A stretch of DNA of 64,000 bases from a virus, in IMG/VR virus record IMGVR_UViG_3300033153_004457, positions 1 to 64,000 of that record. One strand, 5' to 3'. A program made the position numbers and the translations under genes. A model generated the notes under the pieces. The model worked only from the letters and a program-made list of their open reading frames with translations, was not told the DNA's origin and searched no databases. Below, one piece after another: positions 1 through 64,000 of this stretch (its first letter is position 1; each line of letters begins with the position of its first letter).

Positions 1-16
1 AGAAATATCAAACTCT

Positions 17-45
17 AAAATACGGCAAAATTCCACGATAAGCAA
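17..45 (-). promoter_or_regulatory. sigma70-like promoter candidate
   Basis: On the minus strand a TTGCTT box (40-45) is separated by 17 bases from TATTTT (17-22). It sits just downstream of the last replication gene and would drive genes beyond the left edge. An upstream box shared with the promoter near 6950 lies at 62-76. Called from sequence likeness only. Confidence 0.45.
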
Positions 46-101
46 CCTTTTTCGTTAAAAAATTGATCCGCTGTGAGTCTTGAGTATCAGGGCTTACAGA
101 G

Positions 102-716
102 TCAACCGCCTGACCTCAGACCTCTCAGGCCCGCACACGTTTGCTTCTCCATTTTGGTCCGGTATTTCCCTGTTCCGAACCGCTTGGACTTCCGTTCGTA
201 CACGTATGCAAATAGCTCGATTGCATACTGAAAATCGGTCGTCGAAAGATAGCACCGAACCCGCCTGAACATTTCCGTTCCTTGTTCGTTGCGCTTGTAT
301 TTCTTGACCCACTTCAAGCCTTTCAAGTCCATGTCGAAATCTGCATAAATACCACGCACTCTGTAAACCAACCTAAAGAGGAATGCCACAATTTCGGCAT
401 CACGGACGAGAAAGAACGTGGTGTTCCACTGTCTCTCTGTACTCGACGTATGCCTAGTGAAACACACGACATCGCGGAAGTAGCCTTTCGTTAACTCGAT
501 GGCTCGTTCGTAGTATTGAATCTTCTTCTGCATCTTTCGCCGGTCGCGCACAACTTCATTCGCAAGCGTTTCGAGTAACGCATCTTCTTGGTACAGTGCG
601 AGGTTCGACTTGGGACCAATTGTAAATTCCAAGCCGCAATGGTTACACCGGCCTTCCTTACACTCTCGCTTTCCAAGTGTCTTGTCACACTTGGGACAGT
701 TGATACCCACACTCAT
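102..716 (-). CDS. zinc-ribbon protein of unknown function
   Basis: I do not recognise this 204-residue protein. Its N-terminus carries a probable zinc ribbon: CPKC at residues 7-10 and CNHC at 24-27, with an extra Cys at 19. A charged, probably helical stretch follows around residues 50-75, and the C-terminus is strongly basic. The start is an ATG overlapping the stop of the upstream gene (ATGA), with a GAGG Shine-Dalgarno 8 bases before it, so it is translationally coupled to the 713-997 gene. It is the last gene of the replication block (primase, DnaB-like helicase). The ribbon and basic tail fit nucleic-acid binding, but that is inference. Confidence 0.7.
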   Translation of the reverse strand: MSVGINCPKCDKTLGKRECKEGRCNHCGLEFTIGPKSNLALYQEDALLETLANEVVRDRRKMQKKIQYYERAIELTKGYFRDVVCFTRHTSSTERQWNTTFFLVRDAEIVAFLFRLVYRVRGIYADFDMDLKGLKWVKKYKRNEQGTEMFRRVRCYLSTTDFQYAIELFAYVYERKSKRFGTGKYRTKMEKQTCAGLRGLRSGG

Positions 717-997
717 ACCGGATACCTCGCACCCGTCTGTCGTTCGTACTCGGTCTTGATGAGAGGCGACACACGCGACACAATCGTTTCATCCTTGCCG
801 CGCTTGCACTCCCGCAGGAACTTACGAGCCATCGCGTTCAATACCAGTTTCGCGCTAACCCCTTTCAATCCCATGCGTCTGAGCTTTGCGACAGTTGAGG
901 TTATCTGTTCGCGAACCTCTTCGTCGTACTCGACGGTCCACTTGCTGTAGCCATCAGAACGACCTGGTCGACCGCTCCTTCCCATTCTACCTGTCAT
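713..997 (-). CDS. small basic protein, possibly ribbon-helix-helix-like
   Basis: This is a 94-residue protein with a Gly/Arg-rich N-terminus (about residues 1-15). A predicted strand plus two helices follow; SAKLVLNAMARKFLREC (about 47-63) resembles the second helix of ribbon-helix-helix DNA-binding proteins, but the match is weak. The ATG has an AAAGGAG Shine-Dalgarno. Its start overlaps the primase stop and its stop overlaps the next start, so it belongs to the replication operon. A DNA-binding or accessory role is an inference from charge and location. I do not know the family. Confidence 0.65.
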   Translation of the reverse strand: MTGRMGRSGRPGRSDGYSKWTVEYDEEVREQITSTVAKLRRMGLKGVSAKLVLNAMARKFLRECKRGKDETIVSRVSPLIKTEYERQTGARYPV

Positions 998-2001
998 GAT
1001 GTACTCCTTTTGGTAAACGTGTTACAGACCTCTTCTCTGTTCGGTCTAGTGGGTAAAAGGTAATCCTGCAAAGGCACCGTATGGCTTTCAACCATGTTCC
1101 GTATTCGATTCACGGGAACCTCGTCAATGTCTTTCGTTCCCTGTACTTGAACCACATTTACGTCACCTTCGTTCAGCATTCCTTTCCAATCTTCAATCAT
1201 CGTCGTGCCGCCTTGATCGGCATCCGGTACGATTGTGTATTTTCTACCCGGAAATAACTTTACAATATGTCTGAGCTTGGCCTTGTACAGCCGGTTGTTT
1301 ATCATTCCATAAGCATTGTACCCGGCCTCTCTCATTCGCCACGCATCGAAAATGCCCTCTGTGAAATACGGGTCTTCCTGTTCATAACCCTCAACCACTC
1401 CCCAAACGTCATACAGAATTTGGCCCTCTGGCATGTACTTGAACTTCTCAGCGGGTGACGGTGGGTAAATCCACCGCTCTGCTATGTTCACGATCTGTCT
1501 GCCCTCTATGATAGGGATTGTGAGACTGCACAGATAATTGTTATAGCCGACGAAATGTTCTTCCATGATGTCACGATTGAAGTTTCGCCGCTCCACGAAT
1601 TCCTTGATTGAAGGATCGGCATTTTTCCAATCACGGCTGTACTGCGTGCTGAGTTGAAACGCTGGCCGTTCTTTTTTCACGAAACGACCTTTCACCTGTT
1701 TCGATACACCGTCGACCGGTATGCTGCACAGCCGTTCGACGTAATCCTTTGCCTCGTTGTAAGACATGCCCATAAAGGCGCTCACGAGGTCTACGAGCGT
1801 TCCTTTCGCGCCGCAACCGAAGCACTGGAATATCAATTTGTCCTTGCTCAGAAAGCAAGACGGCGCTTTGTCGAGGTGAAAAGGATCTGGACATTCGATG
1901 CGGTAGTCCGCGCCTACGCTGTTACACTCTCGCAACTTGAGTTCTTTTTTCAGAAGATCGTACAAGTTGATGTGCTGTGCAATGATTTCGAGGTCGATCA
2001 T
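994..2001 (-). CDS. DnaG-type primase (CHC2 zinc finger plus Toprim)
   Basis: This 335-residue protein would make RNA primers for DNA synthesis. The N-terminal CHC2-type zinc finger has ligands Cys37, His42, Cys60 and Cys63 (CPDPFH then FQCFGC). The Toprim core is visible as YFTEGIFDAWRMREAG, with the catalytic Glu at 215, and IVPDADQGG, with Asp260 and Asp262. It lacks the long C-terminal helicase-interaction domain of bacterial DnaG (about 580 residues), as is common in phage primases. The start ATG overlaps the upstream stop (AAATGA) and has GGGTGG upstream. It lies two genes downstream of the DnaB-like helicase, the usual replisome pairing. The Toprim Glu and DxD motifs make the assignment strong. 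Confidence 0.92.
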   Translation of the reverse strand: MIDLEIIAQHINLYDLLKKELKLRECNSVGADYRIECPDPFHLDKAPSCFLSKDKLIFQCFGCGAKGTLVDLVSAFMGMSYNEAKDYVERLCSIPVDGVSKQVKGRFVKKERPAFQLSTQYSRDWKNADPSIKEFVERRNFNRDIMEEHFVGYNNYLCSLTIPIIEGRQIVNIAERWIYPPSPAEKFKYMPEGQILYDVWGVVEGYEQEDPYFTEGIFDAWRMREAGYNAYGMINNRLYKAKLRHIVKLFPGRKYTIVPDADQGGTTMIEDWKGMLNEGDVNVVQVQGTKDIDEVPVNRIRNMVESHTVPLQDYLLPTRPNREEVCNTFTKRSTS

Positions 2002-2234
2002 TTGCCACCCGCGTCTGCCGCTATCTGTACCAATAAGTCCAGGTAGCCAACTTGATCGTCACTGATACCATTCTTTTTGAATTGGTTCTGCATGTTACAC
2101 ACGGCATCGACATGATATTGTTTCTTGAACAGCGCCAGGTTTCTAAGAAGGTACACGAACTTGTCTTCTACCGCCTTGGGTGTCGCCCGTGCCTCTATCG
2201 GTGCCGGTGGTTTCTTCTTGCGTACGAAACCCAT
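1998..2234 (-). CDS. small replication-block protein with MGFVRKKK N-terminus
   Basis: This is a 78-residue protein placed between the DnaB-like helicase and the primase. I start it at ATG 2234, nine bases after GGAGG and just after the helicase stop (2236); an in-frame ATG nine codons upstream lies inside the helicase gene without a better Shine-Dalgarno. The N-terminus MGFVRKKKPP is basic and nearly identical to those of the helicase and the DNA ligase in this window. The rest (about residues 25-75) is probably all-helical. Family unknown. A helicase/primase adaptor role would fit the position but is not shown by sequence. Confidence 0.7.
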   Translation of the reverse strand: MGFVRKKKPPAPIEARATPKAVEDKFVYLLRNLALFKKQYHVDAVCNMQNQFKKNGISDDQVGYLDLLVQIAADAGGK

Positions 2235-2235
2235 T

Positions 2236-3633
2236 CTATGCGTCCTCCGGTTCCGAAACATATGTCATCGCTGGTGTGAAGTCGAACAGGACTTTGATAT
2301 TTCCACCGCCCATCCTTTGTTTCGCAACGATCACCTCGATTTCTTCAGTGTCCATGTAATCTCTGTCCTCCTGGTCTTCCTCTGCATCCTGGTAGTAGCG
2401 CGGCCTGTAGAGAAAGAAGATGTTGTCCGCAACCTCTTCGTAGCCACCGGCATCTTTCAACTCTTTCATACGCGGTCGTTTGTTCTTCCGGCGTTCGGCC
2501 TCTCGACTGATCTGCACGACGAGTATTTGATGTACGTCTAGGTCTTTACCCATCGCTTGCATTTGGTCGAGCGATTCGTTCAGCATGTCAGCCGTACTAG
2601 TATTCCTACGACCTCGTAAACGGAGTTTCTTGAACAGGTCGTAGGCTACGACCTTCACATGGTACTTTTCGCGTAGAATCCGCACCTCGCGCCTTATACC
2701 GGCGATTGTCTGTGTTGATGCGGTGTAAAAATAAAGTGGCAAATGTTTCAGGAATTCCTTTGCCCGTTTCTCTCGTGCACGCATTTCCGGTGTGAGCTTG
2801 TCGCGGGCCTTCACGATGAAGATGATTGGCACTTCAGCCAGGATCGCAACCGCTCTGTCGTAATTCGAGATATGATCCATTTCCAGATTGTAGACCGCAC
2901 AAGGAATACCCATGCACGCCAACCTAAGAAGGGAGTTCAGTAAAAATGCACTCTTCGCCATACCAGGACGACCGGCCAGGATTGTCATTTTCTTTGGGCA
3001 GTAACCGTCTGTCAGCACACGGTCAAGCCGCTTGTACCCGACACCTTGGAACACCGCACCCGCTTCACGGTCCTTTAGAATCTGCGTATGTTCCGCATCG
3101 ACGACACGGGCAGAAATGAAACGGAAATCCGATGTCATCTGTTGATCTTCAACGAAGTCTCGAACCGTTGCAAGCTCTGTCAACACCTCGTCAATTTGCA
3201 CCGTTGGCTTTGCGAGGTTGCTCAATAGGTCCGGTAACAGGTAGACGCTCAACACGTCCTTAACCTTGTCGGCCTTCAGTTTCTTCAAGTGGTGCGCGTA
3301 ATCTTCCGCTGCAGCTTTCCCTTGGAACACGTCTGCGATCTGTCCCATGTATTCGAGCGTGAGTTTCGCGCCGCCTTCGTACTTGGCCTTGATACTGTCG
3401 AGCGTGTCGAGGTCGAGCGTCAAGCCTTCACGCAGGGCGTATTGTACGCACTCACAGAGGACGCGATGATTTACGAACAGGAATTGCTTTGGGTCGAGGT
3501 CATCGAGCAGGACGGCTGTACTAGGGTCGTTCAGAGCGTGGCCTAGAAGGTACTGTTCGTTGTTCGAGTCGATTGGAATGATGCGCTTTCGCTCTTCCGT
3601 TTCTTCTGTTTTCTCTTTCCGCTTGAAACCCAT
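2236..3633 (-). CDS. DnaB-like replicative helicase
   Basis: This 465-residue protein has the layout of DnaB/gp4-type ring helicases. A helical N-terminal domain (about residues 20-165) includes the typical EQYLLGHALND start. The RecA-like core has Walker A AGRPGMAKS at 220-228, NLEM at the H1a-like position, and IAGIRREVRILREKY before a Walker B-like VVAYDLF. Later come QISREAERRKNKRP and KDAGGYEEVADNIFFLYR, which match the DnaB motif-4 region. The Walker A carries Ala where GMGKS is usual. The start ATG has a GAGG Shine-Dalgarno and overlaps the upstream stop by one base. It unwinds the fork and likely works with the primase at 994-2001. The MGFKRKEK start is shared with two other replication genes. 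Confidence 0.92.
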   Translation of the reverse strand: MGFKRKEKTEETEERKRIIPIDSNNEQYLLGHALNDPSTAVLLDDLDPKQFLFVNHRVLCECVQYALREGLTLDLDTLDSIKAKYEGGAKLTLEYMGQIADVFQGKAAAEDYAHHLKKLKADKVKDVLSVYLLPDLLSNLAKPTVQIDEVLTELATVRDFVEDQQMTSDFRFISARVVDAEHTQILKDREAGAVFQGVGYKRLDRVLTDGYCPKKMTILAGRPGMAKSAFLLNSLLRLACMGIPCAVYNLEMDHISNYDRAVAILAEVPIIFIVKARDKLTPEMRAREKRAKEFLKHLPLYFYTASTQTIAGIRREVRILREKYHVKVVAYDLFKKLRLRGRRNTSTADMLNESLDQMQAMGKDLDVHQILVVQISREAERRKNKRPRMKELKDAGGYEEVADNIFFLYRPRYYQDAEEDQEDRDYMDTEEIEVIVAKQRMGGGNIKVLFDFTPAMTYVSEPEDA

Positions 3634-4016
3634 CAGGACACCTCAACGCCAACATGTCTTTCCCAGAACGAGATTTTCTTTTCGGCACTGAGCTTGTTGT
3701 ACCGGCTCTCGACACACGAGCAAATTGCAAGGCTTGGCTTCATCGCGTCTGGACCTTTCATCGGTTTGTACTTGTCCACAGTCTTACCCTTTCGCATTCC
3801 CTTGTACGACTGACCACGGGCCACCATGACCGTTCCACGACCTATACAGGTTCCACAGCCTTTCTTGGCAAGTTCGGCGCACGCTTCACGGTCCATCTCT
3901 TCCGGGTATTTTACCGGCGCTCCGTCGCTATCAACAGCGGTTCCCCACGGGTTGCGGAACTTCACACGCCTGTCGGCTTCGGCTTTCAGTTCATCCATGC
4001 TTTTCGGTTCGTCCAT
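3633..4016 (-). CDS. zinc-binding protein of replication block, unknown
   Basis: This 127-residue protein has two cysteine pairs: CGTC at residues 54-57 and CSC at 99-101, separated by a Lys/Gly-rich loop. That suggests a zinc-binding fold. It begins at an ATG preceded by AAAGGAG, overlaps the loader-like gene by 26 bases, and its stop overlaps the helicase start by one base, so it is cotranslated with both. Its place between a helicase-loader-like gene and the helicase suggests a replication accessory protein. I recognise no family. Confidence 0.7.
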   Translation of the reverse strand: MDEPKSMDELKAEADRRVKFRNPWGTAVDSDGAPVKYPEEMDREACAELAKKGCGTCIGRGTVMVARGQSYKGMRKGKTVDKYKPMKGPDAMKPSLAICSCVESRYNKLSAEKKISFWERHVGVEVS

Positions 4017-4752
4017 TTCCGTTCTCCTTTTTTCCCTCGACGTACACGAAGGAACTGTCCGTTATGATTTCGTATATGAATCCCGGTCTGTCCGATGGCT
4101 TGTCTCTCACAAGGACTTTGGGACCATACGCGCTCATGAATATGTTTCGCTTACCACTGAAGCACCGGTTCTTGAATAGGTTGTTTATCACCGCTCTGCT
4201 TTGCGCCGTTCCCTTTCCGGCAAGACAGAATTCGTGTCCACCCTCGACAACGAGAAAGTCAACGGCTTCGAGCTTTTCGAGGTCCACCACTTCGGTCGTC
4301 GTGTTCTGGAATTTGCTCTGTTCGAGAGCGGCGATAATTATTTCTTCACTCGTGACGAATGACGCGCTGTAGGCGTGATTCAAAATCAGGTCGCGTACAA
4401 AGATCGTGGACAGGATCACACGGTATGTGGCATTCCTGCATACGACAGTCGTATCAGTCATTGCATCCATGACCGTTTCCGGTCGCATGTTCGTCAGCCT
4501 TTGGAACTCGGACACGTTCGCGGCAAGAAGTTGAAGTCCCTTGAGGTCGTCGCACTCGATGTTCCAATGTCGTTTCGGCGCTCTCGATTTACGGAACATG
4601 TGCAGCCGCCGCTTGTAATCCGCGCACCGTTTGCAAGAACATAATCGACCGTCTTCACCGTGAAGCGATGGTAGGACGCTATCACGCCGTTTTACCACTC
4701 TCGTATTGTTACATTCAGGGCAATCCGGCAATACGTTCAAGTCAATTGTCAT
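3991..4752 (-). CDS. helicase-loader-like protein (degenerate DnaC/DnaI type)
   Basis: This 253-residue protein begins with a cysteine cluster (Cys11, 14, 38, 40, 43; CPEC and CSCKRC), as in zinc-binding N-termini of DnaI-like loaders. The C-terminal half resembles a DnaC/DnaI AAA+ core: LEKLEAVDFLVVEGGHEF sits where Walker B is expected, SRAVINNLFKNRCF is the helix after it, and IFMSAYGP is in the sensor-1 (TSN) position. No Walker A (GxxxxGK[ST]) is visible, and the Walker B acidic pair reads EGG. Position, two genes before the DnaB-like helicase, supports a loader role. It may be a non-ATPase loader, or a different protein with a similar fold. The start ATG has GGAG eight bases upstream. 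Confidence 0.6.
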   Translation of the reverse strand: MTIDLNVLPDCPECNNTRVVKRRDSVLPSLHGEDGRLCSCKRCADYKRRLHMFRKSRAPKRHWNIECDDLKGLQLLAANVSEFQRLTNMRPETVMDAMTDTTVVCRNATYRVILSTIFVRDLILNHAYSASFVTSEEIIIAALEQSKFQNTTTEVVDLEKLEAVDFLVVEGGHEFCLAGKGTAQSRAVINNLFKNRCFSGKRNIFMSAYGPKVLVRDKPSDRPGFIYEIITDSSFVYVEGKKENGNGRTEKHG

Positions 4753-5185
4753 CGCGCTTGCTCCACAACGAAATGTCCTCGTTGAATTCCATCTTGTCGC
4801 GGTTGTAATCGGTGTCGTCCACGGCTGTCTTGTCCACGTCGGAAAAGTCCGGTGCCTTTGCCGCTTCGTTCACAACGAACCGAAGAAACTGTTTCACCTT
4901 TGCGGCTTGCGTATCGTGTATGTTCCTGCGGAACCCGATATAGCTGTAATACGCGGCTGACAGTACCTCTGGCTTGTGAATGGCTAACGAGGTGAGGAAA
5001 CGTAACGTAGACTTCGTACTCAGTCGTAACTTGAGATGATCTAACAGGGTGTAGAACTTGTCCTTGTCCAGACCTGTATCGTTTGACAGTTTCTCGATGA
5101 GCTTGTTTGTAATGTCTGCCGTCCTCGCCTTCACTAACGAAGGGTTGCGATTTGCTGGCATTGGTTCGACCTCCGATAAAAACAT
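4742..5185 (-). CDS. hypothetical helical protein of replication block
   Basis: This is a 147-residue protein of unknown function, probably all-helical through residues 20-110 and with an acidic C-terminus. I start it at ATG 5185 (MFLSEVEP), seven bases after GGGAGG. The ATG two codons upstream touches the Shine-Dalgarno. The same 15-base leader (Shine-Dalgarno plus ATGAAAATG) precedes the major capsid gene at 49157. The frame stays open upstream as far as 5323, directly against the large palindrome at 5313-5363, so the ancestral protein may have been longer. Its stop overlaps the start of the loader-like gene. Confidence 0.7.
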   Translation of the reverse strand: MFLSEVEPMPANRNPSLVKARTADITNKLIEKLSNDTGLDKDKFYTLLDHLKLRLSTKSTLRFLTSLAIHKPEVLSAAYYSYIGFRRNIHDTQAAKVKQFLRFVVNEAAKAPDFSDVDKTAVDDTDYNRDKMEFNEDISLWSKRDDN

Positions 5186-5446
5186 TTTCATTCCTCCCTT
5201 AGTTTTCAAATTGGTATTCAATTCACGCACGCGAAACCCATCATAGCTGCGGGTACTGGCGAATTTGAGCACAGGAGGGAAATTGGTGGCACACTTTGAC
5301 CGGGCCTTCTTAACAGTAACCAATAATATATATTATATATAATATATATATATTGGTTACTGTAGGTGGCTGGTCTAGAGGGCTTTCCAGATTCGTCTGT
5401 ACGCGGGATTTGACAGTATTCGTGGATTTCGCAAAATGACATTTTC
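5186..5446 (-). other. 261-base intergenic region with split-ORF signature
   Basis: Between the SF2 helicase stop and the 5185 start lies a region with no complete gene I can support. Minus-strand ATG 5442, four bases after the helicase stop, opens a plausible frame for about 27 codons (MSFCEIHEYC...) up to the palindrome at 5313-5363. On the other side a different frame (VKKARSKCATNF...) is open and runs without a stop into the 4742-5185 gene. Read straight through, the first frame ends at 5218 after 74 codons. The arrangement looks like a coding region split by the palindrome. Confidence 0.45.
5313..5363. repeat. AT-rich palindrome (large hairpin)
   Basis: Perfect 13-bp outer arms (5313-5325 and 5351-5363; ACAGTAACCAATA and its complement) flank 25 bases of almost pure alternating A/T that can also pair with small bulges. 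There is no T-run beyond either arm, so it is not a standard intrinsic terminator. The centre contains TATAAT-like hexamers on both strands. It could be a replication or recombination structure, an mRNA hairpin or a mobile palindromic insert. Confidence 0.9.
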
Positions 5447-6898
5447 TTAGTCCTCCGGTTCTAAATCGATCACTGAAAAGTTTTGGTCCTTGAACCATTT
5501 GGCAACTTTCCTGCGAACCGAGCGGAAACCGGGGCACTCACGAGTCTTCGTTACGAGTTCTTCGTCATCGAAATAGATTTCGTAGACATGATCGTAATGC
5601 CACCAAACACGACAGTATTCTTTGTCGCCATGTACGCGGCGACCTCTGCCGATCATTTGTTTGATAAGTCCAAAGTTTGGTGTCCAGAAACAGATATGAA
5701 CCGCGCTGATAGGAGGGACATCAAGACCCTCTGCTGCGATCTGTTTGTTTGCGACAAGAGCTTGGACAGAACCGGCCTTCAGCTTGTTCTTAATGCGCTC
5801 ACGTTCATCAGCGTGGACGTGTCCAGATATTTCTTCGACTTCAATGTGGTTTAGTGCGAGCAACGAGACTAGATATTTAGCATGGTAAACACGTTCTGTC
5901 AATAACAGCGGAACGAAACCCTCTTCGATGTCCATAAGTGTTCTATCGACGATCTTTTTGTTTCTTATGATGTCCTTGGCAATCGCGGCGGCCAAGGTCG
6001 AGTGCTGATCGGCAAACTCTGTGAAGTTGTACTTGGCACCGGTCTTCGCCATCATGACCTTACACGGTACGAGGCGACCGCTCAGTTCGAGGTCATCCGT
6101 GGTGACTTTGTGGAACACTCTTCCGAGATACGCGTGAACTATGAAGTTCTTACCGTCTCTTCGGTTCGGTGTCGCTGTAAGTCCTATCTCGTAACGTGCT
6201 GCGATGTTCCGCATGAGTAACATGTACGTGTCCGCGCCGCAGTGGTGCGCCTCGTCCATGAGGCATATGCTGTAGTGCTTTCTAACGAAGTCCCATTGTT
6301 TGGCATTAAACTTGCTTAGGGTCTGCACGGTCGCCACTGTAATGTCACCGTGGAACTTCTTACCACCACCGATCTGCCCAATTTTGAATCGTCCGTGGAG
6401 CTTGCTACCGAGTTCCGAAATCCACTGTTTGAACAGGTCGAGGGTATGGACCACGATGAGTGTTCGGCGTTGATGCTCTGCGATGAACATACAACCGGCG
6501 ACCGTCTTACCAGCACCGCACGGAGCTTCATCCAAGCCTTGTTCGTTTTCCGTCATGGCCTCGACCATTGCCTGTTGATACCAGAACGGAGTGATACCGG
6601 GTGCCAGGTCGACATCGATTGTTTCAGTCGACCATGTCCGGTCGTCTTGTAGCTCGAACGGTTCGCCGTACTTGTCGGCCAATTCCCTTGCCATCCGGCC
6701 TGTACCGCGTGGAATGATAATTCCTTCATCCCATTGCTGATACATCTTGATTCGGTGTGGTATGTTGTGAACCGAATACCCCATGGCTTTCTTCTTCTGC
6801 CATTCCGGGTTCGGCTTGTCGAGAAAGGCTTTTAGCTCTTTTACGATATTTCGATTTTCTGTTTTTATATAAATTTGCTCTCTAACTCTTGCTATCAT
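5447..6898 (-). CDS. SF2 DEAH-type helicase (UvsW/XPB-like)
   Basis: This 483-residue superfamily-2 helicase or translocase has clear motifs: Walker A EAPCGAGKT (residues 124-132), motif Ia around VVHTLDL (149-155), DEAH at 215-218, motif III LTATP at 240-244 and, near the C-terminus, motif VI QMIGRGRRVHG. The conserved FWYQQAMVEAM upstream of Walker A is the Q-motif region. A roughly 95-residue N-terminal extension precedes the core. By analogy with T4 UvsW it may remodel branched DNA or R-loops during replication or recombination; this is family inference. The start ATG follows a weak GGGG Shine-Dalgarno. It is the first gene after the promoter at 6935-6963 and leads the replication block. 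Confidence 0.9.
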   Translation of the reverse strand: MIARVREQIYIKTENRNIVKELKAFLDKPNPEWQKKKAMGYSVHNIPHRIKMYQQWDEGIIIPRGTGRMARELADKYGEPFELQDDRTWSTETIDVDLAPGITPFWYQQAMVEAMTENEQGLDEAPCGAGKTVAGCMFIAEHQRRTLIVVHTLDLFKQWISELGSKLHGRFKIGQIGGGKKFHGDITVATVQTLSKFNAKQWDFVRKHYSICLMDEAHHCGADTYMLLMRNIAARYEIGLTATPNRRDGKNFIVHAYLGRVFHKVTTDDLELSGRLVPCKVMMAKTGAKYNFTEFADQHSTLAAAIAKDIIRNKKIVDRTLMDIEEGFVPLLLTERVYHAKYLVSLLALNHIEVEEISGHVHADERERIKNKLKAGSVQALVANKQIAAEGLDVPPISAVHICFWTPNFGLIKQMIGRGRRVHGDKEYCRVWWHYDHVYEIYFDDEELVTKTRECPGFRSVRRKVAKWFKDQNFSVIDLEPED

Positions 6899-6905
6899 TG
6901 AAACC

Positions 6906-6950
6906 CCGTGAGCGTGGTTTAAAAAGGTAATAGGGTTTTACCTCTCACGG
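6906..6950. promoter_or_regulatory. nested inverted repeat, possible operator
   Basis: Outer arms CCGTGAG (6906-6912) and CTCACGG (6944-6950) enclose inner arms AGGTAA (6925-6930) and TTACCT (6938-6943). The right arms are contiguous while the left arms are separated by 12 bases. The structure overlaps the -10 region of the promoter candidate at 6935-6963. It may be a protein-binding operator or a structured leader for the helicase mRNA. Confidence 0.4.
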
Positions 6951-6963
6951 AAAATCAAATCAA
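6935..6963 (-). promoter_or_regulatory. promoter candidate for SF2 helicase and replication block
   Basis: Minus-strand TTGATT (6958-6963), 17-base spacer, TAAAAC (6935-6940). It lies about 40 bases before the helicase start at 6898 in a 158-base intergenic gap. A box ATTGATCCG-N2-GTGA (plus-strand reading, 6974-6988) sits just upstream and recurs at 62-76 before the other replication-region promoter. Confidence 0.4.
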
Positions 6964-7056
6964 TTGAAAAAAGATTGATCCGAGGTGACGACTTGGCAGC
7001 GGGTAAAGAAAATGAAACGCGGCTGGAAAACCGCTATTGGTAGGGTTTACCGGGGT

Positions 7057-7341
7057 TTATTGTTTCTCGTCGAGCTTCGATTTTTCAAGCTCTTCCAGAA
7101 TCTTGTTTTCGACATAGACAACTTGGCCTCGTAGCATCGTCAGTTCCTGTGCCTTCTTGCCAAGTTCGGTATTGATTTTCTCTTGCAACATAATCATTTC
7201 CGAAACGTATAGACGCTCTTTGTCTGCCATGTCCTTCCGCTCCATAAGGAGGGTTCCGAGGGCGTTGCCCTCGAAAATGGCAGGGTTCTTATCGAACTGT
7301 AGGAGAAGGGCAGCGACTTGCTTATTCGTAAGGGATTTCAA
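7057..7341 (-). CDS. small coiled-coil protein, unknown
   Basis: This 94-residue protein is mostly helical. Residues about 45-92 (MIMLQEKINTELGKK onwards) have heptad spacing and high charge, typical of a coiled coil. The start is TTG at 7341, seven bases after GAGG; no ATG or GTG with a Shine-Dalgarno lies nearby. It stands alone between the terminator of the lysis block and the helicase promoter and is probably expressed from the promoter at 7514-7542. I recognise no family. Confidence 0.65.
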   Translation of the reverse strand: MKSLTNKQVAALLLQFDKNPAIFEGNALGTLLMERKDMADKERLYVSEMIMLQEKINTELGKKAQELTMLRGQVVYVENKILEELEKSKLDEKQ

Positions 7342-7543
7342 GTTATCGCCTCAATGGAATGATGTCAATGAAAATGCAACGGGGAGAACCGCATTAAAGC
7401 CGCTCTCCCCATCTGCCATTGTCGGCTGTATCATCGCTCCACCCGGTTGCTTTCTGTTCCGAAGAACTTACTCACTCGTTGCTTGTGCTCCACAGCTTCC
7501 AGCGACGAAGGACAGATTACCAAGTCTGAGAAAACAAGTCAAA
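7342..7543 (-). other. leader region with hairpin and two mini-ORFs
   Basis: This roughly 200-base leader precedes the TTG-started gene. It holds a GGGGAGA/TCTCCCC hairpin (7381-7387 with 7404-7410) without a good T-run. It also holds two coupled tiny frames, a GTG frame of 20 codons (7431-7493) and an ATG frame of 27 codons (7351-7434) preceded by GGTGGAG. They overlap as ATGA and could be leader peptides or chance. I see no tRNA. Confidence 0.35.
7514..7542 (-). promoter_or_regulatory. promoter candidate immediately after late terminator
   Basis: Minus-strand TTGACT (7537-7542), 17-base spacer, TAATCT (7514-7519), preceded by TGG as an extended -10. It begins directly after the T-tract of the late-operon terminator, so it would restart transcription for the 7057-7341 gene. 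Confidence 0.45.
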
Positions 7544-7578
7544 TAAAAAAGAGAGGGCGTGCCGTGTGCCCTCTCTTT
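7544..7578 (-). terminator. intrinsic terminator of the late operon
   Basis: On the minus strand an 11-bp perfect stem (7568-7578 with 7548-7558, core GAGAGGGC/GCCCTCTC) encloses a 9-base loop and runs into TTTTTTATTT. This is a textbook rho-independent terminator, 36 bases after the holin-like gene ends. Confidence 0.92.
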
Positions 7579-7614
7579 CCTTGCTTACCTAATGTTCGAT
7601 TCTTTTGGAGCCTT

Positions 7615-8067
7615 TCAGCCTGGTAATTTCAAGGGTTCTTTCTTTGGTCTGAACACCGCCTTCCAATGCTCGAAGAGCGCGACCGCTCCCACGTTGGATG
7701 CCATAAGGCCGGCACCTATCGCGGTGAGAATGTCCACGCCTCCTACGATTGATAAAAGGATTCCACCGATGAGTCCCAGGGTAATCAGGATGGCACGTTT
7801 AATGACCGCAGAGCGTTCACCGAACCATCCATTACACCAGGGCATTTTCAATACACCGATGACGAGGTTGATACCAACGACGAACAGGACAGCCACGCCA
7901 CCGGTTCTCCATTGGAAAATGATCCACTTGGCATGCTCGAACAGGTCGTTCAAGTCCGGCTGCTTTGGCATCACCGGCCTCTCGGCACCGTATCCGAATG
8001 TGCTGAACACAAGGAACAACACGGATGTGCCGAGAAGTGCAAGAAGGGGAATAAACAGTCTCTTCAT
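7615..8067 (-). CDS. holin-like membrane protein
   Basis: This 150-residue protein has an N-terminal hydrophobic segment with a Lys-Arg start (MKRLFIPLLALLGTS, residues 1-22), either a signal peptide or a membrane anchor. Three more hydrophobic stretches follow near residues 57-73, 90-106 and 108-130. The tail is basic (FRPKKEPLK). Location in the lysis block beside an endolysin, last gene before the terminator, supports a holin or other inner-membrane lysis protein. The call rests on topology and context, not on a family motif. The start ATG follows ATAGGAGG. Confidence 0.6.
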   Translation of the reverse strand: MKRLFIPLLALLGTSVLFLVFSTFGYGAERPVMPKQPDLNDLFEHAKWIIFQWRTGGVAVLFVVGINLVIGVLKMPWCNGWFGERSAVIKRAILITLGLIGGILLSIVGGVDILTAIGAGLMASNVGAVALFEHWKAVFRPKKEPLKLPG

Positions 8068-8075
8068 AGAACCTC

Positions 8076-8501
8076 CTATAGTTTGGGTTTGTATTTCCAG
8101 AACGTAAAAACGTCATGTCCTACATCACCGTGTATCATTTTCCTTGTCGTGCGTCCATCGCCAACACCGTTAAAGAGGTGACAAAACCAATACAGCTCTT
8201 GATCATGGCCGATGAGCGGTATGTCGAAACCCTCTCCTGTGAGGTGCGTGGAATTCTCTTTCCCGCCTTCATCTGCATTGTGTCGTCCGCAACGGAACGC
8301 ACTGATCGGTGAGTACCCGTGCTGTCGTAGAGCGCGTAGTAATTCGAGCCGCGTTACGCCGTGCATATCAATGACTGTGCGGTCGCAACTGGAATAACTA
8401 CACTTACAGTCCAGTTCGTATGACCAGAAGTGTTCTGTAAGTTGGATGCGTGCGCCCTTTGGTACAACGATCCTGGTGTTTGGCATGTAGAGTGCTGTCA
8501 T
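8076..8501 (-). CDS. endolysin, peptidase M15-type
   Basis: This 141-residue protein matches the zinc D-Ala-D-Ala carboxypeptidase/endopeptidase fold of peptidase family M15. SAFRCGRHNADEGG (67-80) corresponds to the SGYRS..N..vGG motif, STHLTGEGFD (84-93) gives zinc ligands His86 and Asp93, and IHGDVGH (123-129) gives His124 and Asp126 as the remaining ligand/catalytic positions. It would cut peptidoglycan peptides at lysis. There is no signal peptide, so export would depend on the holin. The ATG overlaps the upstream stop (ATGA). A cysteine-rich stretch near residues 32-39 is an extra feature. Confidence 0.88.
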   Translation of the reverse strand: MTALYMPNTRIVVPKGARIQLTEHFWSYELDCKCSYSSCDRTVIDMHGVTRLELLRALRQHGYSPISAFRCGRHNADEGGKENSTHLTGEGFDIPLIGHDQELYWFCHLFNGVGDGRTTRKMIHGDVGHDVFTFWKYKPKL

Positions 8502-8941
8502 GTGCCGTCCTCTTCTTCGATGTCTTGGACTTTCGTTGTGAGCGCGTCGAACTTCTTCTCGAACTTGTCGAGGCGTGAGTGTGCGGCTGCAGCTTGGTCG
8601 CCGATCTTCTGTACTTGCAAACTGATCGACTTGTCCATGTCATTGAGCTGTTTCAACAGAGCATCATCTTTGTCCTTCAGTTTTTCTTGCAGCGTTTCGT
8701 ACTTGTCCAAGAGCGCCGCCATTCCCTTGTCGTAGCTCTCTTTCATTTTGTCCTGCGTGCTAAGAAAGCGACGAACCGAAAGCCAGAACCAAGGAATGAA
8801 AATGATGTTCGCAATCACGGCTACAACGGTGACTGTGACCATGTACGGTTTCACATCACCGCTCGCGGCCCTGGCTGCTACTGTGGCTGCGAATGTTGAC
8901 CCGCCTACGATGAGGGCCACCATTCCAATAAAATAACGCAT
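8498..8941 (-). CDS. two-TM coiled-coil protein of the lysis block
   Basis: This is a 147-residue protein with two membrane segments (about residues 2-22 and 34-56) followed by a charged, roughly 90-residue coiled-coil tail (LQEKLKDKDDALLKQL and onwards) and an acidic end. It could be a holin or a spanin-like protein; classical Rz has a single N-terminal TM followed by a coiled coil, and I see no lipoprotein partner (no lipobox ORF). The start ATG has GAGGAAA eight bases upstream. It is first in the lysis block and coupled to the endolysin. Confidence 0.6.
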   Translation of the reverse strand: MRYFIGMVALIVGGSTFAATVAARAASGDVKPYMVTVTVVAVIANIIFIPWFWLSVRRFLSTQDKMKESYDKGMAALLDKYETLQEKLKDKDDALLKQLNDMDKSISLQVQKIGDQAAAAHSRLDKFEKKFDALTTKVQDIEEEDGT

Positions 8942-8959
8942 ACCCGTTTCCTCGTTAGA

Positions 8960-9553
8960 TTAGGGCGCTGTCGGCCAGGTGTATTCGTCGAGGACTAATT
9001 CGTCGATTGCGGTTGCGTGTTCTTCGTCTTCTGCGTGGTCTTTGAAACCTTCGGTTACGTCACGCAGGGCCACCACGTAGTCCTTGACATCGCCTGTATC
9101 AACCCGCACCGTGATGGTAAGGTCATTAACCATCACATCGCTGTCGGCGAATTTGGCGGCTCTGAGAGCGCGTAGCTGATCCAATTTGGCATCGCGTGCG
9201 GCGGTCAATTTGGCGGCGGTCTCGTCCGTGTCCTCGATCACAACCCACTCTTCGATGTGCGCGTAGGTCTCGTCTTCGGGGTCCACGTAAACGGTGTCCT
9301 CACCTTCCTTTTCCCATCGTTCGCTTTTGGTTTGTAGGCCGTTCACTTCGTGATCCAGTTCGCCTGGAATCTCCAAGTGTAGGCAATGGGGCTGCACTGA
9401 CATGTGACCGAAGTGTTTGCTCTGCTGGCCCTCGGAAAGCCCGTAGTACGGGGTCTGTGCGCGGTCTGCGTGAACAGATGTGTCGTAGACACTTTCCGCT
9501 CTCAGGGGGCCAAGTTCCGATTCACTTACTACTGGAAAGATTCCTACGTTCAT
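8960..9553 (-). CDS. tail fiber assembly-like protein (DUF4376-like C-terminus)
   Basis: This 197-residue protein follows the fiber genes. Its C-terminal half (about 112-195) has the AAKLTAARDAKLDQLRALR helix followed by ITVRVDTGDVKDY and VALRDVTEGFKD. That pattern is seen in DUF4376-type domains of phage tail fiber assembly or fiber-associated proteins. The N-terminal half is less distinctive, with FPVVSESE and an acidic region. Role by context: a chaperone or tip protein for the fibers encoded upstream. The start ATG follows ATAGGAGG. Confidence 0.6.
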   Translation of the reverse strand: MNVGIFPVVSESELGPLRAESVYDTSVHADRAQTPYYGLSEGQQSKHFGHMSVQPHCLHLEIPGELDHEVNGLQTKSERWEKEGEDTVYVDPEDETYAHIEEWVVIEDTDETAAKLTAARDAKLDQLRALRAAKFADSDVMVNDLTITVRVDTGDVKDYVVALRDVTEGFKDHAEDEEHATAIDELVLDEYTWPTAP

Positions 9554-9590
9554 GTGCTATTCCTCCTATCGCTTGAAAGCGTTCGTGTGT

Positions 9591-10661
9591 TTAAAGCTCT
9601 GCGTCTGCTTCGTAAATGCCTCTTACTTGTAATGACTCCCCAACAGATGGAGCCCAACCAGATATTCCACTCACATAGAAAGCTGCCCCGTCTACCGTTT
9701 TGGTTGCGAAACTCGGAGCATATTCAGCAGTTACATTTCCCTTCGTCCACTCCCAAACAGCAGTGAAATCGTCTACTCGCTTGTAGCCAATCATGCCCGG
9801 TGCGACTCTCATAGTCGTGGGGAATTCGAGACTCCCCCAATCAGCAACATTTGCCCCGGTAACAATGACAGAGCCACGGTATAGATTATTGATTTTGACG
9901 AAATACCGCTGACACAAAGCAAGCTCTTGTCCATACGGACGTGGTACGAACGGGGTCGCTGTGTTGCCCGGTTCGAGCTTGACACCCGTGATACGGAATA
10001 TTGCGGTTGCGCTGTCTGTCCAATCCACATTGTTCGGTGAACCTACTTGTGCGTTGAGCGGCTCCGTAACCCATTCATCCATCGGCTGTGCGGTTTGTTT
10101 ATTGGAGCCTACAGCCAGAACTATTCCAATAGCAATTCCTATTCCGGTCCATTCGTCCCATACAATTAGCGAATCTGCAAACGGTATAACGATCTCTTTC
10201 TTCTCCCACACGTTTGCCTGATTGATCGTCATTTCGTGGTAGAATTGTGTGGCCCACGTAGCACCTTTCAAGAACACCGTGTAGATACCGACCTTGGAAG
10301 ACTTGACCCAGAAGGACAACACGCCTGTCTTGTCGTGTAATACTTTCGAGTCATACCCTTCTATGTTGTAGCTGAGGAACACTCTGGAATCGGCACCCGC
10401 TGAACCGATCTCTTTGTTTTCTATTTGTGCCGAACTAGAAAACCCGTCTGGTGCGTCTCCCGAACGAGCGACAATTGGCCTTGTTGAAAATCCGTTGTCC
10501 TTCTGATACCAACGAAAACGATCTACGGGGTGATGATACTCGGCATCATTCAACGTGAACGAACTGCCCCGTTGTGCAATCCGCATGTCACCGTTGATGA
10601 TGACGTTGCGGTCCCAATACAGGGCCTCACGCGGGTCGTGTAGGTTTGCTTGTGCGTCCAT
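9591..10661 (-). CDS. tail fiber-like protein, paralog A of three
   Basis: This 356-residue protein starts with the NVIINGDMRIAQRG motif (about residues 19-32) found at the start of many phage tail-fiber sugar-binding proteins. A jelly-roll-like beta domain follows (conserved WVKSSKVGIYTVFLK and IPFADS). Then comes the hallmark TPFVPRPYGQELALCQRYF near residue 240 and an end in EADAEL. The genes at 10678-11724 and 14319-15266 share all three landmarks, so the three are paralogs. Likely a receptor-binding or fiber-tip protein. The start ATG follows AGAAGGA. Confidence 0.7.
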   Translation of the reverse strand: MDAQANLHDPREALYWDRNVIINGDMRIAQRGSSFTLNDAEYHHPVDRFRWYQKDNGFSTRPIVARSGDAPDGFSSSAQIENKEIGSAGADSRVFLSYNIEGYDSKVLHDKTGVLSFWVKSSKVGIYTVFLKGATWATQFYHEMTINQANVWEKKEIVIPFADSLIVWDEWTGIGIAIGIVLAVGSNKQTAQPMDEWVTEPLNAQVGSPNNVDWTDSATAIFRITGVKLEPGNTATPFVPRPYGQELALCQRYFVKINNLYRGSVIVTGANVADWGSLEFPTTMRVAPGMIGYKRVDDFTAVWEWTKGNVTAEYAPSFATKTVDGAAFYVSGISGWAPSVGESLQVRGIYEADAEL

Positions 10662-10677
10662 ATTTTATTTCCTTCTC

Positions 10678-11724
10678 TTAGAAGTCTGCGTCGGCTTCCC
10701 AATTGAAACCAATTCTTCCTTCTCCCGAAGAAGAAGCTCTCCGCATTTGGAACACGACATTATTCAAATTGTAGACGACCCAACTCGCTTCGTTGGAACC
10801 CCATCCACCATGGGTTACATTGTGAACAAGGTCATCCCCGCGTGTCACCGCCCAGAATTCAAAACCCGGTGTCGTTCTCATTGGTATGGGAAAAACGAAA
10901 CTGTTGGCTATCCTGGCCGGTAGCGCATCCGAATGGTACACCATCCAAAATCCGCTGGTACTCTTGGCCATTATTTGTAAGTACCGTTGACACAGTGCAA
11001 GCTCACTTTGGATGTCCAGGCCAGCCCTGCGGAACGGTGCTTCTGTGCGGTCTCCTAACAGGAGTTGTGCGCCGCCGAATAGGAATTCGTTGTCAACATG
11101 GTCCATGAAGTTGACTTGGTTTGCTGTCGACCACTTGCTCGTTTCTGGTATCCACTGGCCGGGTGATCCTGTTTGAAAGGCACTTCCGGCCATGAAAGCA
11201 ATCATGACTTGTACCCCTGTGCCAGTAGTAACATCCCATACACCATCGGCGTCAAATGTCACCACGAAGTTCTTCCGCACCCACTGATTCAACTCGGACG
11301 CTTCGATTACCATTTCAGTCACGTATGACCGACTAGATGCGTTCCTAAATGTTACGCCATACGTCCCTTCTTTGTTCGTCTTGACCAGCAAGGAAAGCGT
11401 GACTTTCTGGTTTTTCAGATTCGCAAAATCGTACCCTTCTACCGCTTGATAAAGGGTTTGGAAATCCGACGACCCAACCGAGGCATCTATCACCGTGCAA
11501 TCAAGTTTCATTGAGTACACGGAATTGAAACCGCTCAAGCTGAACGGTGGTACGTCAGTCGAACGGGTCCATGTTCGGCTGAATCCCCCTCCGTGTGACT
11601 GTTTCCAACGGTCTGCAACGTAGCCGTTCACCGGCAAACCGCTCGTTCCACGTTGCCAGAAATCCATCATGCCGTTTATGATCCAGTTGCGTTCATGTCG
11701 ATCAATTCTCGGTGTCAAGCTCAT
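10678..11724 (-). CDS. tail fiber-like protein, paralog B of three
   Basis: This is a 348-residue paralog. It has NWIINGMMDFWQRG at residues 13-26, a probable beta-sandwich in the middle (VTLSLLVKTNKEGTYGV), APFRRAGLDIQSELALCQRYL near 228-248 and the C-terminal EADADF. Its first five codons (MSLTP) sit in a 13-bp repeat that also encodes the last residues (LSLTP) of the gene at 12157-13470, as if the two were once continuous. The ATG has an AGGAGAGG Shine-Dalgarno. Receptor-binding role by family resemblance and context. Confidence 0.7.
   Translation of the reverse strand: MSLTPRIDRHERNWIINGMMDFWQRGTSGLPVNGYVADRWKQSHGGGFSRTWTRSTDVPPFSLSGFNSVYSMKLDCTVIDASVGSSDFQTLYQAVEGYDFANLKNQKVTLSLLVKTNKEGTYGVTFRNASSRSYVTEMVIEASELNQWVRKNFVVTFDADGVWDVTTGTGVQVMIAFMAGSAFQTGSPGQWIPETSKWSTANQVNFMDHVDNEFLFGGAQLLLGDRTEAPFRRAGLDIQSELALCQRYLQIMAKSTSGFWMVYHSDALPARIANSFVFPIPMRTTPGFEFWAVTRGDDLVHNVTHGGWGSNEASWVVYNLNNVVFQMRRASSSGEGRIGFNWEADADF
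11711..11723. repeat. 13-bp direct repeat, copy 1
   Basis: The plus-strand sequence GGTGTCAAGCTCA is identical to 12161-12173, exactly 450 bases away. On the minus strand both copies encode SLTP in frame, at the start of the 11724 gene and at the end of the 12157 gene. The pair brackets the 11737-12147 gene. Confidence 0.9.
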
Positions 11725-11736
11725 ATCAAGCCTCTC

Positions 11737-12147
11737 CTACCAGATAGATACTTCTTCGTGTTCTGGAAGTTCTTCGACGGTGACATACGTGTACGGTATT
11801 GTAGCACTTCCAGTGATAAATGAGCCGGTCAGCGAATCAACGTAAAATGTTAAATCCGTTGTCGTCATCTTGTGTATGATACACGCTGAGTGTACTCCGC
11901 CGCCAGCGGTCGCGGTATCGGCATGTCTAATATCGGCTCGTGATATCTCTTCAGAACCGTCCTTAAATTGTAATATAACGTAGTTGTCCCCCGGCTGACA
12001 CTCGTGTAGGAATTGGCCGTAAATTCTGTATGTCTTCCCTACTTCCAGCGTGTACGAAAGTTCCGGGATAACTACCGCGTCTGTAGTGTGGTTAGCTGTC
12101 AGTTGCTTCTTCTGCCAGCGTGTCGGTTTTCTAACGAGAGGTAACAT
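11737..12147 (-). CDS. small fiber-locus protein, unknown
   Basis: This 136-residue protein is probably all-beta (VGKTYRIYGQFL, DNYVILQFKDG, TYVTVEELPE). I do not recognise the family. It lies between two fiber genes and inside the 13-bp direct repeats at 11711 and 12161, so it may be an inserted or exchangeable fiber cassette. The start ATG follows ATAGGAGAG. Virion component by context only. Confidence 0.6.
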   Translation of the reverse strand: MLPLVRKPTRWQKKQLTANHTTDAVVIPELSYTLEVGKTYRIYGQFLHECQPGDNYVILQFKDGSEEISRADIRHADTATAGGGVHSACIIHKMTTTDLTFYVDSLTGSFITGSATIPYTYVTVEELPEHEEVSIW

Positions 12148-12156
12148 GTTGCTCTC

Positions 12157-13470
12157 CTATGGTGTCAAGCTCAGGCCCGGTATGTAAATTGGAATCTTGA
12201 GTATTCGGCTATAATGATCGCCCGAATCTGCATTTGAGCCAGACCAGGAACCGTTGTGAACTGTTACTCTGAGATTTCTTTCGACCCCATCTCCGACAAA
12301 GAACCACGTCTTGTTAAACGCCATCTTAACCGGATAAGAGCCATGTGGCTGGTTATCTATTTCAGCCTTAAAGAATCTACCATCTGTTGGGTGATCGTCA
12401 ACGGTGCTATCTCTCAAATAAAAGAGAGCGTGAATAAAAGCACCATTCCCTAGTCCAAACATGGTTGTAGATACGGTCCACACATACGCATATCCCACTT
12501 CAGGGGTAAATTGATAACGTACAAAGTCAGCCGAACCTACACCTACTCCACCGCCCGGTGTAAGTGCTGGCGTTCCTATGCTACTCGTGTTGATTTCTTC
12601 TGCCCGCAGTGCATTGAACAGTCCGTGGTTGATACGGTTCTTCGCCACCTGATCGCCGAACTGCTTCAGGTTCAGGTCGTTCGGAACGCCGTCAAAGTAG
12701 CTCGTATCAAGGTCTGAGATTGCGGCAAGCACGGGAACCATTTGGTCGATCTGTCCTTGCAATACTTCCTGTCGGCTTTCCCATCCGGTTGCCGGTCGCT
12801 CTATAATGAGGCCGTTGGAAAAGACAGCCCACGGTGTATCCTGTGTCGGTGCCTCGTTCATTCGTAACAATGCACCCCATCCATCACCCGCTTCGATCTC
12901 CTGGTAGTTCCCGCCACTCGCGCCGTTCCCAGGATTGCGAAATACTAAAGAGGGTTTCGCGCCGTACATCAAACGCACCTCACCGACTTGCTCTGTAGAG
13001 TATCGGTTGATGCGAAACGGTTTTCCTACGTTGATGTCAGTCTCACCGGCAAGGAGTACACCCGTTGCTACGAGCGCCTGACCGTCGATGGCTTGTACGC
13101 CACTTCGTTGAACCGGTTCGACCGTTCCAAGAAACACTTCGTCTTGTGCTGCGGTGAAGTCTCGGAACTCGATGCGAGTGTTCGAGGTGATACGGTACGC
13201 AAGGTAACGCATCAACTCACCACGAAGAGAGCTTACCACTTTCAGGTTCGCCGGGTTCGCCCTGAGAGCCGCGCTTGACAGGACCGCGCCGCTTGGGTTC
13301 ACGAAGTCGCCGAAGTCCGTTGGCCTCGTTAGGTTCATCAGGTCGATACCTGTTTCGCCTGCGTTCGCTTGATGTGCGAACTCGACTTTCGATTGCATGA
13401 GGCCCGGTGCCTTCTGTGTGCTCAAGTCCTTCTTTACGAGGGACGTTGGGTTCTTTGTCGTTGCGCTCAT
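12157..13470 (-). CDS. tail fiber-like structural protein
   Basis: This is a 437-residue protein of unknown family. The N-terminal about 240 residues look like a virion-attachment region with repeated beta strands. A helical segment near 245-300 (QEVLQGQIDQMVPVLAAIS) could trimerise, and the C-terminal about 130 residues are Gly/aromatic-rich beta structure. It ends PGLSLTP, and the same DNA starts the gene at 11724 (MSLTP), so this may be the N-terminal part of a once longer fiber ending in the paralog-B domain. The start ATG follows AGGAG. Fiber role by context. Confidence 0.6.
   Translation of the reverse strand: MSATTKNPTSLVKKDLSTQKAPGLMQSKVEFAHQANAGETGIDLMNLTRPTDFGDFVNPSGAVLSSAALRANPANLKVVSSLRGELMRYLAYRITSNTRIEFRDFTAAQDEVFLGTVEPVQRSGVQAIDGQALVATGVLLAGETDINVGKPFRINRYSTEQVGEVRLMYGAKPSLVFRNPGNGASGGNYQEIEAGDGWGALLRMNEAPTQDTPWAVFSNGLIIERPATGWESRQEVLQGQIDQMVPVLAAISDLDTSYFDGVPNDLNLKQFGDQVAKNRINHGLFNALRAEEINTSSIGTPALTPGGGVGVGSADFVRYQFTPEVGYAYVWTVSTTMFGLGNGAFIHALFYLRDSTVDDHPTDGRFFKAEIDNQPHGSYPVKMAFNKTWFFVGDGVERNLRVTVHNGSWSGSNADSGDHYSRILKIPIYIPGLSLTP
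12161..12173. repeat. 13-bp direct repeat, copy 2
   Basis: Identical to 11711-11723 (GGTGTCAAGCTCA). It encodes the last codons of the 12157-13470 gene on the minus strand. Confidence 0.9.
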
Positions 13471-13481
13471 AGTCGCTCCTG

Positions 13482-14303
13482 TTATGCGGAAAGCCGCTTC
13501 GCCCAGATAGTTCTTGCTGTATCACTCGCGTAGATATTGAAAGTTCCTTGCCCACCTGTCAAGTGGGTCATAGCCATATTGAGATAATAATTTGTCGGTA
13601 CTGCAAGAATTTGTTTCCTCTGTGATGTGCATGTTCCGGCGCTGTCAGATGAACACGGATTCGTATTACTCGAAGACCTGTGTAAGAGAGTTCTCGCGAA
13701 TCCGTCAGCACTACATCCAGGATCATTAGACCCGCCAGGTCCGCCGTTAACAGTCCCTAGAGTCATTATTGATCTCATGAATGTCACATCTGCCGGACTA
13801 TCATATCTGTTCATCTGGGCTGTCGCCTCGTAGCCCACTATCCAATCACCTGCTGGAATAAGAAGCAGGTGATTATTTCCATTATAGAAGAATCCCAACG
13901 ACGGATTCGGTTTATAACTTAGGTCATCTCGATAACTTTCGATATAGACCTGTTCTCTATCGTCTTGGAACACGATCATGATATCTGTTCCGCTTGCGGC
14001 AGAATAGAACCCACTGTCCAACTTACGCCACACTGTGAACCCCGCAGGACCGCTCGCACTCAAGCTCGCCACGAGGCCCACGTTCCCGCCTTGCTTGACG
14101 AAATAAACGTAGTAGCGTTGACCACCAACCGAGTACGAACCGTTGTCGATTCCACCGAATCCGCTCACCGCTGTTTGGCACAGCACAGTGGACACGTCGA
14201 ATTGCTGACCGCCAATGATTGGAAAAGACGGTCCAATAGAAACCTCCCCCGGCTGTGATAGCACTAGGGGTGCAATGCTTTCAGGTATGAGAACTTGTCC
14301 CAT
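13482..14303 (-). CDS. small fiber-locus protein, unknown
   Basis: This 273-residue protein is rich in Gly, Ser and aromatic residues and probably all-beta (YYVYFVKQGGNVGLVA, FTVWRKLDSGFY). The C-terminal third has five cysteines (around residues 194-226), unusual for the locus. No family recognised. It lies between two fiber genes, and the ATG follows AAGGAG. Fiber or adhesin role by context only. Confidence 0.6.
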   Translation of the reverse strand: MGQVLIPESIAPLVLSQPGEVSIGPSFPIIGGQQFDVSTVLCQTAVSGFGGIDNGSYSVGGQRYYVYFVKQGGNVGLVASLSASGPAGFTVWRKLDSGFYSAASGTDIMIVFQDDREQVYIESYRDDLSYKPNPSLGFFYNGNNHLLLIPAGDWIVGYEATAQMNRYDSPADVTFMRSIMTLGTVNGGPGGSNDPGCSADGFARTLLHRSSSNTNPCSSDSAGTCTSQRKQILAVPTNYYLNMAMTHLTGGQGTFNIYASDTARTIWAKRLSA

Positions 14304-14318
14304 GTGTGTTCTCCTTGT

Positions 14319-15266
14319 TTACAATTCTGCGTCTAATGAAAAATGATAACCGGCCACGTCTTCAACCCACACGGCTCTTCCGACGTTCAAAGGCTGCTCT
14401 CCGGCAGGAACGATCCACATCCTACAAGACCTTGTACCCGATTCTGCAATCCCTGCGGAAGTAGAATTTACCCAAGAACCCCATAATTCGACATGTGTCT
14501 GCCCGCTGATATGGGCCGTCGGGGGTATTCTCATTTCTGGATAGCGCAAGGTACCGAAAAACGAATATCCCAGATACATATAACCTGATACGATCATCTC
14601 TCCACGGTTTGCGATGCGGTTGTAATACCGTTTACATAACAAGGCTTCGTCTGCTGTCAACCTTGGTATAAAGGGGGATGGCACCGTTCCAATTTCCACT
14701 TTGACACCTGTAAATTCGATGTAGTCGCCAATGGTAACGGGTGCCAATCCACCTGTTTCAGATGATATCCAAAGGTGGACTTGAACCTGTGTTGCCACTG
14801 CACTTAGCGTTACGGGGAGTACAAGCCGTTGCCAGCTTTCGTCGCCGGGATGCGTGGTGTCTTTTGGATGTGACGACACGCCATCGCTCAACATCAATCT
14901 TGCATACGGTGTGTTTGATTTGACATATGCTGACACAACAACGGGAAGACCGGCCAACAGATCGTAGTCTTCAATCATCTGTGATGCCCCATTAACAGCA
15001 TCAAAGGCATCGTCTATCAGTGCTATCTTTATCGACTTACTACCGGACAGTTGCGGCGGTTGCGCGACAGAGACCTGCTGAATAGAACCATCTTCGCCTA
15101 TCTCTTTCGTTTTCCATCTATCGAGTGAATAAGCACCTTCATTGGCACCCAAAGCACTATCAGTGACAGGACTTGTGTAGTCACCACGCTGTGCGATTCG
15201 CATGTCACCGTTGATAATCCAGTTGTTCCGGTCCCTACCAAGAACCGCCAATAAGTTTCTATCCAT
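14319..15266 (-). CDS. tail fiber-like protein, paralog C of three
   Basis: This is the 315-residue third paralog of the genes at 9591 and 10678. It has NNWIINGDMRIAQRG at residues 13-27, a beta-sandwich middle with VVVSAYVKSNTPYARLML, then SPFIPRLTADEALLCKRYY (about 198-216) and an end in SLDAEL. The middle thirds of the three paralogs differ most, as expected for receptor-binding domains under selection. Good Shine-Dalgarno (GTAGGAG). Receptor binding is inference. Confidence 0.7.
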   Translation of the reverse strand: MDRNLLAVLGRDRNNWIINGDMRIAQRGDYTSPVTDSALGANEGAYSLDRWKTKEIGEDGSIQQVSVAQPPQLSGSKSIKIALIDDAFDAVNGASQMIEDYDLLAGLPVVVSAYVKSNTPYARLMLSDGVSSHPKDTTHPGDESWQRLVLPVTLSAVATQVQVHLWISSETGGLAPVTIGDYIEFTGVKVEIGTVPSPFIPRLTADEALLCKRYYNRIANRGEMIVSGYMYLGYSFFGTLRYPEMRIPPTAHISGQTHVELWGSWVNSTSAGIAESGTRSCRMWIVPAGEQPLNVGRAVWVEDVAGYHFSLDAEL

Positions 15267-15275
15267 GTCTTGCTC

Positions 15276-17750
15276 CTACGGAGTCAGTTCGTAAATTTCC
15301 ACTTCGTTCGCATCGTTCACCGTGATCTCGATCATGGTTCCATCCGGTCGTCGTTGCAATCGACCTCGACCGGCCACACTCATGTCAACGTCTGCATCCA
15401 TGGAACCCAAGTGATTCGCGGCTAACAGAGCGCGGTTGAAATCTGAGTTGTCGATTACTCGTCGTACCTCTTCTTCGGTTGCCTGTACGAACCACAAGGT
15501 CACGTTGTCCATACCGTAGAAAGTGTTCACCGGGAACACACACGTTCGACCTTGTGCGCTCCATGCACCGTATCGAATAACCTGCGCGGTCTCGATCACG
15601 AACACGGACATCCACTTCGGTTCGATGAGAAACGGAAGTTCAAATTCATTCAAATTGTCATTCGTGCCATGAAAACGCACCGCGTGAAAGTGTGATGGTT
15701 TTTCCAATACGCTCACGGTTCCGACATCGTAGAAAATACCGTAACCGGCGACCTGATGTGTTCCTGTGGTGCCAGCGTACACACGCACTCGCAAACCTTG
15801 CTCATATCCGAGCAAGTTGTAAATTCCATGTGCACCTACGAAGGATGACCAAGTGGCTCCGTTCCACCCGATAATGGATGGTGAAGGTGCGGCGGCTCCA
15901 TCGGTTGGAATTAAGACCTCATCGACACCATTTACCCACGAGTCTTTATAATCCTGGTCGGTCGAGAAATGAAGGAAATAATCGCCCTCTACGACGAGGT
16001 GGGCGCTGTAAACGAGTTCGTTGGCACCAGCGGCAAGGTCGGCCACAAGTATCGCAGGAGAGGCCCACACGGTCTCTGAGGTATCTGGATCGGTCGCCGT
16101 CTTTTTGAGCAAACGGGCGAAAATTACACCCGCTGGCGTGCCGGTCTTGTTCAGGTGTATTCTTACCTGACTTACAACTCGTGGATTTGCGATGGTTGGA
16201 ATTTGCTGTGCGATCTGTCCTGTAGTGATTCCATCGTCGAACCTGAGTGCGCCGGTCGCTTCGCTTAGAGGGTGTTCGGCTACAACTTCGCGGTATTCTT
16301 CGACCTCGATCACGCGGCTGATAAGTTCGCCCGTTCCGAACAAAGTCCATGTGTCGAGCGGGTCTTCTTCTGCCGAGTCGCCGTTGGCATCGTCGTCCAA
16401 GTAGGTGTACAGACGATTGCTACCGTCCGCGCTGTCCTTGTACGCTTGTGTCGTTTCGACGAGAAACCAATACGTGCCAGCTTCGAGGCCGTCCGCAATC
16501 TCTTCGAGCCAGAGGCCACCGGAATTCACTTCGTTCACTGATTTCCATCGGCCTGTCCACAGAACGTCTGTCTTGTCTGGTAATCCGGTGTCCTCGCCTA
16601 CGACCTTGAAACGATAATGACCCGCAGGAGAACCGACACGGCCAAGGAACATGCTGCATTTCGTGAATGCCAACGCTCCTGCGAGAGTGAACCTGTAGGC
16701 GAGTGATAGCGTGGTTGTCAATTGTTCGGTGATGTCTAGGTCGAGGTGTTCACGTATCGTCGCGCCCGTTTCGGCAAAATCTGTACCGAAAGTGTGCTCA
16801 CCGTACACCGTGTCGGTATCTTGATGACGCTCTGCAATCATCCGTTGCCAGGTGTTTCCTTGATTCCTGCTTACCTCTGTGAGCGGCTGTGCATCGACCG
16901 AACCTTCTTTATAGAACAGGCTCAATTCGCATCGTTCCAAGATCGAAAGAGCCGTCTTGAATTGGTCGTCCATGTGCTCGATGGATTGCAGATATTCCGG
17001 CGCACCTAGAACGTGTTCGAGGTCGACGGTCTTGTCGATCACGTTGAACTCGCCCGTGAGTACATCGATTTTGGTTTCTTTGTCAGAGCTTATGATATTG
17101 GCTGTTGCACGCTCGAAGATGCTATTTTCTAGTTGGTTTTTCAGGCGTTCGAGAAGTTCGTTCGCGTCACCCGTCCCACCGCCACCGGTTCCACCCATCG
17201 GTAGCAACCTGATGTCAGTCTTTACAGGGGCGACGAATTCCCACACGCCGGGTGTGCTGTTGTTCCGAAGAAGCCACACGAGGCGATGATACGATTCGTC
17301 TGTGAAGGCCGGGTAGCCGACGAGAAGCGGGTTCGCGTTCGTGACTCCCCAAACCGCGTACCATTTTCCTTTCGGAAGTACGGGCCGAAGCTCGATGCCC
17401 ATGAGAATGTATTCACTTGCAGGAACGGCAACGCTTGACGCAGGATCGTTCTCGAAGTCGCCGGTAGTCGCGCCGTCTGCGATGTCCAGTGTACTTTCAC
17501 CGGGGTCCATTTCGATACCACCAAGACGAGGAACCGCTTTCTTGAACGCGGTTTGCATTCCCTGTTCTTTGTTGGTTTCATAATCCTGTTTCGTCGCGGC
17601 CTCGATTGTCAACAAGGTGCCAACGAGCTTCACATCGAACGGGTTGTCCGCGTGCTTCTCTAAGATGGCAAGTTGATTCGACAGGCGTTCGCCCGGTGCA
17701 AGGCCGAGCTTTTCGCGTGCGGTGCGGTCATGTATTTGATGATGTTCCAT
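15276..17750 (-). CDS. large fiber or baseplate-associated protein
   Basis: This 824-residue protein follows the beta-helix fiber. The first about 80 residues are helical (LSNQLAILEKHADNP). A Gly-rich linker (GGTGGGGTGDANE) lies near residue 195, followed by a long stretch of beta domains that include two similar jelly-roll-like segments, each with an RVGSPAG/NKTGTPAG-type turn and a YWFLVET/YFLHFST strand. I recognise no named family. Location between the main fiber and the paralogous fiber modules suggests a fiber shaft or carrier. The start ATG follows AAGGA. Confidence 0.65.
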   Translation of the reverse strand: MEHHQIHDRTAREKLGLAPGERLSNQLAILEKHADNPFDVKLVGTLLTIEAATKQDYETNKEQGMQTAFKKAVPRLGGIEMDPGESTLDIADGATTGDFENDPASSVAVPASEYILMGIELRPVLPKGKWYAVWGVTNANPLLVGYPAFTDESYHRLVWLLRNNSTPGVWEFVAPVKTDIRLLPMGGTGGGGTGDANELLERLKNQLENSIFERATANIISSDKETKIDVLTGEFNVIDKTVDLEHVLGAPEYLQSIEHMDDQFKTALSILERCELSLFYKEGSVDAQPLTEVSRNQGNTWQRMIAERHQDTDTVYGEHTFGTDFAETGATIREHLDLDITEQLTTTLSLAYRFTLAGALAFTKCSMFLGRVGSPAGHYRFKVVGEDTGLPDKTDVLWTGRWKSVNEVNSGGLWLEEIADGLEAGTYWFLVETTQAYKDSADGSNRLYTYLDDDANGDSAEEDPLDTWTLFGTGELISRVIEVEEYREVVAEHPLSEATGALRFDDGITTGQIAQQIPTIANPRVVSQVRIHLNKTGTPAGVIFARLLKKTATDPDTSETVWASPAILVADLAAGANELVYSAHLVVEGDYFLHFSTDQDYKDSWVNGVDEVLIPTDGAAAPSPSIIGWNGATWSSFVGAHGIYNLLGYEQGLRVRVYAGTTGTHQVAGYGIFYDVGTVSVLEKPSHFHAVRFHGTNDNLNEFELPFLIEPKWMSVFVIETAQVIRYGAWSAQGRTCVFPVNTFYGMDNVTLWFVQATEEEVRRVIDNSDFNRALLAANHLGSMDADVDMSVAGRGRLQRRPDGTMIEITVNDANEVEIYELTP

Positions 17751-17753
17751 GCT

Positions 17754-20636
17754 CTACATTCCTTGTGGTTCAAGCCTGAACGTGAAACGTATCTTCTCTG
17801 GAAAACTCCTGAGAATCTTCACGGTCTTGCTCAAGTCGTTCGTGTCGCCAACCTCTACGAAGTCTTGGCGCATGATTTTCGCACCGGCTCCAAGGTTTAC
17901 CGTCTGTCCGGTTGCGATTCTGAATTGCTTGGAACCGTTGACATCCGAGACTGACCCGATGATAGGAAATTCGTTTGAGTCTACATCTACGAAACGGTCT
18001 TCCGGTCGTACAAGCCCAAGCTCTGTTACGTTTGGTACTTCAACGACACCCGTTCCGGTCGTGTACGTGTCCGGGTTGAACGAGGGCGCGATTTCCACGG
18101 CTTCTCGTTCGAGTTTTTCGCCTTCGGTGTGCAAGGTGAGTCGTCCGCTTCCGACCTGATAGTAACGGTCTACGGTGCCGTCTCGTTCGTCTTGCGGAAG
18201 GTCCATTGTATCCTCGACGGCGACCGCTGGTGCAAGGTACGTTTCCTCGTAAGCAAAACCGCCTTCGTGGATGACTGCGTTTGCATGTCCGCTCGTTGCA
18301 ACCCGTCGACTAAGAGAGGACGAGAAACAATCGTGTAATTTGATTGTCTTGTTCTTACCGACACCGACCGCTGTGATACTGTCCAACCGGGTATCATAGA
18401 GGTTGCATTCCGATGTCGGGTTCGTTGCAGTTTTGCCGAAAGTGATACCATTTCCTGAATTCATGAGGACACGGGAAACGGTAAGTTCGTCGGAATTGTT
18501 CTGCGACTCGAAGACAATGGACCCGCTGTTCACGCGGTTCCGACTGTCCGTTAGGTTGAGTCTGATCCACTGGCCCGCCGCGCCGTGTACGACCTCGATG
18601 CAGTTTGTACCGGATGCGAGAAGTTGGCAACGGTCGATTGTGACTTCCATTCCCTTCGTCGCGCCCGTGTTGTCGATCTTGATGACAGGTCCGGCACCAG
18701 TGTTTTGCAAGATCATGTCGAACAGTCGAGCTTGCATGTACGAACCGCTCGTGGTGCCATCGAAAGTGATTTCGATGATTGGATCGGCGAGGTTGCCGGT
18801 GATTTTATTCTCACCGCCAAGACCAAGCCAATTGTAGTTCTTGTTGAATGCGAGTTTCGCCGACACCGTGTAAGCCTTTGGTGCCAGGATTCCCAAGCCG
18901 CCATCGGGTGGCCGTATCAATGATGCTTTCAATTCGGTTGTGGTGTTGATCCAATTGTACCCGGAAGGAAGGTCCGAGATTTGCCCTATGTCGCCATCCT
19001 CTAGGCGCAACACACCGTCTCGGAATATAAGGATATTGCCATGTGCAATAGCTAGAATCATAATTTGGTTATCGAAATCTCCCAGGTAGTCCGGTCTCAG
19101 GTCTCCTTGGTTGAAGACCGCCTTGGAAAGTTCGAGGTTTGTACGCTGTAACCACGCTCCTTTCGAGGTGGTAAATGCAGACAGGTCAATTGGATTTACA
19201 CCGTCCCACACAATCACTTTTTCACCGACCGGTGCGCCGTTTATCAAACCCGTAATTTGGTTTGAATCTGCGTCACCTACGATAATGGAATCTCCATCGT
19301 TTAAGTCGCTCGTATCATTTACCCAAAGCTCACCGGACGCTGTGCCGTTGATTGTCACCGGTTGCCGTGTCCACAACTTCGTGTAGAGTACATCGTTGTT
19401 GGCAATACTTGACTGAGTACCAGCCGCGATGGAAAACACTCCGCGAAAAGGATTGATGATTTCAAATGCGCTACTCCACTCCATTTCTCCGGTGTCGTAA
19501 CTCACCTGTCCACCACCACGCAGAAGGATTCCGTTGCGTTCAAGTTGGTACTTCATGAACTCGGTTAGAATCGAGATGCTACTTGTGATGTTCAGTGGTA
19601 TTTCAACTTGGTCCGACCAGTCGAAAGTTGTCGGGCTACTGCCCGCGCCCACACCTATGAAATTACCGAAGTAAGCATAGTATTCATCTGTCCGTAAGTC
19701 CTCTGTCGTAATGGTCACACCGAACAGGAATGACTCGTAATCCGAAGGCTCTACGGAAGGCTCAACACCCTGGCCGAGAGTCCCGGCCAGGGTGATGATA
19801 TTGTTCCCACTCAACACGAAGGACGTTGCCGCCACCGTGTATGCACTCAGGTCGTCGGCTGTGCTGATACGGGCGTAACCCGCTCCACCGCTTTCGTCCG
19901 CTCCGACTGATACAACAGTTGTAGTTGTGGGAGACGTTGGAGCCTTATCTACTGTAAGGGTTTGGCCGCCAGTGAAATGTAATTTCAGCTCGTTCGGCAC
20001 GTCGAAGTAATTGGCTCCACCGTCATGGTCAAAGGTTACAGACTGCGGCGAAACTACCGCGTCTTCAAATACGTTTCCTGTCGCCTGTGATACAGGGGTT
20101 TTCAGCCATACACGGACAGTTCGACCGGTCTGCGGAATGCTCTTACACACGCCGTTTACATTGAACTGCAAGAGACTGTTGTAATAGCTTGCTGCCAACG
20201 GTTCTGCGCGTTCGCCGATCTGCTCTCTGTTCAGTGAATGCTTGATAACACCCGTTCGCACGTTGATTTCCGTGCCTTCGGGAAGATAGTTGAACCGAAT
20301 TCCAGAATGATATTTGGTTCCGAGTAAATTCTCGAATGGAATTTCATCTCGCTTCGTGTCGTCGAGCTTCAGGATTCGACCGTGACCGTCATCAGCTTCG
20401 AGCTGTGGCCCGTTGCCATCGCCTACGGTAGTTTCGCCCGGTGTCAAAAAGCTCACCGTGTCGACCGCTGTACTCACGCCTAGTACGGGATACGTGTAAA
20501 CGCCAGAGGTCGGTACTAATTTCTGATGATCTTCCAGAATTAGGTTGTGAATGTAATCCAGGAAATTCGTTGTGATATGTTGCTGAGTAAGGAACTTCTT
20601 CAAAAATATAATGACTTTATCATAACCTGTACTCAT
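17754..20636 (-). CDS. tail fiber/tailspike with beta-helix region
   Basis: This 960-residue protein lies directly after the gpI-like tail gene, the usual place for the main fiber. The N-terminal part (1-60) is helical and may attach to the baseplate. Residues about 590-780 show a right-handed parallel beta-helix pattern with short repeated strands (VIKIDNTG, MEVTIDRCQLL, IVFESQNN, TIKLHDCF), as in tailspikes and pectate-lyase-like proteins. I see no certain catalytic residues. The ATG follows GGAG. It likely binds or cuts host surface polysaccharide; that is inference from fold and place. Confidence 0.72.
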   Translation of the reverse strand: MSTGYDKVIIFLKKFLTQQHITTNFLDYIHNLILEDHQKLVPTSGVYTYPVLGVSTAVDTVSFLTPGETTVGDGNGPQLEADDGHGRILKLDDTKRDEIPFENLLGTKYHSGIRFNYLPEGTEINVRTGVIKHSLNREQIGERAEPLAASYYNSLLQFNVNGVCKSIPQTGRTVRVWLKTPVSQATGNVFEDAVVSPQSVTFDHDGGANYFDVPNELKLHFTGGQTLTVDKAPTSPTTTTVVSVGADESGGAGYARISTADDLSAYTVAATSFVLSGNNIITLAGTLGQGVEPSVEPSDYESFLFGVTITTEDLRTDEYYAYFGNFIGVGAGSSPTTFDWSDQVEIPLNITSSISILTEFMKYQLERNGILLRGGGQVSYDTGEMEWSSAFEIINPFRGVFSIAAGTQSSIANNDVLYTKLWTRQPVTINGTASGELWVNDTSDLNDGDSIIVGDADSNQITGLINGAPVGEKVIVWDGVNPIDLSAFTTSKGAWLQRTNLELSKAVFNQGDLRPDYLGDFDNQIMILAIAHGNILIFRDGVLRLEDGDIGQISDLPSGYNWINTTTELKASLIRPPDGGLGILAPKAYTVSAKLAFNKNYNWLGLGGENKITGNLADPIIEITFDGTTSGSYMQARLFDMILQNTGAGPVIKIDNTGATKGMEVTIDRCQLLASGTNCIEVVHGAAGQWIRLNLTDSRNRVNSGSIVFESQNNSDELTVSRVLMNSGNGITFGKTATNPTSECNLYDTRLDSITAVGVGKNKTIKLHDCFSSSLSRRVATSGHANAVIHEGGFAYEETYLAPAVAVEDTMDLPQDERDGTVDRYYQVGSGRLTLHTEGEKLEREAVEIAPSFNPDTYTTGTGVVEVPNVTELGLVRPEDRFVDVDSNEFPIIGSVSDVNGSKQFRIATGQTVNLGAGAKIMRQDFVEVGDTNDLSKTVKILRSFPEKIRFTFRLEPQGM

Positions 20637-20657
20637 TGATCGCTCCGTAGAATTCCG

Positions 20658-22529
20658 CTATAATAACGGGTTTGGATTTATCCTATCACTTTCCAGTGGC
20701 ATTTGGAACATCTCAGTTTCAGAACACCACAGCTCACTTCCCGTGGGTGCGTATAGTGCAAGCGTTCCCTTGGTAAAGTTTGCGTCATCCGCGATAAACA
20801 AGGGATTGGAATCTAAGAAGGCCCGTAAGGTAACAATGCCAGTGTCTTCGTTCTCGATACAGGATACCATAAGCATGTAATACGAAGTGTAGAGTGGAAG
20901 GTTTGCCGGTTCCACGTCAACCTCGACCGGTGGTGCAAGGTCCGAACGCACGCCCGCAACGGACTTTTCAAAGTATGCCATTCTCGTGTCCGAGTCCAAT
21001 CTGTACGCGTAAAAATTGTTCTCATCTTGTACCAAAAAACGCAATTCGATTTCATGTCCCGCACGAATCGAACATCGGAATTGCGAAAGGTAATTTGTCC
21101 AATCGCTGGCACCGCCTACCTGGACGTGTTCGAGTGAACTCTCATTCAAGTGCAAGACCTTGAGACCGTCAACGTCTTCGACGAAAGCAGAACCTTGTAT
21201 GGTCGTGAACTGCCCTTTCCCGAACTCGAAATCATCGTAGAAGTCGATGTACCGCGTGTTCAAGCGTTCACTCGAAGGTCGCATCAAATTCAGCAGCCTT
21301 TGTGTTAGCTGTCTGTCTAGCGTTCCATCGTCTACAACTCGAATGTCCATCTGGAATTCGTCAAGCTCTTCGGCTCGATATTCGAGGAAATTGGTTGCCG
21401 GGTGTACGATTGTGGCTTGCGTCACATCATAGCGTGCGTCCTTTGTAACGCGGAGTGCATCGAGGCCACCCCACATTCCACCCGCACCTATTTGGTCCGA
21501 GCCTACGAAGACATCGGCCAAATTATTGATGTTCGCTCTGACGAAACCACCGTTCAGGGCTTCGTTTACGATCCGCGTTTCGTCGACCCAAATTGACGTT
21601 TCGCCGTTCAACCCTACCAGCCAATCGACGACCCACGCGACCTTGTGCCACGCATCGTCGTCGAGGTCGACCCCTGCGGGTATCGTATTGAATTGAATGA
21701 TCGTGCCATCTGAAATCGTGTACGTGATTTCGTTGTTTGCGGTATCGATCAGTAAACTTACCTCACGACCAAGAACCGTGTCGGCCTGATAGAACAGGTG
21801 TTTGCTCCATTCCTTGCTTGTGCGTATCTGTCCCTCGATTGTATGACCGTTCGACCAATCGAAATGTGACTTTCCAGGAAACCGCATGTAGAAATCATTC
21901 ATGCGTAGGAAATAATCACTCTGAGAAAATGGACCGCCTTCCATGAAAGCGTGATACCCGTGCGGCTGGCCTTCGTTGCGGTACTCGCTACCGTCGTTCA
22001 GATTTTGCTCTTCAAATTGAAGCAACATGAGAGCCGCGCCTTCTGTCGATTGCTCTGTCCAACCCGGTAGAGAGATGATCCAAGCGTCTTCGCCAAGCTG
22101 TTCTTCTCCGATGGCTTTCTCACCGACGACCATACGGTAGTCGAACCAATTGAAGATTCTGGAATTGAAACCGGTGAAGAGCCGAATGATATTTGCAAAG
22201 CCAAGCTCGATACCTTTCTGTCTCCACAGCGGCACAGCGAGTAGAATGATTTTACGAAGGTCGTCAACCGCGAGACCTTGTGTGATGTTGTCCAGTTCCT
22301 TCGTTAGTCCTACGATGTCCTTCAGATAGTAAAGTAATTCCTCTGGGCACTTCTCAGGATCGAAGATTTCAGGCAACGCTAACAAGGCTGTCATGTGGTC
22401 TTCCCACACTTGCTGTGGCCCTTGTAGATAGCGTTCTACAAAGTTATCTTCCGCTTCGTCCGGCACACGAATTGGCTTGTGCAGGAACTTGAAAATATCA
22501 TGCGGAAAGTTCGGATCAATTTTTGACAT
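20658..22529 (-). CDS. tail protein I-like protein with inserted LamG-type domain
   Basis: This is a 623-residue protein. The N-terminal about 140 residues resemble the P2 gpI/tail protein I family (YLQGPQQVWEDHM, ELLYYLKDIVGL, LRKIILLAVPLWRQKG, IIRLFTGF), which joins baseplate and fibers. The middle (about 180-380) looks like a concanavalin/LamG-type sandwich: IEGQIRTSKEW, VSLLIDTANNEITYTISDG and AWHKVAWVVDW with SIWVDE. A second beta domain ends the protein. Usual gpI is under 300 residues, so this one has gained sugar-binding-type domains. It follows baseplate J immediately, with a weak Shine-Dalgarno. Confidence 0.75.
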   Translation of the reverse strand: MSKIDPNFPHDIFKFLHKPIRVPDEAEDNFVERYLQGPQQVWEDHMTALLALPEIFDPEKCPEELLYYLKDIVGLTKELDNITQGLAVDDLRKIILLAVPLWRQKGIELGFANIIRLFTGFNSRIFNWFDYRMVVGEKAIGEEQLGEDAWIISLPGWTEQSTEGAALMLLQFEEQNLNDGSEYRNEGQPHGYHAFMEGGPFSQSDYFLRMNDFYMRFPGKSHFDWSNGHTIEGQIRTSKEWSKHLFYQADTVLGREVSLLIDTANNEITYTISDGTIIQFNTIPAGVDLDDDAWHKVAWVVDWLVGLNGETSIWVDETRIVNEALNGGFVRANINNLADVFVGSDQIGAGGMWGGLDALRVTKDARYDVTQATIVHPATNFLEYRAEELDEFQMDIRVVDDGTLDRQLTQRLLNLMRPSSERLNTRYIDFYDDFEFGKGQFTTIQGSAFVEDVDGLKVLHLNESSLEHVQVGGASDWTNYLSQFRCSIRAGHEIELRFLVQDENNFYAYRLDSDTRMAYFEKSVAGVRSDLAPPVEVDVEPANLPLYTSYYMLMVSCIENEDTGIVTLRAFLDSNPLFIADDANFTKGTLALYAPTGSELWCSETEMFQMPLESDRINPNPLL

Positions 22530-22531
22530 AA

Positions 22532-24991
22532 TCAGCTCACCGATACGTTGATGTTACCTGGGAACGGAAGCTCACGAAGTGCAAGCGGTACGTCCGCTGC
22601 GGGTGTCGTGATAACAATGTTCTTGATGTTCACCGGGTCGACCTCGTTGATGACAGTGAAGAGTAATGCAACCCGTACATACTCTGTCGTGTCGACCGTC
22701 GAGAAGTTCCAACGTGATGTCGTGCCGTCGCTGTACTTGGCTTCCGGGTTGAGATAATTCTGTAGAGCGTTTTCGATTTCGGTCTTGTTTCCACCCTGCG
22801 TGCTGGCCGTTACGTCGATGACTCGTTTCGTATAATTGACGACCGTTACCTCATGGTTTGCCAAGAGAACGCCCTTGATACCAAGGGTTTTGTCTCCGTT
22901 GAAATACCGTTCGACTTCCAGCCGTTCATTCACAGAGAGTTGATTTCCACCTTGACCTACGACGATCAGTTCGATGGTTTTGGGGCCGAAGGTTTCTTCG
23001 ATTGCCTGTGCACGAGAGATGAGTTTCGAGCCGGTCGAGGTCGTGTAATTCTCGGCAAGGTATTCGATGTCGCTCGTGGTGATACCGCGTTCCAAAACGC
23101 GGATAGAGGCCGGACCTTCGATCTTTACACGCGCCAGGTCTTCGGGTGTGCTCCCTTCCTTAGCGACCCATCCAGAGGCTTGACGTGGGTTCCAAATGCG
23201 ATTCACGAAACCGATGCCGGCCTTGTTGACCGTGATCGTTTCGGCTCCTACGTTGCCGTCTACGTCCGCTCCTGTGCGATATTCCACGCGCACATTATCG
23301 ACACCGGGTGCGGGTATTTTCCCACGGATACCATCGCCGAACTTGATAATCACGGTGTCGTCCGCTTTGATGTCTACCGTGTAATCCTTGCTGTTATTGT
23401 TTGACGAGAGGAAATTGTCTTTCTCTGACCAAGCCGTAAAGCCCGTTCCCTCGTCGATCTCAACGACGAGTGAGCCTTGAATGAGAGGGCCAAACGAGAG
23501 TGTAAATTCTTGGTTCTTCGCACCGTCAGAGCTTCCAAGTGGATTCTCTGTACGAAACTGTCCCTGCGTTTGATCTGTCTTCAGATATTGTGCGGCATCA
23601 TCGATTCGTATTCGGTCAATTGCTGCACTCGTCGGCGTACTAACAGAGACGATTCGGTATCTCAGGAAATAGCCGTTGTAGAGGGAGTTCAGGGTTTGCT
23701 TGTACCATTGAGAGGTGAGCGTTTCGGGTAACTCATACGTGACCGCTTCGTCAATGGTCATGTTTCCGGTGCCGTCGATCAGGTCTTCCAGAGGTTGCCA
23801 GAGAGAGCCAATCACGTAATCATCAGCGGTCGTACTCGGTGAGCTTTGACCGAGAAGGCCACGAGTTTCGATGTAATTTACACCGCTGTCGTAGAAGCTG
23901 ATAGCGTTCTCGAAAACGGATGTCTCCTGTAACTTAACCTGGACAACGGTTCCGCTGTAGTCTGTACCAGCCGGTAACAGGCTCGACACATCGACACGGA
24001 GTTTCGAGCCGAGGTTTGAAACCGCGTTCGGTGTATCATCTTCCAGTTCACCATCGAAATATTCCCACACGCCTGTGATACCACTTGCCGGTGTGTCGAA
24101 AACGAAAGTGAGCTTGTCTTGTTGAATGTGTTTGTGCGCGATGTAAAGTGCATCGCCTACCTTGGGGTCTGCGAATACTGTGAACGGCGCTGCATCCGTG
24201 TTGGCCTGTCCTGCATAGTTTACCGAGTACGTTCCATCGCTCACTTCGAGGTTGTCCGTTGCACCGTCATTCTCGACCATAATCATTGTCGTGGTGTCGT
24301 CGAGGTTGACGAGATTCACTTGGTTGCCTGTTACGAGCGCAAGTATCTTTCCATCAATGGACGTGTCCGTACTGGTATTCACTGCGTCTGCGATGTTCTG
24401 TGCGGTATCGGCCATCGTAACACCCGCGACGAAATCAACACCGTACACGAATGTAACGGTATTGATTTTGAATGAATCGCCAATGTCGAACACATTATCG
24501 ATCACTCGCACGACGGCTGCAGCCCACGAGAAAACGTAGCTCACTTGGTCGGTGCGGTCTATGGTGTGGTCGTCGTCCGATTCGTAAATGATCTGCGGCG
24601 TTTCTTCCGTTTCCTCGTTAGCCGATTGGCTGTACTGCGGCACGAATTGTACGGTTGATGTGAAGACCTTGGACAGTTCGTAAATCACCGGCACGCTTGC
24701 GGGTGACGCTTGTGCCAGCTTGTACCCGATGAGACGTAACTGAAGCCGAACCGACTCCAAGAGCTTCGCGGTTGGAAGCAAACTTTCGTTCGCCACCACG
24801 TCGAGAAGAACATGGCTGTAATGTCCGACCAGAGCGAAGGCCCGCTCAAGTTGGACATACGGTTCGTATTGGTTCTCGTCAGTAATTTCCGGTGCGTTCT
24901 GTCTCCTGTATTGAATCAAGAGTTTCAGAATGTCAGGATAATACAGACTCGAATAATCAATGGTTGGAACTTCTACGAGTTGTCCTGCCAT
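22532..24991 (-). CDS. baseplate J-like protein (gp6/gpJ family)
   Basis: This is an 819-residue baseplate wedge protein. The C-terminal part shows the baseplate J pattern: YRTGADVDGNVGAETI, then GSTPEDLARVKIEGP, ITTSDIEYLAENY, IELIVVGQGG and a terminal beta domain with TEIENALQNYL. The N-terminal about 90 residues are helical (ILKLLIQYRRQNAPE). The 350-residue middle insert is beta-rich and makes it longer than P2 gpJ (about 300). It follows a gp25-like wedge gene and precedes gpI, the classic order. The ATG follows AGTAGGAG. Confidence 0.88.
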   Translation of the reverse strand: MAGQLVEVPTIDYSSLYYPDILKLLIQYRRQNAPEITDENQYEPYVQLERAFALVGHYSHVLLDVVANESLLPTAKLLESVRLQLRLIGYKLAQASPASVPVIYELSKVFTSTVQFVPQYSQSANEETEETPQIIYESDDDHTIDRTDQVSYVFSWAAAVVRVIDNVFDIGDSFKINTVTFVYGVDFVAGVTMADTAQNIADAVNTSTDTSIDGKILALVTGNQVNLVNLDDTTTMIMVENDGATDNLEVSDGTYSVNYAGQANTDAAPFTVFADPKVGDALYIAHKHIQQDKLTFVFDTPASGITGVWEYFDGELEDDTPNAVSNLGSKLRVDVSSLLPAGTDYSGTVVQVKLQETSVFENAISFYDSGVNYIETRGLLGQSSPSTTADDYVIGSLWQPLEDLIDGTGNMTIDEAVTYELPETLTSQWYKQTLNSLYNGYFLRYRIVSVSTPTSAAIDRIRIDDAAQYLKTDQTQGQFRTENPLGSSDGAKNQEFTLSFGPLIQGSLVVEIDEGTGFTAWSEKDNFLSSNNNSKDYTVDIKADDTVIIKFGDGIRGKIPAPGVDNVRVEYRTGADVDGNVGAETITVNKAGIGFVNRIWNPRQASGWVAKEGSTPEDLARVKIEGPASIRVLERGITTSDIEYLAENYTTSTGSKLISRAQAIEETFGPKTIELIVVGQGGNQLSVNERLEVERYFNGDKTLGIKGVLLANHEVTVVNYTKRVIDVTASTQGGNKTEIENALQNYLNPEAKYSDGTTSRWNFSTVDTTEYVRVALLFTVINEVDPVNIKNIVITTPAADVPLALRELPFPGNINVSVS

Positions 24992-25002
24992 ATGCGTATC
25001 TC

Positions 25003-25398
25003 CTACTTACCTAGTCCGAGTGAGCTAACAGGCTCATCGAAGTCCAGTGGATTTCCAGTTTCAAGATTCATGTACTCGAACGCAACGTGCATTTCCTCTA
25101 CCTGTGAATCCTGTTCAAACACGGGGTCGAGGTCGATACCAGGAGGTAGTATTTTCATGCGTCCCATCAGCGGTTTCAATACCCGCGTGATTTCTTCTTC
25201 GATGTCACTCTTGCTGGCCTTGTCGTTGATACGAAAAACCATCTTAGGCTGAATGCCGAGGTCTTGGAATGGGTTGTCATCGTCGCCTTCTTGCAACGCC
25301 TGTAGAATGAGCTTGTGCAGTTGCGCGTCACTGTTTTCGATCTTCGCACCGCCGCCCTTGTTGACGGTCATCGGTATTGAAAGTCCTGTAACTGTCAT
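25003..25398 (-). CDS. baseplate wedge protein, gp25/gpW-like
   Basis: This 131-residue protein has the small lysozyme-like fold pattern of T4 gp25/P2 gpW: LHKLILQALQEGDDDNPF, MVFRINDK, SDIEEEITRVLKPL and EEMHVAFEYMNLETG near the C-terminus. It initiates sheath polymerisation in related phages. It is immediately upstream of baseplate J. The start ATG follows AAAGGGG. Confidence 0.75.
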   Translation of the reverse strand: MTVTGLSIPMTVNKGGGAKIENSDAQLHKLILQALQEGDDDNPFQDLGIQPKMVFRINDKASKSDIEEEITRVLKPLMGRMKILPPGIDLDPVFEQDSQVEEMHVAFEYMNLETGNPLDFDEPVSSLGLGK

Positions 25399-25400
25399 GC

Positions 25401-25586
25401 CTAACCCCTTTGCTCACTGGCCTTGCGGGCTTCATAATGTTCTTGACAGAGGAACAGTTTTGTGGCTGCAATCGTGGTATCAGCGTTTGCCCTTTTCATA
25501 ATATACTCTTTTTTCGTCTGTGTGCTCAAGGACTTTCCACAATCGTGGCACGTCCATTCCTCTGTCCATTTGAGTTTACCTACCAT
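25401..25586 (-). CDS. small zinc-finger protein
   Basis: This 61-residue protein has CHDC (Cys13, Cys16) and CQEH (Cys47, His50), a likely treble-clef-type zinc site. It is tightly packed between baseplate genes, with a TTAGGA Shine-Dalgarno. I do not know its role. A baseplate assembly factor is possible from position only. Confidence 0.65.
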   Translation of the reverse strand: MVGKLKWTEEWTCHDCGKSLSTQTKKEYIMKRANADTTIAATKLFLCQEHYEARKASEQRG

Positions 25587-25594
25587 GTCCGTTC

Positions 25595-26215
25595 CTAACT
25601 TAATGTACCGTCACCTTGTCCGGTCCCTGGTACAACGGGCGCACCCGGTGGTACTGGTGAACCTGTAATGACTACGTTCCCTATCGCGTTGTCTAACGAA
25701 GCTGCCAACGTGTCTCCGATGATCTCGGCAATGTCCGGCCAACTGTCGCCGACGAACCCCGCGAGAATACCCGCGCTCTTGATCGCCTCTCCCATCGCCG
25801 TTCCATCCACCACGATTGAACCGGCTTCGAGAATGCCACCGCCCGCGAAGACGAAAGACTTTGGCGGTGCGTGTACCGTGCTGAGTAACGCGAGTGCTAT
25901 TTCGAGTACCCACGACTGAGCAACCGCATCGCAGATGTCCGGTAAGCTATCCGCTTCGGGCGTTGCGGCGAGTGCGATTTGTAGAGCACTGAACAGATCA
26001 GCCGAAATGGCAGAATCCGAAACGCCCGAAAGACCTACACCCGTTCCAACGCCCGCGCCCGGTGTCGAGCCTGTATCAGATGTGGTAAACGGTTTCCCTA
26101 CGAGGTTATCGATTGCACCGTCACCGACAGACGAACAGATATCAGGCCACGAGTCGCCTGGAAAGGCTCCAATGCCTTGCATCGTGTTCGCCATGTTCGC
26201 GCCGGTCATCGGCAT
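25595..26215 (-). CDS. triple-repeat baseplate-region protein
   Basis: This 206-residue protein has three internal repeats, anchored by DSWPDI at 21-26, DSLPDI at 89-94 and DSWPDI at 157-162, an exact 68-residue period. Each anchor is followed by a predicted helix. Gly/Pro-rich linkers (residues 49-64 and 186-201) separate or end the repeats. It is low in charge, with no membrane segment. It lies in the baseplate cluster between the hub/spike genes and the gp25-like gene. The start ATG follows GGGAGAG. I do not recognise the family. Confidence 0.7.
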   Translation of the reverse strand: MPMTGANMANTMQGIGAFPGDSWPDICSSVGDGAIDNLVGKPFTTSDTGSTPGAGVGTGVGLSGVSDSAISADLFSALQIALAATPEADSLPDICDAVAQSWVLEIALALLSTVHAPPKSFVFAGGGILEAGSIVVDGTAMGEAIKSAGILAGFVGDSWPDIAEIIGDTLAASLDNAIGNVVITGSPVPPGAPVVPGTGQGDGTLS

Positions 26216-26216
26216 A

Positions 26217-26621
26217 TTATTTCTCTCCCATTTCTTCGAGCTTCGCCCATAGAGCTTTGATCTCTGGCATCAACGGTTGTAGGTCTTCGTGACATACATC
26301 TCGTTGAATCTTTTCGACACCGACCACAAGCCGAATCACGAAACATCTTTCTTGCAGGTCTTTCAACTTTGGCATTTGAACAATTTCGACCTTGCCGGTA
26401 TTGATGTTCTGTCGTTTCTGCGGCACCGTAACGGAAACTTTCTGCGGGTGTTCCTTCATCTCTACGAGCGGCATACCAGGCTTCTTGGGGTCTTCCAAGA
26501 ACTTGCCGTCCTTGTCCGTTACGGGTGTCGGAACCTTTACTTTCTTGATTTCAAAAACCGGTTCCGTCTGCGGGTTTATATACGTGCGTTTACCACACTT
26601 GTCACAATTCCATTTATTCAT
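26217..26621 (-). CDS. zinc-ribbon baseplate-region protein
   Basis: This is a 134-residue protein. I start it at ATG 26621 (MNKWNCDKCG), which overlaps the upstream stop as ATGA. An in-frame ATG six codons earlier lies inside the upstream gene and has no better Shine-Dalgarno. CDKC at residues 6-9, plus Cys residues near 96 and 114, could bind zinc. The middle is a Pro/Lys-rich beta segment (EIKKVKVPTPVTD). Family unknown. Cotranslated with the 26618 gene, so probably a baseplate component or assembly factor. Confidence 0.65.
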   Translation of the reverse strand: MNKWNCDKCGKRTYINPQTEPVFEIKKVKVPTPVTDKDGKFLEDPKKPGMPLVEMKEHPQKVSVTVPQKRQNINTGKVEIVQMPKLKDLQERCFVIRLVVGVEKIQRDVCHEDLQPLMPEIKALWAKLEEMGEK

Positions 26622-27565
26622 GCAAGTAATGCCCTCCATGTTTCGGCTGCTTGCGCGTTTGGTCCACCGCCCATGTACAGTGCCATCATCGTGTAGTTAT
26701 TGAAAGAGAGGCCCGACAAGACTTGATCTTTCAGTTCCTTTTTAATCAGAGCTGTTCCACCTGGACCTAGTGGTACATTCAGAAACCACACGCCAGCCAT
26801 TTCATCCAAGCTACCGATGAGGTCGACAATCGCTTGCAAGGCAACGATACGAGCGTTCAGGTCGTCTATCTTCTTCTGCAATGCGTCAATCAATTTTGTC
26901 ATTACATCGTCGGCAACCAACATGTAGCCTTTGATGAGTGCGAGTGTTTCGCCCATGTCTTTCTGCAACTGTCCGATGTATTCAATTTGGTTGAACTTGA
27001 AGCTCGACCAATCGGGGTTGAAAGAGCGTGTCTTCGGGTTCTGTGCCAGCTCGACACGTTGAATGAGAATTTCAAACTCTTTCGTTTTCCAGAACACACC
27101 GAGCTTTTTCAATATCTCGTAAAAGAGAATGATGTCCGGTGCGGTTATCAGTAGACCGAACGCGGCTACGTTTGCACCGTCTGAGAAGATGGGCCTTTGC
27201 TCGTCGCCGGTATCATCGAAAGAGTTGACTGCGAAGTTGATTGCCTGTGCCGGTGTGACCTTTGGTATTCCGAGTTTGTCGATTGTTAAACCGCGCCGGT
27301 TCACGTTGAACGGTGTTACAAATAACTCGAAGACACCCGCGCCGAATAAATCGTTCATGAGGTTTTCGAGTTCGGTTACGAGCGCGGACATGATCGCTTT
27401 GAATAGGTCAGAACCCGCTTGGTAGTAAATCTTTACGATGTCCAACGCATCGGAAATGATACCAAGTGTAGTTGCCACCGAATTCCCGGCGACCGTTAAA
27501 TCAGCCAGTATCGCCTGAACCTCTGGTGGTAGCGGCGGTGCTAGGTCTACTTGCTGCCATGACAT
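26618..27565 (-). CDS. baseplate-region structural protein, helical
   Basis: This 315-residue protein has a long helical region with hydrophobic stretches (VAAFGLLITAPDIILFYEIL near residues 133-152) and a helical coiled segment around 213-250 (KLIDALQKKIDDLNARIVAL). It sits between the gpV-like spike and the triple-repeat protein. No family recognised. The start ATG follows TTAGGAG with an 8-base spacer. Virion or baseplate role by context. Confidence 0.65.
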   Translation of the reverse strand: MSWQQVDLAPPLPPEVQAILADLTVAGNSVATTLGIISDALDIVKIYYQAGSDLFKAIMSALVTELENLMNDLFGAGVFELFVTPFNVNRRGLTIDKLGIPKVTPAQAINFAVNSFDDTGDEQRPIFSDGANVAAFGLLITAPDIILFYEILKKLGVFWKTKEFEILIQRVELAQNPKTRSFNPDWSSFKFNQIEYIGQLQKDMGETLALIKGYMLVADDVMTKLIDALQKKIDDLNARIVALQAIVDLIGSLDEMAGVWFLNVPLGPGGTALIKKELKDQVLSGLSFNNYTMMALYMGGGPNAQAAETWRALLA

Positions 27566-27692
27566 TTATCAGTCTCCTAAGTTTATATGTACCATCCTCG
27601 ACCTCGTGATTTCTTATCTTCACTAGGCCGTCACGGATTCGTTCCAATGACCCTTTTAGTTTCGTTGCTTTCAATCCTTTTTTCCAACCCAT
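27501..27692 (-). CDS. possible small basic protein
   Basis: A 63-codon frame starts right after the gpV-like gene (ATG 27692) and overlaps the next gene by 65 bases. The first about 42 residues (MGWKKGLKATKLKG onwards) are basic and helical and do not look like a shadow. The part that overlaps the 27565 gene is Ser/Thr/Arg-rich. It has a weak Shine-Dalgarno but lies beside the upstream stop, allowing translational coupling. It could be real or a chance frame. Confidence 0.45.
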   Translation of the reverse strand: MGWKKGLKATKLKGSLERIRDGLVKIRNHEVEDGTYKLRRLINVMAASRPSTAATTRGSGDTG

Positions 27693-27693
27693 A

Positions 27694-28836
27694 TCAGCCC
27701 GCTAAGAGAGTCGGTACACCGATGTGCGGTGCGCCTGTTATAGTGTCCACGATTGGTGCCGTGAGGTTCGTAAGAACCTGTCCAAGCGGTGCGCCCAAGG
27801 TGATTGTCGTTCCAAGCATGATGACATTTCCCGCAGGATCGACAGCCATATTTCCCAATGGATTTCCAGCGAGAAATGTACCCGCTTGCGTTTGCAAAGT
27901 CATCGCACCCGCAATCAAATTCACGAGGTATTGGCCCGCAAGAATTTGAACCTCTTCGCCTACGGTTGCAATGGTTGTCTTCCGTCCGAGTCCGACTGTA
28001 CGCTCTTCCGTACCGGCAATCAGATCGGCACGATTGCCACCGACCGTTGAGTTTCGGTTCGAGATGATCGATTCGCTTTTACTACCGCCACACGTTTCGG
28101 CAATACCGCCGCCTACACTTACCTCTTTCGAGCCGCTGATATTTTGCGTGACCAACCCGTACTCTTGGTTTACCTCACCGCCCACAGAGTCTAGGCGTGT
28201 ACCATCCGTTGTGATTTCTTCTCCACCATAATAGTGGCGTGTACTCTTGCCTCTTATTTCTACGACCTCATCTTTCACTACACGTCGAGTGAAATTACCA
28301 CTCGTCCACCACACGAAGTCCCTGTAGAAAGAGAACGCCGCCAGCTTGTCCACTTCGATTTCGAGATCACCGCGAACGCCCATCAGGAAATCTGAATAAG
28401 GATCAATATCGAAACCTGTACCGCCCGTGTGTCTCAGGCGTACCAGCTCTTCATTCAAAGTGTCGTCGAATAAGAATTGATGTCTGGCCCGTGTGATCCA
28501 CCCTTTCCGATTCGGGTAATTGATTTTGAACTCATCATCAAGCGGCGTGTCTGGATTGTACCACGAGGCCAGCACACGAGGTCGCGGGTTGTCCAGCTCT
28601 TCGTCAAGCTCAATGAGAAGACTGTCACCGACTTCGGGAACCCAAAATTGGCCGATGGTTCCAAACGGTGGGTCCGCTGGTAATGGGTACTCACCGTCGA
28701 GCAACGTGTTCGCCTCGAAGTAAACACCACCGCGTAACGTGTCCGCACTAACAGAGGAAGTCTGTTCGGCGCTTGTCTTGCCGCTTGCCTTTTCGACATT
28801 TCTCGTTACGATTCCGATGTGGTATTCTTTCGCCAT
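27694..28836 (-). CDS. baseplate spike, gpV/gp5-like
   Basis: This is a 380-residue protein. The N-terminal region has an OB-fold look typical of gpV/VgrG spikes (FGTIGQFWVPEVGDSLLIEL and VLASWYNP). The C-terminal about 170 residues form a repetitive beta-solenoid with short GG-containing repeats (VGGEVNQEYG, SVGGGIAETCGG, TVGGNRADLIAG), as expected for a membrane-piercing needle. It ends without a PAAR-like motif. It overlaps the gpD-like hub gene by one base, the usual spike/hub pairing. The ATG is within that overlap. Confidence 0.82.
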   Translation of the reverse strand: MAKEYHIGIVTRNVEKASGKTSAEQTSSVSADTLRGGVYFEANTLLDGEYPLPADPPFGTIGQFWVPEVGDSLLIELDEELDNPRPRVLASWYNPDTPLDDEFKINYPNRKGWITRARHQFLFDDTLNEELVRLRHTGGTGFDIDPYSDFLMGVRGDLEIEVDKLAAFSFYRDFVWWTSGNFTRRVVKDEVVEIRGKSTRHYYGGEEITTDGTRLDSVGGEVNQEYGLVTQNISGSKEVSVGGGIAETCGGSKSESIISNRNSTVGGNRADLIAGTEERTVGLGRKTTIATVGEEVQILAGQYLVNLIAGAMTLQTQAGTFLAGNPLGNMAVDPAGNVIMLGTTITLGAPLGQVLTNLTAPIVDTITGAPHIGVPTLLAG

Positions 28837-30068
28837 TATGCGCTTTCCTCAAGTAACACCCGTCGAGCTTCGATGTGGGTGTTGTAACCATTTTCGTCGA
28901 ATATGTGTCGGACCTTTTTGAAATAATATCGTCCGTTGAAGAATGCCCCAAGACCCGCGAACGTGTGGACCTGGCGAGACTTCAGAAGAGCGTTACCGTT
29001 GACACGCCCGTTGCCATTGATGAAATCCCTTGCGATCTTCTTCATGTGTAGGATCAGATATTTCTTCGCGTCCTCCGCATTATTGAAGACCTTCTTAGAA
29101 ATGATTTCTACCGTCTCTCCGAAAGCCTTCTGTGTCATCGCCGCACCAGATATTGCAGCGTCCTTCTTTAGAAGCGTGTCGGCATTTGCGCCGCCAAATT
29201 TGATGTCTTTTTGCTTCTTCATGAAGTCGTCCATCGACAATGTGACATCGATTTTCTTGTTCGATACCTTGTCGAATGCAACGACTTTGTATTTCGTGAA
29301 CTGCGTTGCGAGGGAAAGTTTCGGCTTAAAACCCCGCAGTACAGCCGTCATGGGCTTTGGAACTGTGAATGATTGCTCGACATCGAAGGGCGTGTCGCCT
29401 TCACCGTGCTCGAACGTAAAGAGCGGTTTGCTTTGGTCTGTCGGTGGCTCGAAGAACAGCTCGAAACGTTTCTGTTTGAAATCGTACTTGCTATAGACAT
29501 CGAAACTGTTCAATTTGGCAATCTCTTGCAAGAAAGCGAGGTCAGTGGTTCCACGCTTCTGCGTGCGTATCTTCTTGCTCGTCGTCTTGCGGATACCACG
29601 GTTCAAAGCCGAATCGGTTTGCGAAACAATCATGTTCCACTTGATTCCATAATTCTGCACAATTTGATGATCCGAAATTCCCTTGTGGATTTCTCCCTTT
29701 TCGCTTTTCGGTATCGAGAGCTTGTGGAGGTGGTCGTAACAGGTGATAGCGAGCTTTGGAGGCCCGGTTTCAGGAAAATCGGGGTCTAGGTCGACTATAT
29801 AAGCCGAGCCGATGTAGTCGATTTGGTCGCCGTACCCGCCGCGCAAAGTAACGATATTTCCGGGCGCGAAAAGTTTCATATTGATAACGTCCGCACTGAT
29901 ACCGCCTATGACCGGCTTGCTGTACTCCAAATTGATTTTCATCGAAGACACTTTGTCGCTTTCGTCCTCGAACTCTACACTCTTAATCATGCTGTAGAAG
30001 TCCGGCGCGAGAGCTTCGCCATTGATCTTCAATTCGTAATTCGGTGCAAATAAATCAGCTTGTGGCAT
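28836..30068 (-). CDS. late control D-like baseplate hub (gpD/gp27-like)
   Basis: This 410-residue protein matches the gpD hub pattern: YELKINGEAL, VEFEDESDKVSSMKI, GNIVTLRGGYGDQIDYIG and a later LAFLQEIAKLNSFDVYSKY. Near the end is YYFKKVRHIFDENGYNTHIEAR, typical of hub C-termini. It forms the central baseplate hub holding the gpV-like spike, which follows immediately. The start ATG follows TAGGA. The assignment is confident by motif and neighbour. Confidence 0.87.
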   Translation of the reverse strand: MPQADLFAPNYELKINGEALAPDFYSMIKSVEFEDESDKVSSMKINLEYSKPVIGGISADVINMKLFAPGNIVTLRGGYGDQIDYIGSAYIVDLDPDFPETGPPKLAITCYDHLHKLSIPKSEKGEIHKGISDHQIVQNYGIKWNMIVSQTDSALNRGIRKTTSKKIRTQKRGTTDLAFLQEIAKLNSFDVYSKYDFKQKRFELFFEPPTDQSKPLFTFEHGEGDTPFDVEQSFTVPKPMTAVLRGFKPKLSLATQFTKYKVVAFDKVSNKKIDVTLSMDDFMKKQKDIKFGGANADTLLKKDAAISGAAMTQKAFGETVEIISKKVFNNAEDAKKYLILHMKKIARDFINGNGRVNGNALLKSRQVHTFAGLGAFFNGRYYFKKVRHIFDENGYNTHIEARRVLLEESA

Positions 30069-30076
30069 TCAAATTC

Positions 30077-30997
30077 CTACACGAAAATAGTTTTGTTCGT
30101 TCCTCTGAGTGCGAATTGATCTGAAATTACTTGTCGATTTACAAGTGCGTCTTTCAGGAATTCGCTCTGCGGTGTTACGTCAACACCGGCCAGGTCCACA
30201 GCGTCCACAAGGTCGATGATGTCACCCGTTTCGAGTGCAGATTTTATCTGGCTGAGAGGTTGTTGGTAATACACTCTTCGGAGTACATCGCCTGATAGAG
30301 CGTCCTCGTACTCGATGCGTGCGATTTCTTCAAAGGTCTGTCCTTGCTTGATGACCATACGCTTTCCCTTGCTGTGAAGAGAAGCGTTTGGAATGTTGAT
30401 CTTTCCCAAGCTATTTGAGATACCCGCCGCCGCTAAAGCAATTCCAAGACCCGTCTTTATCAACGATGCAACGGTCATTCCATCTTGTTTCGTGGGTAAC
30501 TCTTCGATGACTTCGAGTGCCATGTTGAAGGTCGCACCGCGAATTGCACCGCTGTCTCTGCGAGGTCTGTCGTAAACGATTCCACCGGGCGACTTGACAA
30601 AGCACATCATGGCTATTTCGGTTCCGGCCTGGAAGCGAAAGATTGGAGCGCGTTTCAGAGCGGGGTCACGCTTGGCGAAACTCTTGAGTTGTCTGATACC
30701 GGTCTTCACGTTCTTCAGTGTATTCGTTGCGAAGATGCGAGCCTTGAAAGTCGTGGTATCACCGCTTCCTCCGAGGTATTTCTTGCTCGTTTCGTCCTTG
30801 TTCAAAGATCCATCATTCGAGATACGCGCACCGATATTTTCCGTCACATCTTCGGCGACGAATTGACCGATGAACTCTGTACCCGGTGGGTCGAGCATTT
30901 TCAAACGCCACACGTCATGACCCGCGCCGTATGGATCAATTCCTACGGATTGTAGTGCAGCTCCTACCGCTGCAATCTTTGAAAGTATTGCTACCAT
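30077..30997 (-). CDS. LysM-containing baseplate protein
   Basis: This is a 306-residue protein. Residues about 215-265 look like a LysM-type module (MVIKQGQTFEEIARIEYED, VYYQQPLSQI), found in many hub-adjacent baseplate proteins (gp53-like, and gpX-type). A short hydrophobic segment (LIKTGLGIALAAAGIS) sits near residue 180. I start at ATG 30997, which overlaps the tape measure stop by one base (TGATG); a TTG one codon earlier touches the Shine-Dalgarno. It lies between tape measure and hub, as such proteins usually do. Confidence 0.72.
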   Translation of the reverse strand: MVAILSKIAAVGAALQSVGIDPYGAGHDVWRLKMLDPPGTEFIGQFVAEDVTENIGARISNDGSLNKDETSKKYLGGSGDTTTFKARIFATNTLKNVKTGIRQLKSFAKRDPALKRAPIFRFQAGTEIAMMCFVKSPGGIVYDRPRRDSGAIRGATFNMALEVIEELPTKQDGMTVASLIKTGLGIALAAAGISNSLGKINIPNASLHSKGKRMVIKQGQTFEEIARIEYEDALSGDVLRRVYYQQPLSQIKSALETGDIIDLVDAVDLAGVDVTPQSEFLKDALVNRQVISDQFALRGTNKTIFV

Positions 30998-33900
30998 CAA
31001 TCCTCCCCGTAGCCCTGTTGTGAGCTACTTTCAGCCGCTACTGAGCTTGTTTGTTTTCCGCTCTTGTTCGCGCTGTGCCGAGCCTTCTTGCTCATGTACG
31101 ATGCCAGGTCGTCACCATCGATTTGCACTTTCACGCTTACGTCGGTCTGACCGCCGCCGCCACCAGGGACGTTCGCGGTAACACTGACTTTCGGAGGTGT
31201 CGCCGCCGCTGTTTTTCCTCCAAGGAACTCTTCTCCAATTCCCTTTGAGGCCAACGACTGTCCACCAGGAGAGCCGGGAACTGGTGCAGTACCAGCACCC
31301 GCGCCCGCGCCCGCAAAGGCCGGTGTAAGGCCACCACCGCCGCCAGGAACAGTTTCAGCACCACCGAAACCGAAGAAAGAAAGTGCTCCTTTGATTTTAC
31401 TCAGAGGTCCACCGGCAACCTTCTGTATCCAATCGTGGGCACGCCTTAAAACGCCAATCACTTTTTCCCACTTGTCCGAGACAAACGAAGCCACACTTTT
31501 CAAACCACCCATGAGGGTTTCATTGTTCAGCATGAAATTCTTTATTCCGGTTGTGACTGAATTGAATGCCAAGATGAAGCCGCCTTCGATCCATGATGCA
31601 ATGTTTTTCAAATTCGTCCATAATGCGTTGGCTCTCTGACTCACCCAATCAAAGCCCTCTCCCACGAGCGTTCCAGCCTTACCTAACCAACCCATGGCGG
31701 TTTTGGCTTCGTCCGTTCCCATCGCGAGGGTGTACAATTCGTTCGCAAGGAATTTCGTAACCTCCCATACCAATTGGAACACACCGACGATGAGCTGACC
31801 CGCAACCGCCGCCGCATCAAGCGCCCAACCTAGACCGCTCCATGCGGCCTTGAAACCGCGTATGACAAGGAGACCAACATCAACGAGGAAGCCGAACAAC
31901 CCTGCCCACACTCTGAAGCCGAACGATGCAGCCGTTGCAATTCCACCTAGTACGGTTCCGACAACTTGACCGTACAATTTGAAAAATCCACCGCTCTCTC
32001 CAACTTTGATGTCGAGCGCGTTCAAGGCTTCAATCACGGTTCCCTTTAGATCGTTCCACGCGGGTATCAAATTCGATTTGATGATCTTCCAAAACGGCGT
32101 AAACGATTCAACGACCGCGCTTACATATTCCTCTACAGAGCGAGCGTACCAGGCGATAGCATCGAGTATCCATGAGAGCGGGCGCACTATGCTGTTCGTA
32201 ATGATGCCGCCTACATCGCCCATCACAGAACCCATATCATTGAACGTTTTCGAGGTGTCCTGTGCGCCGGTTTTCAAAAGGCTGAATATTTCCATGAAGG
32301 TGGTTTTCAGATTTTCCCACGCTGGCACGATTATGTTTTTCACGTTTTGCCACATCGGTCGCCACGCGGTCATGAAGCCATCTACGAATGAAATTGCGGC
32401 TTTCTTGATGCCGCTCCAACCTCCCATGACCTTGTACAGAATGTAACCGAGAGCGGCGACACCCGCGACAATCAAGCCGATTGGACTAATGAGAAGCAGG
32501 AATGCAGCTTTGAGAAAACCGACAGCGGCAATTACACCGGTTATCGCAGGGGCAATGAAAAACATCAAGCCGCCGAAAGCGAGTAGCGGTGGCCCGATGA
32601 TCGCAAGCGCACCGCCTAGTACGACAAGGATTTTACCGACCAAGCGGAGAGTACCCGAACTCTTATCCAGCGAACTGAAGAACTTCTTGGCCGATGTCAT
32701 GATGAAACCGAAAGTCTCTTTCAGCGAGTTCATACCATCGACCAGGCCGAGAACAAAATCACCGTAGCCCGTTTTCATAACGGCCTTCTGCGAATCGTCC
32801 CATTTCTTTACCGGTGTGTTTATCGCGGAAAGCGCGGCTGCAAGGCTTGACAGAGGATCGGTGATGAGCTTTCCAATTTCCCGAAACCCTCCCATCGTTT
32901 TGAACATTTTGCCAAGTTGAAGTACAACCGCGCTACTTGCGGATTTGAGTATTTGAAATGTACCCCATAGGTTGTCGGTCATGGTCGCGTATTGCCGTGA
33001 CGCTTCACCCGCACCCTCGGTCGACTTCTTGATTCCTATGAACAGGTCGTTGAGGTCCGAACCCGCGTCTGTCATGTTCTTCATTGCGAACATACTTCTC
33101 TGTCCACGAATTCCGAACAGCTCTGAAATCGCTGCGGCCTTGTCCGTTTCCTTGTGGAACTTTCCCATGCCTTTCGACACCATTGCAATGATCTTGTCGA
33201 GACCGATCAGTTTGCCGCTCTTCGTATGGAACTGTTCCATCGAGAGTCCCATTTTTGAGAGTACGGCTTTGGCTTTCGCTGTCGGTTTCGAGAGCTTGTT
33301 CATCATATTGACAACGGATGTACCGGCCATCGAACCCTTGATACCAGCGTTCGCCAGAGCGCCAAACGTACCGATGATTTGCTCGATGGGTATGTTCATG
33401 TTCGCAAGCGCACCACCACCAAACGTGATCGCTTGTCCAAGTTGTTCGATACTGGTATTGGAATTCGCCTGCGCGAATGCCATCATATCTGCAAGTTTGA
33501 TTGCCTGTGTCGTCCGGTCGCCATACTGTTTCAGCGCGGGTGATAATGCGGACATGTTGTCCGTAATGATATCACTCGCTTTGGCAAGGTCCAGATTTCC
33601 GGCCGCAGCGGTCTTCAGTATGGTAGGCAGAACGCCTATCGCATCCTTCGCCTTGAAACCCGCGAGGGCAAGGAACTCTAGGCCCTCCGCTGCTTGCTGT
33701 GATGTGAAGATGGTTTCGCGGCCCATCTTCTGAGCCGCGCCCGCAAGTGCATCGTAGCTCTCCTGACCGTCTGCCATCTTCGACACGACACTTGACATTT
33801 GCTTTTCAAATTTCATGTACGAATTAACAGCAACCCCAACACCCGCTGCTATCACGGTTCCCATCATAGCAATACGCATGCCGCTCGATGCCATTGAACG

Positions 33901-34023
33901 AGCGTGTCTACCCGCGCTTTGAAGGTTGGTCTTGAATGTGTTGACTTGTTTGCCAGCACGATTCAAAGCCCCTTGCATACCGGGGCTTGAAAACCGTAAG
34001 ACTGCTGATAAATCGAATGCCAT
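30997..34023 (-). CDS. tape measure protein
   Basis: This is the longest gene in the window (1008 residues). It has the TP901-type core: MASSGMRIAMMGTVIAAGVG near the start, KMADGQESYDALAGAAQKMG, FTSQQAAEGLEFLALAGF and TFGALANAGIKGSMAGTSV. Hydrophobic segments occupy about residues 455-535. The C-terminal half contains repeated tryptophan motifs (IIVPAWENLK and LIPAWNDLK), and the tail is Gly/Ala/Pro-rich. It sets tail length and enters the host with DNA. It follows the tail assembly chaperone, and the ATG follows AAAGGGG. Confidence 0.92.
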   Translation of the reverse strand: MAFDLSAVLRFSSPGMQGALNRAGKQVNTFKTNLQSAGRHARSMASSGMRIAMMGTVIAAGVGVAVNSYMKFEKQMSSVVSKMADGQESYDALAGAAQKMGRETIFTSQQAAEGLEFLALAGFKAKDAIGVLPTILKTAAAGNLDLAKASDIITDNMSALSPALKQYGDRTTQAIKLADMMAFAQANSNTSIEQLGQAITFGGGALANMNIPIEQIIGTFGALANAGIKGSMAGTSVVNMMNKLSKPTAKAKAVLSKMGLSMEQFHTKSGKLIGLDKIIAMVSKGMGKFHKETDKAAAISELFGIRGQRSMFAMKNMTDAGSDLNDLFIGIKKSTEGAGEASRQYATMTDNLWGTFQILKSASSAVVLQLGKMFKTMGGFREIGKLITDPLSSLAAALSAINTPVKKWDDSQKAVMKTGYGDFVLGLVDGMNSLKETFGFIMTSAKKFFSSLDKSSGTLRLVGKILVVLGGALAIIGPPLLAFGGLMFFIAPAITGVIAAVGFLKAAFLLLISPIGLIVAGVAALGYILYKVMGGWSGIKKAAISFVDGFMTAWRPMWQNVKNIIVPAWENLKTTFMEIFSLLKTGAQDTSKTFNDMGSVMGDVGGIITNSIVRPLSWILDAIAWYARSVEEYVSAVVESFTPFWKIIKSNLIPAWNDLKGTVIEALNALDIKVGESGGFFKLYGQVVGTVLGGIATAASFGFRVWAGLFGFLVDVGLLVIRGFKAAWSGLGWALDAAAVAGQLIVGVFQLVWEVTKFLANELYTLAMGTDEAKTAMGWLGKAGTLVGEGFDWVSQRANALWTNLKNIASWIEGGFILAFNSVTTGIKNFMLNNETLMGGLKSVASFVSDKWEKVIGVLRRAHDWIQKVAGGPLSKIKGALSFFGFGGAETVPGGGGGLTPAFAGAGAGAGTAPVPGSPGGQSLASKGIGEEFLGGKTAAATPPKVSVTANVPGGGGGQTDVSVKVQIDGDDLASYMSKKARHSANKSGKQTSSVAAESSSQQGYGED

Positions 34024-34025
34024 CG

Positions 34026-34226
34026 TTACCCCTTTGAGCCTTTGTTAATGGCTTCTTTCTCTTCCCTCAGTTGCCGTTGCAACCGCTTGAGCCACCATGC
34101 GCGTTCTTTAGGAGTCATAGCATTGACACGAGAATCTGTCATTCCGTCGATGTGGTAATAAAGCTGAAACTCTTCATCCCAAATATCTTCCTCTGACCTC
34201 AGATTTGAGGTAGGGAAGAAGCACCG
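34026..34226 (-). CDS. tail assembly chaperone frameshift extension
   Basis: A 66-codon frame ends at TAA 34026-34028, three bases before the tape measure ATG. It has no start codon with a Shine-Dalgarno; it is reached if ribosomes slip back one base at T TTT TTC (34226-34232) inside the 34199-35050 gene. That would give a 341-residue fusion. The sequence NAMTPKERAWWLKRLQRQLR is typical of the T-part of gpG/gpGT-like chaperones. Placement just before tape measure matches lambda G/T. Confidence 0.75.
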   Translation of the reverse strand, partial: RCFFPTSNLRSEEDIWDEEFQLYYHIDGMTDSRVNAMTPKERAWWLKRLQRQLREEKEAINKGSKG

Positions 34227-35050
34227 AAAAAATGGTCATAACTCCAATCTAACGCATGATTGAACTTGAACCTACACTTCGGGCATTCTATTTCCTGTCT
34301 GATCGCAGGACCGGCGTTGTGCGCGGCTAATACCCGTTGCGTTCGTTCGAGGTCCGTCTTCTTGATCTTGTCGACAATTTCCTGTGGGTCCAAGAACCCG
34401 CTGAACCCTTCGGAACCGTCGATGTGATTCTTCAGGGTGTATATTTTCGTTTCGGCTTCGTCGTTTGCCGTTTCGAGGTCCATCTTTTCCATGATGTCCC
34501 AGAGGCCAACTTTCAATTTCAAATTGTCAATAAGCTGTTCGCCCTTGGCAAGTGTGATCGGCTTGACGAGCTTGTAAATCACGTGGTCTGGCCATTCTCC
34601 ACACTTGCAATCTACGTCGAGGTGTCCGAGATTTGCGATGAATTCGTTTTCGCGTTTCCTGCAATTCGGACACTGAAAACCCAACGTCACATGTTCACCC
34701 ATCTCGTGGAAACGCAGATAGAAGTACATGTACAGAGGATTCGCCAACCTCATTTGGTTGAGCGCCAATATTTTCATCTTGTCTTCCATACCGTGGAAGT
34801 CGATGCCGTTCAAGCGGTCCAAGAGAAGCATGAGAACCTGACTAACGAAGTAGCCCATGTTCGGATTCTTCTCTTTGATTTTCGCAATCTTTTTTTCTTC
34901 GGGTGTACCCCATTCGATGAAGGTGAAATACTGGTCAGTCTTTCCCTTTTCATGAACAGGTAATTGGTTTCCCAATTCGGCCAGAGTGGTTTTCGGAAAG
35001 GTCGCTTCGGTGCTCTTGTTTTCTACCTTCGTCTGTGTCTCTTTGGACAT
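34199..35050 (-). CDS. tail assembly chaperone, short form, with zinc ribbons
   Basis: This is a 283-residue protein between tail tube and tape measure, the tail chaperone position. It carries CPNC (127-130) and CKC (148-150), forming a likely zinc ribbon, and a second CPKC near residue 256-259. Codons 273-275 read CAT TTT TTC, containing the heptamer T TTT TTC for a -1 shift into the 34026-34226 frame. Without slipping it stops after FFGASSLPQI. The ATG 35050 follows TAGGAGGA. Its zinc ribbons resemble those of long myoviral chaperones or hub-like proteins. Confidence 0.72.
   Translation of the reverse strand: MSKETQTKVENKSTEATFPKTTLAELGNQLPVHEKGKTDQYFTFIEWGTPEEKKIAKIKEKNPNMGYFVSQVLMLLLDRLNGIDFHGMEDKMKILALNQMRLANPLYMYFYLRFHEMGEHVTLGFQCPNCRKRENEFIANLGHLDVDCKCGEWPDHVIYKLVKPITLAKGEQLIDNLKLKVGLWDIMEKMDLETANDEAETKIYTLKNHIDGSEGFSGFLDPQEIVDKIKKTDLERTQRVLAAHNAGPAIRQEIECPKCRFKFNHALDWSYDHFFGASSLPQI
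34226..34232 (-). other. programmed -1 frameshift slippery site
   Basis: The minus-strand heptamer T TTT TTC fits X XXY YYZ in the zero frame (CAT TTT TTC). Slipping back one base gives CGG TGC TTC and enters the 66-codon open frame that stops at 34026. Both frames and the stop position were checked by codon counting. Confidence 0.75.
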
Positions 35051-35099
35051 CGTGCGTTCCTCCTATTCACTGATAGTGAAAGAAACTATGTTGCATGAA

Positions 35100-35141
35100 C
35101 AGGAGAACCAGTACAGGCTTAGAGCGTTACCGGTTCTCCTG
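35100..35141 (-). other. hairpin after tail tube gene
   Basis: A perfect 10-bp stem (CAGGAGAACC at 35100-35109, complement at 35132-35141) encloses a 22-base loop, 18 bases after the tail tube stop. No T-run follows, so it is more likely an mRNA-stabilising or processing structure, or a weak attenuator, than a full terminator. Confidence 0.6.
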
Positions 35142-35158
35142 CGAGAATCTGTCGACCG

Positions 35159-35602
35159 TTAGGCCGGTAGCATTTCGTCAACCCAGAACGTGTACTCGTT
35201 CGCGGCGACTTCACCTTCGTTGCTCATCGCGACATCCGGTGTCTTGCGCTTGGAACATTTCATTCCCAGAAGCGTGTATGTCTTGGCGACATTATCACCG
35301 ATTGTCTTGTAGTTCATGGTTCCGACCTTCTCGTAGTCCGGTGATACGGGGTCTTTCCCCTGTTCATACCAGATATCGCACGCGGCGATTTCTGCCGTGT
35401 GATGCAGCGGAACTTTCGCTGTGAACTCGAAAGGTTTACTTTGCCCGCCGCTCTGTTTCGTGCGGTCTGGCATATCGACCATTTCGGTTTCTTCCTCGAA
35501 CCCGCTCACCTCGATGAACGTGATTTTCGGAAGCGTGACAACTTCGAGTTCGTACTTGTTGTCAGCCGCGTGGTCGGGGTTGATTTGGTTCTTCAGTGTC
35601 AT
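35159..35602 (-). CDS. tail tube protein
   Basis: This 147-residue protein lies directly downstream of the sheath gene, the conserved sheath-tube order. The pattern fits the gp19/XkdM-type tube fold: an N-terminal beta sheet (YELEVVTLPKITFIEVSGF), GGQSKPFEFTAKVPL and a closing EYTFWVDEML. It polymerises inside the sheath around the tape measure. The start ATG follows GGAGG. Hairpins sit before and after the gene, perhaps to raise the mRNA level for this abundant protein. Confidence 0.85.
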   Translation of the reverse strand: MTLKNQINPDHAADNKYELEVVTLPKITFIEVSGFEEETEMVDMPDRTKQSGGQSKPFEFTAKVPLHHTAEIAACDIWYEQGKDPVSPDYEKVGTMNYKTIGDNVAKTYTLLGMKCSKRKTPDVAMSNEGEVAANEYTFWVDEMLPA

Positions 35603-35634
35603 GTGTCCAACCTCCGTTTAGGGTTTGCTAAGAG

Positions 35635-35659
35635 GGTTCTCAGAGCTTCCAAGAACCCG
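35635..35659 (-). other. hairpin between sheath and tube genes
   Basis: A 7-bp stem GGGTTCT/AGAACCC (35635-35641 with 35653-35659) with an 11-base loop lies between the sheath stop and the tube Shine-Dalgarno. With the hairpin at 35100 it brackets the tube gene. Only CTCTT follows, so termination would be weak. Confidence 0.5.
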
Positions 35660-35673
35660 CTTCACCGACCGCG

Positions 35674-37944
35674 TTATTCCGCCCGGTCGAAAATACCTTG
35701 TTTTGAAATCGTGATGATGAAACGTTCCACGGTGTCTGCGAGCCACAATGAAATCTCGGCGAACATGTCACCCGCCGCTCTCGTTTCTCTCGTGTTGGTT
35801 TCTTCGTCGAGCTTGATGATTGCGGCTTCGTTCAAGTCCTTTCCTTGTAAGGCCCGTTTCTTCAGCTCCGGTCTGAAATAACTCTTGAGCGCACTGAGAG
35901 CTTTCTTGTCGTTGACCGGATCGTTGATCGCCCAAATGATCCAATCGAAATTCTCACGCAGATCGTTTTCGTAGTGGCTCATCAGCTCTCGTTGGTGTTT
36001 GAACTTCCAAGTCGAGTCCACCCACAAGGTCCGGTCGCCATGATGTATGGCGTTTCCGTTTTTGAACTTGATGAGTGCGATTCCGTGCGGGTTGAGTGCT
36101 TCGTGATCCAACGTGCGGTCGCCTGTCGGCAATTTCACGATGTCCGGAAACGTGACTTCGAGGCCAGCCGCCGCTTTGTGGTAGCCGTCCCAATTCTTTG
36201 CCATGAGAGCTTCGCGCCCGTGAATTCCACCGGTCGCCGGTACGAGCTTGAAACCGCCTTGCTTGACCGGGTGCTGAATGTACTTCCACGATGGAAAGGT
36301 ACAAACGCCCATGTCATTGCGTCCTACGGTTTCGTTGCAGAACTCGATGGCACCTTCTTCGGTGGTCACGTTCGATGGAATTTCGTAACGGAACTGGTAA
36401 TTCCTTCCTTCCGCATACTCGACGGCTGCGGCCTGGACTGTGCCAGAGCTGATACCGGGAACTGCGATTTTGACAAGACCTTTTCCTTGGTCTTCGAGGT
36501 TATTGATGAGACACGTTTCGGGGTCGAGTGCATTGATGAACGTGTTGTCGTTCACGCCTACCAGACCGTCGTAACCGCTTCCGGCTTCTTGTGGGTACGC
36601 AACGCGGAACTCTTTTCCCGCCGCCGCAACGCCAAGCATTTCCGAACCGGTCTTGACCGTGATCGTGTTGATGGTATTCGCTACGATCTTGAAACGACTG
36701 CGGCGGTTGTCTTCTACGTTCGGGTAGAGGAAACCACTGACCAGCACGCTTGGCACCAGAGGCCGTACATGAACAACGATTTCGTCGGCTGCGACGAATG
36801 GTGTTCCACCGGCTGCAATGGTGAAGCCAAGAGTGAAATCGTTCGGTGCTACATAGGGTGTGCCAACGGTTGCATCGGGTAGCGCACCGAGTGCCGTACT
36901 CACAACGTCGAATGTCGTTGCGTCTTGCGCGGTCAATGTCAACACGTCCGGTTGAACATCGCCACCGTAAGTGAAAGTGCCAACCGTTCCATCACCCGTG
37001 TTACCAGGATTCAGAACGATGGTTTCGATGTCGAAATCCAACACGGTGTCGGTCAGATCGGTGGACACTCCGTAGGTGTTCGCCGGTCGAATGACAGGAC
37101 TGATACCACCGGTCCATACGTCTTCGAGAATGACATACTCGTTGTTGCCGTCATCGTTGACGATGCCAAGGTAGTAGTTGTCCGCGTCTGGATCACTGCT
37201 CAAGTCTTCGTAGTTGAGCACGCGCACACCGTCGAGATAAACTTCCAAACCCCATTCGGTCGTCGGATTTTGCAATCCATCTTTGATGAGAATTCCGAAA
37301 GCCTTGTCATCGTTGAGCATAGTCAACGTCCACGCTTCATCGCTCGATGCGGCGTAATCCGTTACCATGTCTTCGTCCGCTGTCACGGTGACAATGCCGT
37401 CTACATCGTTCGTGATGACCTTGTACGCTTTGCCAGGAATCGCAGCGAAACGTAAGAGAGCGCCCTTGAACTCGTCCTCTAACATGACCGTGTCGGTATC
37501 GAAAGTGATAGTCGTGAGGCCACCGCCACCGAACACAACGTCGAAGAGCTTCTGGTATTTACCTCCCCATCGTCCACCGTTGTTTGCAAGACACTTGATG
37601 ACTTGCGGATTCACGCCGCTGAGTTTTCGCCCGTACAAGTACGTGAACGCTTGAACTTCCGTGCCGTCTGTGATGCGGTTGTAATAGACCTCACCCGCGC
37701 CGCGTGAGCGACGGTAGAAGTCGAAAGCCACATCCGGTACATACGATTCGTCAATGTACGAACCGCACCGGGCGAGGAATTGTGTTCGTGTTCCTGCGCG
37801 AATGAGTTTTTCCGTTGAGCCGCGTTCCAAGGCACCGACGTATGAAGTGGTTCCGAGCTTGCCTTTCGCAATCTGCTTTTCACCTTCTTCTTCGATCAGC
37901 CCTACGCCAGCCCCTTGTACCGGTCCATATCTTCTTCGTGCCAT
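35674..37944 (-). CDS. tail sheath protein
   Basis: This is a 756-residue contractile sheath subunit. The N-terminus has LGTTSYVGALERGSTEKLI and VPDVAFDFYRRSRGAGEVYYNRI. The C-terminal polymerisation domain carries HGIALIKFKNGNAIHHGDRTLWVDS and ENFDWIIWAINDPVN, and ends with FAEISLWLADTVERFIITI. The sheath C-terminal pattern of NGN..HHGDRTL is typical. The middle (about residues 200-450) holds extra beta domains that probably face outward. It precedes the tube gene. Start ATG at 37944 in a short gap. Confidence 0.9.
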   Translation of the reverse strand: MARRRYGPVQGAGVGLIEEEGEKQIAKGKLGTTSYVGALERGSTEKLIRAGTRTQFLARCGSYIDESYVPDVAFDFYRRSRGAGEVYYNRITDGTEVQAFTYLYGRKLSGVNPQVIKCLANNGGRWGGKYQKLFDVVFGGGGLTTITFDTDTVMLEDEFKGALLRFAAIPGKAYKVITNDVDGIVTVTADEDMVTDYAASSDEAWTLTMLNDDKAFGILIKDGLQNPTTEWGLEVYLDGVRVLNYEDLSSDPDADNYYLGIVNDDGNNEYVILEDVWTGGISPVIRPANTYGVSTDLTDTVLDFDIETIVLNPGNTGDGTVGTFTYGGDVQPDVLTLTAQDATTFDVVSTALGALPDATVGTPYVAPNDFTLGFTIAAGGTPFVAADEIVVHVRPLVPSVLVSGFLYPNVEDNRRSRFKIVANTINTITVKTGSEMLGVAAAGKEFRVAYPQEAGSGYDGLVGVNDNTFINALDPETCLINNLEDQGKGLVKIAVPGISSGTVQAAAVEYAEGRNYQFRYEIPSNVTTEEGAIEFCNETVGRNDMGVCTFPSWKYIQHPVKQGGFKLVPATGGIHGREALMAKNWDGYHKAAAGLEVTFPDIVKLPTGDRTLDHEALNPHGIALIKFKNGNAIHHGDRTLWVDSTWKFKHQRELMSHYENDLRENFDWIIWAINDPVNDKKALSALKSYFRPELKKRALQGKDLNEAAIIKLDEETNTRETRAAGDMFAEISLWLADTVERFIITISKQGIFDRAE

Positions 37945-37975
37945 AACTTATCCTCCCAAAGATAAGATTGATGTT

Positions 37976-39457
37976 TTAATTTGTAGTCATGCTTCTTTGA
38001 AAGTTCCCAACCAATGAAACATCTTCCGGCTCTCCAAGATAAGATAACACACGATGAACCGTGAAGCTACCCGTATGGGTTTGCACGTCCGACACGTTTG
38101 CCTTGTTGATACTGCTAAACGTGTCTTTCGAGCTTATGGAATAGGGTATATCCAAGCCTCTCGATGTAATGTATTTATTCTTACGAAAAAAGCGGTGAAG
38201 TGCTTCGCCTAACCTTTTCTGGTCAGTCGGCGAACTCGTAAAGACTGCATACTCAAATATTATGTTGTCCATAGCAGGCGATTTCAAACGAACCCCTGAC
38301 AAAGTTAACTTGTCTTTCACAAAGTCCAATTGCCTTGCACCATCCTGTCCTTGGTCCTCCTTCCGTATTCGTTCAAAGACTAAAGAGGGCGTGCGATTGA
38401 CCTCATAGAAATCTTCTTTAGTATTGACCGCGATTTCTGGAAAATACCGCAACTTTATTTCGATGATACTACCCGCTGGTTTCACACCGTCGAGCTGTAA
38501 AACGCCAGGATCGAAACCGCCACCTTCTCTCGGTGTTCCTTTGGTATAAGCGGTTGCAATATTCTTCGTTCGTGTCGGGTCTGTAGATATGTCATAAACA
38601 ATTTCGTAGTCTGTGAAATTGTAACCTTCGTTTTCCAATTTGTACGTGTCCGCGAAATTGATTTGATCGGTATCGGCCTGTAATTGAATGTTGATCTGTG
38701 CCGTTACTTCCAAGGCTTGTTCGATTGTCGGAATCACACTTTCATAAATGATGTCTTCCAGGAATTCAATATCGAACAGGCCGAGAAGTTTCAGTTCTCT
38801 CACGTAAGGCGTGTACCGGTCGTCAGAGGTCTTCAAATTAACATCGAAGCGAATGCCCTTGCCGAAACTTGCAATGTCCAAGTCTTCAATATGACGGTTA
38901 ATTTGCCAAATTGTGTTCCACGTTGTCTCGTCGCCAAGTTCCCAATCTCCACTTACTCGATTCCAGTACCAAATGTCATCGCTCGTATCGACGAGGTGGA
39001 GGCCGACTGAGCAACGAGAGCGGAGACCCACGGCCAACCCCTCGGCAAGCTCCGCACCGTCGTCTACGACGATCTTACCGCTATTGAAGCCGGTGATAGT
39101 AGCGAAGCCGTCACCCTGGAAAATTACGTCACCGATTTTCGGTGTGAGAATTGTGCTGTACGTGAACTCCGCTCCTACCTTGTCAGAGAGCGTCACAGGA
39201 TATTGCTTGAAATCGTCCTCGGTCGTTCCCCATTCCACGTCAGCCTTGAGCCAACTAAGAAGGGCTTGCGGTGTCGTCTCGCGTGTACGCACGTACAAGT
39301 CCGAGTCCGTTGGAAACACGAGACTCACGGCCTTGAGCTGTATCACTGAGCTTGCCGGGTTCTCTGCGTTCAATCGAACTTTCCCGATGCTCTTTAGCTC
39401 CGTGTCATCGCGGGCGCGTTCGTCGAACAGCCAATATTTGATGAGTTTCGTAATCAT
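37976..39457 (-). CDS. tail-region structural protein, unknown
   Basis: This is a 493-residue protein. I start at ATG 39457 (MITKLIKYWLF), which overlaps the stop of the morphogenesis gene as ATGA and has a GGGAAA Shine-Dalgarno; longer in-frame starts lie inside the upstream gene. It is mostly beta, with several strand-rich domains (SVIQLKAVSLVFP, VIFQGDGFATITGF, IIEIKLRYFPEIA). I recognise no family. Its place between tail-completion genes and sheath suggests a tail terminator or connector component. Confidence 0.65.
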   Translation of the reverse strand: MITKLIKYWLFDERARDDTELKSIGKVRLNAENPASSVIQLKAVSLVFPTDSDLYVRTRETTPQALLSWLKADVEWGTTEDDFKQYPVTLSDKVGAEFTYSTILTPKIGDVIFQGDGFATITGFNSGKIVVDDGAELAEGLAVGLRSRCSVGLHLVDTSDDIWYWNRVSGDWELGDETTWNTIWQINRHIEDLDIASFGKGIRFDVNLKTSDDRYTPYVRELKLLGLFDIEFLEDIIYESVIPTIEQALEVTAQINIQLQADTDQINFADTYKLENEGYNFTDYEIVYDISTDPTRTKNIATAYTKGTPREGGGFDPGVLQLDGVKPAGSIIEIKLRYFPEIAVNTKEDFYEVNRTPSLVFERIRKEDQGQDGARQLDFVKDKLTLSGVRLKSPAMDNIIFEYAVFTSSPTDQKRLGEALHRFFRKNKYITSRGLDIPYSISSKDTFSSINKANVSDVQTHTGSFTVHRVLSYLGEPEDVSLVGNFQRSMTTN

Positions 39458-39978
39458 AGTTTCCCGTGCTTCTTTAGTACCTTTTTGAGTTCCATTCTCA
39501 CGCGGGCGACGAGGACCGCTTGCACCTTGCGATCTTCCCACACGTTACCAAGAAACGGACGTGGTGGAATTCTGATAACCACTCGTCGGCCTCTGTTGTC
39601 AATGACGGTAAAGGTTCCACCCTCGTGTAGAATCGGAATGACTTTGAAGAGTGTACTCTTACCATCACTTGTCGCCTGATCTTTCAGGAAGCCGATTTCG
39701 TATGTGAGCTTCCGAATCTGTTTCTGGTGCAGGGACTTTATCATGCGTCCTTTGTCAATCAGAACGCGGCTGTGTCCCTTCTTCGCTATGGTGTACGGAG
39801 CGTTTTCGACATACTGTCCAGCGTCGATTCGTCTTCGTACTTCTGCGACGAGAAACAATGCACCCCACTTGAGAGCCTTGTTGACCGCCTGTTCCAACTC
39901 ACCATTCCAGTTGAATTGTAGAAACCTTTCAATCGATTTCCAATCCCTACCGAAAATGATGTTGCCCTGCATTGCCAC
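39454..39978 (-). CDS. virion morphogenesis protein, HK97 gp10-like
   Basis: This is a 174-residue protein. The pattern of an N-terminal helix pair (LEQAVNKALKWGALFLVAEVRR), then IPPRPFLGNVWEDRKVQ followed by a basic helical tail (RMELKKVLKKHGKL), fits phage tail completion/virion morphogenesis proteins of the gp10/gpS type, where PPRPF is the hallmark. The start is GTG 39978, eight bases after AGGA. It lies between head-tail connector genes and the sheath, as expected for a tail completion role. Confidence 0.72.
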   Translation of the reverse strand: MAMQGNIIFGRDWKSIERFLQFNWNGELEQAVNKALKWGALFLVAEVRRRIDAGQYVENAPYTIAKKGHSRVLIDKGRMIKSLHQKQIRKLTYEIGFLKDQATSDGKSTLFKVIPILHEGGTFTVIDNRGRRVVIRIPPRPFLGNVWEDRKVQAVLVARVRMELKKVLKKHGKL

Positions 39979-39981
39979 ACG

Positions 39982-40407
39982 TCAATTCCTATCTTGAAAA
40001 TCCCACCGCTCCAAAGTGAAACCGACACCCTCATAGTGTGCGGCGTTCTTGAAACCCTGTAGGAAGAATTTACAATCTGTCCATTCCACGTCCGGTATAC
40101 CATAACCTACTATTCGGTCGTTCTTTTCCAAGACTTTACCAAGCTCCTGTAAGTCCACTTTGCGAACGATTATGTAGCCATCGGTATCGATGACATTTCC
40201 TGCGAGTTCGCGTGGCATATGCGGTGCGCTCGTTGACTCCCGTGATACCTCGGTCTTGCCAAAGAACACTTGAGCTTGAATGCGAAACGTAGATTGGTAC
40301 GCCACGAAAGTTGACGAGGCCCGTTTCGCATTCGAGTATTGCGTTTTGGCCTGGTCGACCTTGGCAACCTCGATGAAAATTGGGTTCAGTAAATTTGGTA
40401 TCGTCAT
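39982..40407 (-). CDS. head-tail or tail completion protein, unknown
   Basis: This is a 141-residue protein. The start ATG 40407 overlaps the upstream stop (ATGA); a longer frame upstream is the shadow of the connector gene. It is alpha/beta (FIEVAKVDQAKTQY, GYIIVRKVDLQELG, FTLERWDF). Size and position match tail completion or terminator proteins, but I see no diagnostic motif. Confidence 0.65.
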   Translation of the reverse strand: MTIPNLLNPIFIEVAKVDQAKTQYSNAKRASSTFVAYQSTFRIQAQVFFGKTEVSRESTSAPHMPRELAGNVIDTDGYIIVRKVDLQELGKVLEKNDRIVGYGIPDVEWTDCKFFLQGFKNAAHYEGVGFTLERWDFQDRN

Positions 40408-41330
40408 GCTTTCACACTCACGTAAGGTCTCGGTACACTCGGCATCGTGCCGCCCATGGCAATCGGTGCCTTGTACATTTGAATGATGCGGTCCATTTCT
40501 GGATCGCCGCTCATTCTCGTTTGTATCTGTGCGCCCGCAGTTTCCTCGACGGTATCCCATTCGATTTCGTGCAGGTCGGTTTTTTCTTTCTTCTTTTGTT
40601 GTGCGGAAGATTCGAGCGGGTTGCGGTCGAGGGTGAGCTGTCGCGCTGCCCATCGGCCTGTCAGCCATCGGATGGCATCGGGTGTGCTGCCATCTTCTTC
40701 GAGAAAACCCCATGAACCTTCCAAAACGGACGTGTACCCCTTCACGAAAAACCGCGTGGTATGAGAGTTCTCGAAGATCGAAGTGCCACCGGTAACGAGC
40801 ATGATTTTCGGGTTGCGTCTGTCGTCCGGTAGTGTCCGACTGTCGAACACTTTGTACTCGTCGGTTATCAATTCGATTTCACTGTTGAGAATGAAACTTG
40901 TTATCTCGATGATCGGCACGCAGAAATGAAACATCGGTGTGTTGTTACCCTCGATGTTCACGGGTGACAGCGTGCGCTTGTTGAACCACTGGCCCGTCCA
41001 AAGGTCAACCCTCTGCATTGCGAACGACCGAAGTATTGTCAGCTCTTCGATGGTTTTCGTGCTGCGGAAAATCATCGCATCGCCGTTCTCGAAATTGGTT
41101 GCGTCTTCTAGCTCGACCTTGGTTGCACTTGGAATCGCCGCAACACGCTGTGCGTAAACGCCCTGCGTTACGATGTCATTCACCGCAGGGGCAAACGTGT
41201 GGTCCGCGTGGTCAAACGTGTTCACGGTCTTGTTAGATAGCGTGAGCTTGCTCTTATAGCTAACGAAGGTCGACGGGAAGAGTTGCAAGAGCAAGCCTTG
41301 ATATGTGATGTATGCACCTTCATTGTCCAT
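40404..41330 (-). CDS. head-tail connector-region structural protein
   Basis: This is a 308-residue protein. Beta segments dominate the N-terminal 200 residues (FCVPIIEITSFILNSEIELI, KIMLVTGGTSI). A helical, Lys/Glu-rich segment (SSAQQKKKEKTDLHEI) and a Pro-rich end follow. Repeated phrases such as TGRWAARQLTLDRNPLESS suggest an adaptor that contacts the next gene product. Coupled to the 40407 gene. Connector role by position only. Confidence 0.62.
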   Translation of the reverse strand: MDNEGAYITYQGLLLQLFPSTFVSYKSKLTLSNKTVNTFDHADHTFAPAVNDIVTQGVYAQRVAAIPSATKVELEDATNFENGDAMIFRSTKTIEELTILRSFAMQRVDLWTGQWFNKRTLSPVNIEGNNTPMFHFCVPIIEITSFILNSEIELITDEYKVFDSRTLPDDRRNPKIMLVTGGTSIFENSHTTRFFVKGYTSVLEGSWGFLEEDGSTPDAIRWLTGRWAARQLTLDRNPLESSAQQKKKEKTDLHEIEWDTVEETAGAQIQTRMSGDPEMDRIIQMYKAPIAMGGTMPSVPRPYVSVKA

Positions 41331-41357
41331 TATATGACTCCGTTTCAGAGTTATTGC

Positions 41358-41858
41358 TTATGCAATTTTCCAACAGAGGACCGCCATTCTCATTCTGGTA
41401 ACTTCCCTGAGATCGTCTTTTACCACCATCTTCACGAGGTCGCTATCTTCACTACGGCCTTCCATCTGAATGCCCTCACCGAATACCAGTGAACCTGCAT
41501 AGTAATCATCTTCGTTTAAGAAACCAGCGGAACCGTTGCCAATGTTTCTGTCTATCGGAAACAACATGAGCAAGTCGGTGTTGTCCACTACGTCTGTCAC
41601 TTTGGAGTCACAGCAGTTTACCCGCATGACCAACTTCAAACCGTTGGTTAGCTTGCTTTCCAGCGCGGCAAATTTATTGTGCATCATGTCGCCGTCATCG
41701 AGCAAGAAAAAGAAGAGGCGTTCGAGATTCCACATTTCACCTTCGGGCGGTTCCCATTTGAATGTGATGGTGGCTTCTACCGAGCCTTCCACGTTCATTT
41801 CTTTGGAACCGGAATTCTCTAGGTACGCCCATTCGTAAATTCTATTATGTTCGATCAT
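41358..41858 (-). CDS. connector/tail-region protein, unknown
   Basis: This 166-residue protein is beta-rich with a distinctive acidic and aromatic core (WNLERLFFFLLDDGD, VMRVNCCDSKVTD). It is probably a small structural subunit near the neck. The start ATG follows GAGGAATAGG just after the upstream stop. No family recognised. Confidence 0.62.
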   Translation of the reverse strand: MIEHNRIYEWAYLENSGSKEMNVEGSVEATITFKWEPPEGEMWNLERLFFFLLDDGDMMHNKFAALESKLTNGLKLVMRVNCCDSKVTDVVDNTDLLMLFPIDRNIGNGSAGFLNEDDYYAGSLVFGEGIQMEGRSEDSDLVKMVVKDDLREVTRMRMAVLCWKIA

Positions 41859-41860
41859 AC

Positions 41861-43006
41861 CTATTCCTCGAAAAATCCAACGGCGCTTACTCTTATTCTA
41901 CCAATGGCCGACAGGTTATCTTGCACCGTTACAATGATCTCATCCGGTGTTCCAAATGTCCCAATCTTCCGAATGAAGAACGGGCGTGCGAACACCGCAA
42001 CAAGGGAGTAAGCCGACTGACCAACCAAATCGAATTTCGATCCTGCGCCGAACGCGAACTGGTGATGTATGTCTTCCGTAACTTTCAGCGTTTCATCGTA
42101 TTCAAGATTCCCGTCGCTCCTGATCTGGAACATGTGTCCGTTGGTCAGTGCGGTGACTTTGATATACTTGTTAGCCCCAATTGAGAAGGCGTTCGTCGTC
42201 GCCTCGAAACGTAATTCCGTGACGATGAAATCCTTCTCATTGTTTGCTATGTATTTCGGGTTGTTCGATAACTTGAATATTCTCGGTGCACCTAAACTGC
42301 CAACCACATTCTGTTCAATGTTTTCGTCCACTTCCATTAGCTCTAAATGGATCGGAGGACGACCGGTTTCGATGACTCCAATTTCTCCTGTGACATTGAT
42401 TGTACCCTTACGACAGTCGAGCGGGTGCGGAAAGATGGCAAGTGCAATCGGTCGGTCAATGAACGTATCGAATGCAAGTGTGGTGTCAATATTGCCGGTG
42501 GTGAAGTGCTGAACGTCATTGGAATCGGGCCGTAGAGTTTGGATGAGTTTGGCTTGCAAACAGACAAGGTGGCTGGCCCTTGGTACAGACGCTTCGTACA
42601 GGGCGCTGAAATTCCCGTCCGCTTTCAGGTCGTCGCGGTGTTGTTTCGCCAGGTCGTTGTCGTCGAGGTGTCCCGCTGTCCGTGTGGTCGTTACATCGAT
42701 ACTGTCGTCTGGAATGTACGTTCGCATCGTGTCGCCGATGTCGCCGATGTCGTGTACTTCTATCCAGGTGTAAGGAAAGACGACCTCTCCCAGAAGGCTT
42801 TCTACCACCGCTTTTGCGGAGGTCTGCAAACGGCGCACGCCTTCATCTAAGAAAACGTCAGCGGTATGAACGCCGTCACGCCCTAGTAGTTGGGCTTGCG
42901 TGGCGAGTGCGAATTTACTGTCCGCACGCTGTACCACTGCGGCAACGTTACCGGTTGGCCCGTATATGGCTACTATTCCCTCAACTAATGTGAGCTTCGT
43001 ACTCAT
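41861..43006 (-). CDS. structural protein, unknown
   Basis: This is a 381-residue beta-rich protein with N-terminal EGIVAIYGPTGNVAAV and repeated strands (ALAIFPHPLDCRKGTINVTG, IVTELRFEATTNAF). It lies two genes below the neck-region 426-residue protein and is closely packed with its neighbours. A hairpin or neck/tail decoration role is possible. I recognise no family. The ATG follows AAAGGG. Confidence 0.62.
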   Translation of the reverse strand: MSTKLTLVEGIVAIYGPTGNVAAVVQRADSKFALATQAQLLGRDGVHTADVFLDEGVRRLQTSAKAVVESLLGEVVFPYTWIEVHDIGDIGDTMRTYIPDDSIDVTTTRTAGHLDDNDLAKQHRDDLKADGNFSALYEASVPRASHLVCLQAKLIQTLRPDSNDVQHFTTGNIDTTLAFDTFIDRPIALAIFPHPLDCRKGTINVTGEIGVIETGRPPIHLELMEVDENIEQNVVGSLGAPRIFKLSNNPKYIANNEKDFIVTELRFEATTNAFSIGANKYIKVTALTNGHMFQIRSDGNLEYDETLKVTEDIHHQFAFGAGSKFDLVGQSAYSLVAVFARPFFIRKIGTFGTPDEIIVTVQDNLSAIGRIRVSAVGFFEE

Positions 43007-43015
43007 GTCATCCCT

Positions 43016-43396
43016 TTATGGCAACGGGCACGCGGGCGAGTCCTCACGTACAATCGTTGTCTCGAAGTCATCCACAAAGATACCGGTACGATTGATAACC
43101 GTTGTGATGGTTGCTATCAGTGTCGTTCCGAGTGCTTGGTCGAAGACCTCTGTTTCTACCTCGTCTACGAAAATACCCATTCTGCTGATTTCCGTACTCG
43201 CTCTGAGTTTCGCTTTCGTGTTGTCCTCATACCAATCGATTCGAGCAACCCAAATTCCAGAGCGTATGACTTCCTCGAACCCGGACCCGTGGATGTACTC
43301 TTCCAGATCACTAAGTATCTGGTCGAGGTACGCTCCACGAGCCGCAGAGGGCAAGAGGTGTAGGTCATGTTGAATGCGGTCGCTGTCTGTGCTCAT
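43016..43396 (-). CDS. structural-region protein with internal duplication
   Basis: This is a 126-residue protein. An N-terminal helical part (to about residue 45) is followed by two copies of a beta motif: SRMGIFVDEVETEVFD (71-86) and NRTGIFVDDFETTIVRED (102-119), 31 residues apart. It is coupled to the upstream 426-residue gene (TAATG). Function unknown. The repeat suggests a beta-hairpin used twice in the same fold. Confidence 0.65.
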   Translation of the reverse strand: MSTDSDRIQHDLHLLPSAARGAYLDQILSDLEEYIHGSGFEEVIRSGIWVARIDWYEDNTKAKLRASTEISRMGIFVDEVETEVFDQALGTTLIATITTVINRTGIFVDDFETTIVREDSPACPLP

Positions 43397-44676
43397 TACC
43401 TGTCCACATTTTCCATCGGCTCACGGTAGTCGATGACAAGCTCTTCCGAGCATTTCGGTGGCACCTTCATCCGGTTCTGTTCGTTCGTTCGGATATGCAG
43501 GGAAACCCATTTGTATCCGGTGTTCACGATCAGGTTGTTATAGATTTGTGGAATCTCGGCATAGTCGCCCGTGCCGTCGTTCGCACCAGCGGCCAGAGCG
43601 GTCGGTCCAAACGGCGCTACCACACCGCTTCCATCGCCACCCCATTGGGCTTGCAGAATGCGTTTCACGTCTGCGTCTGCGTTCAGTGCTGCCGCGATTT
43701 CTGCCGCTGTCGCTGCGCCTGTGTTGTCATTGATCGTGATGACATACCCTGTGCTGTACTTGCCTGTGACCACGATGGTGAAACCCGCGCCCGCTGCGAC
43801 TTCCACGGTCGTCAGGTCGCCAGCGGTTCCGAGAATCATGCTGGTGAACTTGAGCGAATCGTCGTCACCGGGGTAAGTTCCTTGTTCGAGGAACGACCTT
43901 GTACCGGCTGTTCCAAGCCGCAAGCGGCCAGAGTCCAACCAGAGTTTCGAGCTTCCGAAACGGAACAGATTGTCAACGTCGAACACTGTGAACGAGCCGT
44001 CACCGGTTCCGATGTATTCGTTTTCAATCGGTCGGTCGATTTCGTCGATGCGTTCTTGGTTGCGCCAGATCGCCTCTTGGACAGTGATGTCCTGCGAAAT
44101 GAACAGCGGGTTCGCCGCAAGCGAATCGGGGTTCGTGGTGAGCGTGACGGATGCCAGGTTGTTCGCTTCGTCCGCGTTCGGGTTGACCGCTTGTACGGTC
44201 ACATCGTCAACGACCAAACCGTCGTCATCTTGGATGTCGAACTTGTCGCCCGGTCGGATGAAGGAAACGTCTGCAACGTAATAGATTCCTTGCCCGCCGC
44301 TGATGTCTTGTGACAAGATCGGTTCACGAATTCGGAAATTGACTTCGCCGGAAAACTTCCGCTTGTACAAACGGTCGATGGATTGCTGTGCACTCAGGAT
44401 GGTCTGGCAAAGAATGTACGGCGTTTGTCCTGCGGGTAAGCCCGTGGTATCAACCGCTGCATCGAGTGTGAGTGAGAGGCCGGGGTCAATCGCATCGACT
44501 GTCCGGTTGTCGTCGATGACACTGACGATACAGCCTTTCGCGTCGACCGCGACCACATCGACGGTATCACCTTCCTCGAAATACCATGTCCCTTCGACAA
44601 GTAACTTGTCGTCATTCGCCGGGGTCGTGTTCTCGACCATTAACGGCGTGTTTACTCTTCCTGCCCATTTTTGCAT
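43396..44676 (-). CDS. large structural protein of the neck region
   Basis: This is a 426-residue protein. The N-terminal half has beta strands (VDVVAVDAKGCIVSVIDD, SGEVNFRIREPIL), and the middle DNTGAATAAEIAAALNADADVKRI resembles the helical linker seen in phage structural and fiber-type proteins. The C-terminal part includes YKWVSLHIRTN. I recognise no named family. It comes soon after the capsid-proximal genes, so neck, head-tail connector or collar is plausible. The ATG follows GGGAGG. Confidence 0.62.
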   Translation of the reverse strand: MQKWAGRVNTPLMVENTTPANDDKLLVEGTWYFEEGDTVDVVAVDAKGCIVSVIDDNRTVDAIDPGLSLTLDAAVDTTGLPAGQTPYILCQTILSAQQSIDRLYKRKFSGEVNFRIREPILSQDISGGQGIYYVADVSFIRPGDKFDIQDDDGLVVDDVTVQAVNPNADEANNLASVTLTTNPDSLAANPLFISQDITVQEAIWRNQERIDEIDRPIENEYIGTGDGSFTVFDVDNLFRFGSSKLWLDSGRLRLGTAGTRSFLEQGTYPGDDDSLKFTSMILGTAGDLTTVEVAAGAGFTIVVTGKYSTGYVITINDNTGAATAAEIAAALNADADVKRILQAQWGGDGSGVVAPFGPTALAAGANDGTGDYAEIPQIYNNLIVNTGYKWVSLHIRTNEQNRMKVPPKCSEELVIDYREPMENVDR

Positions 44677-44677
44677 T

Positions 44678-45130
44678 TCACGTACCTCCCTTGGTATTGA
44701 AAGTTATTCGCCTGTCGTATGTCACCTCCAAAGTTTCAAAGCCGTTGGGAGGCGTGTGTAGCCCTATGTATACGTTTGGTGACAGGATTAAAGTGAATCC
44801 TTGCCGGTCCAACTTTTCCAAATAATGAATTCCACTTACAAGTTTATCACCTCCGAGCCATACACTCAAACTACCAGGTATGAATTCGTGTGTCGTGTCG
44901 TACTCAAGATTGTCACAGTCCTTCGTTCCGATTGGTATTTCAGTGACAGGAATGCCAACTTTTGAAAAGTACGATTCCAAAACAAATTGAAGATTCTGTT
45001 TATCTCCAAGTTCAAGTATCTCAGCATCGAGCACGCCGTTCGTATAGTGCAGCTGGAATATAATTTCCCGCGCTCTATGAATGAGTTCTGCATGACAGTC
45101 TTGTATGTCACAGCATCCACCACAACTCAA
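44678..45130 (-). CDS. cysteine-rich N-terminus protein, unknown
   Basis: This 150-residue protein starts with MSCGGCCDIQDC, four cysteines in the first 12 residues, which may bind a metal or form disulfides. The rest is beta-rich with GFTLILSPNVYIGL. The start is TTG 45130; the upstream region has GAGAGG but no better ATG nearby. It ends two bases before the 44676 gene starts. Structural role by context. Confidence 0.6.
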   Translation of the reverse strand: MSCGGCCDIQDCHAELIHRAREIIFQLHYTNGVLDAEILELGDKQNLQFVLESYFSKVGIPVTEIPIGTKDCDNLEYDTTHEFIPGSLSVWLGGDKLVSGIHYLEKLDRQGFTLILSPNVYIGLHTPPNGFETLEVTYDRRITFNTKGGT

Positions 45131-45143
45131 GGTACGACCTCTC

Positions 45144-45758
45144 CTACGGGAAGACTAGCTGGTCGTCCCTGTTTATCAAGTTAAACGGATCGACCACTTC
45201 ATACGTGTACGTGCGGACGATCTGTACTGTTTTTCCTTCTAGTGCATTTATACCGGCTGATTCCGCAGTCCATTGAGTCAGCCTGTAAACGCCGTCTATC
45301 TCGGTCCACACGTAATCCTTTTCAACATCGTCGGCACATAAAATAAGTAGTTTCAGATTCCGTTCCGAAAGTGCCGTTGAGACTTGCGCGTTAATCGACC
45401 CGTCAGGGTTGACCCACATGTCGTAACCGGAACGACTGTGAACGATTGCACGCTTGGAACGCTTGGTAATGGCCGATCTCTCGTCCCAAGCGTTGACTTC
45501 TATTTCGGCACCGGCAGAGTTAGAACAGTACAGCCAAATGCGGTACTCTTCTACGCCCTCTAGTTCAATGCCTTCGTGGTGCCAGGGGATACGGCCTTGA
45601 ATGTCTCGACCGTTGAAAGAGTAAAAGACATCATAGAGGTCGGACAAGTTCAAGAGCAATAGGCTCTCCATCGTCCGCCCGAAAGTCCATGTGGGCTGTG
45701 CTGTAAAGGCCGTGTTGGACACGACCTTTACATCATAAAAGTGTCCTGAACGTGCCAC
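45144..45758 (-). CDS. structural-region protein, unknown
   Basis: This 204-residue protein is beta-rich with alternating aromatic strands (YDVFYSFNG, YRIWLYCSNSAGAEIEVNAW, TVQIVRTYTYEVV). The start is GTG 45758 with GGGGAGG upstream. It is likely a virion component. No family recognised. Confidence 0.6.
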   Translation of the reverse strand: MARSGHFYDVKVVSNTAFTAQPTWTFGRTMESLLLLNLSDLYDVFYSFNGRDIQGRIPWHHEGIELEGVEEYRIWLYCSNSAGAEIEVNAWDERSAITKRSKRAIVHSRSGYDMWVNPDGSINAQVSTALSERNLKLLILCADDVEKDYVWTEIDGVYRLTQWTAESAGINALEGKTVQIVRTYTYEVVDPFNLINRDDQLVFP

Positions 45759-45774
45759 GGTTCCTCCCCGTGGG

Positions 45775-46158
45775 TCACGGCAGGGCGACTACGAAAAACT
45801 TCTGATCCACTGTGACGTTGATCTTTACATCTGCGTCATCGTGTGCGCCTTGCGCGGGTGCCCAGTTCTCACCGGCTGGCACATACGAAGGAACGATCAG
45901 TACGTGAGTCGGTACAACCGCTGCACCATCGGCGTCAACGAGTCCGTGCGTCACGTCTTCTTCATTCCCCGTACCCGTTTGTTCGGCAGACACGAACAGG
46001 CTGTCCTGTTTCAGTGCCAGACCAGCCGCGAGGGCTGCGGCTACTGTTACCGTATCAGATTTCTCGTTCAGCGTTTCCGCAAGAATTGGTTCGGCAGCGT
46101 CACGCGTACCGCTCGTCGTATTTCTTCCACCATCGAAATGGTTTTCGTTGAGAGTCAT
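45775..46158 (-). CDS. small virion-type protein, unknown
   Basis: This is a 127-residue protein with an Ala-rich central helix (VAAALAAGLALKQD) and beta ends (PTHVLIVPSYVP and VDQKFFVVALP). The ATG follows GAGGGGTT. It may be a head-completion or decoration protein by position. I recognise no family. Confidence 0.6.
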   Translation of the reverse strand: MTLNENHFDGGRNTTSGTRDAAEPILAETLNEKSDTVTVAAALAAGLALKQDSLFVSAEQTGTGNEEDVTHGLVDADGAAVVPTHVLIVPSYVPAGENWAPAQGAHDDADVKINVTVDQKFFVVALP

Positions 46159-46188
46159 ATGAAACCCCTCCCTAAGAAGGCTTGTGGG

Positions 46189-46497
46189 TTAACTGGTTGT
46201 CGCAATGACCTCGATGTCCGCGCCGTCTTTCCGAACGTACCAGACGTTCTTCGATGACTCGTTGAACTCGAAATCGTACTGCAACGCGTTCATGTCCGCT
46301 TCCGGTTTAGGTAGCACGAAGGCCACGTCCTTACCGTCCAGAGATACTTCCAGGTTTTCCGTGCTTCCTTGCTTGACAATGAACTTGATACGCATCACGT
46401 CAAAGCCGAAATCCATGGGAGTCCAATCAGCATCGCTTGCGGGCGAACCCCGGAACGCCTTGATGCTCGTGTTTCCTACTGGTCCTGTCATAGCCAT
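46189..46497 (-). CDS. small beta-rich protein, unknown
   Basis: This is a 102-residue protein with strands FDVMRIKFIVKQG and NVWYVRKDGADIEVIA. It looks like a small decoration- or completion-type protein. The ATG follows GAGGGG. No family recognised. Confidence 0.6.
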   Translation of the reverse strand: MAMTGPVGNTSIKAFRGSPASDADWTPMDFGFDVMRIKFIVKQGSTENLEVSLDGKDVAFVLPKPEADMNALQYDFEFNESSKNVWYVRKDGADIEVIATTS

Positions 46498-46502
46498 CGG
46501 CG

Positions 46503-46859
46503 TTACCCCTCACTCGGTTTGAAACGTTGCTTGCCTACCTTCTTCGCGTCGATGCGTGCCATCTTAGGCCGGTTGCCAAAATAAACCGTCAAGGAGAGGC
46601 GAACGTCATCAATGTAAACGATGACACGTTCTCCCATCGGACCCTTTTCCCCTTCGAGTAATTCGGCGGCAAATGACACTTGCCGAAACCTTTTCGGTTG
46701 CGGTATCGTGTGCCAGTGCTTGTTGTGTAAGACCCCTATACCAGTGATCCCACGCATGAAGTCTTTGTCCTTGCAACTTCGTTTCCAAGCCTCCGCTTCG
46801 TCCTCGTCGGTGAGGTCGAATGAAAGTGTTCTCCCGTCCTTTCGGTTCACTTTTATCAA
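46503..46859 (-). CDS. small protein, unknown
   Basis: This is a 118-residue protein. I start at TTG 46859, eight bases after TTAGGAG; the GTG at codon 4 is too far from that Shine-Dalgarno. Acidic and basic patches alternate (DEDEAEAWKRSCKDKDF). The C-terminal half is beta with RVIVYIDDVRLSLTVY. No family recognised. Cluster position suggests a virion protein. Confidence 0.6.
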   Translation of the reverse strand: MIKVNRKDGRTLSFDLTDEDEAEAWKRSCKDKDFMRGITGIGVLHNKHWHTIPQPKRFRQVSFAAELLEGEKGPMGERVIVYIDDVRLSLTVYFGNRPKMARIDAKKVGKQRFKPSEG

Positions 46860-46903
46860 CTGTAACGCTCCTAAGCAAACAAGGAACCTTCCAAATTACC
46901 GGC

Positions 46904-47356
46904 TCACTTTCCCTTTCCTTTGGATGAGCTTACCGGTGGTTTGTCTTTCTCTTTGTCGCCCGCAGAGCCTTTCACTTCCGACGTTTCCGTTTCGGTCGTT
47001 TTCGGTTTCACTGCAACAGGAGACTTCGATTTCTTCGGGTCTTGGAATTTCGCCTTGGGTTTTCTCGCACCCATTGCGACGGCTCCTGCCGACTGCCTCT
47101 TAGTCTCCTTGGGCTTTCTCTTCTTACTTTTGATCTGCCGTTTGTCCGTCGTGAGTGCCACGAAACGAATATCTGTGCGGTTCAATTTGAGCCACGCAAT
47201 TTCCGCTTCTCCGAGTTTCTTGACCGATCTTGGCGTCAAGTGTAGTGCGCCCTCGAAAGTGCGCTCGATGCCATTCTTCTTATCGACCTTGATACTCTTC
47301 GGTAGCTCGACGGTTTCGGCGACAGTTCCCAGGTATTGAACTTGTGTCGTTACCAC
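46904..47356 (-). CDS. Lys/Pro-rich head-region protein
   Basis: This is a 150-residue protein. I start it at GTG 47356, six bases after GGAGG; the TTG two codons earlier touches the Shine-Dalgarno. An N-terminal folded part (to about residue 70, with LHLTPRSVKKLGEAEIAWL) is followed by a disordered Lys/Ser/Pro-rich tail ending in SSSKGKGK. The tail could bind DNA or the capsid. No family recognised. Confidence 0.6.
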   Translation of the reverse strand: MVTTQVQYLGTVAETVELPKSIKVDKKNGIERTFEGALHLTPRSVKKLGEAEIAWLKLNRTDIRFVALTTDKRQIKSKKRKPKETKRQSAGAVAMGARKPKAKFQDPKKSKSPVAVKPKTTETETSEVKGSAGDKEKDKPPVSSSKGKGK

Positions 47357-47368
47357 GGTCAACCTCCG

Positions 47369-47890
47369 TCATCGTTTACGTTTTGTACCGGGTCGCGCCC
47401 TACCCCTTGCTCTTGGCTTTGATTTTGCCTTCGCTTTGGGTTTGGCTTTGGAGGTCGCAACGGGCGTGGATGCTGGCGTGGCTGTGGTGGCTTCCTTTGC
47501 GTCGAGAACTTCTACGCCCTCGTCGTCGTCGTCGTCGTTGCCATCACTTGCCGTTTCATCCGCGCCGCTTTCGTCGTCGTTGCCGGTGCTTTCCTCATCG
47601 CCTGTGCTGCCCGTGTCGTCGTCCTGACCGTCTTCCGTATCAGGTACGGTTGCCCGTGCAGCCGGTTCGATGTTCGATGCATCGACTTCGTTCGACTTTC
47701 GCGTCGGTCGTTTTTCCAAGATTGCGCGTTCGGCAAGCTCGATATGAAAGCAACCAGCATCCTGGTATTTCTTGAGCTGACTTTCGTACTTGTCGAACGC
47801 CCTATGGTTCTTGACACTTTCCCCATCGGGAAAAGTATGACTACGCTGCGATTGACTCAATGTGACCTTGTACTTGTTTTCTCGTTCCAT
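47369..47890 (-). CDS. head-region protein with acidic linker and basic tail
   Basis: This is a 173-residue protein. The first about 75 residues look folded (SQSQRSHTFPDGESVKNHRA). A strongly acidic stretch follows (about 85-128, Asp/Glu/Gly/Ser-rich), then an Ala/Lys/Arg-rich tail (residues 146-173, many KAK and RAR repeats). The DNA here includes simple GTC-type triplet repeats encoding the Asp run. Such bipolar tails occur in capsid-associated, DNA-interacting proteins, but the role is unknown. The start ATG follows AAGGAG. Confidence 0.65.
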   Translation of the reverse strand: MERENKYKVTLSQSQRSHTFPDGESVKNHRAFDKYESQLKKYQDAGCFHIELAERAILEKRPTRKSNEVDASNIEPAARATVPDTEDGQDDDTGSTGDEESTGNDDESGADETASDGNDDDDDEGVEVLDAKEATTATPASTPVATSKAKPKAKAKSKPRARGRARPGTKRKR

Positions 47891-47951
47891 TTGTGCTCCT
47901 TGCCAATTATGGGTTCACGTTTATGCCGCGCCAGGTTGGAACAAAGGAACA

Positions 47952-49157
47952 TCAACCGAGACCGAGGTTCTTGCCCCAAACGATGGCTTCGTCATTTTCG
48001 ATTTGGAAATCGACTTTCGCCGTGATCGCGTATTGATTCATACCCTTGAAGATTTCACGGTCCTTCTCGATTGTGACATCGAGGCCGACTGCAACAATCA
48101 AATTCTGATGTTGGCCGAGCATGATTTGGCTTTCGCCTTGGAACGTGATCTTGACCGTGGCTCCTGCACCGATTGCGCCACCGTTGTCACGAGTGATCGT
48201 GCCGTTGACGTAATCCATATGGTAGTCGACACCCTCGACATACGGTGCGATGGGAACGCCACCGACACTGATCGGTACGACGATTTCGCTACCGGAAACG
48301 AGGTTCTTGAAACCGTCGAGCGGGATGATATCCACTGCGGTCAGAGCCTTGTGGAGTGTGACGTTCGGTGTGGTTCCCAGAAGCGGAACACGTTCGAGCG
48401 GGACACCGAAAGGAGTTTGCGCGTTGCGACTGTTCAGAGCTTCGTCACCGACTTGTGAAGGCCGGGTGGAAACGCGCTGACGGTATTTCTGTTCCGTGTT
48501 GGTTGCCAGCCAGATTCGCATCATGTCCAAAAAGCGTTTGTACTTTTCGGGCATCGCTTCGATCATTTGCGAGAATTGTGGCGAACCGACATTGGCACCA
48601 CCGAAGTCCACGACTTGACCGGAGCGTGCATATTTCAGCCAACCGTCGCCCATGGCAAGCAGGGAATCCTTGACTGCCAAGGTGCTTGAGCCGCCATCCA
48701 GAATGTCTTCCTCGAAGACGGCAGGACCGAGAGTGTCACCGTGAAGTGCCATTGTCTCGATGTCGTTGCCGAGTTGCGTGGCGAACATCCTGATGATGTG
48801 GTCTTCCACGTCCTGGCCTTCGATGTTGATGCGGCTGAAATTGTCTCCGATCTCGACCGGAACCATGATCTCCTTCGGCTGCAAGGTGATCTTGGAAGTG
48901 TTGACACCGCGCCGCACACCGGGGTCACGCCCTTCGGCCTTGGGCACTGCTGCCCTACGTCCGATGTGGATTTTGTCGATGTCCATTTTCTCATTCGTGA
49001 AACGCACCGTGCGAGCGCGGTTCTTCAAACCTGTCAGGTCGAACACATAGTCGATGAATTTGTTTGCCTGAACGGGATTCAATTTTCCCGCCGCCGCAAT
49101 CGTATCAGCCGTGTTCTGGGCCTTCCTTACGAGTTCCTCATTGGTCAACGTTGCCAT
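47952..49157 (-). CDS. major capsid protein, HK97-fold type
   Basis: This 401-residue protein is the best major capsid candidate by size, position (after scaffold and XkdF-like genes) and composition. An N-terminal helix is followed by VRFTNEKMDIDKIHIGRR, IEGQDVEDHIIRMFATQLGNDIETMALHG and a long beta body with LDVTIEKDREIFKGMNQY near the end. The segment IMVPVEIGDNFSR matches the E-loop/P-domain entry common in P2-type and HK97-type capsids. I start at ATG 49157 with GGAGG seven bases upstream. It forms the head shell. Confidence 0.85.
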   Translation of the reverse strand: MATLTNEELVRKAQNTADTIAAAGKLNPVQANKFIDYVFDLTGLKNRARTVRFTNEKMDIDKIHIGRRAAVPKAEGRDPGVRRGVNTSKITLQPKEIMVPVEIGDNFSRINIEGQDVEDHIIRMFATQLGNDIETMALHGDTLGPAVFEEDILDGGSSTLAVKDSLLAMGDGWLKYARSGQVVDFGGANVGSPQFSQMIEAMPEKYKRFLDMMRIWLATNTEQKYRQRVSTRPSQVGDEALNSRNAQTPFGVPLERVPLLGTTPNVTLHKALTAVDIIPLDGFKNLVSGSEIVVPISVGGVPIAPYVEGVDYHMDYVNGTITRDNGGAIGAGATVKITFQGESQIMLGQHQNLIVAVGLDVTIEKDREIFKGMNQYAITAKVDFQIENDEAIVWGKNLGLG

Positions 49158-49233
49158 TTTCATTCCTCCGTGTAAACGGTTTACAAGTGTATTCAAAACA
49201 TGAACGGCAGAGCTTCAGCATTGCAATCCGTTG

Positions 49234-50352
49234 TCAGAGTTGCAAGATATTCCCGAACATGGACGGTGCGTTTTTCTCGACGGTCGTGCTGTCCGCACCT
49301 TCGCCTTGTGGGTTGCCGGGTTCGTCCTCGACTTCGCCGAGACGTTTTTCGAGCGCCGTAATGGTCACGTCTTTCGCGGCCAGCTTCTCATCGAAACTCT
49401 TCTCGACGGCTTCGAGCCGCTTGTTGATGATGGCTTCCACATCTGTGGTCGCGGGCGTTTCCGTGGTCGCTGCTGCTGCGCCTTCTGCGGGCGTTGTAGC
49501 GGCTTCTGGTGTGGTCTTGTCTGCGTCTGTCGCGGTTGTTCCCTCTGCGGGTTTCTTCGCGTCCAGAGCCTTCTGAAGCTCGGCAATCTTGACATCTTTT
49601 TCAGCCAACTTGTCGTCGAACTTCTTCTCTACCACTGCGATCTTTTCGTTGACCAGTTTTTCCACTTCAGTCGCTTGTGCGTTGTCCGTGGTCGTGCTGG
49701 TGCCTTCTGTCGTGACTTGCTTGCTCACACTTGCCTCCGTGTCATCGTTTGTGTCGAACTCATCCAGAAAATCGTTGAGTTGCTTCTGTATGCCACGCAG
49801 TTTCTTGAGACGTTTTCCGGAAATCTTTTTCCCGGCTTTCGCAACGTGCTCGATTACTGCAACGGCTGCATCAGCGGCTTCATCGGTTTCTTTGTCCGAC
49901 ATTCGTTTGAGAATTCCAACAGACCCGTCAACGCCCACACTGAAGTGAGCCCATGATTGACCGAGTGACGATTCCTCGAAGATACCTTTGTCGTTCACCT
50001 TGTAAGTGAAACGCCAATCGTTCTCATCCATCGTGAAACTGCCAATCGTATCGTCTGAAATGCCTTGCGCTCTGAAGAACTTCTTCACATCTTCTTCTGT
50101 CGGAAATTCATCCTTCCAGAAGTCGAGCTTGTAGACCGCTAGAGCAAGGCGCTTTTCAACGGGAATGTCCTTGAGTCGTTTCATGACCTCGGTTTCGAGC
50201 GCATCCGTTTTCTCTTTCGTCGGTGCGTTCGGGTCACGTTTGACCACGAGGTAATCACGCTCATTGGTAGCCGAATCGACTAAGGAAACTTCGCGCGGCC
50301 TGATGTTGGTCAGCTTGCGCGGACCATGATCTTTGTCAACTTCTTTGGCCAT
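49234..50352 (-). CDS. scaffold-like protein with XkdF-type N-terminus
   Basis: This is a 372-residue protein immediately upstream of the capsid gene. The N-terminus has EVSLVDSATNERDYLVVK (21-38), typical of the XkdF/prohead-protease-like family start. The C-terminal half is low-complexity Thr/Ala/Glu with two matching coiled-coil repeats (229-264 and 304-339, each containing the EK.FD.KLA.KDV core). The split with the neighbouring XkdF-like gene suggests the protease and scaffold parts are separate proteins. The ATG follows TTAGGAG. Scaffold role by order and coiled coils. Confidence 0.75.
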   Translation of the reverse strand: MAKEVDKDHGPRKLTNIRPREVSLVDSATNERDYLVVKRDPNAPTKEKTDALETEVMKRLKDIPVEKRLALAVYKLDFWKDEFPTEEDVKKFFRAQGISDDTIGSFTMDENDWRFTYKVNDKGIFEESSLGQSWAHFSVGVDGSVGILKRMSDKETDEAADAAVAVIEHVAKAGKKISGKRLKKLRGIQKQLNDFLDEFDTNDDTEASVSKQVTTEGTSTTTDNAQATEVEKLVNEKIAVVEKKFDDKLAEKDVKIAELQKALDAKKPAEGTTATDADKTTPEAATTPAEGAAAATTETPATTDVEAIINKRLEAVEKSFDEKLAAKDVTITALEKRLGEVEDEPGNPQGEGADSTTVEKNAPSMFGNILQL

Positions 50353-50365
50353 TGTTGCTCCTAAA

Positions 50366-51304
50366 TCAATCGTTGTTTAGACTTTCCACTTGAGCGACAC
50401 CACCTATTGAAAAACCCGTTAGCTCTTCGGTCTGAGCTTGTTCCCACAAGTCATCATCGTGCAGACGTATCTTTAGAAGCCAAGTTCCTTTTTTGATCTT
50501 GCGCTTCGTCCCGTCCGCCTTGGTAACGCTGAATGCTACCGGAGCTAAAAATGTTTCGAGTACACTTACTTGGTCGTCAATGAGGGTTTCGTGCATCAGC
50601 CCAATGGAACCGTTTGACTGCTCCATCCAGTAGTGAGCGGCCTTCTTGATGTCGACTGCGGCGTAAATGTCTTCTTCCGCATCGAACTCATTCGGCACCA
50701 GAACTTCACCGTAAACGATGCGCTCTTCTTCGTCTTCCGCTTTGAAAATTGGAACGTAAAAAGAAACGTCACACACCTCGACCGTACCGTCAGGAACTTC
50801 TCTTCGCTTGACGAGCGTGGTATTCAGGCGTGATCGCATTTTTGAAACTTGTGAAGTGCTGTCGTCCACCACCGCAATAAGATCATTAACAGCTACGTCT
50901 TTGACCTGCATATGTGGTTCGGAAAGGGAGATGATAATCTCAAGGATTGCCTTGAATAAATCGAACCGCTCAGAGAATGCATCTTTCAATGCGGTGAGCT
51001 GTTCGTCGGTTGGTCCGCTTGAGAGTACGAGTTCACCTTGATCTTGGATGTTATCGAAGTTCGTTTCCTGTTCGTCTCGCAAAATTCCAACCATCGCAAC
51101 TACACCCGCGTCCAAATCAAATGACTGAAACAGGGGAGCGATGAAACGGTTTTTCGCAAGTTGCAAATAGTCAATGTTACCTCGCAAGTCCAACACGGAA
51201 GACGTGTTGTACTCGTTGTCCAACATCCACTTCTCGGTGACAGTGCGGTCTTCAAAGAACTCTTTGGAAAACCTTACACTATGTATTCCTAAGCGTGCCG
51301 TCAT
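50366..51304 (-). CDS. XkdF-like capsid maturation protein
   Basis: This is a 312-residue protein. I start at ATG 51304 (MTARLGIHSV), just after the upstream stop with GGGA upstream. The C-terminal about 120 residues match the XkdF putative protease family: YGEVLVPNEFDAEEDIYAAVD, KKAAHYWMEQSNGSIGLMHE and WLLKIRLHDDDLWEQ with ELTGFSIGG. His in LMHE may be catalytic. It would process scaffold or capsid during maturation. The next gene downstream carries the XkdF-like N-terminus, so the usual single protein seems split in two. Confidence 0.78.
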   Translation of the reverse strand: MTARLGIHSVRFSKEFFEDRTVTEKWMLDNEYNTSSVLDLRGNIDYLQLAKNRFIAPLFQSFDLDAGVVAMVGILRDEQETNFDNIQDQGELVLSSGPTDEQLTALKDAFSERFDLFKAILEIIISLSEPHMQVKDVAVNDLIAVVDDSTSQVSKMRSRLNTTLVKRREVPDGTVEVCDVSFYVPIFKAEDEEERIVYGEVLVPNEFDAEEDIYAAVDIKKAAHYWMEQSNGSIGLMHETLIDDQVSVLETFLAPVAFSVTKADGTKRKIKKGTWLLKIRLHDDDLWEQAQTEELTGFSIGGVAQVESLNND

Positions 51305-51311
51305 GGTGTCC

Positions 51312-51629
51312 CTACTCTGTGGCGATGAACCAAAATTCGTCGTCGGCCTTGTTGACAGCATCGGTTGTTCCGACCTTGAAGCCGTAAGCGCCGTCTCGAA
51401 TGGCTTCTTCATCCAAGAATGTGATTCCCTCTCCTGCGGTCATGGCCGATTGCGTACCGTCCGTGATGGTTTTCTCGCCACCGTCTGTCATGCCTTCCAT
51501 CGCTTCGCCCGACATGTGTGATGTCTTGTTGACAACCTTCACATGGCGTGGTGCGAAATCGAGCGGGATGGTTTGCTCGGCACCGGTGCCTTTGAATGAC
51601 CCCGTGGTTTTCAGAACTCCGCTTCCCAT
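51312..51629 (-). CDS. possible decoration or small head protein
   Basis: This is a 105-residue protein with N-terminal GSGVLKTTGSFKGTGAEQTI and a beta C-terminus (DEFWFIATE). Small size, head-gene position and Gly/Thr-rich strands suggest a decoration or head-completion protein. The ATG follows AAAGGAG. No family recognised. Confidence 0.6.
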   Translation of the reverse strand: MGSGVLKTTGSFKGTGAEQTIPLDFAPRHVKVVNKTSHMSGEAMEGMTDGGEKTITDGTQSAMTAGEGITFLDEEAIRDGAYGFKVGTTDAVNKADDEFWFIATE

Positions 51630-51697
51630 AATGGTGCTCCTTTAAAATTGGTTTACTGAAAAGTATTCCCAAATAACTCTGGAAAATACACTATTTC

Positions 51698-52681
51698 TCA
51701 TGCCATGTCCACGTAACATTCACATCTGAAATGGAATGATGGCAGTCTTGGCTTTCCGTCGTTCAATAGTTTCTCGGCTGCGGCCTCTTTGGCGGGCGAG
51801 TTCGCACCTGGCACGTCGAAATGGAATGAAGGCTGTGCGGCTTTCAAGTCCTCTTTCGTTTCAGCGTTCAGCATTTTTTCCAGATGGTTCAAGCCGCGAC
51901 GAACCGTGAACTCTTGACCGTCCATGCTGATACAGCCAATACATGTCCGGTTCGTCTTGAGACTGCGAACGACATACCGCATAGCGCCCGCGTCATTCAT
52001 GGCGTACAGCGAAGACGATGTACGCGAAAACTGAGCCTGTGTTTCTGCCAAGCCGCTGAAATATTGTCCAGCCGTTCCACGGAAACCCGGTGGTATCACT
52101 TTGCTCTCAAGAGCACCGGGTTTCAAGCGAAAGGCTTTCTCCAAGTCCTTCTTTACTGCGACACCCGTTTCTTCCAGGGTAAGACCGCGCTCGAACACGT
52201 TGACCCGCACGCTTTCTGCGACGGTCGCCTGTACACTTTCCGAGTAAAACGAAGCGGTGGACCAACCCGTTTGCCGCTCGATGGCTGCAATGGCTTCTGT
52301 GTCGGCTTCAGACCAGAAACCGATGCCAATTTTCGGTGCCTTTTTGGCTTTCTCTACAGCCTTTAATTTCATACGTTTGATGGCATCGACTTTCGCGAAG
52401 CGGTACAGGTATTCTATGTCCGCTGAAATTCGCTCTTCGACGTTGCCTTGGAACTGGCCCATACGTTTATCTACCCTTGCTAAGAAAGCGTTGACAGCCG
52501 ACTTCGTGCGCTTCAGTTTTCCGGCTTGCTTTATCAGCGGAAGGGCCAAGTCACGCCATTCAGATGTGAGGTAAAGACCAAGGGCAGGTATGACGGTTGT
52601 ATCCTTCGGCTCTCTCTTCTTCCTTTTATCGACGAGTATAGCAAATATCTTTAATGTTTTCAATCGGTCTTGTACGTTCAT
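51698..52681 (-). CDS. Mu gpF-like head morphogenesis protein
   Basis: This is a 327-residue protein. The C-terminal third has the Mu gpF family signature: TCIGCISMDGQEFTV, then a stretch ending in SFHFRCECYVDMA, where Cys and His usually bind zinc. The N-terminal half is helical (WSEADTEAIAAIERQTGW region near 115-140). Such proteins are minor capsid proteins ejected or used in head assembly. It follows the portal-side cassette. The start is ATG 52681 with a weak GAGGG. Confidence 0.82.
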   Translation of the reverse strand: MNVQDRLKTLKIFAILVDKRKKREPKDTTVIPALGLYLTSEWRDLALPLIKQAGKLKRTKSAVNAFLARVDKRMGQFQGNVEERISADIEYLYRFAKVDAIKRMKLKAVEKAKKAPKIGIGFWSEADTEAIAAIERQTGWSTASFYSESVQATVAESVRVNVFERGLTLEETGVAVKKDLEKAFRLKPGALESKVIPPGFRGTAGQYFSGLAETQAQFSRTSSSLYAMNDAGAMRYVVRSLKTNRTCIGCISMDGQEFTVRRGLNHLEKMLNAETKEDLKAAQPSFHFDVPGANSPAKEAAAEKLLNDGKPRLPSFHFRCECYVDMA

Positions 52682-52696
52682 ACCTGTACGGCCCTC

Positions 52697-53851
52697 TTAC
52701 CATTTGCCAGAAAGTGCCAGCTTTTTGATTTTCTCGAAATCGTTCCTGTCGGCCATGTCTTTTCCAAGGAACTTTTTGACCTTTACGAAGTTTCTACCGA
52801 CGAACCTTACCATCGCAGAAAACTCTTCTGGGCTACTTCCAAACATACCTATTTGGAAATCAAAACAGTTAATAAAATCGACAGGACCGGCTCGTAATGT
52901 GAATAACTTCTTAGCGTAAAGATGCCACCCTTTCGCTGTACCGCCCGTCTCTAGGTTCCTGTAGATCATCGGTTTCACTTTATGATTATGATTTTTGGTA
53001 ATGACATTCAGTCGATGCCAGATTTCTTCCGGCGTATCATTGAAACCGTAAAGCATATACCAACGGCCTTCGCTTTTCATTCCGTGTTTCGTTATCAGGT
53101 CCAAAGTCTTGGTAGCGGCTTTCTCTACACCTTTACTGTCCCAAGAAAACCGAACAACCGGTATTTGTTGTCGGTGTCTTTTGAACAATTCGACAAAGCG
53201 TTCATCCTTCGCGAACATTCTACAATCGAGTCCTTGGTTGAAATCGATTGTCATTCCACGCTTGGTCAGTTCGGCTAGAACGCCCTCTACCCAATCGTAA
53301 CCGCATGCCAGTATGTTATTGTCCATCGAAATAAAATGCGTGTGGCCTGGTGCCAAATAGTTTTTCCAGTGCTCATTCTTGTACAGTTTGCCTTCTATTT
53401 TCGGCACGACACACCACGGACATTTCCGAGTGCAGCCACGAGAGGTAAAACCAAATGAGAAGTCCATACCTAATGCCTCGTAGCAGGGCGTCTCATGCTC
53501 GAACTCAGATTGGAGGCCCGTAATTACTTCCGCACCGGGAACGTGTTGCTCGAACAGTTCTGGTTTCAGGGTAGCCGTCACACCTCCGATTTTGATTTTC
53601 GCTTTTTTGAACTTGCTCTGAAAGGACCGGATGTAGCCGATGTCCTTTTCCAGATTGAAAAGAAAGATCGGAGAAAAACAAATCTCGTCCGGTACGAAAT
53701 TCTTAGGTGTCCTCTTGCACGAGGTAATTCTTACATCGTTACCGATTCTCTTTTCATACGAATACAGTTTGAGCAGACCGAGTGGTGATGGGAACTGCAT
53801 TCCCTTGCTCTTCGTTGAGTGATCGAGATGTACTAACAGAGTCTTTGTCAT
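52697..53851 (-). CDS. radical SAM protein, tandem copy 2
   Basis: This is a 384-residue radical-SAM protein. The CX3CX2C motif GCTRKCPWC puts its cluster cysteines at 140, 144 and 147. The N-terminal about 110 residues look like a Rossmann-type (B12-binding-like) domain, with TLLVHLDHS and IKIGGVTAT. Other features are DNNILACG, GRWYMLYGFNDTPEEIW and a C-terminal KKLFTLRAGPVDFINCFDFQ. It aligns along its whole length with the neighbouring copy at 53861-55009. Radical-SAM enzymes use a 4Fe-4S cluster and S-adenosylmethionine; substrate unknown. The ATG follows AAGGGA, nine bases after the upstream stop. Confidence 0.88.
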   Translation of the reverse strand: MTKTLLVHLDHSTKSKGMQFPSPLGLLKLYSYEKRIGNDVRITSCKRTPKNFVPDEICFSPIFLFNLEKDIGYIRSFQSKFKKAKIKIGGVTATLKPELFEQHVPGAEVITGLQSEFEHETPCYEALGMDFSFGFTSRGCTRKCPWCVVPKIEGKLYKNEHWKNYLAPGHTHFISMDNNILACGYDWVEGVLAELTKRGMTIDFNQGLDCRMFAKDERFVELFKRHRQQIPVVRFSWDSKGVEKAATKTLDLITKHGMKSEGRWYMLYGFNDTPEEIWHRLNVITKNHNHKVKPMIYRNLETGGTAKGWHLYAKKLFTLRAGPVDFINCFDFQIGMFGSSPEEFSAMVRFVGRNFVKVKKFLGKDMADRNDFEKIKKLALSGKW

Positions 53852-53860
53852 TCGCTTCCC

Positions 53861-55009
53861 TTACCATTTACCAGAGTTTGCCAGCTCTCTGATTCTCTTG
53901 AAATCGTGCTCGTCGGCCAGATCCTTTCCGATGTACTTTTTGACCTTCGCGTGATTCCTACCGACGAATTTCATTAGGTTCATGAATTCTTCAAAGTCCT
54001 TTCCGAACAGACCTCTCTGGAAATCGAAACAGTTGATGATGTCAACAGGACCGGCTCTCAGGGTGAACAACTTTTTGGCGTGCGAGTACCAACCGGTTGG
54101 AGCCTTACCCGTTGTCAAGTCTCTGTAGATCATCGGCTTGACTTTGTGTCCATAGTCGGTGATAGTTTTTATTCTATTCCAGATTTCTTCCGGCGTGTCT
54201 TTGAAACCGTAAAGCATATACCATCGACCTTCGCCGCTGTACTTGTGAGACTTCATCATTTTCAAAGTCTCAAGAGCGGCCTTTGACGAGGCTTTGCTGT
54301 CCCACGCAAACCTGATGATGGGCATATGTTTCTTATACTTTTTGAAAACTTTGATGAAGCCTTCGTCTTTTACGAACAGCCTACAATCCAACGCTTGATT
54401 GAAATCGACTGTCATGTTTCTTTCTGACATCTCGGATAGAACTTCTTCCATCCACTCTGGCCCGCACGCGAGAACGTTGTTATCTATCGCGATGAAATGC
54501 TTGTGACCCGGTGCCAAAGCGTTCTTCCATTTTTCGTTCGTGTAAATCTTACCTTCGATTTTTGGAACGACACACCACGGGCATTTTCTGACGCATCCAC
54601 GCGATGTAAAACCGAAAGAGAAATCCATTCCCATCGCCTCGTAACAAGGCGTTTCATCGTCAAACTCAGGCTGAAGGCCGGTGAATATTTCGGCCTCTGG
54701 AATGTGCTCTTTGAAAAGCTCTGGTCTCATGGTAGCCATTACGCCACCGATTTTGATTTTCGCTTTCTTGAACCTGTTCTGGAAAGCGCGAATGTAACCG
54801 ATGTCCTTTTCTGCATTGAACAGGAACAGCGGTGAGAAGCAAATCTCATCGGGCGTGAAATCCTTCGGCGTTATTTTACACGAAGTGATCCGCACGTCAT
54901 CGCCAAGCCGCTTCCGGTACGAGTACAGTTTGAGTAGGCCAAGCGGCGATGGAACTTGCATGCGCTTGCTCTTCGTCGAGTGGTCAAGGTGTACTAACAA
55001 GGTCTTCAC
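53861..55009 (-). CDS. radical SAM protein, tandem copy 1
   Basis: This 382-residue protein aligns with its neighbour along the whole length; roughly 60 percent of positions look identical by eye. The cluster motif GCVRKCPWC places Cys at 139, 143 and 146. The start is GTG 55009, which overlaps the ParB-like gene's stop (GTGA) and has GGAG eight bases upstream; an in-frame ATG at 55045 lies inside the ParB-like gene. The two copies and the ParB-like protein form one translation unit. It probably modifies DNA, RNA or protein by radical chemistry; substrate unknown. Confidence 0.88.
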   Translation of the reverse strand: MKTLLVHLDHSTKSKRMQVPSPLGLLKLYSYRKRLGDDVRITSCKITPKDFTPDEICFSPLFLFNAEKDIGYIRAFQNRFKKAKIKIGGVMATMRPELFKEHIPEAEIFTGLQPEFDDETPCYEAMGMDFSFGFTSRGCVRKCPWCVVPKIEGKIYTNEKWKNALAPGHKHFIAIDNNVLACGPEWMEEVLSEMSERNMTVDFNQALDCRLFVKDEGFIKVFKKYKKHMPIIRFAWDSKASSKAALETLKMMKSHKYSGEGRWYMLYGFKDTPEEIWNRIKTITDYGHKVKPMIYRDLTTGKAPTGWYSHAKKLFTLRAGPVDIINCFDFQRGLFGKDFEEFMNLMKFVGRNHAKVKKYIGKDLADEHDFKRIRELANSGKW

Positions 55010-55617
55010 TTTTCGCTCCGTAGCAAGTCGAGGACTTTTTGCCATGGGTCCGGTTTTCGTTTTTCCAATTCGGCTTCGATGTCTTGTACGAGGTCCGCAG
55101 GAATGTCGAGAATCTTACCCGTATCAGTACCGAAGATTGAAACGTCTGTCGGGTTCATACCATCGTTTTCCAGCGTTTTCTTCATCTCGTCAAGATCGAT
55201 GTCCGAGAAGTCGAACGATTCCATCACCTCGTCGAAGTCGAGCTTTGCGTCTTTCATGTAGTCCGTGAGGCTTGTGTCGGACATCTTTCCGTACTGACTT
55301 GTGATTGCAAGTAGCTTGTGCTTCGCCTCTTTCATGGACTTCGCTTCTACCCATATCACGGGGAGCTTTGGAACTTCGTGTCCCTCTTCGCCTAGACGCG
55401 CAATGGTTCTATGGCGTTGATGTCCGTCGAGCAAATAATGTTTTCCAGCATTACGCCAGATAAAAAACGGTGCCGAGAAACCGTACTTGAGAATTTCCTT
55501 ACTGAGCTTTTCGTAATTCTCTTCCGACAGGCTTTTCAATTCACCCTGGAATGGCACCATTTCGTCGAGGGCGAGTACGTCCGCGCCCTTGCATTTGATT
55601 CTGATTTTCGTTGTCAT
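55006..55617 (-). CDS. ParB-fold (ParB/sulfiredoxin-type) protein
   Basis: This is a 203-residue protein. The N-terminal about 90 residues have the ParB N-terminal fold: NYEKLSKEILKYGFSAPFFIW then the signature YLLDGHQRHRTIARLG, where DGHQRHR is the nucleotide-binding/catalytic loop. The C-terminal part has the helix-turn features (SLTDYMKDAKLDFDEV, FDFSDIDLDEMKKTLE) typical of ParB domains fused to DNA methyltransferases, but no methyltransferase follows; two radical-SAM genes do. The start ATG overlaps the portal stop. It may bind DNA or act as a partner for the radical-SAM proteins. Confidence 0.82.
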   Translation of the reverse strand: MTTKIRIKCKGADVLALDEMVPFQGELKSLSEENYEKLSKEILKYGFSAPFFIWRNAGKHYLLDGHQRHRTIARLGEEGHEVPKLPVIWVEAKSMKEAKHKLLAITSQYGKMSDTSLTDYMKDAKLDFDEVMESFDFSDIDLDEMKKTLENDGMNPTDVSIFGTDTGKILDIPADLVQDIEAELEKRKPDPWQKVLDLLRSEK

Positions 55618-57422
55618 TTTTCAACCTCGTCGTCTGGAAATTGGGCAGATGGATGTATGAGCGCATCGGCCAGCGGGTCGATGCCAAGCTCGATACCAAG
55701 GCTATGCAACAGTATCTTCTCGATCTTCTCGAATGCGTTACCGTCATCGGCCTTTGCTACCGGTTGCTTTGGCACTTGTCCGGAATTCGGTGCGACCGTT
55801 CCCGTTTGTTGGTTTCCTGCTGTAGCTCCTGCGAGACCGACGAGAGTAAGGGAAAGTGGAATGTCAGGATCGAAACCGTGTTTGTCTTTGTCGTATTTCG
55901 GTATCTCACGTCCGAGAACATCGCTCATAACTTCGACTGCGAGATTCGGAGATACCGCGCCCGCCTTGTCGGTTCCAAGAATCTTCACAAGGTCTTGGTC
56001 GTTCGTGACGTTCGCGCTGTTCGACTTGAACGTGTGGTGCTTCATGTTGAATTCGGTTCGCAAGAAACGATTCATCCATACATCGAAGTCACCGCGCTCT
56101 GGGCTGAACACTTGCTCATCCGCGAGCTTCCGGCTTTCCTGTGCGGTCGAGCGGTTGTAGTCTTCCGACTTGCCAACGAAGATCGGGGGCAACCGAAAAG
56201 ACCGGCGTACCTTTTCGCCGTTGTTCTTGTCGTAATCCTGAAAGAGTTGGTCTTCTTTCTGTGCGCCCGACACATCTTTGATTTCCATCTTCATCGTGCC
56301 GGGGTTGATCTGTCCTTCTTCTGCGGGTTCGGCCTCGATGATAAGGACGCTTGAGCGGTTACTGTTGCCCGCTACACGGGTTTCGATGAACTCTTCGACA
56401 CGCTTTACACTGTCGCCTGTGAGCTGTCCGTTAGACACCAAGATAATCATGGAAGGAATGTTATTGTTCTCGAACGTCACGAAGTTGATTTCGTCCGCGC
56501 TTCGGGAACCGTATATGCTAAAGAGGTTTCCGATGAATCGCGGTAAGCAATACGGCGTTCGCGATGACTTGATGGCACCGAAAGTCTTGGCCGAATTCGC
56601 ATACGGCTTGCTCACTTTCGTGCCGTCTTTCAGTGTTCCGTTCGTGACGGCTTGACCGGTCTTCGGGTCGATGTCCCGTGGGTCTCCCCACTCTTTCAAA
56701 TAAACAATTTTCTCGGCTACCTTGTGTGCGATGCGACGAAAACGTTTCTTGAAACGCCGCTCTTCCATTTTCTTGGTAGACTTGTTGTAATACTTGATAC
56801 GAGCTTCCGTGAACTCCTTGTCCATCTTGGTCCAGCGGGCAAGGTGCGGTTCGATTCGCATCAAGGAACTCACACCGGCTTTCTTAGCATACGGTATGAT
56901 TTCCCACCAGCCATCACCCGTCTCTTCGGTGTCCTGGCGTGTCATCTTTCTCAGCTTGGTAATGTCCTCGTCGAAGTTCACGTTGTCGAGAAACCCTTCG
57001 AGGTTTCCACGCTCTGCTAGAACTTCCTTTTTGATCGCAGCGGTTCTTTCGGCTTCGTCCATGGCCGTCTCTACCAGGCGATACCCGAACCCGTCGATGT
57101 TCGTAACCATCGCATCAACGCACTGTCCAAGCTCTGTATTATTTTCACGAAGCGTGGAAAGGTGGAGCGTCGGGTACGGTGGGTGAATGATATTGCCGTG
57201 ACCGCTGAACGCCGGGTCTTGCTCCATCTGTTGTGATTGCTCTTCGCCAAGCGCCCTGACAATGGTGGCTTTCAGAACCTTCATGTTTTCGTGACTTTGC
57301 TTGGAACCGCTACCCGCTACTTTACCGACTGCGGTTACGCTTCCCTTTGATGCGCTGTCGACCTTTGCTGGTACGGCTGACGCCGATAGTTTCGCCGGTG
57401 CTGGTTTCGTTTTTCGAGCCAT
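55614..57422 (-). CDS. portal protein
   Basis: This is a 602-residue protein next to the terminase. I start at ATG 57422 (MARKTKPAP), eight bases after GGAG; a longer in-frame start has no Shine-Dalgarno. Portal-like features include TLHLSTLRENNTELGQCVDAM, ETGDGWWEIIPYAKKAGV, ADEINFVTFENNNIP and the crown/stem-region GEKVRRSFRLPPIFVGKSEDYNRSTAQ. It forms the DNA-entry ring. The first 40 residues are Ala/Lys-rich, probably disordered. Confidence 0.85.
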   Translation of the reverse strand: MARKTKPAPAKLSASAVPAKVDSASKGSVTAVGKVAGSGSKQSHENMKVLKATIVRALGEEQSQQMEQDPAFSGHGNIIHPPYPTLHLSTLRENNTELGQCVDAMVTNIDGFGYRLVETAMDEAERTAAIKKEVLAERGNLEGFLDNVNFDEDITKLRKMTRQDTEETGDGWWEIIPYAKKAGVSSLMRIEPHLARWTKMDKEFTEARIKYYNKSTKKMEERRFKKRFRRIAHKVAEKIVYLKEWGDPRDIDPKTGQAVTNGTLKDGTKVSKPYANSAKTFGAIKSSRTPYCLPRFIGNLFSIYGSRSADEINFVTFENNNIPSMIILVSNGQLTGDSVKRVEEFIETRVAGNSNRSSVLIIEAEPAEEGQINPGTMKMEIKDVSGAQKEDQLFQDYDKNNGEKVRRSFRLPPIFVGKSEDYNRSTAQESRKLADEQVFSPERGDFDVWMNRFLRTEFNMKHHTFKSNSANVTNDQDLVKILGTDKAGAVSPNLAVEVMSDVLGREIPKYDKDKHGFDPDIPLSLTLVGLAGATAGNQQTGTVAPNSGQVPKQPVAKADDGNAFEKIEKILLHSLGIELGIDPLADALIHPSAQFPDDEVEK

Positions 57423-57502
57423 GCTTTTCTCCGTCGTTGGTGTTCCCGTCGTGAACATTCAAATTACATTTAGGATACATCGCTTTCTGACATCCTTCAA
57501 TA

Positions 57503-58990
57503 TCATATTACGCCGAACGTTTTTCGTGGCTTTCTCATTCGCAGGAACGACCCCATTACCGCGAAGTCCAGAGCGTCGAACTCATCGTCGTGTTCCGCGT
57601 CTGGAAATGCTATCAAGTTATCTGTAAACTCAGCCACGCCGTATTTTGGAAAGTACATGAGGCCGTTCTCGAACTTGGCAGAGAGCCGCCACGCCCGTAC
57701 CACCTTGTCCTTGTGGGTCCAGAACGGTTTCACTGGTACGTCTGTCAACGCTGCAAGAATTTGAGCTTGCGAATCCTGGTACGCGTTCGATTCGATGAAG
57801 ACCCGTAACGGGTGGTACTGGTCGCTCTTCTGTCTTATCTTCGAGAAGGTCTGCAAGAAAGACAGGCGTTCGTGGAACATGTCGATCAGAAACATTTGAC
57901 CGAATTCGTTTTTACCAATTGTCGCAATCGCAACGAAATCGGCACTTTCCTTTTGAGATATGGCGAGGTCAACGCCCATGAAAATACGAAGGTCCGGTGG
58001 TATGATTTCATAGTGTTTGATGTGCTCATACTTGAATATTTTACCTTCCATTCCATCGGTATTGTTCTGATAGCCCGCATCGAAGATGATCTTGCCAGAC
58101 GTGCGCCGCTTGGCCTTCAGCCATTCGATACTCAACTTTTCTTCCCAAATCGATTCGCCGTTCGGTCGTATCGCCGGGTAGATATTGTAAACGAAATCCA
58201 TTTCGCTTGGATTGCTAATCGGCATGCGCTTACCGTCTTCACCTCTAACGGAGGAAACGGAAATCAGGTACTCGTACAGGTCGTTCGGGTAATACCGTGT
58301 ACCATGACCCCACATCCGGCCACCGGGTTCGAGTGTCGGGTCGAGAACTTTGAGATACCATATGCGGAGTTTTTCGCGCTGCAATTCGGTGCGCGAATTC
58401 TCTTCGTCTACGAGGTCGTCGAACAGTATCAAATCATAGTGACGACCGACGACAGCGCCGCCAACACCGAGACACGTAATGTTCGATTCCTTTGCGAAGA
58501 TTTTACGTTCCTTGACGTTGATCTCATCGTTGGACCACTTGTTACCCTTCATGTTGCCGAACATCATGATAAACTTTTCATTCGATTCCATGTGATTGAC
58601 AATCTCACGCAGGAATACTTCGGCTTGGGTTTGAGTGTTCGACGATATGAGGATTCGTATATTTGGGTTTCTCAGTAGCTCGTAGAGGGCGCGTGCTGCA
58701 ACGAGTGCAGTTGATTTACCAACACCACGAGGTGCGAGTACGAGTGTTCTGTAATGCCTTTCCTGTCTGCGGAGCATGAGGCGGTGGCACTGTGCTACCT
58801 GATAGCCAAGGACTTCCTTCATCAATATACATACGCGCTCATACGCCGGGATGTCATCGCCTAGTATCAGGTCGCGTAGCTCATCGACTTCGGCAGAGCG
58901 CAACATATTTAATGCGCGTTCGTCCTCTTCTCTTTCTTCAAGTGCCTTGTCGATGTCGGGCGCTTGCTCTGTGTCGTGCGCCTCACTCAT
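57503..58990 (-). CDS. terminase large subunit
   Basis: This is a 495-residue packaging ATPase/nuclease. The ATPase half has Walker A APRGVGKST (86-94) and Walker B LILFDDLVDEE (187-197). The nuclease half has FMGVDLAIS (Asp341), VFIESN (Glu400) and EHDDEFDALDF (Asp472), the RNase H-type acidic triad. It cuts and pumps DNA into heads through the portal encoded by the next gene. The start ATG overlaps the upstream stop. Family assignment is secure from both motor and nuclease motifs. Confidence 0.95.
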   Translation of the reverse strand: MSEAHDTEQAPDIDKALEEREEDERALNMLRSAEVDELRDLILGDDIPAYERVCILMKEVLGYQVAQCHRLMLRRQERHYRTLVLAPRGVGKSTALVAARALYELLRNPNIRILISSNTQTQAEVFLREIVNHMESNEKFIMMFGNMKGNKWSNDEINVKERKIFAKESNITCLGVGGAVVGRHYDLILFDDLVDEENSRTELQREKLRIWYLKVLDPTLEPGGRMWGHGTRYYPNDLYEYLISVSSVRGEDGKRMPISNPSEMDFVYNIYPAIRPNGESIWEEKLSIEWLKAKRRTSGKIIFDAGYQNNTDGMEGKIFKYEHIKHYEIIPPDLRIFMGVDLAISQKESADFVAIATIGKNEFGQMFLIDMFHERLSFLQTFSKIRQKSDQYHPLRVFIESNAYQDSQAQILAALTDVPVKPFWTHKDKVVRAWRLSAKFENGLMYFPKYGVAEFTDNLIAFPDAEHDDEFDALDFAVMGSFLRMRKPRKTFGVI

Positions 58991-59187
58991 GTGCGAATTT
59001 CCACCTTCTCCAAACGCTTGCCAAGCGCGGCGTTCAGCAGACCACTGAGTGTGATTCTACCGTTCGTCTTGCCGTCTTTCGCAAGCTGATTGTTCTTGAT
59101 GGTAACGTATAACATCGCCTTGTTCTTTAGGTCGATGTCCATGTTGAATGTGGTGGGTACTGTTTTATTCCCCTTGGCCCTTGTCAT
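58987..59187 (-). CDS. small RHH-like protein, possible terminase small subunit
   Basis: This is a 66-residue protein. ATG 59187 has GGAGG seven bases upstream; an ATG four codons earlier lies on the Shine-Dalgarno. VPTTFNMDIDLKNKAM (a strand then helix) and ITLSGLLNAALGKRLE (a second helix) resemble a ribbon-helix-helix fold. It is the first gene after the promoter and directly precedes the terminase, where a small terminase subunit or an autoregulator would be expected. The RHH match is by eye only. Confidence 0.65.
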   Translation of the reverse strand: MTRAKGNKTVPTTFNMDIDLKNKAMLYVTIKNNQLAKDGKTNGRITLSGLLNAALGKRLEKVEIRT

Positions 59188-59218
59188 TGTTTCCTCCATT
59201 CGTATTGCCGTATGTAGA

Positions 59219-59248
59219 TAAATACAGCAATAGAATGTGGAATGTCAA
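59219..59248 (-). promoter_or_regulatory. late-operon promoter candidate
   Basis: Minus-strand TTGACA (59243-59248), 18-base spacer, TATTTA (59219-59224). It lies about 30 bases before the start of the terminase-operon gene at 59187 and after the hairpin at 59285-59321. A perfect -35 but a weak -10. Confidence 0.5.
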
Positions 59249-59284
59249 GGAGAGTGTTTCACGGTGGGCTGTGACGCGGGAGTA

Positions 59285-59321
59285 CCGGTCGACCTCGCCA
59301 TGCACTAACGAGGTCGACCGG
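59285..59321 (-). terminator. strong hairpin, possible terminator or operator
   Basis: A perfect 13-bp stem CCGGTCGACCTCG with its complement (59285-59297 and 59309-59321) and an 11-base loop lies 14 bases after the stop of the 59335 gene. There is no T-run, so Rho-independent termination is not typical. Each arm contains the palindrome GGTCGACC, so it could also be a protein-binding site. Confidence 0.55.
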
Positions 59322-59334
59322 AGAGAGGAACCGC

Positions 59335-59784
59335 CTAGAATTCGATAGGCGGTAACATGGCTGGTGGTAGGTGCTTTGCGAGACTTACGAAATTGTGAAT
59401 GAATTGTCTTGCGTGCTCTTCCGTTGCGTACAAGGTGCTGGTCAGGTCGTAGCGGTCGACACCGACACGTTCGCCGCGCCTGATGGCGGGCCAGTGTGGG
59501 ACCGCTTCGGGTTTCTCGTAGAGCTTCCAGTGGTGTCGCTCTGCATCGAAGGTGCGGACGTGTGATTTACCAATCACGCATCGGTCGCGGTTCTTCATCG
59601 TCCTACCCCACTTGAGAGCCCAACCGTACACCTTGCCGCCGCTGAACCCTATGATGTGGACGATGGAACCGTTTTCGCTGACGGCATCGAATTCGTGTTT
59701 GTTCATCTCCCATATGAAGCCGAGAGGAACCCACGTTTCGTCGTTGCCAAGGTTATACTTTTCTTGAATCGAATCTGTGTTCAC
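59335..59784 (-). CDS. hypothetical protein
   Basis: This is a 149-residue protein. I start at GTG 59784; an AAAGGAGG lies four bases upstream, and the longer ATG frame would put this Shine-Dalgarno inside the coding sequence. Features are WVPLGFIWEMNKHEFDAV and a C-terminal ATEEHARQFIHNFVSLAKH. No family recognised. It is the last gene before the hairpin that ends this block. Confidence 0.6.
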   Translation of the reverse strand: MNTDSIQEKYNLGNDETWVPLGFIWEMNKHEFDAVSENGSIVHIIGFSGGKVYGWALKWGRTMKNRDRCVIGKSHVRTFDAERHHWKLYEKPEAVPHWPAIRRGERVGVDRYDLTSTLYATEEHARQFIHNFVSLAKHLPPAMLPPIEF

Positions 59785-59795
59785 GTTGCCTCCTT

Positions 59796-61580
59796 TCATA
59801 GCATTGCGAGAAATTCGTCTTCGGTGATGACTTGTACGTTTGCGGCGGTCGCCTTCTTGAGCTTGCTACCAGGCTTTTGCCCAACGATGAGGTAGTCCAG
59901 AGACTTACCGAAACCTTTCGGTTCGCCACCGTGTTCTCGTATGAGTCCTTCGTAGTGCGAGCGCGGTTCTCGAAGCGAACCGGTGATGCAGAACTTGAGG
60001 CCGGTGAGCTTCTGTTCTCCACGGTGTTCGGTGCGGCCTGTGGTCCCTAGTGAAGCGAGGGTTTCAACGGTCGGTAACTTGAGCCGCAAACCCGTCCACA
60101 TCCGTTCGGCCAAGGTGTCTCCGATACCGTCGAGCTTTTCGAGGTCGATTTGAGAGAGCTTGTAGAGGTCTTGAAACGTCTCACACTTGTGAGCCTTGAT
60201 TGCGTAGTTCCAAACGGTCGAGCCGATTTCTTGGACGTTCAGAGCGCCCATGAACACGTCGAGTGGAATCTCTTTGAACACCTGAAAGGCAAGGATTTTA
60301 CGAGCCGTGTGAACGCTGACACTACAGGCGTGCATCACATCGCGGTCGGTCAGATTGTAGAGCTTCAGGAGGTCGCCGTAACCCTTACTTGGACAGTCAA
60401 TACCCGAACACCGAAGGAACGCACCCTCTCGTTTAGTGGGACCGCTACAGATAGGACACTCCGTAGGAACGAGGTCCATCACATCGTACAGGGTGCGCTC
60501 TTCTTCCTCTGCCGTGAGACTGCGTTCGACGTGCGGTATGACATCACCTCTACGGCTTACTATCACCCGATCACCGGGTATGATTTTCATCTTCTCCATG
60601 CTGTTCAAGTTGTGCAGTGTCGGTCGCTTCACTGTTACGCCAAGGTCGACCGGTTCGATTACTGCCATAGGGGTCATGGTCCCGTGAGTTCCTTCCATAC
60701 TCCACTCGATTTCGTTGAGCGTGGTTTCGGCTTCTTGGTAAGGGAACTTGACACAGACCTTGAAGCGCGGCCTCTTCTGGTTGTCGTGTCCAAGCTCGAC
60801 CTGATGAGTTGCACCGTCAACGCACAGCACCAGGCCGTCCACATCGAAGTTGATTTCGGCCCGCATGTCAAGTGCCTTGCCGTATTGATACACAAGCTCT
60901 TCAAAGGTATGGATAACGCTGTATTCCACGTACAAGAAGCCGAACGCGTTCAGGTCGTCGAATACCTTTTTCTCGTTCCTCTCTATGCCGTCATAGATAC
61001 CGTAATACATGAGGGTGAGATATTTGCAGTTCCTACCGTCGAGCGCCTTCGCAGCGCCACACGCTCCGTTCCGCTTGTTCGCATATGGGTTGCGGTCCAT
61101 CGTCTCACCGATGTACGAATCGTAATCATCCTGTGTCATAACGATTTCAGCGGACAGGTCGCCGGTCATCGGTCTGTCAAGTTTCGGCCTTACGTTCTGC
61201 ATCTTCAGGACGTTCCGCGTGATGTCTTCACCGTACTCTTCATCGCCCTTGGTAACGGCTCTCACAAGGTTCCCGTGGTTATAGGTCAGTCGAATGCTGA
61301 TACCATCGTACTTCCAACTCCCTGTCAGTAGCGGCGTTCCGGCCTTCGAGTACCACACGCGAAGCGCGGTGAAGTCTTGGTTTCCCTCGTCGTCGAAGGT
61401 CGGAACCTTGTCCAGCGAAGCCATCGGCCTTTCGTGCTTCGCCTTCTCCCACGGGGAGTTCAGAGGAATGGTTGAACTATTTGCGTTTGCGCCGTACCGC
61501 TTGTCGTACTCCTGATCGGTCATGATCGGCTTTTCCTCTGCGTATGCGTTGTCTGCGTCTTTCTTTTTTACGAATCCCAT
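59796..61580 (-). CDS. NAD+-dependent DNA ligase (LigA-like)
   Basis: This is a 594-residue ligase with the full bacterial-type architecture. ITDQEYD-like domain Ia (MTDQEYDKRYG, 20-30) is followed by PMASLDKVPTF (52-62) and the adenylation motif KYDG (Lys90). The OB domain has GDRVIVSRRGDVIPHVE. A four-Cys zinc finger (CPICSGPTKREGAFLRCSG, then CPSKG), helix-hairpin-helix repeats, and a C-terminal BRCT domain (GLKFCITGSLREPRSHYEGL onwards) complete it. It seals nicks with NAD+. It shares the MGFVKKK N-terminus with two other replication proteins. The start ATG follows AGGAG. Confidence 0.95.
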   Translation of the reverse strand: MGFVKKKDADNAYAEEKPIMTDQEYDKRYGANANSSTIPLNSPWEKAKHERPMASLDKVPTFDDEGNQDFTALRVWYSKAGTPLLTGSWKYDGISIRLTYNHGNLVRAVTKGDEEYGEDITRNVLKMQNVRPKLDRPMTGDLSAEIVMTQDDYDSYIGETMDRNPYANKRNGACGAAKALDGRNCKYLTLMYYGIYDGIERNEKKVFDDLNAFGFLYVEYSVIHTFEELVYQYGKALDMRAEINFDVDGLVLCVDGATHQVELGHDNQKRPRFKVCVKFPYQEAETTLNEIEWSMEGTHGTMTPMAVIEPVDLGVTVKRPTLHNLNSMEKMKIIPGDRVIVSRRGDVIPHVERSLTAEEEERTLYDVMDLVPTECPICSGPTKREGAFLRCSGIDCPSKGYGDLLKLYNLTDRDVMHACSVSVHTARKILAFQVFKEIPLDVFMGALNVQEIGSTVWNYAIKAHKCETFQDLYKLSQIDLEKLDGIGDTLAERMWTGLRLKLPTVETLASLGTTGRTEHRGEQKLTGLKFCITGSLREPRSHYEGLIREHGGEPKGFGKSLDYLIVGQKPGSKLKKATAANVQVITEDEFLAML

Positions 61581-61686
61581 CGTCGTCTACTCCTATCATT
61601 GATTTGATTTGTCCGAACCATCCTTCGTGCGGCTTACCGCAGAGGTCGCAGAACGGTTCGATTGTAAAAACATGTTCACAGCTCAT
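61477..61686 (-). CDS. small zinc-finger protein overlapping ligase
   Basis: This is a 69-codon frame starting at ATG 61686 with GGAGAA upstream, overlapping the previous gene's stop. The first 25 residues hold Cys3, His5, Cys13, Cys16 and His20, a probable zinc site. The last 35 codons overlap the ligase gene start (about 104 bases) and are Arg/Lys-rich, perhaps non-essential. Function unknown. Confidence 0.55.
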   Translation of the reverse strand: MSCEHVFTIEPFCDLCGKPHEGWFGQIKSMIGVDDDGIRKKERRRQRIRRGKADHDRSGVRQAVRRKRK

Positions 61687-62191
61687 GCGTTTCTCCGTAG
61701 TCGATGCGGTAGCGAGTTCCCCGCGTTCCCTTGTGCTGCATCCGTTTCATCAGTTCGACCTCTGCGCGTTTCCGCACGAGGTCTTCCCAACCGGGCGTTC
61801 GCTCGATGTCCTTGATGTCCAGTAGAAAGAAATGTCGACCGAACGCGTGAACGATTACGGCCTCACCTCGAACAACTTGAGCTTTCTGTTTCAGTGTCAT
61901 GTTACAGCCCGAATATTTCACACCGTCTACGCGCACCCGCGCACCCGCACGCGAGCGCATGCGAGGTGCTATGTTCTCTTCTTTAGTCCGCTGTGCTTTG
62001 TGTGCTTCGGCTCTGTCGAGCGTTTCGATTCTGGCCCGTTGCTCGTTGGTGAGTTCGTCGCCGGTCGCTTCAACCTCGTCGTAAAAGTCATCTAAGAAAG
62101 GAACCGTTTTACCTATCGGGTTGATGAGCGAACCGCCGCAGTCTAGACTTACGAAGAGCTTACCGCTTCTGCGGTTTCTGTAAAAGTCCAC
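61676..62191 (-). CDS. hypothetical protein
   Basis: This 171-residue protein begins at GTG 62191 after AGGAGAG. It starts MDFYRNRRSGKLFVSLDCGG, has a Glu/Arg-rich helix (ELTNEQRARIETLDRAEAHK) and a C-terminal alpha/beta part with AVIVHAFGRHFFLLDIKDIE. No family recognised. It overlaps the small zinc-finger gene by 11 bases. Confidence 0.65.
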   Translation of the reverse strand: MDFYRNRRSGKLFVSLDCGGSLINPIGKTVPFLDDFYDEVEATGDELTNEQRARIETLDRAEAHKAQRTKEENIAPRMRSRAGARVRVDGVKYSGCNMTLKQKAQVVRGEAVIVHAFGRHFFLLDIKDIERTPGWEDLVRKRAEVELMKRMQHKGTRGTRYRIDYGETHEL

Positions 62192-62200
62192 ACCGCTCTC

Positions 62201-62527
62201 CTATTCGCTGTCGTCTGTGATCCCCTTGCGCCTTATGTTGCAGTCGTTCAGGTCGACCGTCCAATCGGGCACGTATTCGCGTGTCGAGAATCCTTGGTTG
62301 AGCCAGAGTCCACCGTTCATGACTGTCGGGTGATGTTTCTGATCGAACACGATTGCCTGTCGCGTGATGTAAAGGCCGGTGTCCTTACTTACATGCGGAT
62401 AACCGCCAACCTCGACCACGTTGTCGAAATCCGGTATGGCCTTTTCGTACAGGCCGATGGTGTAATCCCGTTGATGTTCGGCCTTCTCAAACACTTCGTC
62501 TATCTGTTCTTTGGTTAGGTTCGCCAT
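62201..62527 (-). CDS. hypothetical protein
   Basis: This is a 108-residue protein starting at ATG 62527 (MANLTKEQI), nine bases after GGGAGA. A longer in-frame ATG would read through the palindrome at 62549-62570. It has an acidic helix (EEVFEKAEHQ-like, 5-16) and a beta region near NGGLWLNQGF. No family recognised. Confidence 0.62.
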   Translation of the reverse strand: MANLTKEQIDEVFEKAEHQRDYTIGLYEKAIPDFDNVVEVGGYPHVSKDTGLYITRQAIVFDQKHHPTVMNGGLWLNQGFSTREYVPDWTVDLNDCNIRRKGITDDSE

Positions 62528-62548
62528 GTCGTTCTCCCGCGAGGGCGC

Positions 62549-62570
62549 ACGCGGGCGCATGCGCCCGCGT
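62549..62570. repeat. perfect 22-bp GC-rich palindrome
   Basis: A gapless self-complementary sequence centred between 62559 and 62560 (core GGGCGCATGCGCCC). It lies in the 54-base gap between the DUF932 gene and the 62201 gene. No T-run follows. It could be a protein-binding site or a hairpin of the intercistronic mRNA. Confidence 0.8.
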
Positions 62571-62581
62571 ATGACCTCTTG

Positions 62582-63442
62582 TTAGGCTGCAATTCTCATG
62601 TCCTCGAATTGCCTGTCGATCTTCTGACCGTACTGGATTCGTGCGTCTATGCTTTCGACGTTGTGTGTGATAACCGCTGTCATCACGTTGTAAAAATCGT
62701 ATTGCGACTTGTGTTCGACCTGTCCTTCAATGCTCACACCAGCATGAACCCACGCTTCTGCTTTCTCCAAATGTTTCAGAGGGATGATTTTTTCTTCCTT
62801 CCACTCGCCGATCTGTTCTATCATGGCGGCGGGTAGCATTGGGACTTCTTCGTATCGTTTGAACCGCTCTACGAACTGGTCACGATAGAAGTGAATTCCG
62901 TCTTCAACCAAGCGGCTGATTTCGTCAAGCTCTACACCCTTTGTGTGTCGGTGATAATAGCCGCCTTCGCGGTCCATACTCACCATTCCGTTTGTACAGA
63001 TAAGCCGCTCGCCACCGTATATCACACGAAAGCCGGTCGAGCCATCATAGCTGTTATCGGCGAACAATTTGAACCGCACGACATCACCGACTTTCGGAGT
63101 GATCGGTTCTTCGATTCCTGGGAACGAATAGTCCATGTGGATTCTCGCACCGTCATTGTAGCTCAACAGTTTTTCCTTGTATTCAATTCCGAGCTTGTCG
63201 AGCGCACCGTGTATGCGGTGGATGATTTCGTCGTGTTGAATGATGTGATATTTCGGTGTGACAATGTTGAACACTCGGCTGTCCTCCATGTCCACCACCG
63301 CGTTCCATCCTTCGAGAGCTGCACCGATGTCATTGATTTTTGCGATGTCCACGAGCTTGGCTTTCGGGACTTGAATCAATGAGGTCTTCTCTTGTCCGGG
63401 TTGCACTACAGGCGTGATGTCGATTATGTTGTTTTCTGCCAT
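62582..63442 (-). CDS. DUF932-family phage protein
   Basis: This is a 286-residue protein. The start ATG 63442 has AAGGAGG nine bases upstream, which excludes the longer in-frame ATG at 63508. The pattern LEGWNAVVDMEDSRVFNIVT, YNDGARIHMDYSFPG, VGDVVRFKLFADNSYDGS and ICTNGMVSMDREG is typical of the DUF932 phage/plasmid family (PF06067). Function of the family is unknown, though it is often near replication or host-takeover genes. It overlaps the SAP-like gene upstream. Confidence 0.85.
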   Translation of the reverse strand: MAENNIIDITPVVQPGQEKTSLIQVPKAKLVDIAKINDIGAALEGWNAVVDMEDSRVFNIVTPKYHIIQHDEIIHRIHGALDKLGIEYKEKLLSYNDGARIHMDYSFPGIEEPITPKVGDVVRFKLFADNSYDGSTGFRVIYGGERLICTNGMVSMDREGGYYHRHTKGVELDEISRLVEDGIHFYRDQFVERFKRYEEVPMLPAAMIEQIGEWKEEKIIPLKHLEKAEAWVHAGVSIEGQVEHKSQYDFYNVMTAVITHNVESIDARIQYGQKIDRQFEDMRIAA

Positions 63443-63596
63443 GTCGTTTTTCCTCCTTGGGGTTGATGTGTCTGGCGAGCGCGTCCACCATGCCCTGTCG
63501 TGTATCACTTGAGGCCGTAAGGCCAGCGAGACTAACGAGGGCGCGTAATGTTTCGTCGCTCTGACTTTCGATGTCGTTCATTGTCGGTCTACTCAT
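63330..63596 (-). CDS. SAP-like small protein overlapping DUF932 gene
   Basis: This is an 88-codon frame. ATG 63596 with AAAGGAAA upstream overlaps the previous stop by four bases. The first 52 residues resemble a SAP-type DNA-binding motif (TLRALVSLAGLTASSDTR, MVDALARHIN). The last third overlaps the DUF932 gene by 113 bases and is Arg/His-rich. Possible DNA-binding protein. Confidence 0.6.
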   Translation of the reverse strand: MSRPTMNDIESQSDETLRALVSLAGLTASSDTRQGMVDALARHINPKEEKRHGRKQHNRHHACSATRTREDLIDSSPESQARGHRKNQ

Positions 63597-63868
63597 GCTG
63601 TTTTCCTTTGCGGTGTGCTCACCGTGTGCATGGTCAGCATATCGTAGAAGCCGCGACGAACGCGAGGTTTGGGTTCTGGTGAGTGTTCAAAGTAATAGCG
63701 TGCGACCTGTTTAGAATCGCGTGGCTCGACCTGAACGACCGGGTTGATGAGCTTGCACCCTTCGCGATAGGTGAGGACGCCAAACACGCCGTAACACCGC
63801 TCACAAAAGAATACACCGCTCGAACCAGGCTTGGCCGTACCCTCTCCTTTACATAACGGACAGTTCAT
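63593..63868 (-). CDS. small zinc-ribbon protein
   Basis: This is a 91-residue protein. CPLC (3-6) and CERC (22-25) form a probable zinc ribbon, followed by a beta/basic C-terminus. The start ATG 63868 has GAAGG about nine bases upstream. No family recognised. Its stop overlaps the SAP-like gene start, so the two are coupled. Confidence 0.65.
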   Translation of the reverse strand: MNCPLCKGEGTAKPGSSGVFFCERCYGVFGVLTYREGCKLINPVVQVEPRDSKQVARYYFEHSPEPKPRVRRGFYDMLTMHTVSTPQRKTA

Positions 63869-63888
63869 ATGGAGCCTTCTCAGACGCG

Positions 63889-63915
63889 AAAAAGGGAGCG
63901 CGAACGCTCCCTTTT
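63889..63915 (-). terminator. intrinsic terminator
   Basis: On the minus strand, GGGAGCG, a TTCG loop and CGCTCCC (63894-63911) are followed by TTTTT (63889-63893). It ends the gene running in from the right edge (stop at 63951-63953). The stem is also A/T-flanked on the other side, so it may work in both directions. Confidence 0.85.
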
Positions 63916-63950
63916 CAAGTCCTGTTGTCTGTGGTTCAATACATACGGCT

Positions 63951-64000
63951 CTACTTTACGGTCGAGGCCACGAGCTTCGCATTCAGTGCGGCGGTCTTTC
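63951..64000 (-). CDS. 3-prime end of a gene cut by the window edge
   Basis: Reading the minus strand from the right edge, one frame gives KTAALNAKLVASTVK followed by TAG at 63951-63953, 36 bases before the terminator. The other two frames either run through the terminator or stop elsewhere. Only 15 residues are visible, so the product cannot be named. Confidence 0.5.
   Translation of the reverse strand, partial: KTAALNAKLVASTVK

Follow-up and report, generated by a model that had tools for sequence, protein, structure and literature searches.

In phages, ParB-fold domains are frequently fused to N6/N4 methyltransferases and bind several NTPs (PMC12704722), and one ParB-methylase has been found to nick DNA (PMC5512222). 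At the locus described here, a ParB-fold protein of this type is encoded without a methyltransferase domain and is followed by two radical-SAM genes, in the head region of a phage genome. We know of no radical-SAM enzyme that has been established as installing a modification on a DNA base; spore photoproduct lyase acts in DNA repair.

Organization of the cassette and its predicted proteins

The window, that is, the whole stretch of 64,000 nucleotides that was analysed, comes from a virus record of 71,121 bp. Judging from its sheath, baseplate and gp5-like proteins the phage is contractile-tailed, and most of its genes are carried on the minus strand. The order of genes in the head region is terminase large subunit, portal, ParB, radical-SAM A, radical-SAM B, the gene at 52681-51698, an XkdF-type protease and a virion structural (capsid-like) protein. 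From the close spacing of the genes, the cassette and its neighbours are likely to be read as a single transcript.

57503-58990, minus strand: terminase large subunit (phrog_38, E=2e-87)
55614-57458, minus strand: portal protein (phrog_12, E=1e-21)
55006-55617, minus strand: ParB-fold protein, 203 aa, a methyltransferase-type ParB domain without the methyltransferase (phrog_498, phrog_620; AlphaFold, Foldseek)
55408-55428, minus strand: DGHQRHR loop, ParB residues 64-70, the GxxR nucleotide-binding box (sequence)
55006-55009, minus strand: GTGA overlap of the ParB stop and the copy A start (sequence)
53861-55009, minus strand: radical-SAM copy A, 382 aa from GTG (phrog_9298, E=7e-41)
54572-54595, minus strand: CVRKCPWC cluster motif of copy A (sequence)
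52697-53851, minus strand: radical-SAM copy B, 384 aa (phrog_9298, E=9e-39)
53411-53434, minus strand: CTRKCPWC cluster motif of copy B (sequence)
51698-52681, minus strand: head-region gene, called Mu-F-like, a label not confirmed by profiles

The gene coordinates, the GTGA overlap, the 9-bp gap between A and B and the CX3CX2C positions (139/143/146 in A, 140/144/147 in B) reported in an earlier note on this DNA were all exact on re-check; the cysteine motif is conserved across 63 relatives. The portal and ParB genes overlap by ATGA, and a longer frame of copy A is open to an ATG at 55045 (394 aa). The same note had named a Mu-F-like neighbour. The gene is present, but profile searches with 51698-52681 gave no significant Pfam or PHROG match, and the name goes back to inspection of the sequence.

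The window ParB was matched by phrog_498 (E=8.9e-12, positions 30-173), which covers the ParB part and the linker C-terminal to it, by phrog_620 (E=2.9e-10), and by PADLOC MTase_II over the same part as phrog_498. The protein thus resembles the ParB part of phage ParB-methyltransferases, in agreement with the earlier assignment to the methyltransferase-fused type. No methyltransferase domain was matched in the 203 aa by Pfam or PHROG profiles. Its AlphaFold model (pLDDT 81) retrieved ParB/Noc/KorB folds in Foldseek searches. The ParB fold is held in common with the ParABS/Noc partition proteins, but the window protein is small and its GxxR box reads GHQR where theirs is GERR; G65 is invariant and R68 nearly invariant among 23 relatives. 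Pfam profiles gave no HTH match in the window ParB, and no ParA was found among the scanned phage proteins.

Copies A and B are 70% identical as proteins and 50% identical at third codon positions, with dN of ~0.2 and dS saturated. Both keep the residues characteristic of the family in 63 relatives (RGC..KC..C, DxN, DFNQ.xDxR, the D of FAxD and a C-terminal W), save for a few conservative differences. The low dN against saturated dS, together with the conserved residues, shows that the duplication is old and that both genes are under purifying selection. The 70% identity, the saturation of silent sites and the retention of nearly all family-conserved residues indicate that both copies have been maintained, and both look active. 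The sole PHROG family matched was phrog_9298; neither copy matched a curated named family, and both were only sub-threshold for Pfam Radical_SAM (PF04055). Pfam profiles revealed neither a SPASM nor an RRE-type domain in either copy, the defence library gave no match to the radical-SAM proteins, and no window protein matched viperin.

The heterodimer suggested earlier for the twin copies is not a general feature of the family, as most relatives carry one copy. The one other true tandem (L013:5941-8512) arose by an independent duplication, and in its second copy the conserved motif DFNQ is lost, IFFA standing in its place. That pair would fit a catalytic/non-catalytic division, which is not applicable to the window pair. 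A second radical-SAM copy in L022 was rejected as a tandem, being of a different subfamily.

The AlphaFold model of copy A (pLDDT 91.6, pTM 0.88) matches radical-SAM structures; a Rossmann-like domain at the N-terminus is followed by the radical-SAM barrel and by helices at the C-terminus. The nearest solved folds are MtaB, AprD4, CysS and TokK (TM 0.5-0.6), and because the last three are among them the N-domain resembles a B12 domain. The Rossmann-like N-domain and barrel are alike in the B12-dependent radical-SAM methylases TokK and CysS and the radical-SAM dehydratase AprD4, but identity to the window proteins is 11-13%. Moreover, the B12-binding profile PF02310 gave no match to A or B at E up to 1, and the DxHxxG motif, which is missing from some B12 radical-SAM enzymes, is absent from both. 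The N-domain is also shortened or missing in several relatives (L018 has 285 aa). B12 use is thus unproven: of the B12-binding-like N-terminus proposed earlier, the resemblance in fold stands, and profile and motif do not bear it out. The MiaB/RimO/MtaB methylthiotransferases likewise share the cluster-motif context and the core fold with the window enzymes. They differ in their UPF0004 and TRAM domains, which were not found in the window enzymes, and no significant profile score was obtained (14.5 bits against the MiaB family profile, whose cut-off is 251).

Several other genes of the record were recorded in passing. The gene at window 59796-61580 resembles an NAD-dependent DNA ligase with a BRCT domain, and the scanned phage genes also encode a DUF932 protein and one that resembles the beta clamp of DNA polymerase III. 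Three genes (window 9591-10661, 10678-11724 and 14319-15266) have in common a 'NWIINGDMRIAQRG'-like N-terminal segment and are perhaps paralogous tail or receptor-binding proteins. Outside the window, the record has a third gene that resembles radical-SAM genes but is of another type, with CNMTCAHC (record G000 69659-70639; L318:10660-11637; Pfam Radical_SAM 2e-9 in a bulk scan); the gene upstream of it encodes a CxxCxxCC-like iron/zinc-chelating domain.

Linkage of ParB and radical-SAM genes in other genomes

The only close relatives of the window proteins were found on one other contig (L003), which is 100% identical, so that no close family was at hand for comparison. Relatives (~300 loci) were gathered with the radical-SAM protein as the sole query in phage, viral-contig and genome collections and then searched with a ParB profile, lineages being defined as clusters of the radical-SAM protein at 60% identity (n=124). 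This set was adopted because a parsimony count on a 75-row tree (70% clustering) was uninformative, few of its rows being ParB-adjacent; nine distant members diverge too far for their alignment to serve in a pattern scan.

Over the 124 lineages, ParB was found in 12 of the 234 kilobase bins covered at 0-1 kb, as against 4 of 778 at 2-6 kb (odds ratio ~10, Fisher p=1.4e-5). It directly abuts or overlaps a phrog_9298-like radical-SAM gene in 11 of the 124, on the same strand at 10 of these 11 loci. The pairing sought in other phages thus recurs: a small ParB overlaps the start of the radical-SAM gene also in L167-L171, L174 and L207, where the radical-SAM proteins are ~29-50% identical to those of the window. 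Overlaps equivalent to GTGA are present in these loci and in L010, and the overlap sequence ATGCGGATTGC is conserved in L167-L171. The genes beside the pair vary. Downstream of it lie a small terminase, GpA and portal in L207, Terminase_3 in L168 and L170 and a phrog_2 terminase in L171; a small terminase lies upstream of it in L174, and the window terminase belongs to phrog_38. In L167 the pair adjoins an SNF2-type helicase, with neighbours that by eye resemble RuvC, UDG and RecB/RecA-type proteins. Shortly before the packaging genes of L171 (4512-8131), two ParB genes alternate with two radical-SAM genes, the first of a different subfamily and the second phrog_9298-like, which suggests that ParB and radical-SAM form a modular unit.

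Methyltransferases occupy a comparable place in some loci. In NatCom_21982 and its relatives, the upstream gene that overlaps the radical-SAM gene encodes ParB and an N6/N4 DNA methyltransferase as one fusion protein. DNA methyltransferases make up ~14 of 75 immediate upstream genes, compared with 2 of 69 control genes ~4 kb away at the same loci, much of this signal coming from one phage clade. PAPS reductase-type PP-loop genes account for a further four of the 75. Two other layouts were seen. The radical-SAM gene of L294 (6986-10269) overlaps a ParB-like gene and has a PAPS reductase-like PP-loop gene two genes on, a possible hint of a sulfur link; HerA-type ATPases adjoin radical-SAM relatives in L004 (6953-10779) and L112 (6259-9194), and a NurA-like exonuclease is annotated in Marinitoga camini virus 1.

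Most members of the family, cellular ones above all, have no detectable adjacent ParB. The cellular loci were taken from ~400 genomes of each of the phyla of G001 and G004, with flanks of ~1.5 kb; ParB was adjacent in 1 of 61 such short loci by the phage profile, which misses cellular ParB types. Low-scoring matches in these genomes look like MiaB.

A longer gene run was found in bacteria (L121:2218-9329, L128:2227-9575, L165:3436-7324, L120:249-5551, L114:234-4132, some loci being partial). In a member of the Nitrospirae (L121) and in the cultured Geobacter argillaceus (L128) the order is ParB1, a 135-aa protein, SNF2, ParB2, DndB, an unknown gene and, last, radical-SAM. The Treponema version (L120) is without DndB, SNF2-ParB2-radical-SAM lies close to a contig end in Syntrophaceae (L114), and in a second member of the Nitrospirae (L165) the ParB1-nuclease-SNF2-ParB2 part is seen, with the radical-SAM stretch near the end. 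ParB1 and ParB2 match the phage ParB alignment in profile comparison (E=1e-6), and in L121 the SNF2 helicase and DndB were identified by Pfam at 2.7e-40 and by PF14072 at 2e-13. In the 135-aa protein the motif RPDxIG...CIGEAKT, which is of the PD-(D/E)xK kind, is invariant, and by this motif the protein is a candidate nuclease; it gave no match in a PDB sequence search. Restriction systems are laid out in this way. The radical-SAM protein is the obvious candidate for the modifying enzyme, and the operon is a candidate restriction-modification or defence system of an undescribed kind.

Proposed role of the cassette and alternatives

The gene structure, the folds, the conservation of both copies, the linkage of ParB to radical-SAM, the interchange with ParB-methyltransferase fusions and the restriction-like cellular operon are the observations on which an explanation can be built. 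The genomic associations point to nucleic-acid modification, as proposed earlier. We give about even chances to the cassette being a phage module for the modification of nucleic acid, most likely DNA, that would protect packaged genomes from host restriction. The ParB-fold protein would bind DNA and/or NTP and would deliver or license the radical-SAM enzyme, which would modify phage DNA by SAM-derived radical chemistry. The modification would be made late, as the genes lie beside portal and terminase, and the packaged genomes would then resist host restriction; the two radical-SAM copies may be retained because they form a heterodimer or because they serve two sites. We infer DNA as substrate, the chemistry, the role of ParB, the reason for two copies and the anti-restriction purpose from guilt by association. 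The recurrence of the pairing in many unrelated viruses and the restriction-like bacterial cluster suggest that this is probably a new route of DNA marking.

The nearest named relatives, enzymes of the MiaB/RimO kind, raise the alternative that RNA (tRNA or rRNA) is modified, aiding the phage when the host attacks translation. The weak likeness to MiaB/RimO/MtaB in cluster motif and fold, and the grading of whole-genome profile matches into MiaB-sized proteins, are in its favour; RimO itself acts on a ribosomal protein. The window enzymes nevertheless score far under the MiaB cut-offs and are without UPF0004 and TRAM, the neighbours are DNA methyltransferases, SNF2 and ParB rather than translation genes, and the window has no tRNA genes, all of which makes this unlikely. 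Radical-SAM viperins make modified nucleotides, and by this precedent the module could act on nucleotides or be a counter-defence or defence effector in which ParB is an NTPase or nuclease and the radical-SAM enzyme yields an altered nucleotide. This too is unlikely. In its favour are the binding of NTPs by ParB domains, the nicking of DNA by some of them (PMC12704722, PMC5512222) and the PAPS reductase genes near some members, but the window proteins do not match viperin, and the operon with SNF2 and a nuclease-like protein and the ParB-methyltransferase swap suit DNA modification better.

The position of the window cassette between portal and head genes, and of several relatives within packaging clusters, would agree with modification of a head or portal protein by the radical-SAM pair, ParB being an unrelated neighbour. 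The earlier note had suggested a modified head protein; this was not borne out and is quite improbable, for the overlap recurs by unrelated terminases (GpA, Terminase_3, phrog_2, phrog_38), the L167 pair sits in a helicase/recombination module beside SNF2 and RuvC/UDG-looking genes, cellular members are without adjacent head genes, and SPASM and RRE-type domains were not detected. Since the cassette moves among unrelated packaging modules and a DNA-metabolism module, a role on one head protein is hard to reconcile with its distribution. It is very improbable that the radical-SAM enzyme is a host-metabolism (auxiliary) gene next to ParB by chance. Some phages do often carry radical-SAM genes, for example the Campylobacter phages CP220/CPt10 (PMC2853527), but the enrichment of adjacency, the keeping of the gene overlap at ~30% identity and the two conserved copies speak against a chance neighbour.

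Comparison with known systems

Extended to the bacterial operon, the proposal becomes a ParB-guided radical-SAM modification of DNA, serving phages as an anti-restriction cassette. In bacteria it would be the modifying part of a restriction system to which SNF2, the PD-(D/E)xK-like nuclease, DndB and ParB-like proteins also belong. We regard this wider scheme as tentative and somewhat less likely than not. DndB is shared with Dnd phosphorothioation, DndB, ParB-like and SNF2 proteins sitting with the radical-SAM family in Nitrospirae and Geobacter, but radical-SAM superfamily enzymes are no part of Dnd systems (PMC10853773), and no other dnd genes were recognised in the Nitrospirae and Geobacter gene runs. 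A search of the literature open without subscription found no description of the ParB/radical-SAM pair. If correct, the scheme would represent a class of DNA modification and restriction-modification without earlier description, and the pair offers a concrete family, with phages and a cultured bacterium as test subjects. The phage ParB-methyltransferase fusions (phrog_498; N6_N4_Mtase plus ParB domain) are alike in ParB type and C-terminal region, whereas the window ParB has only 203 aa, no methyltransferase and radical-SAM partners. Phage DNA hypermodification and restriction are, to our knowledge, the work of methyltransferases, nucleotide pathways and PP-loop sulfur enzymes. Radical chemistry would join these means of marking DNA through the ParB/radical-SAM pair, which recurs, takes the place of ParB-methyltransferases or occurs together with them, and is found also in a restriction-like operon.
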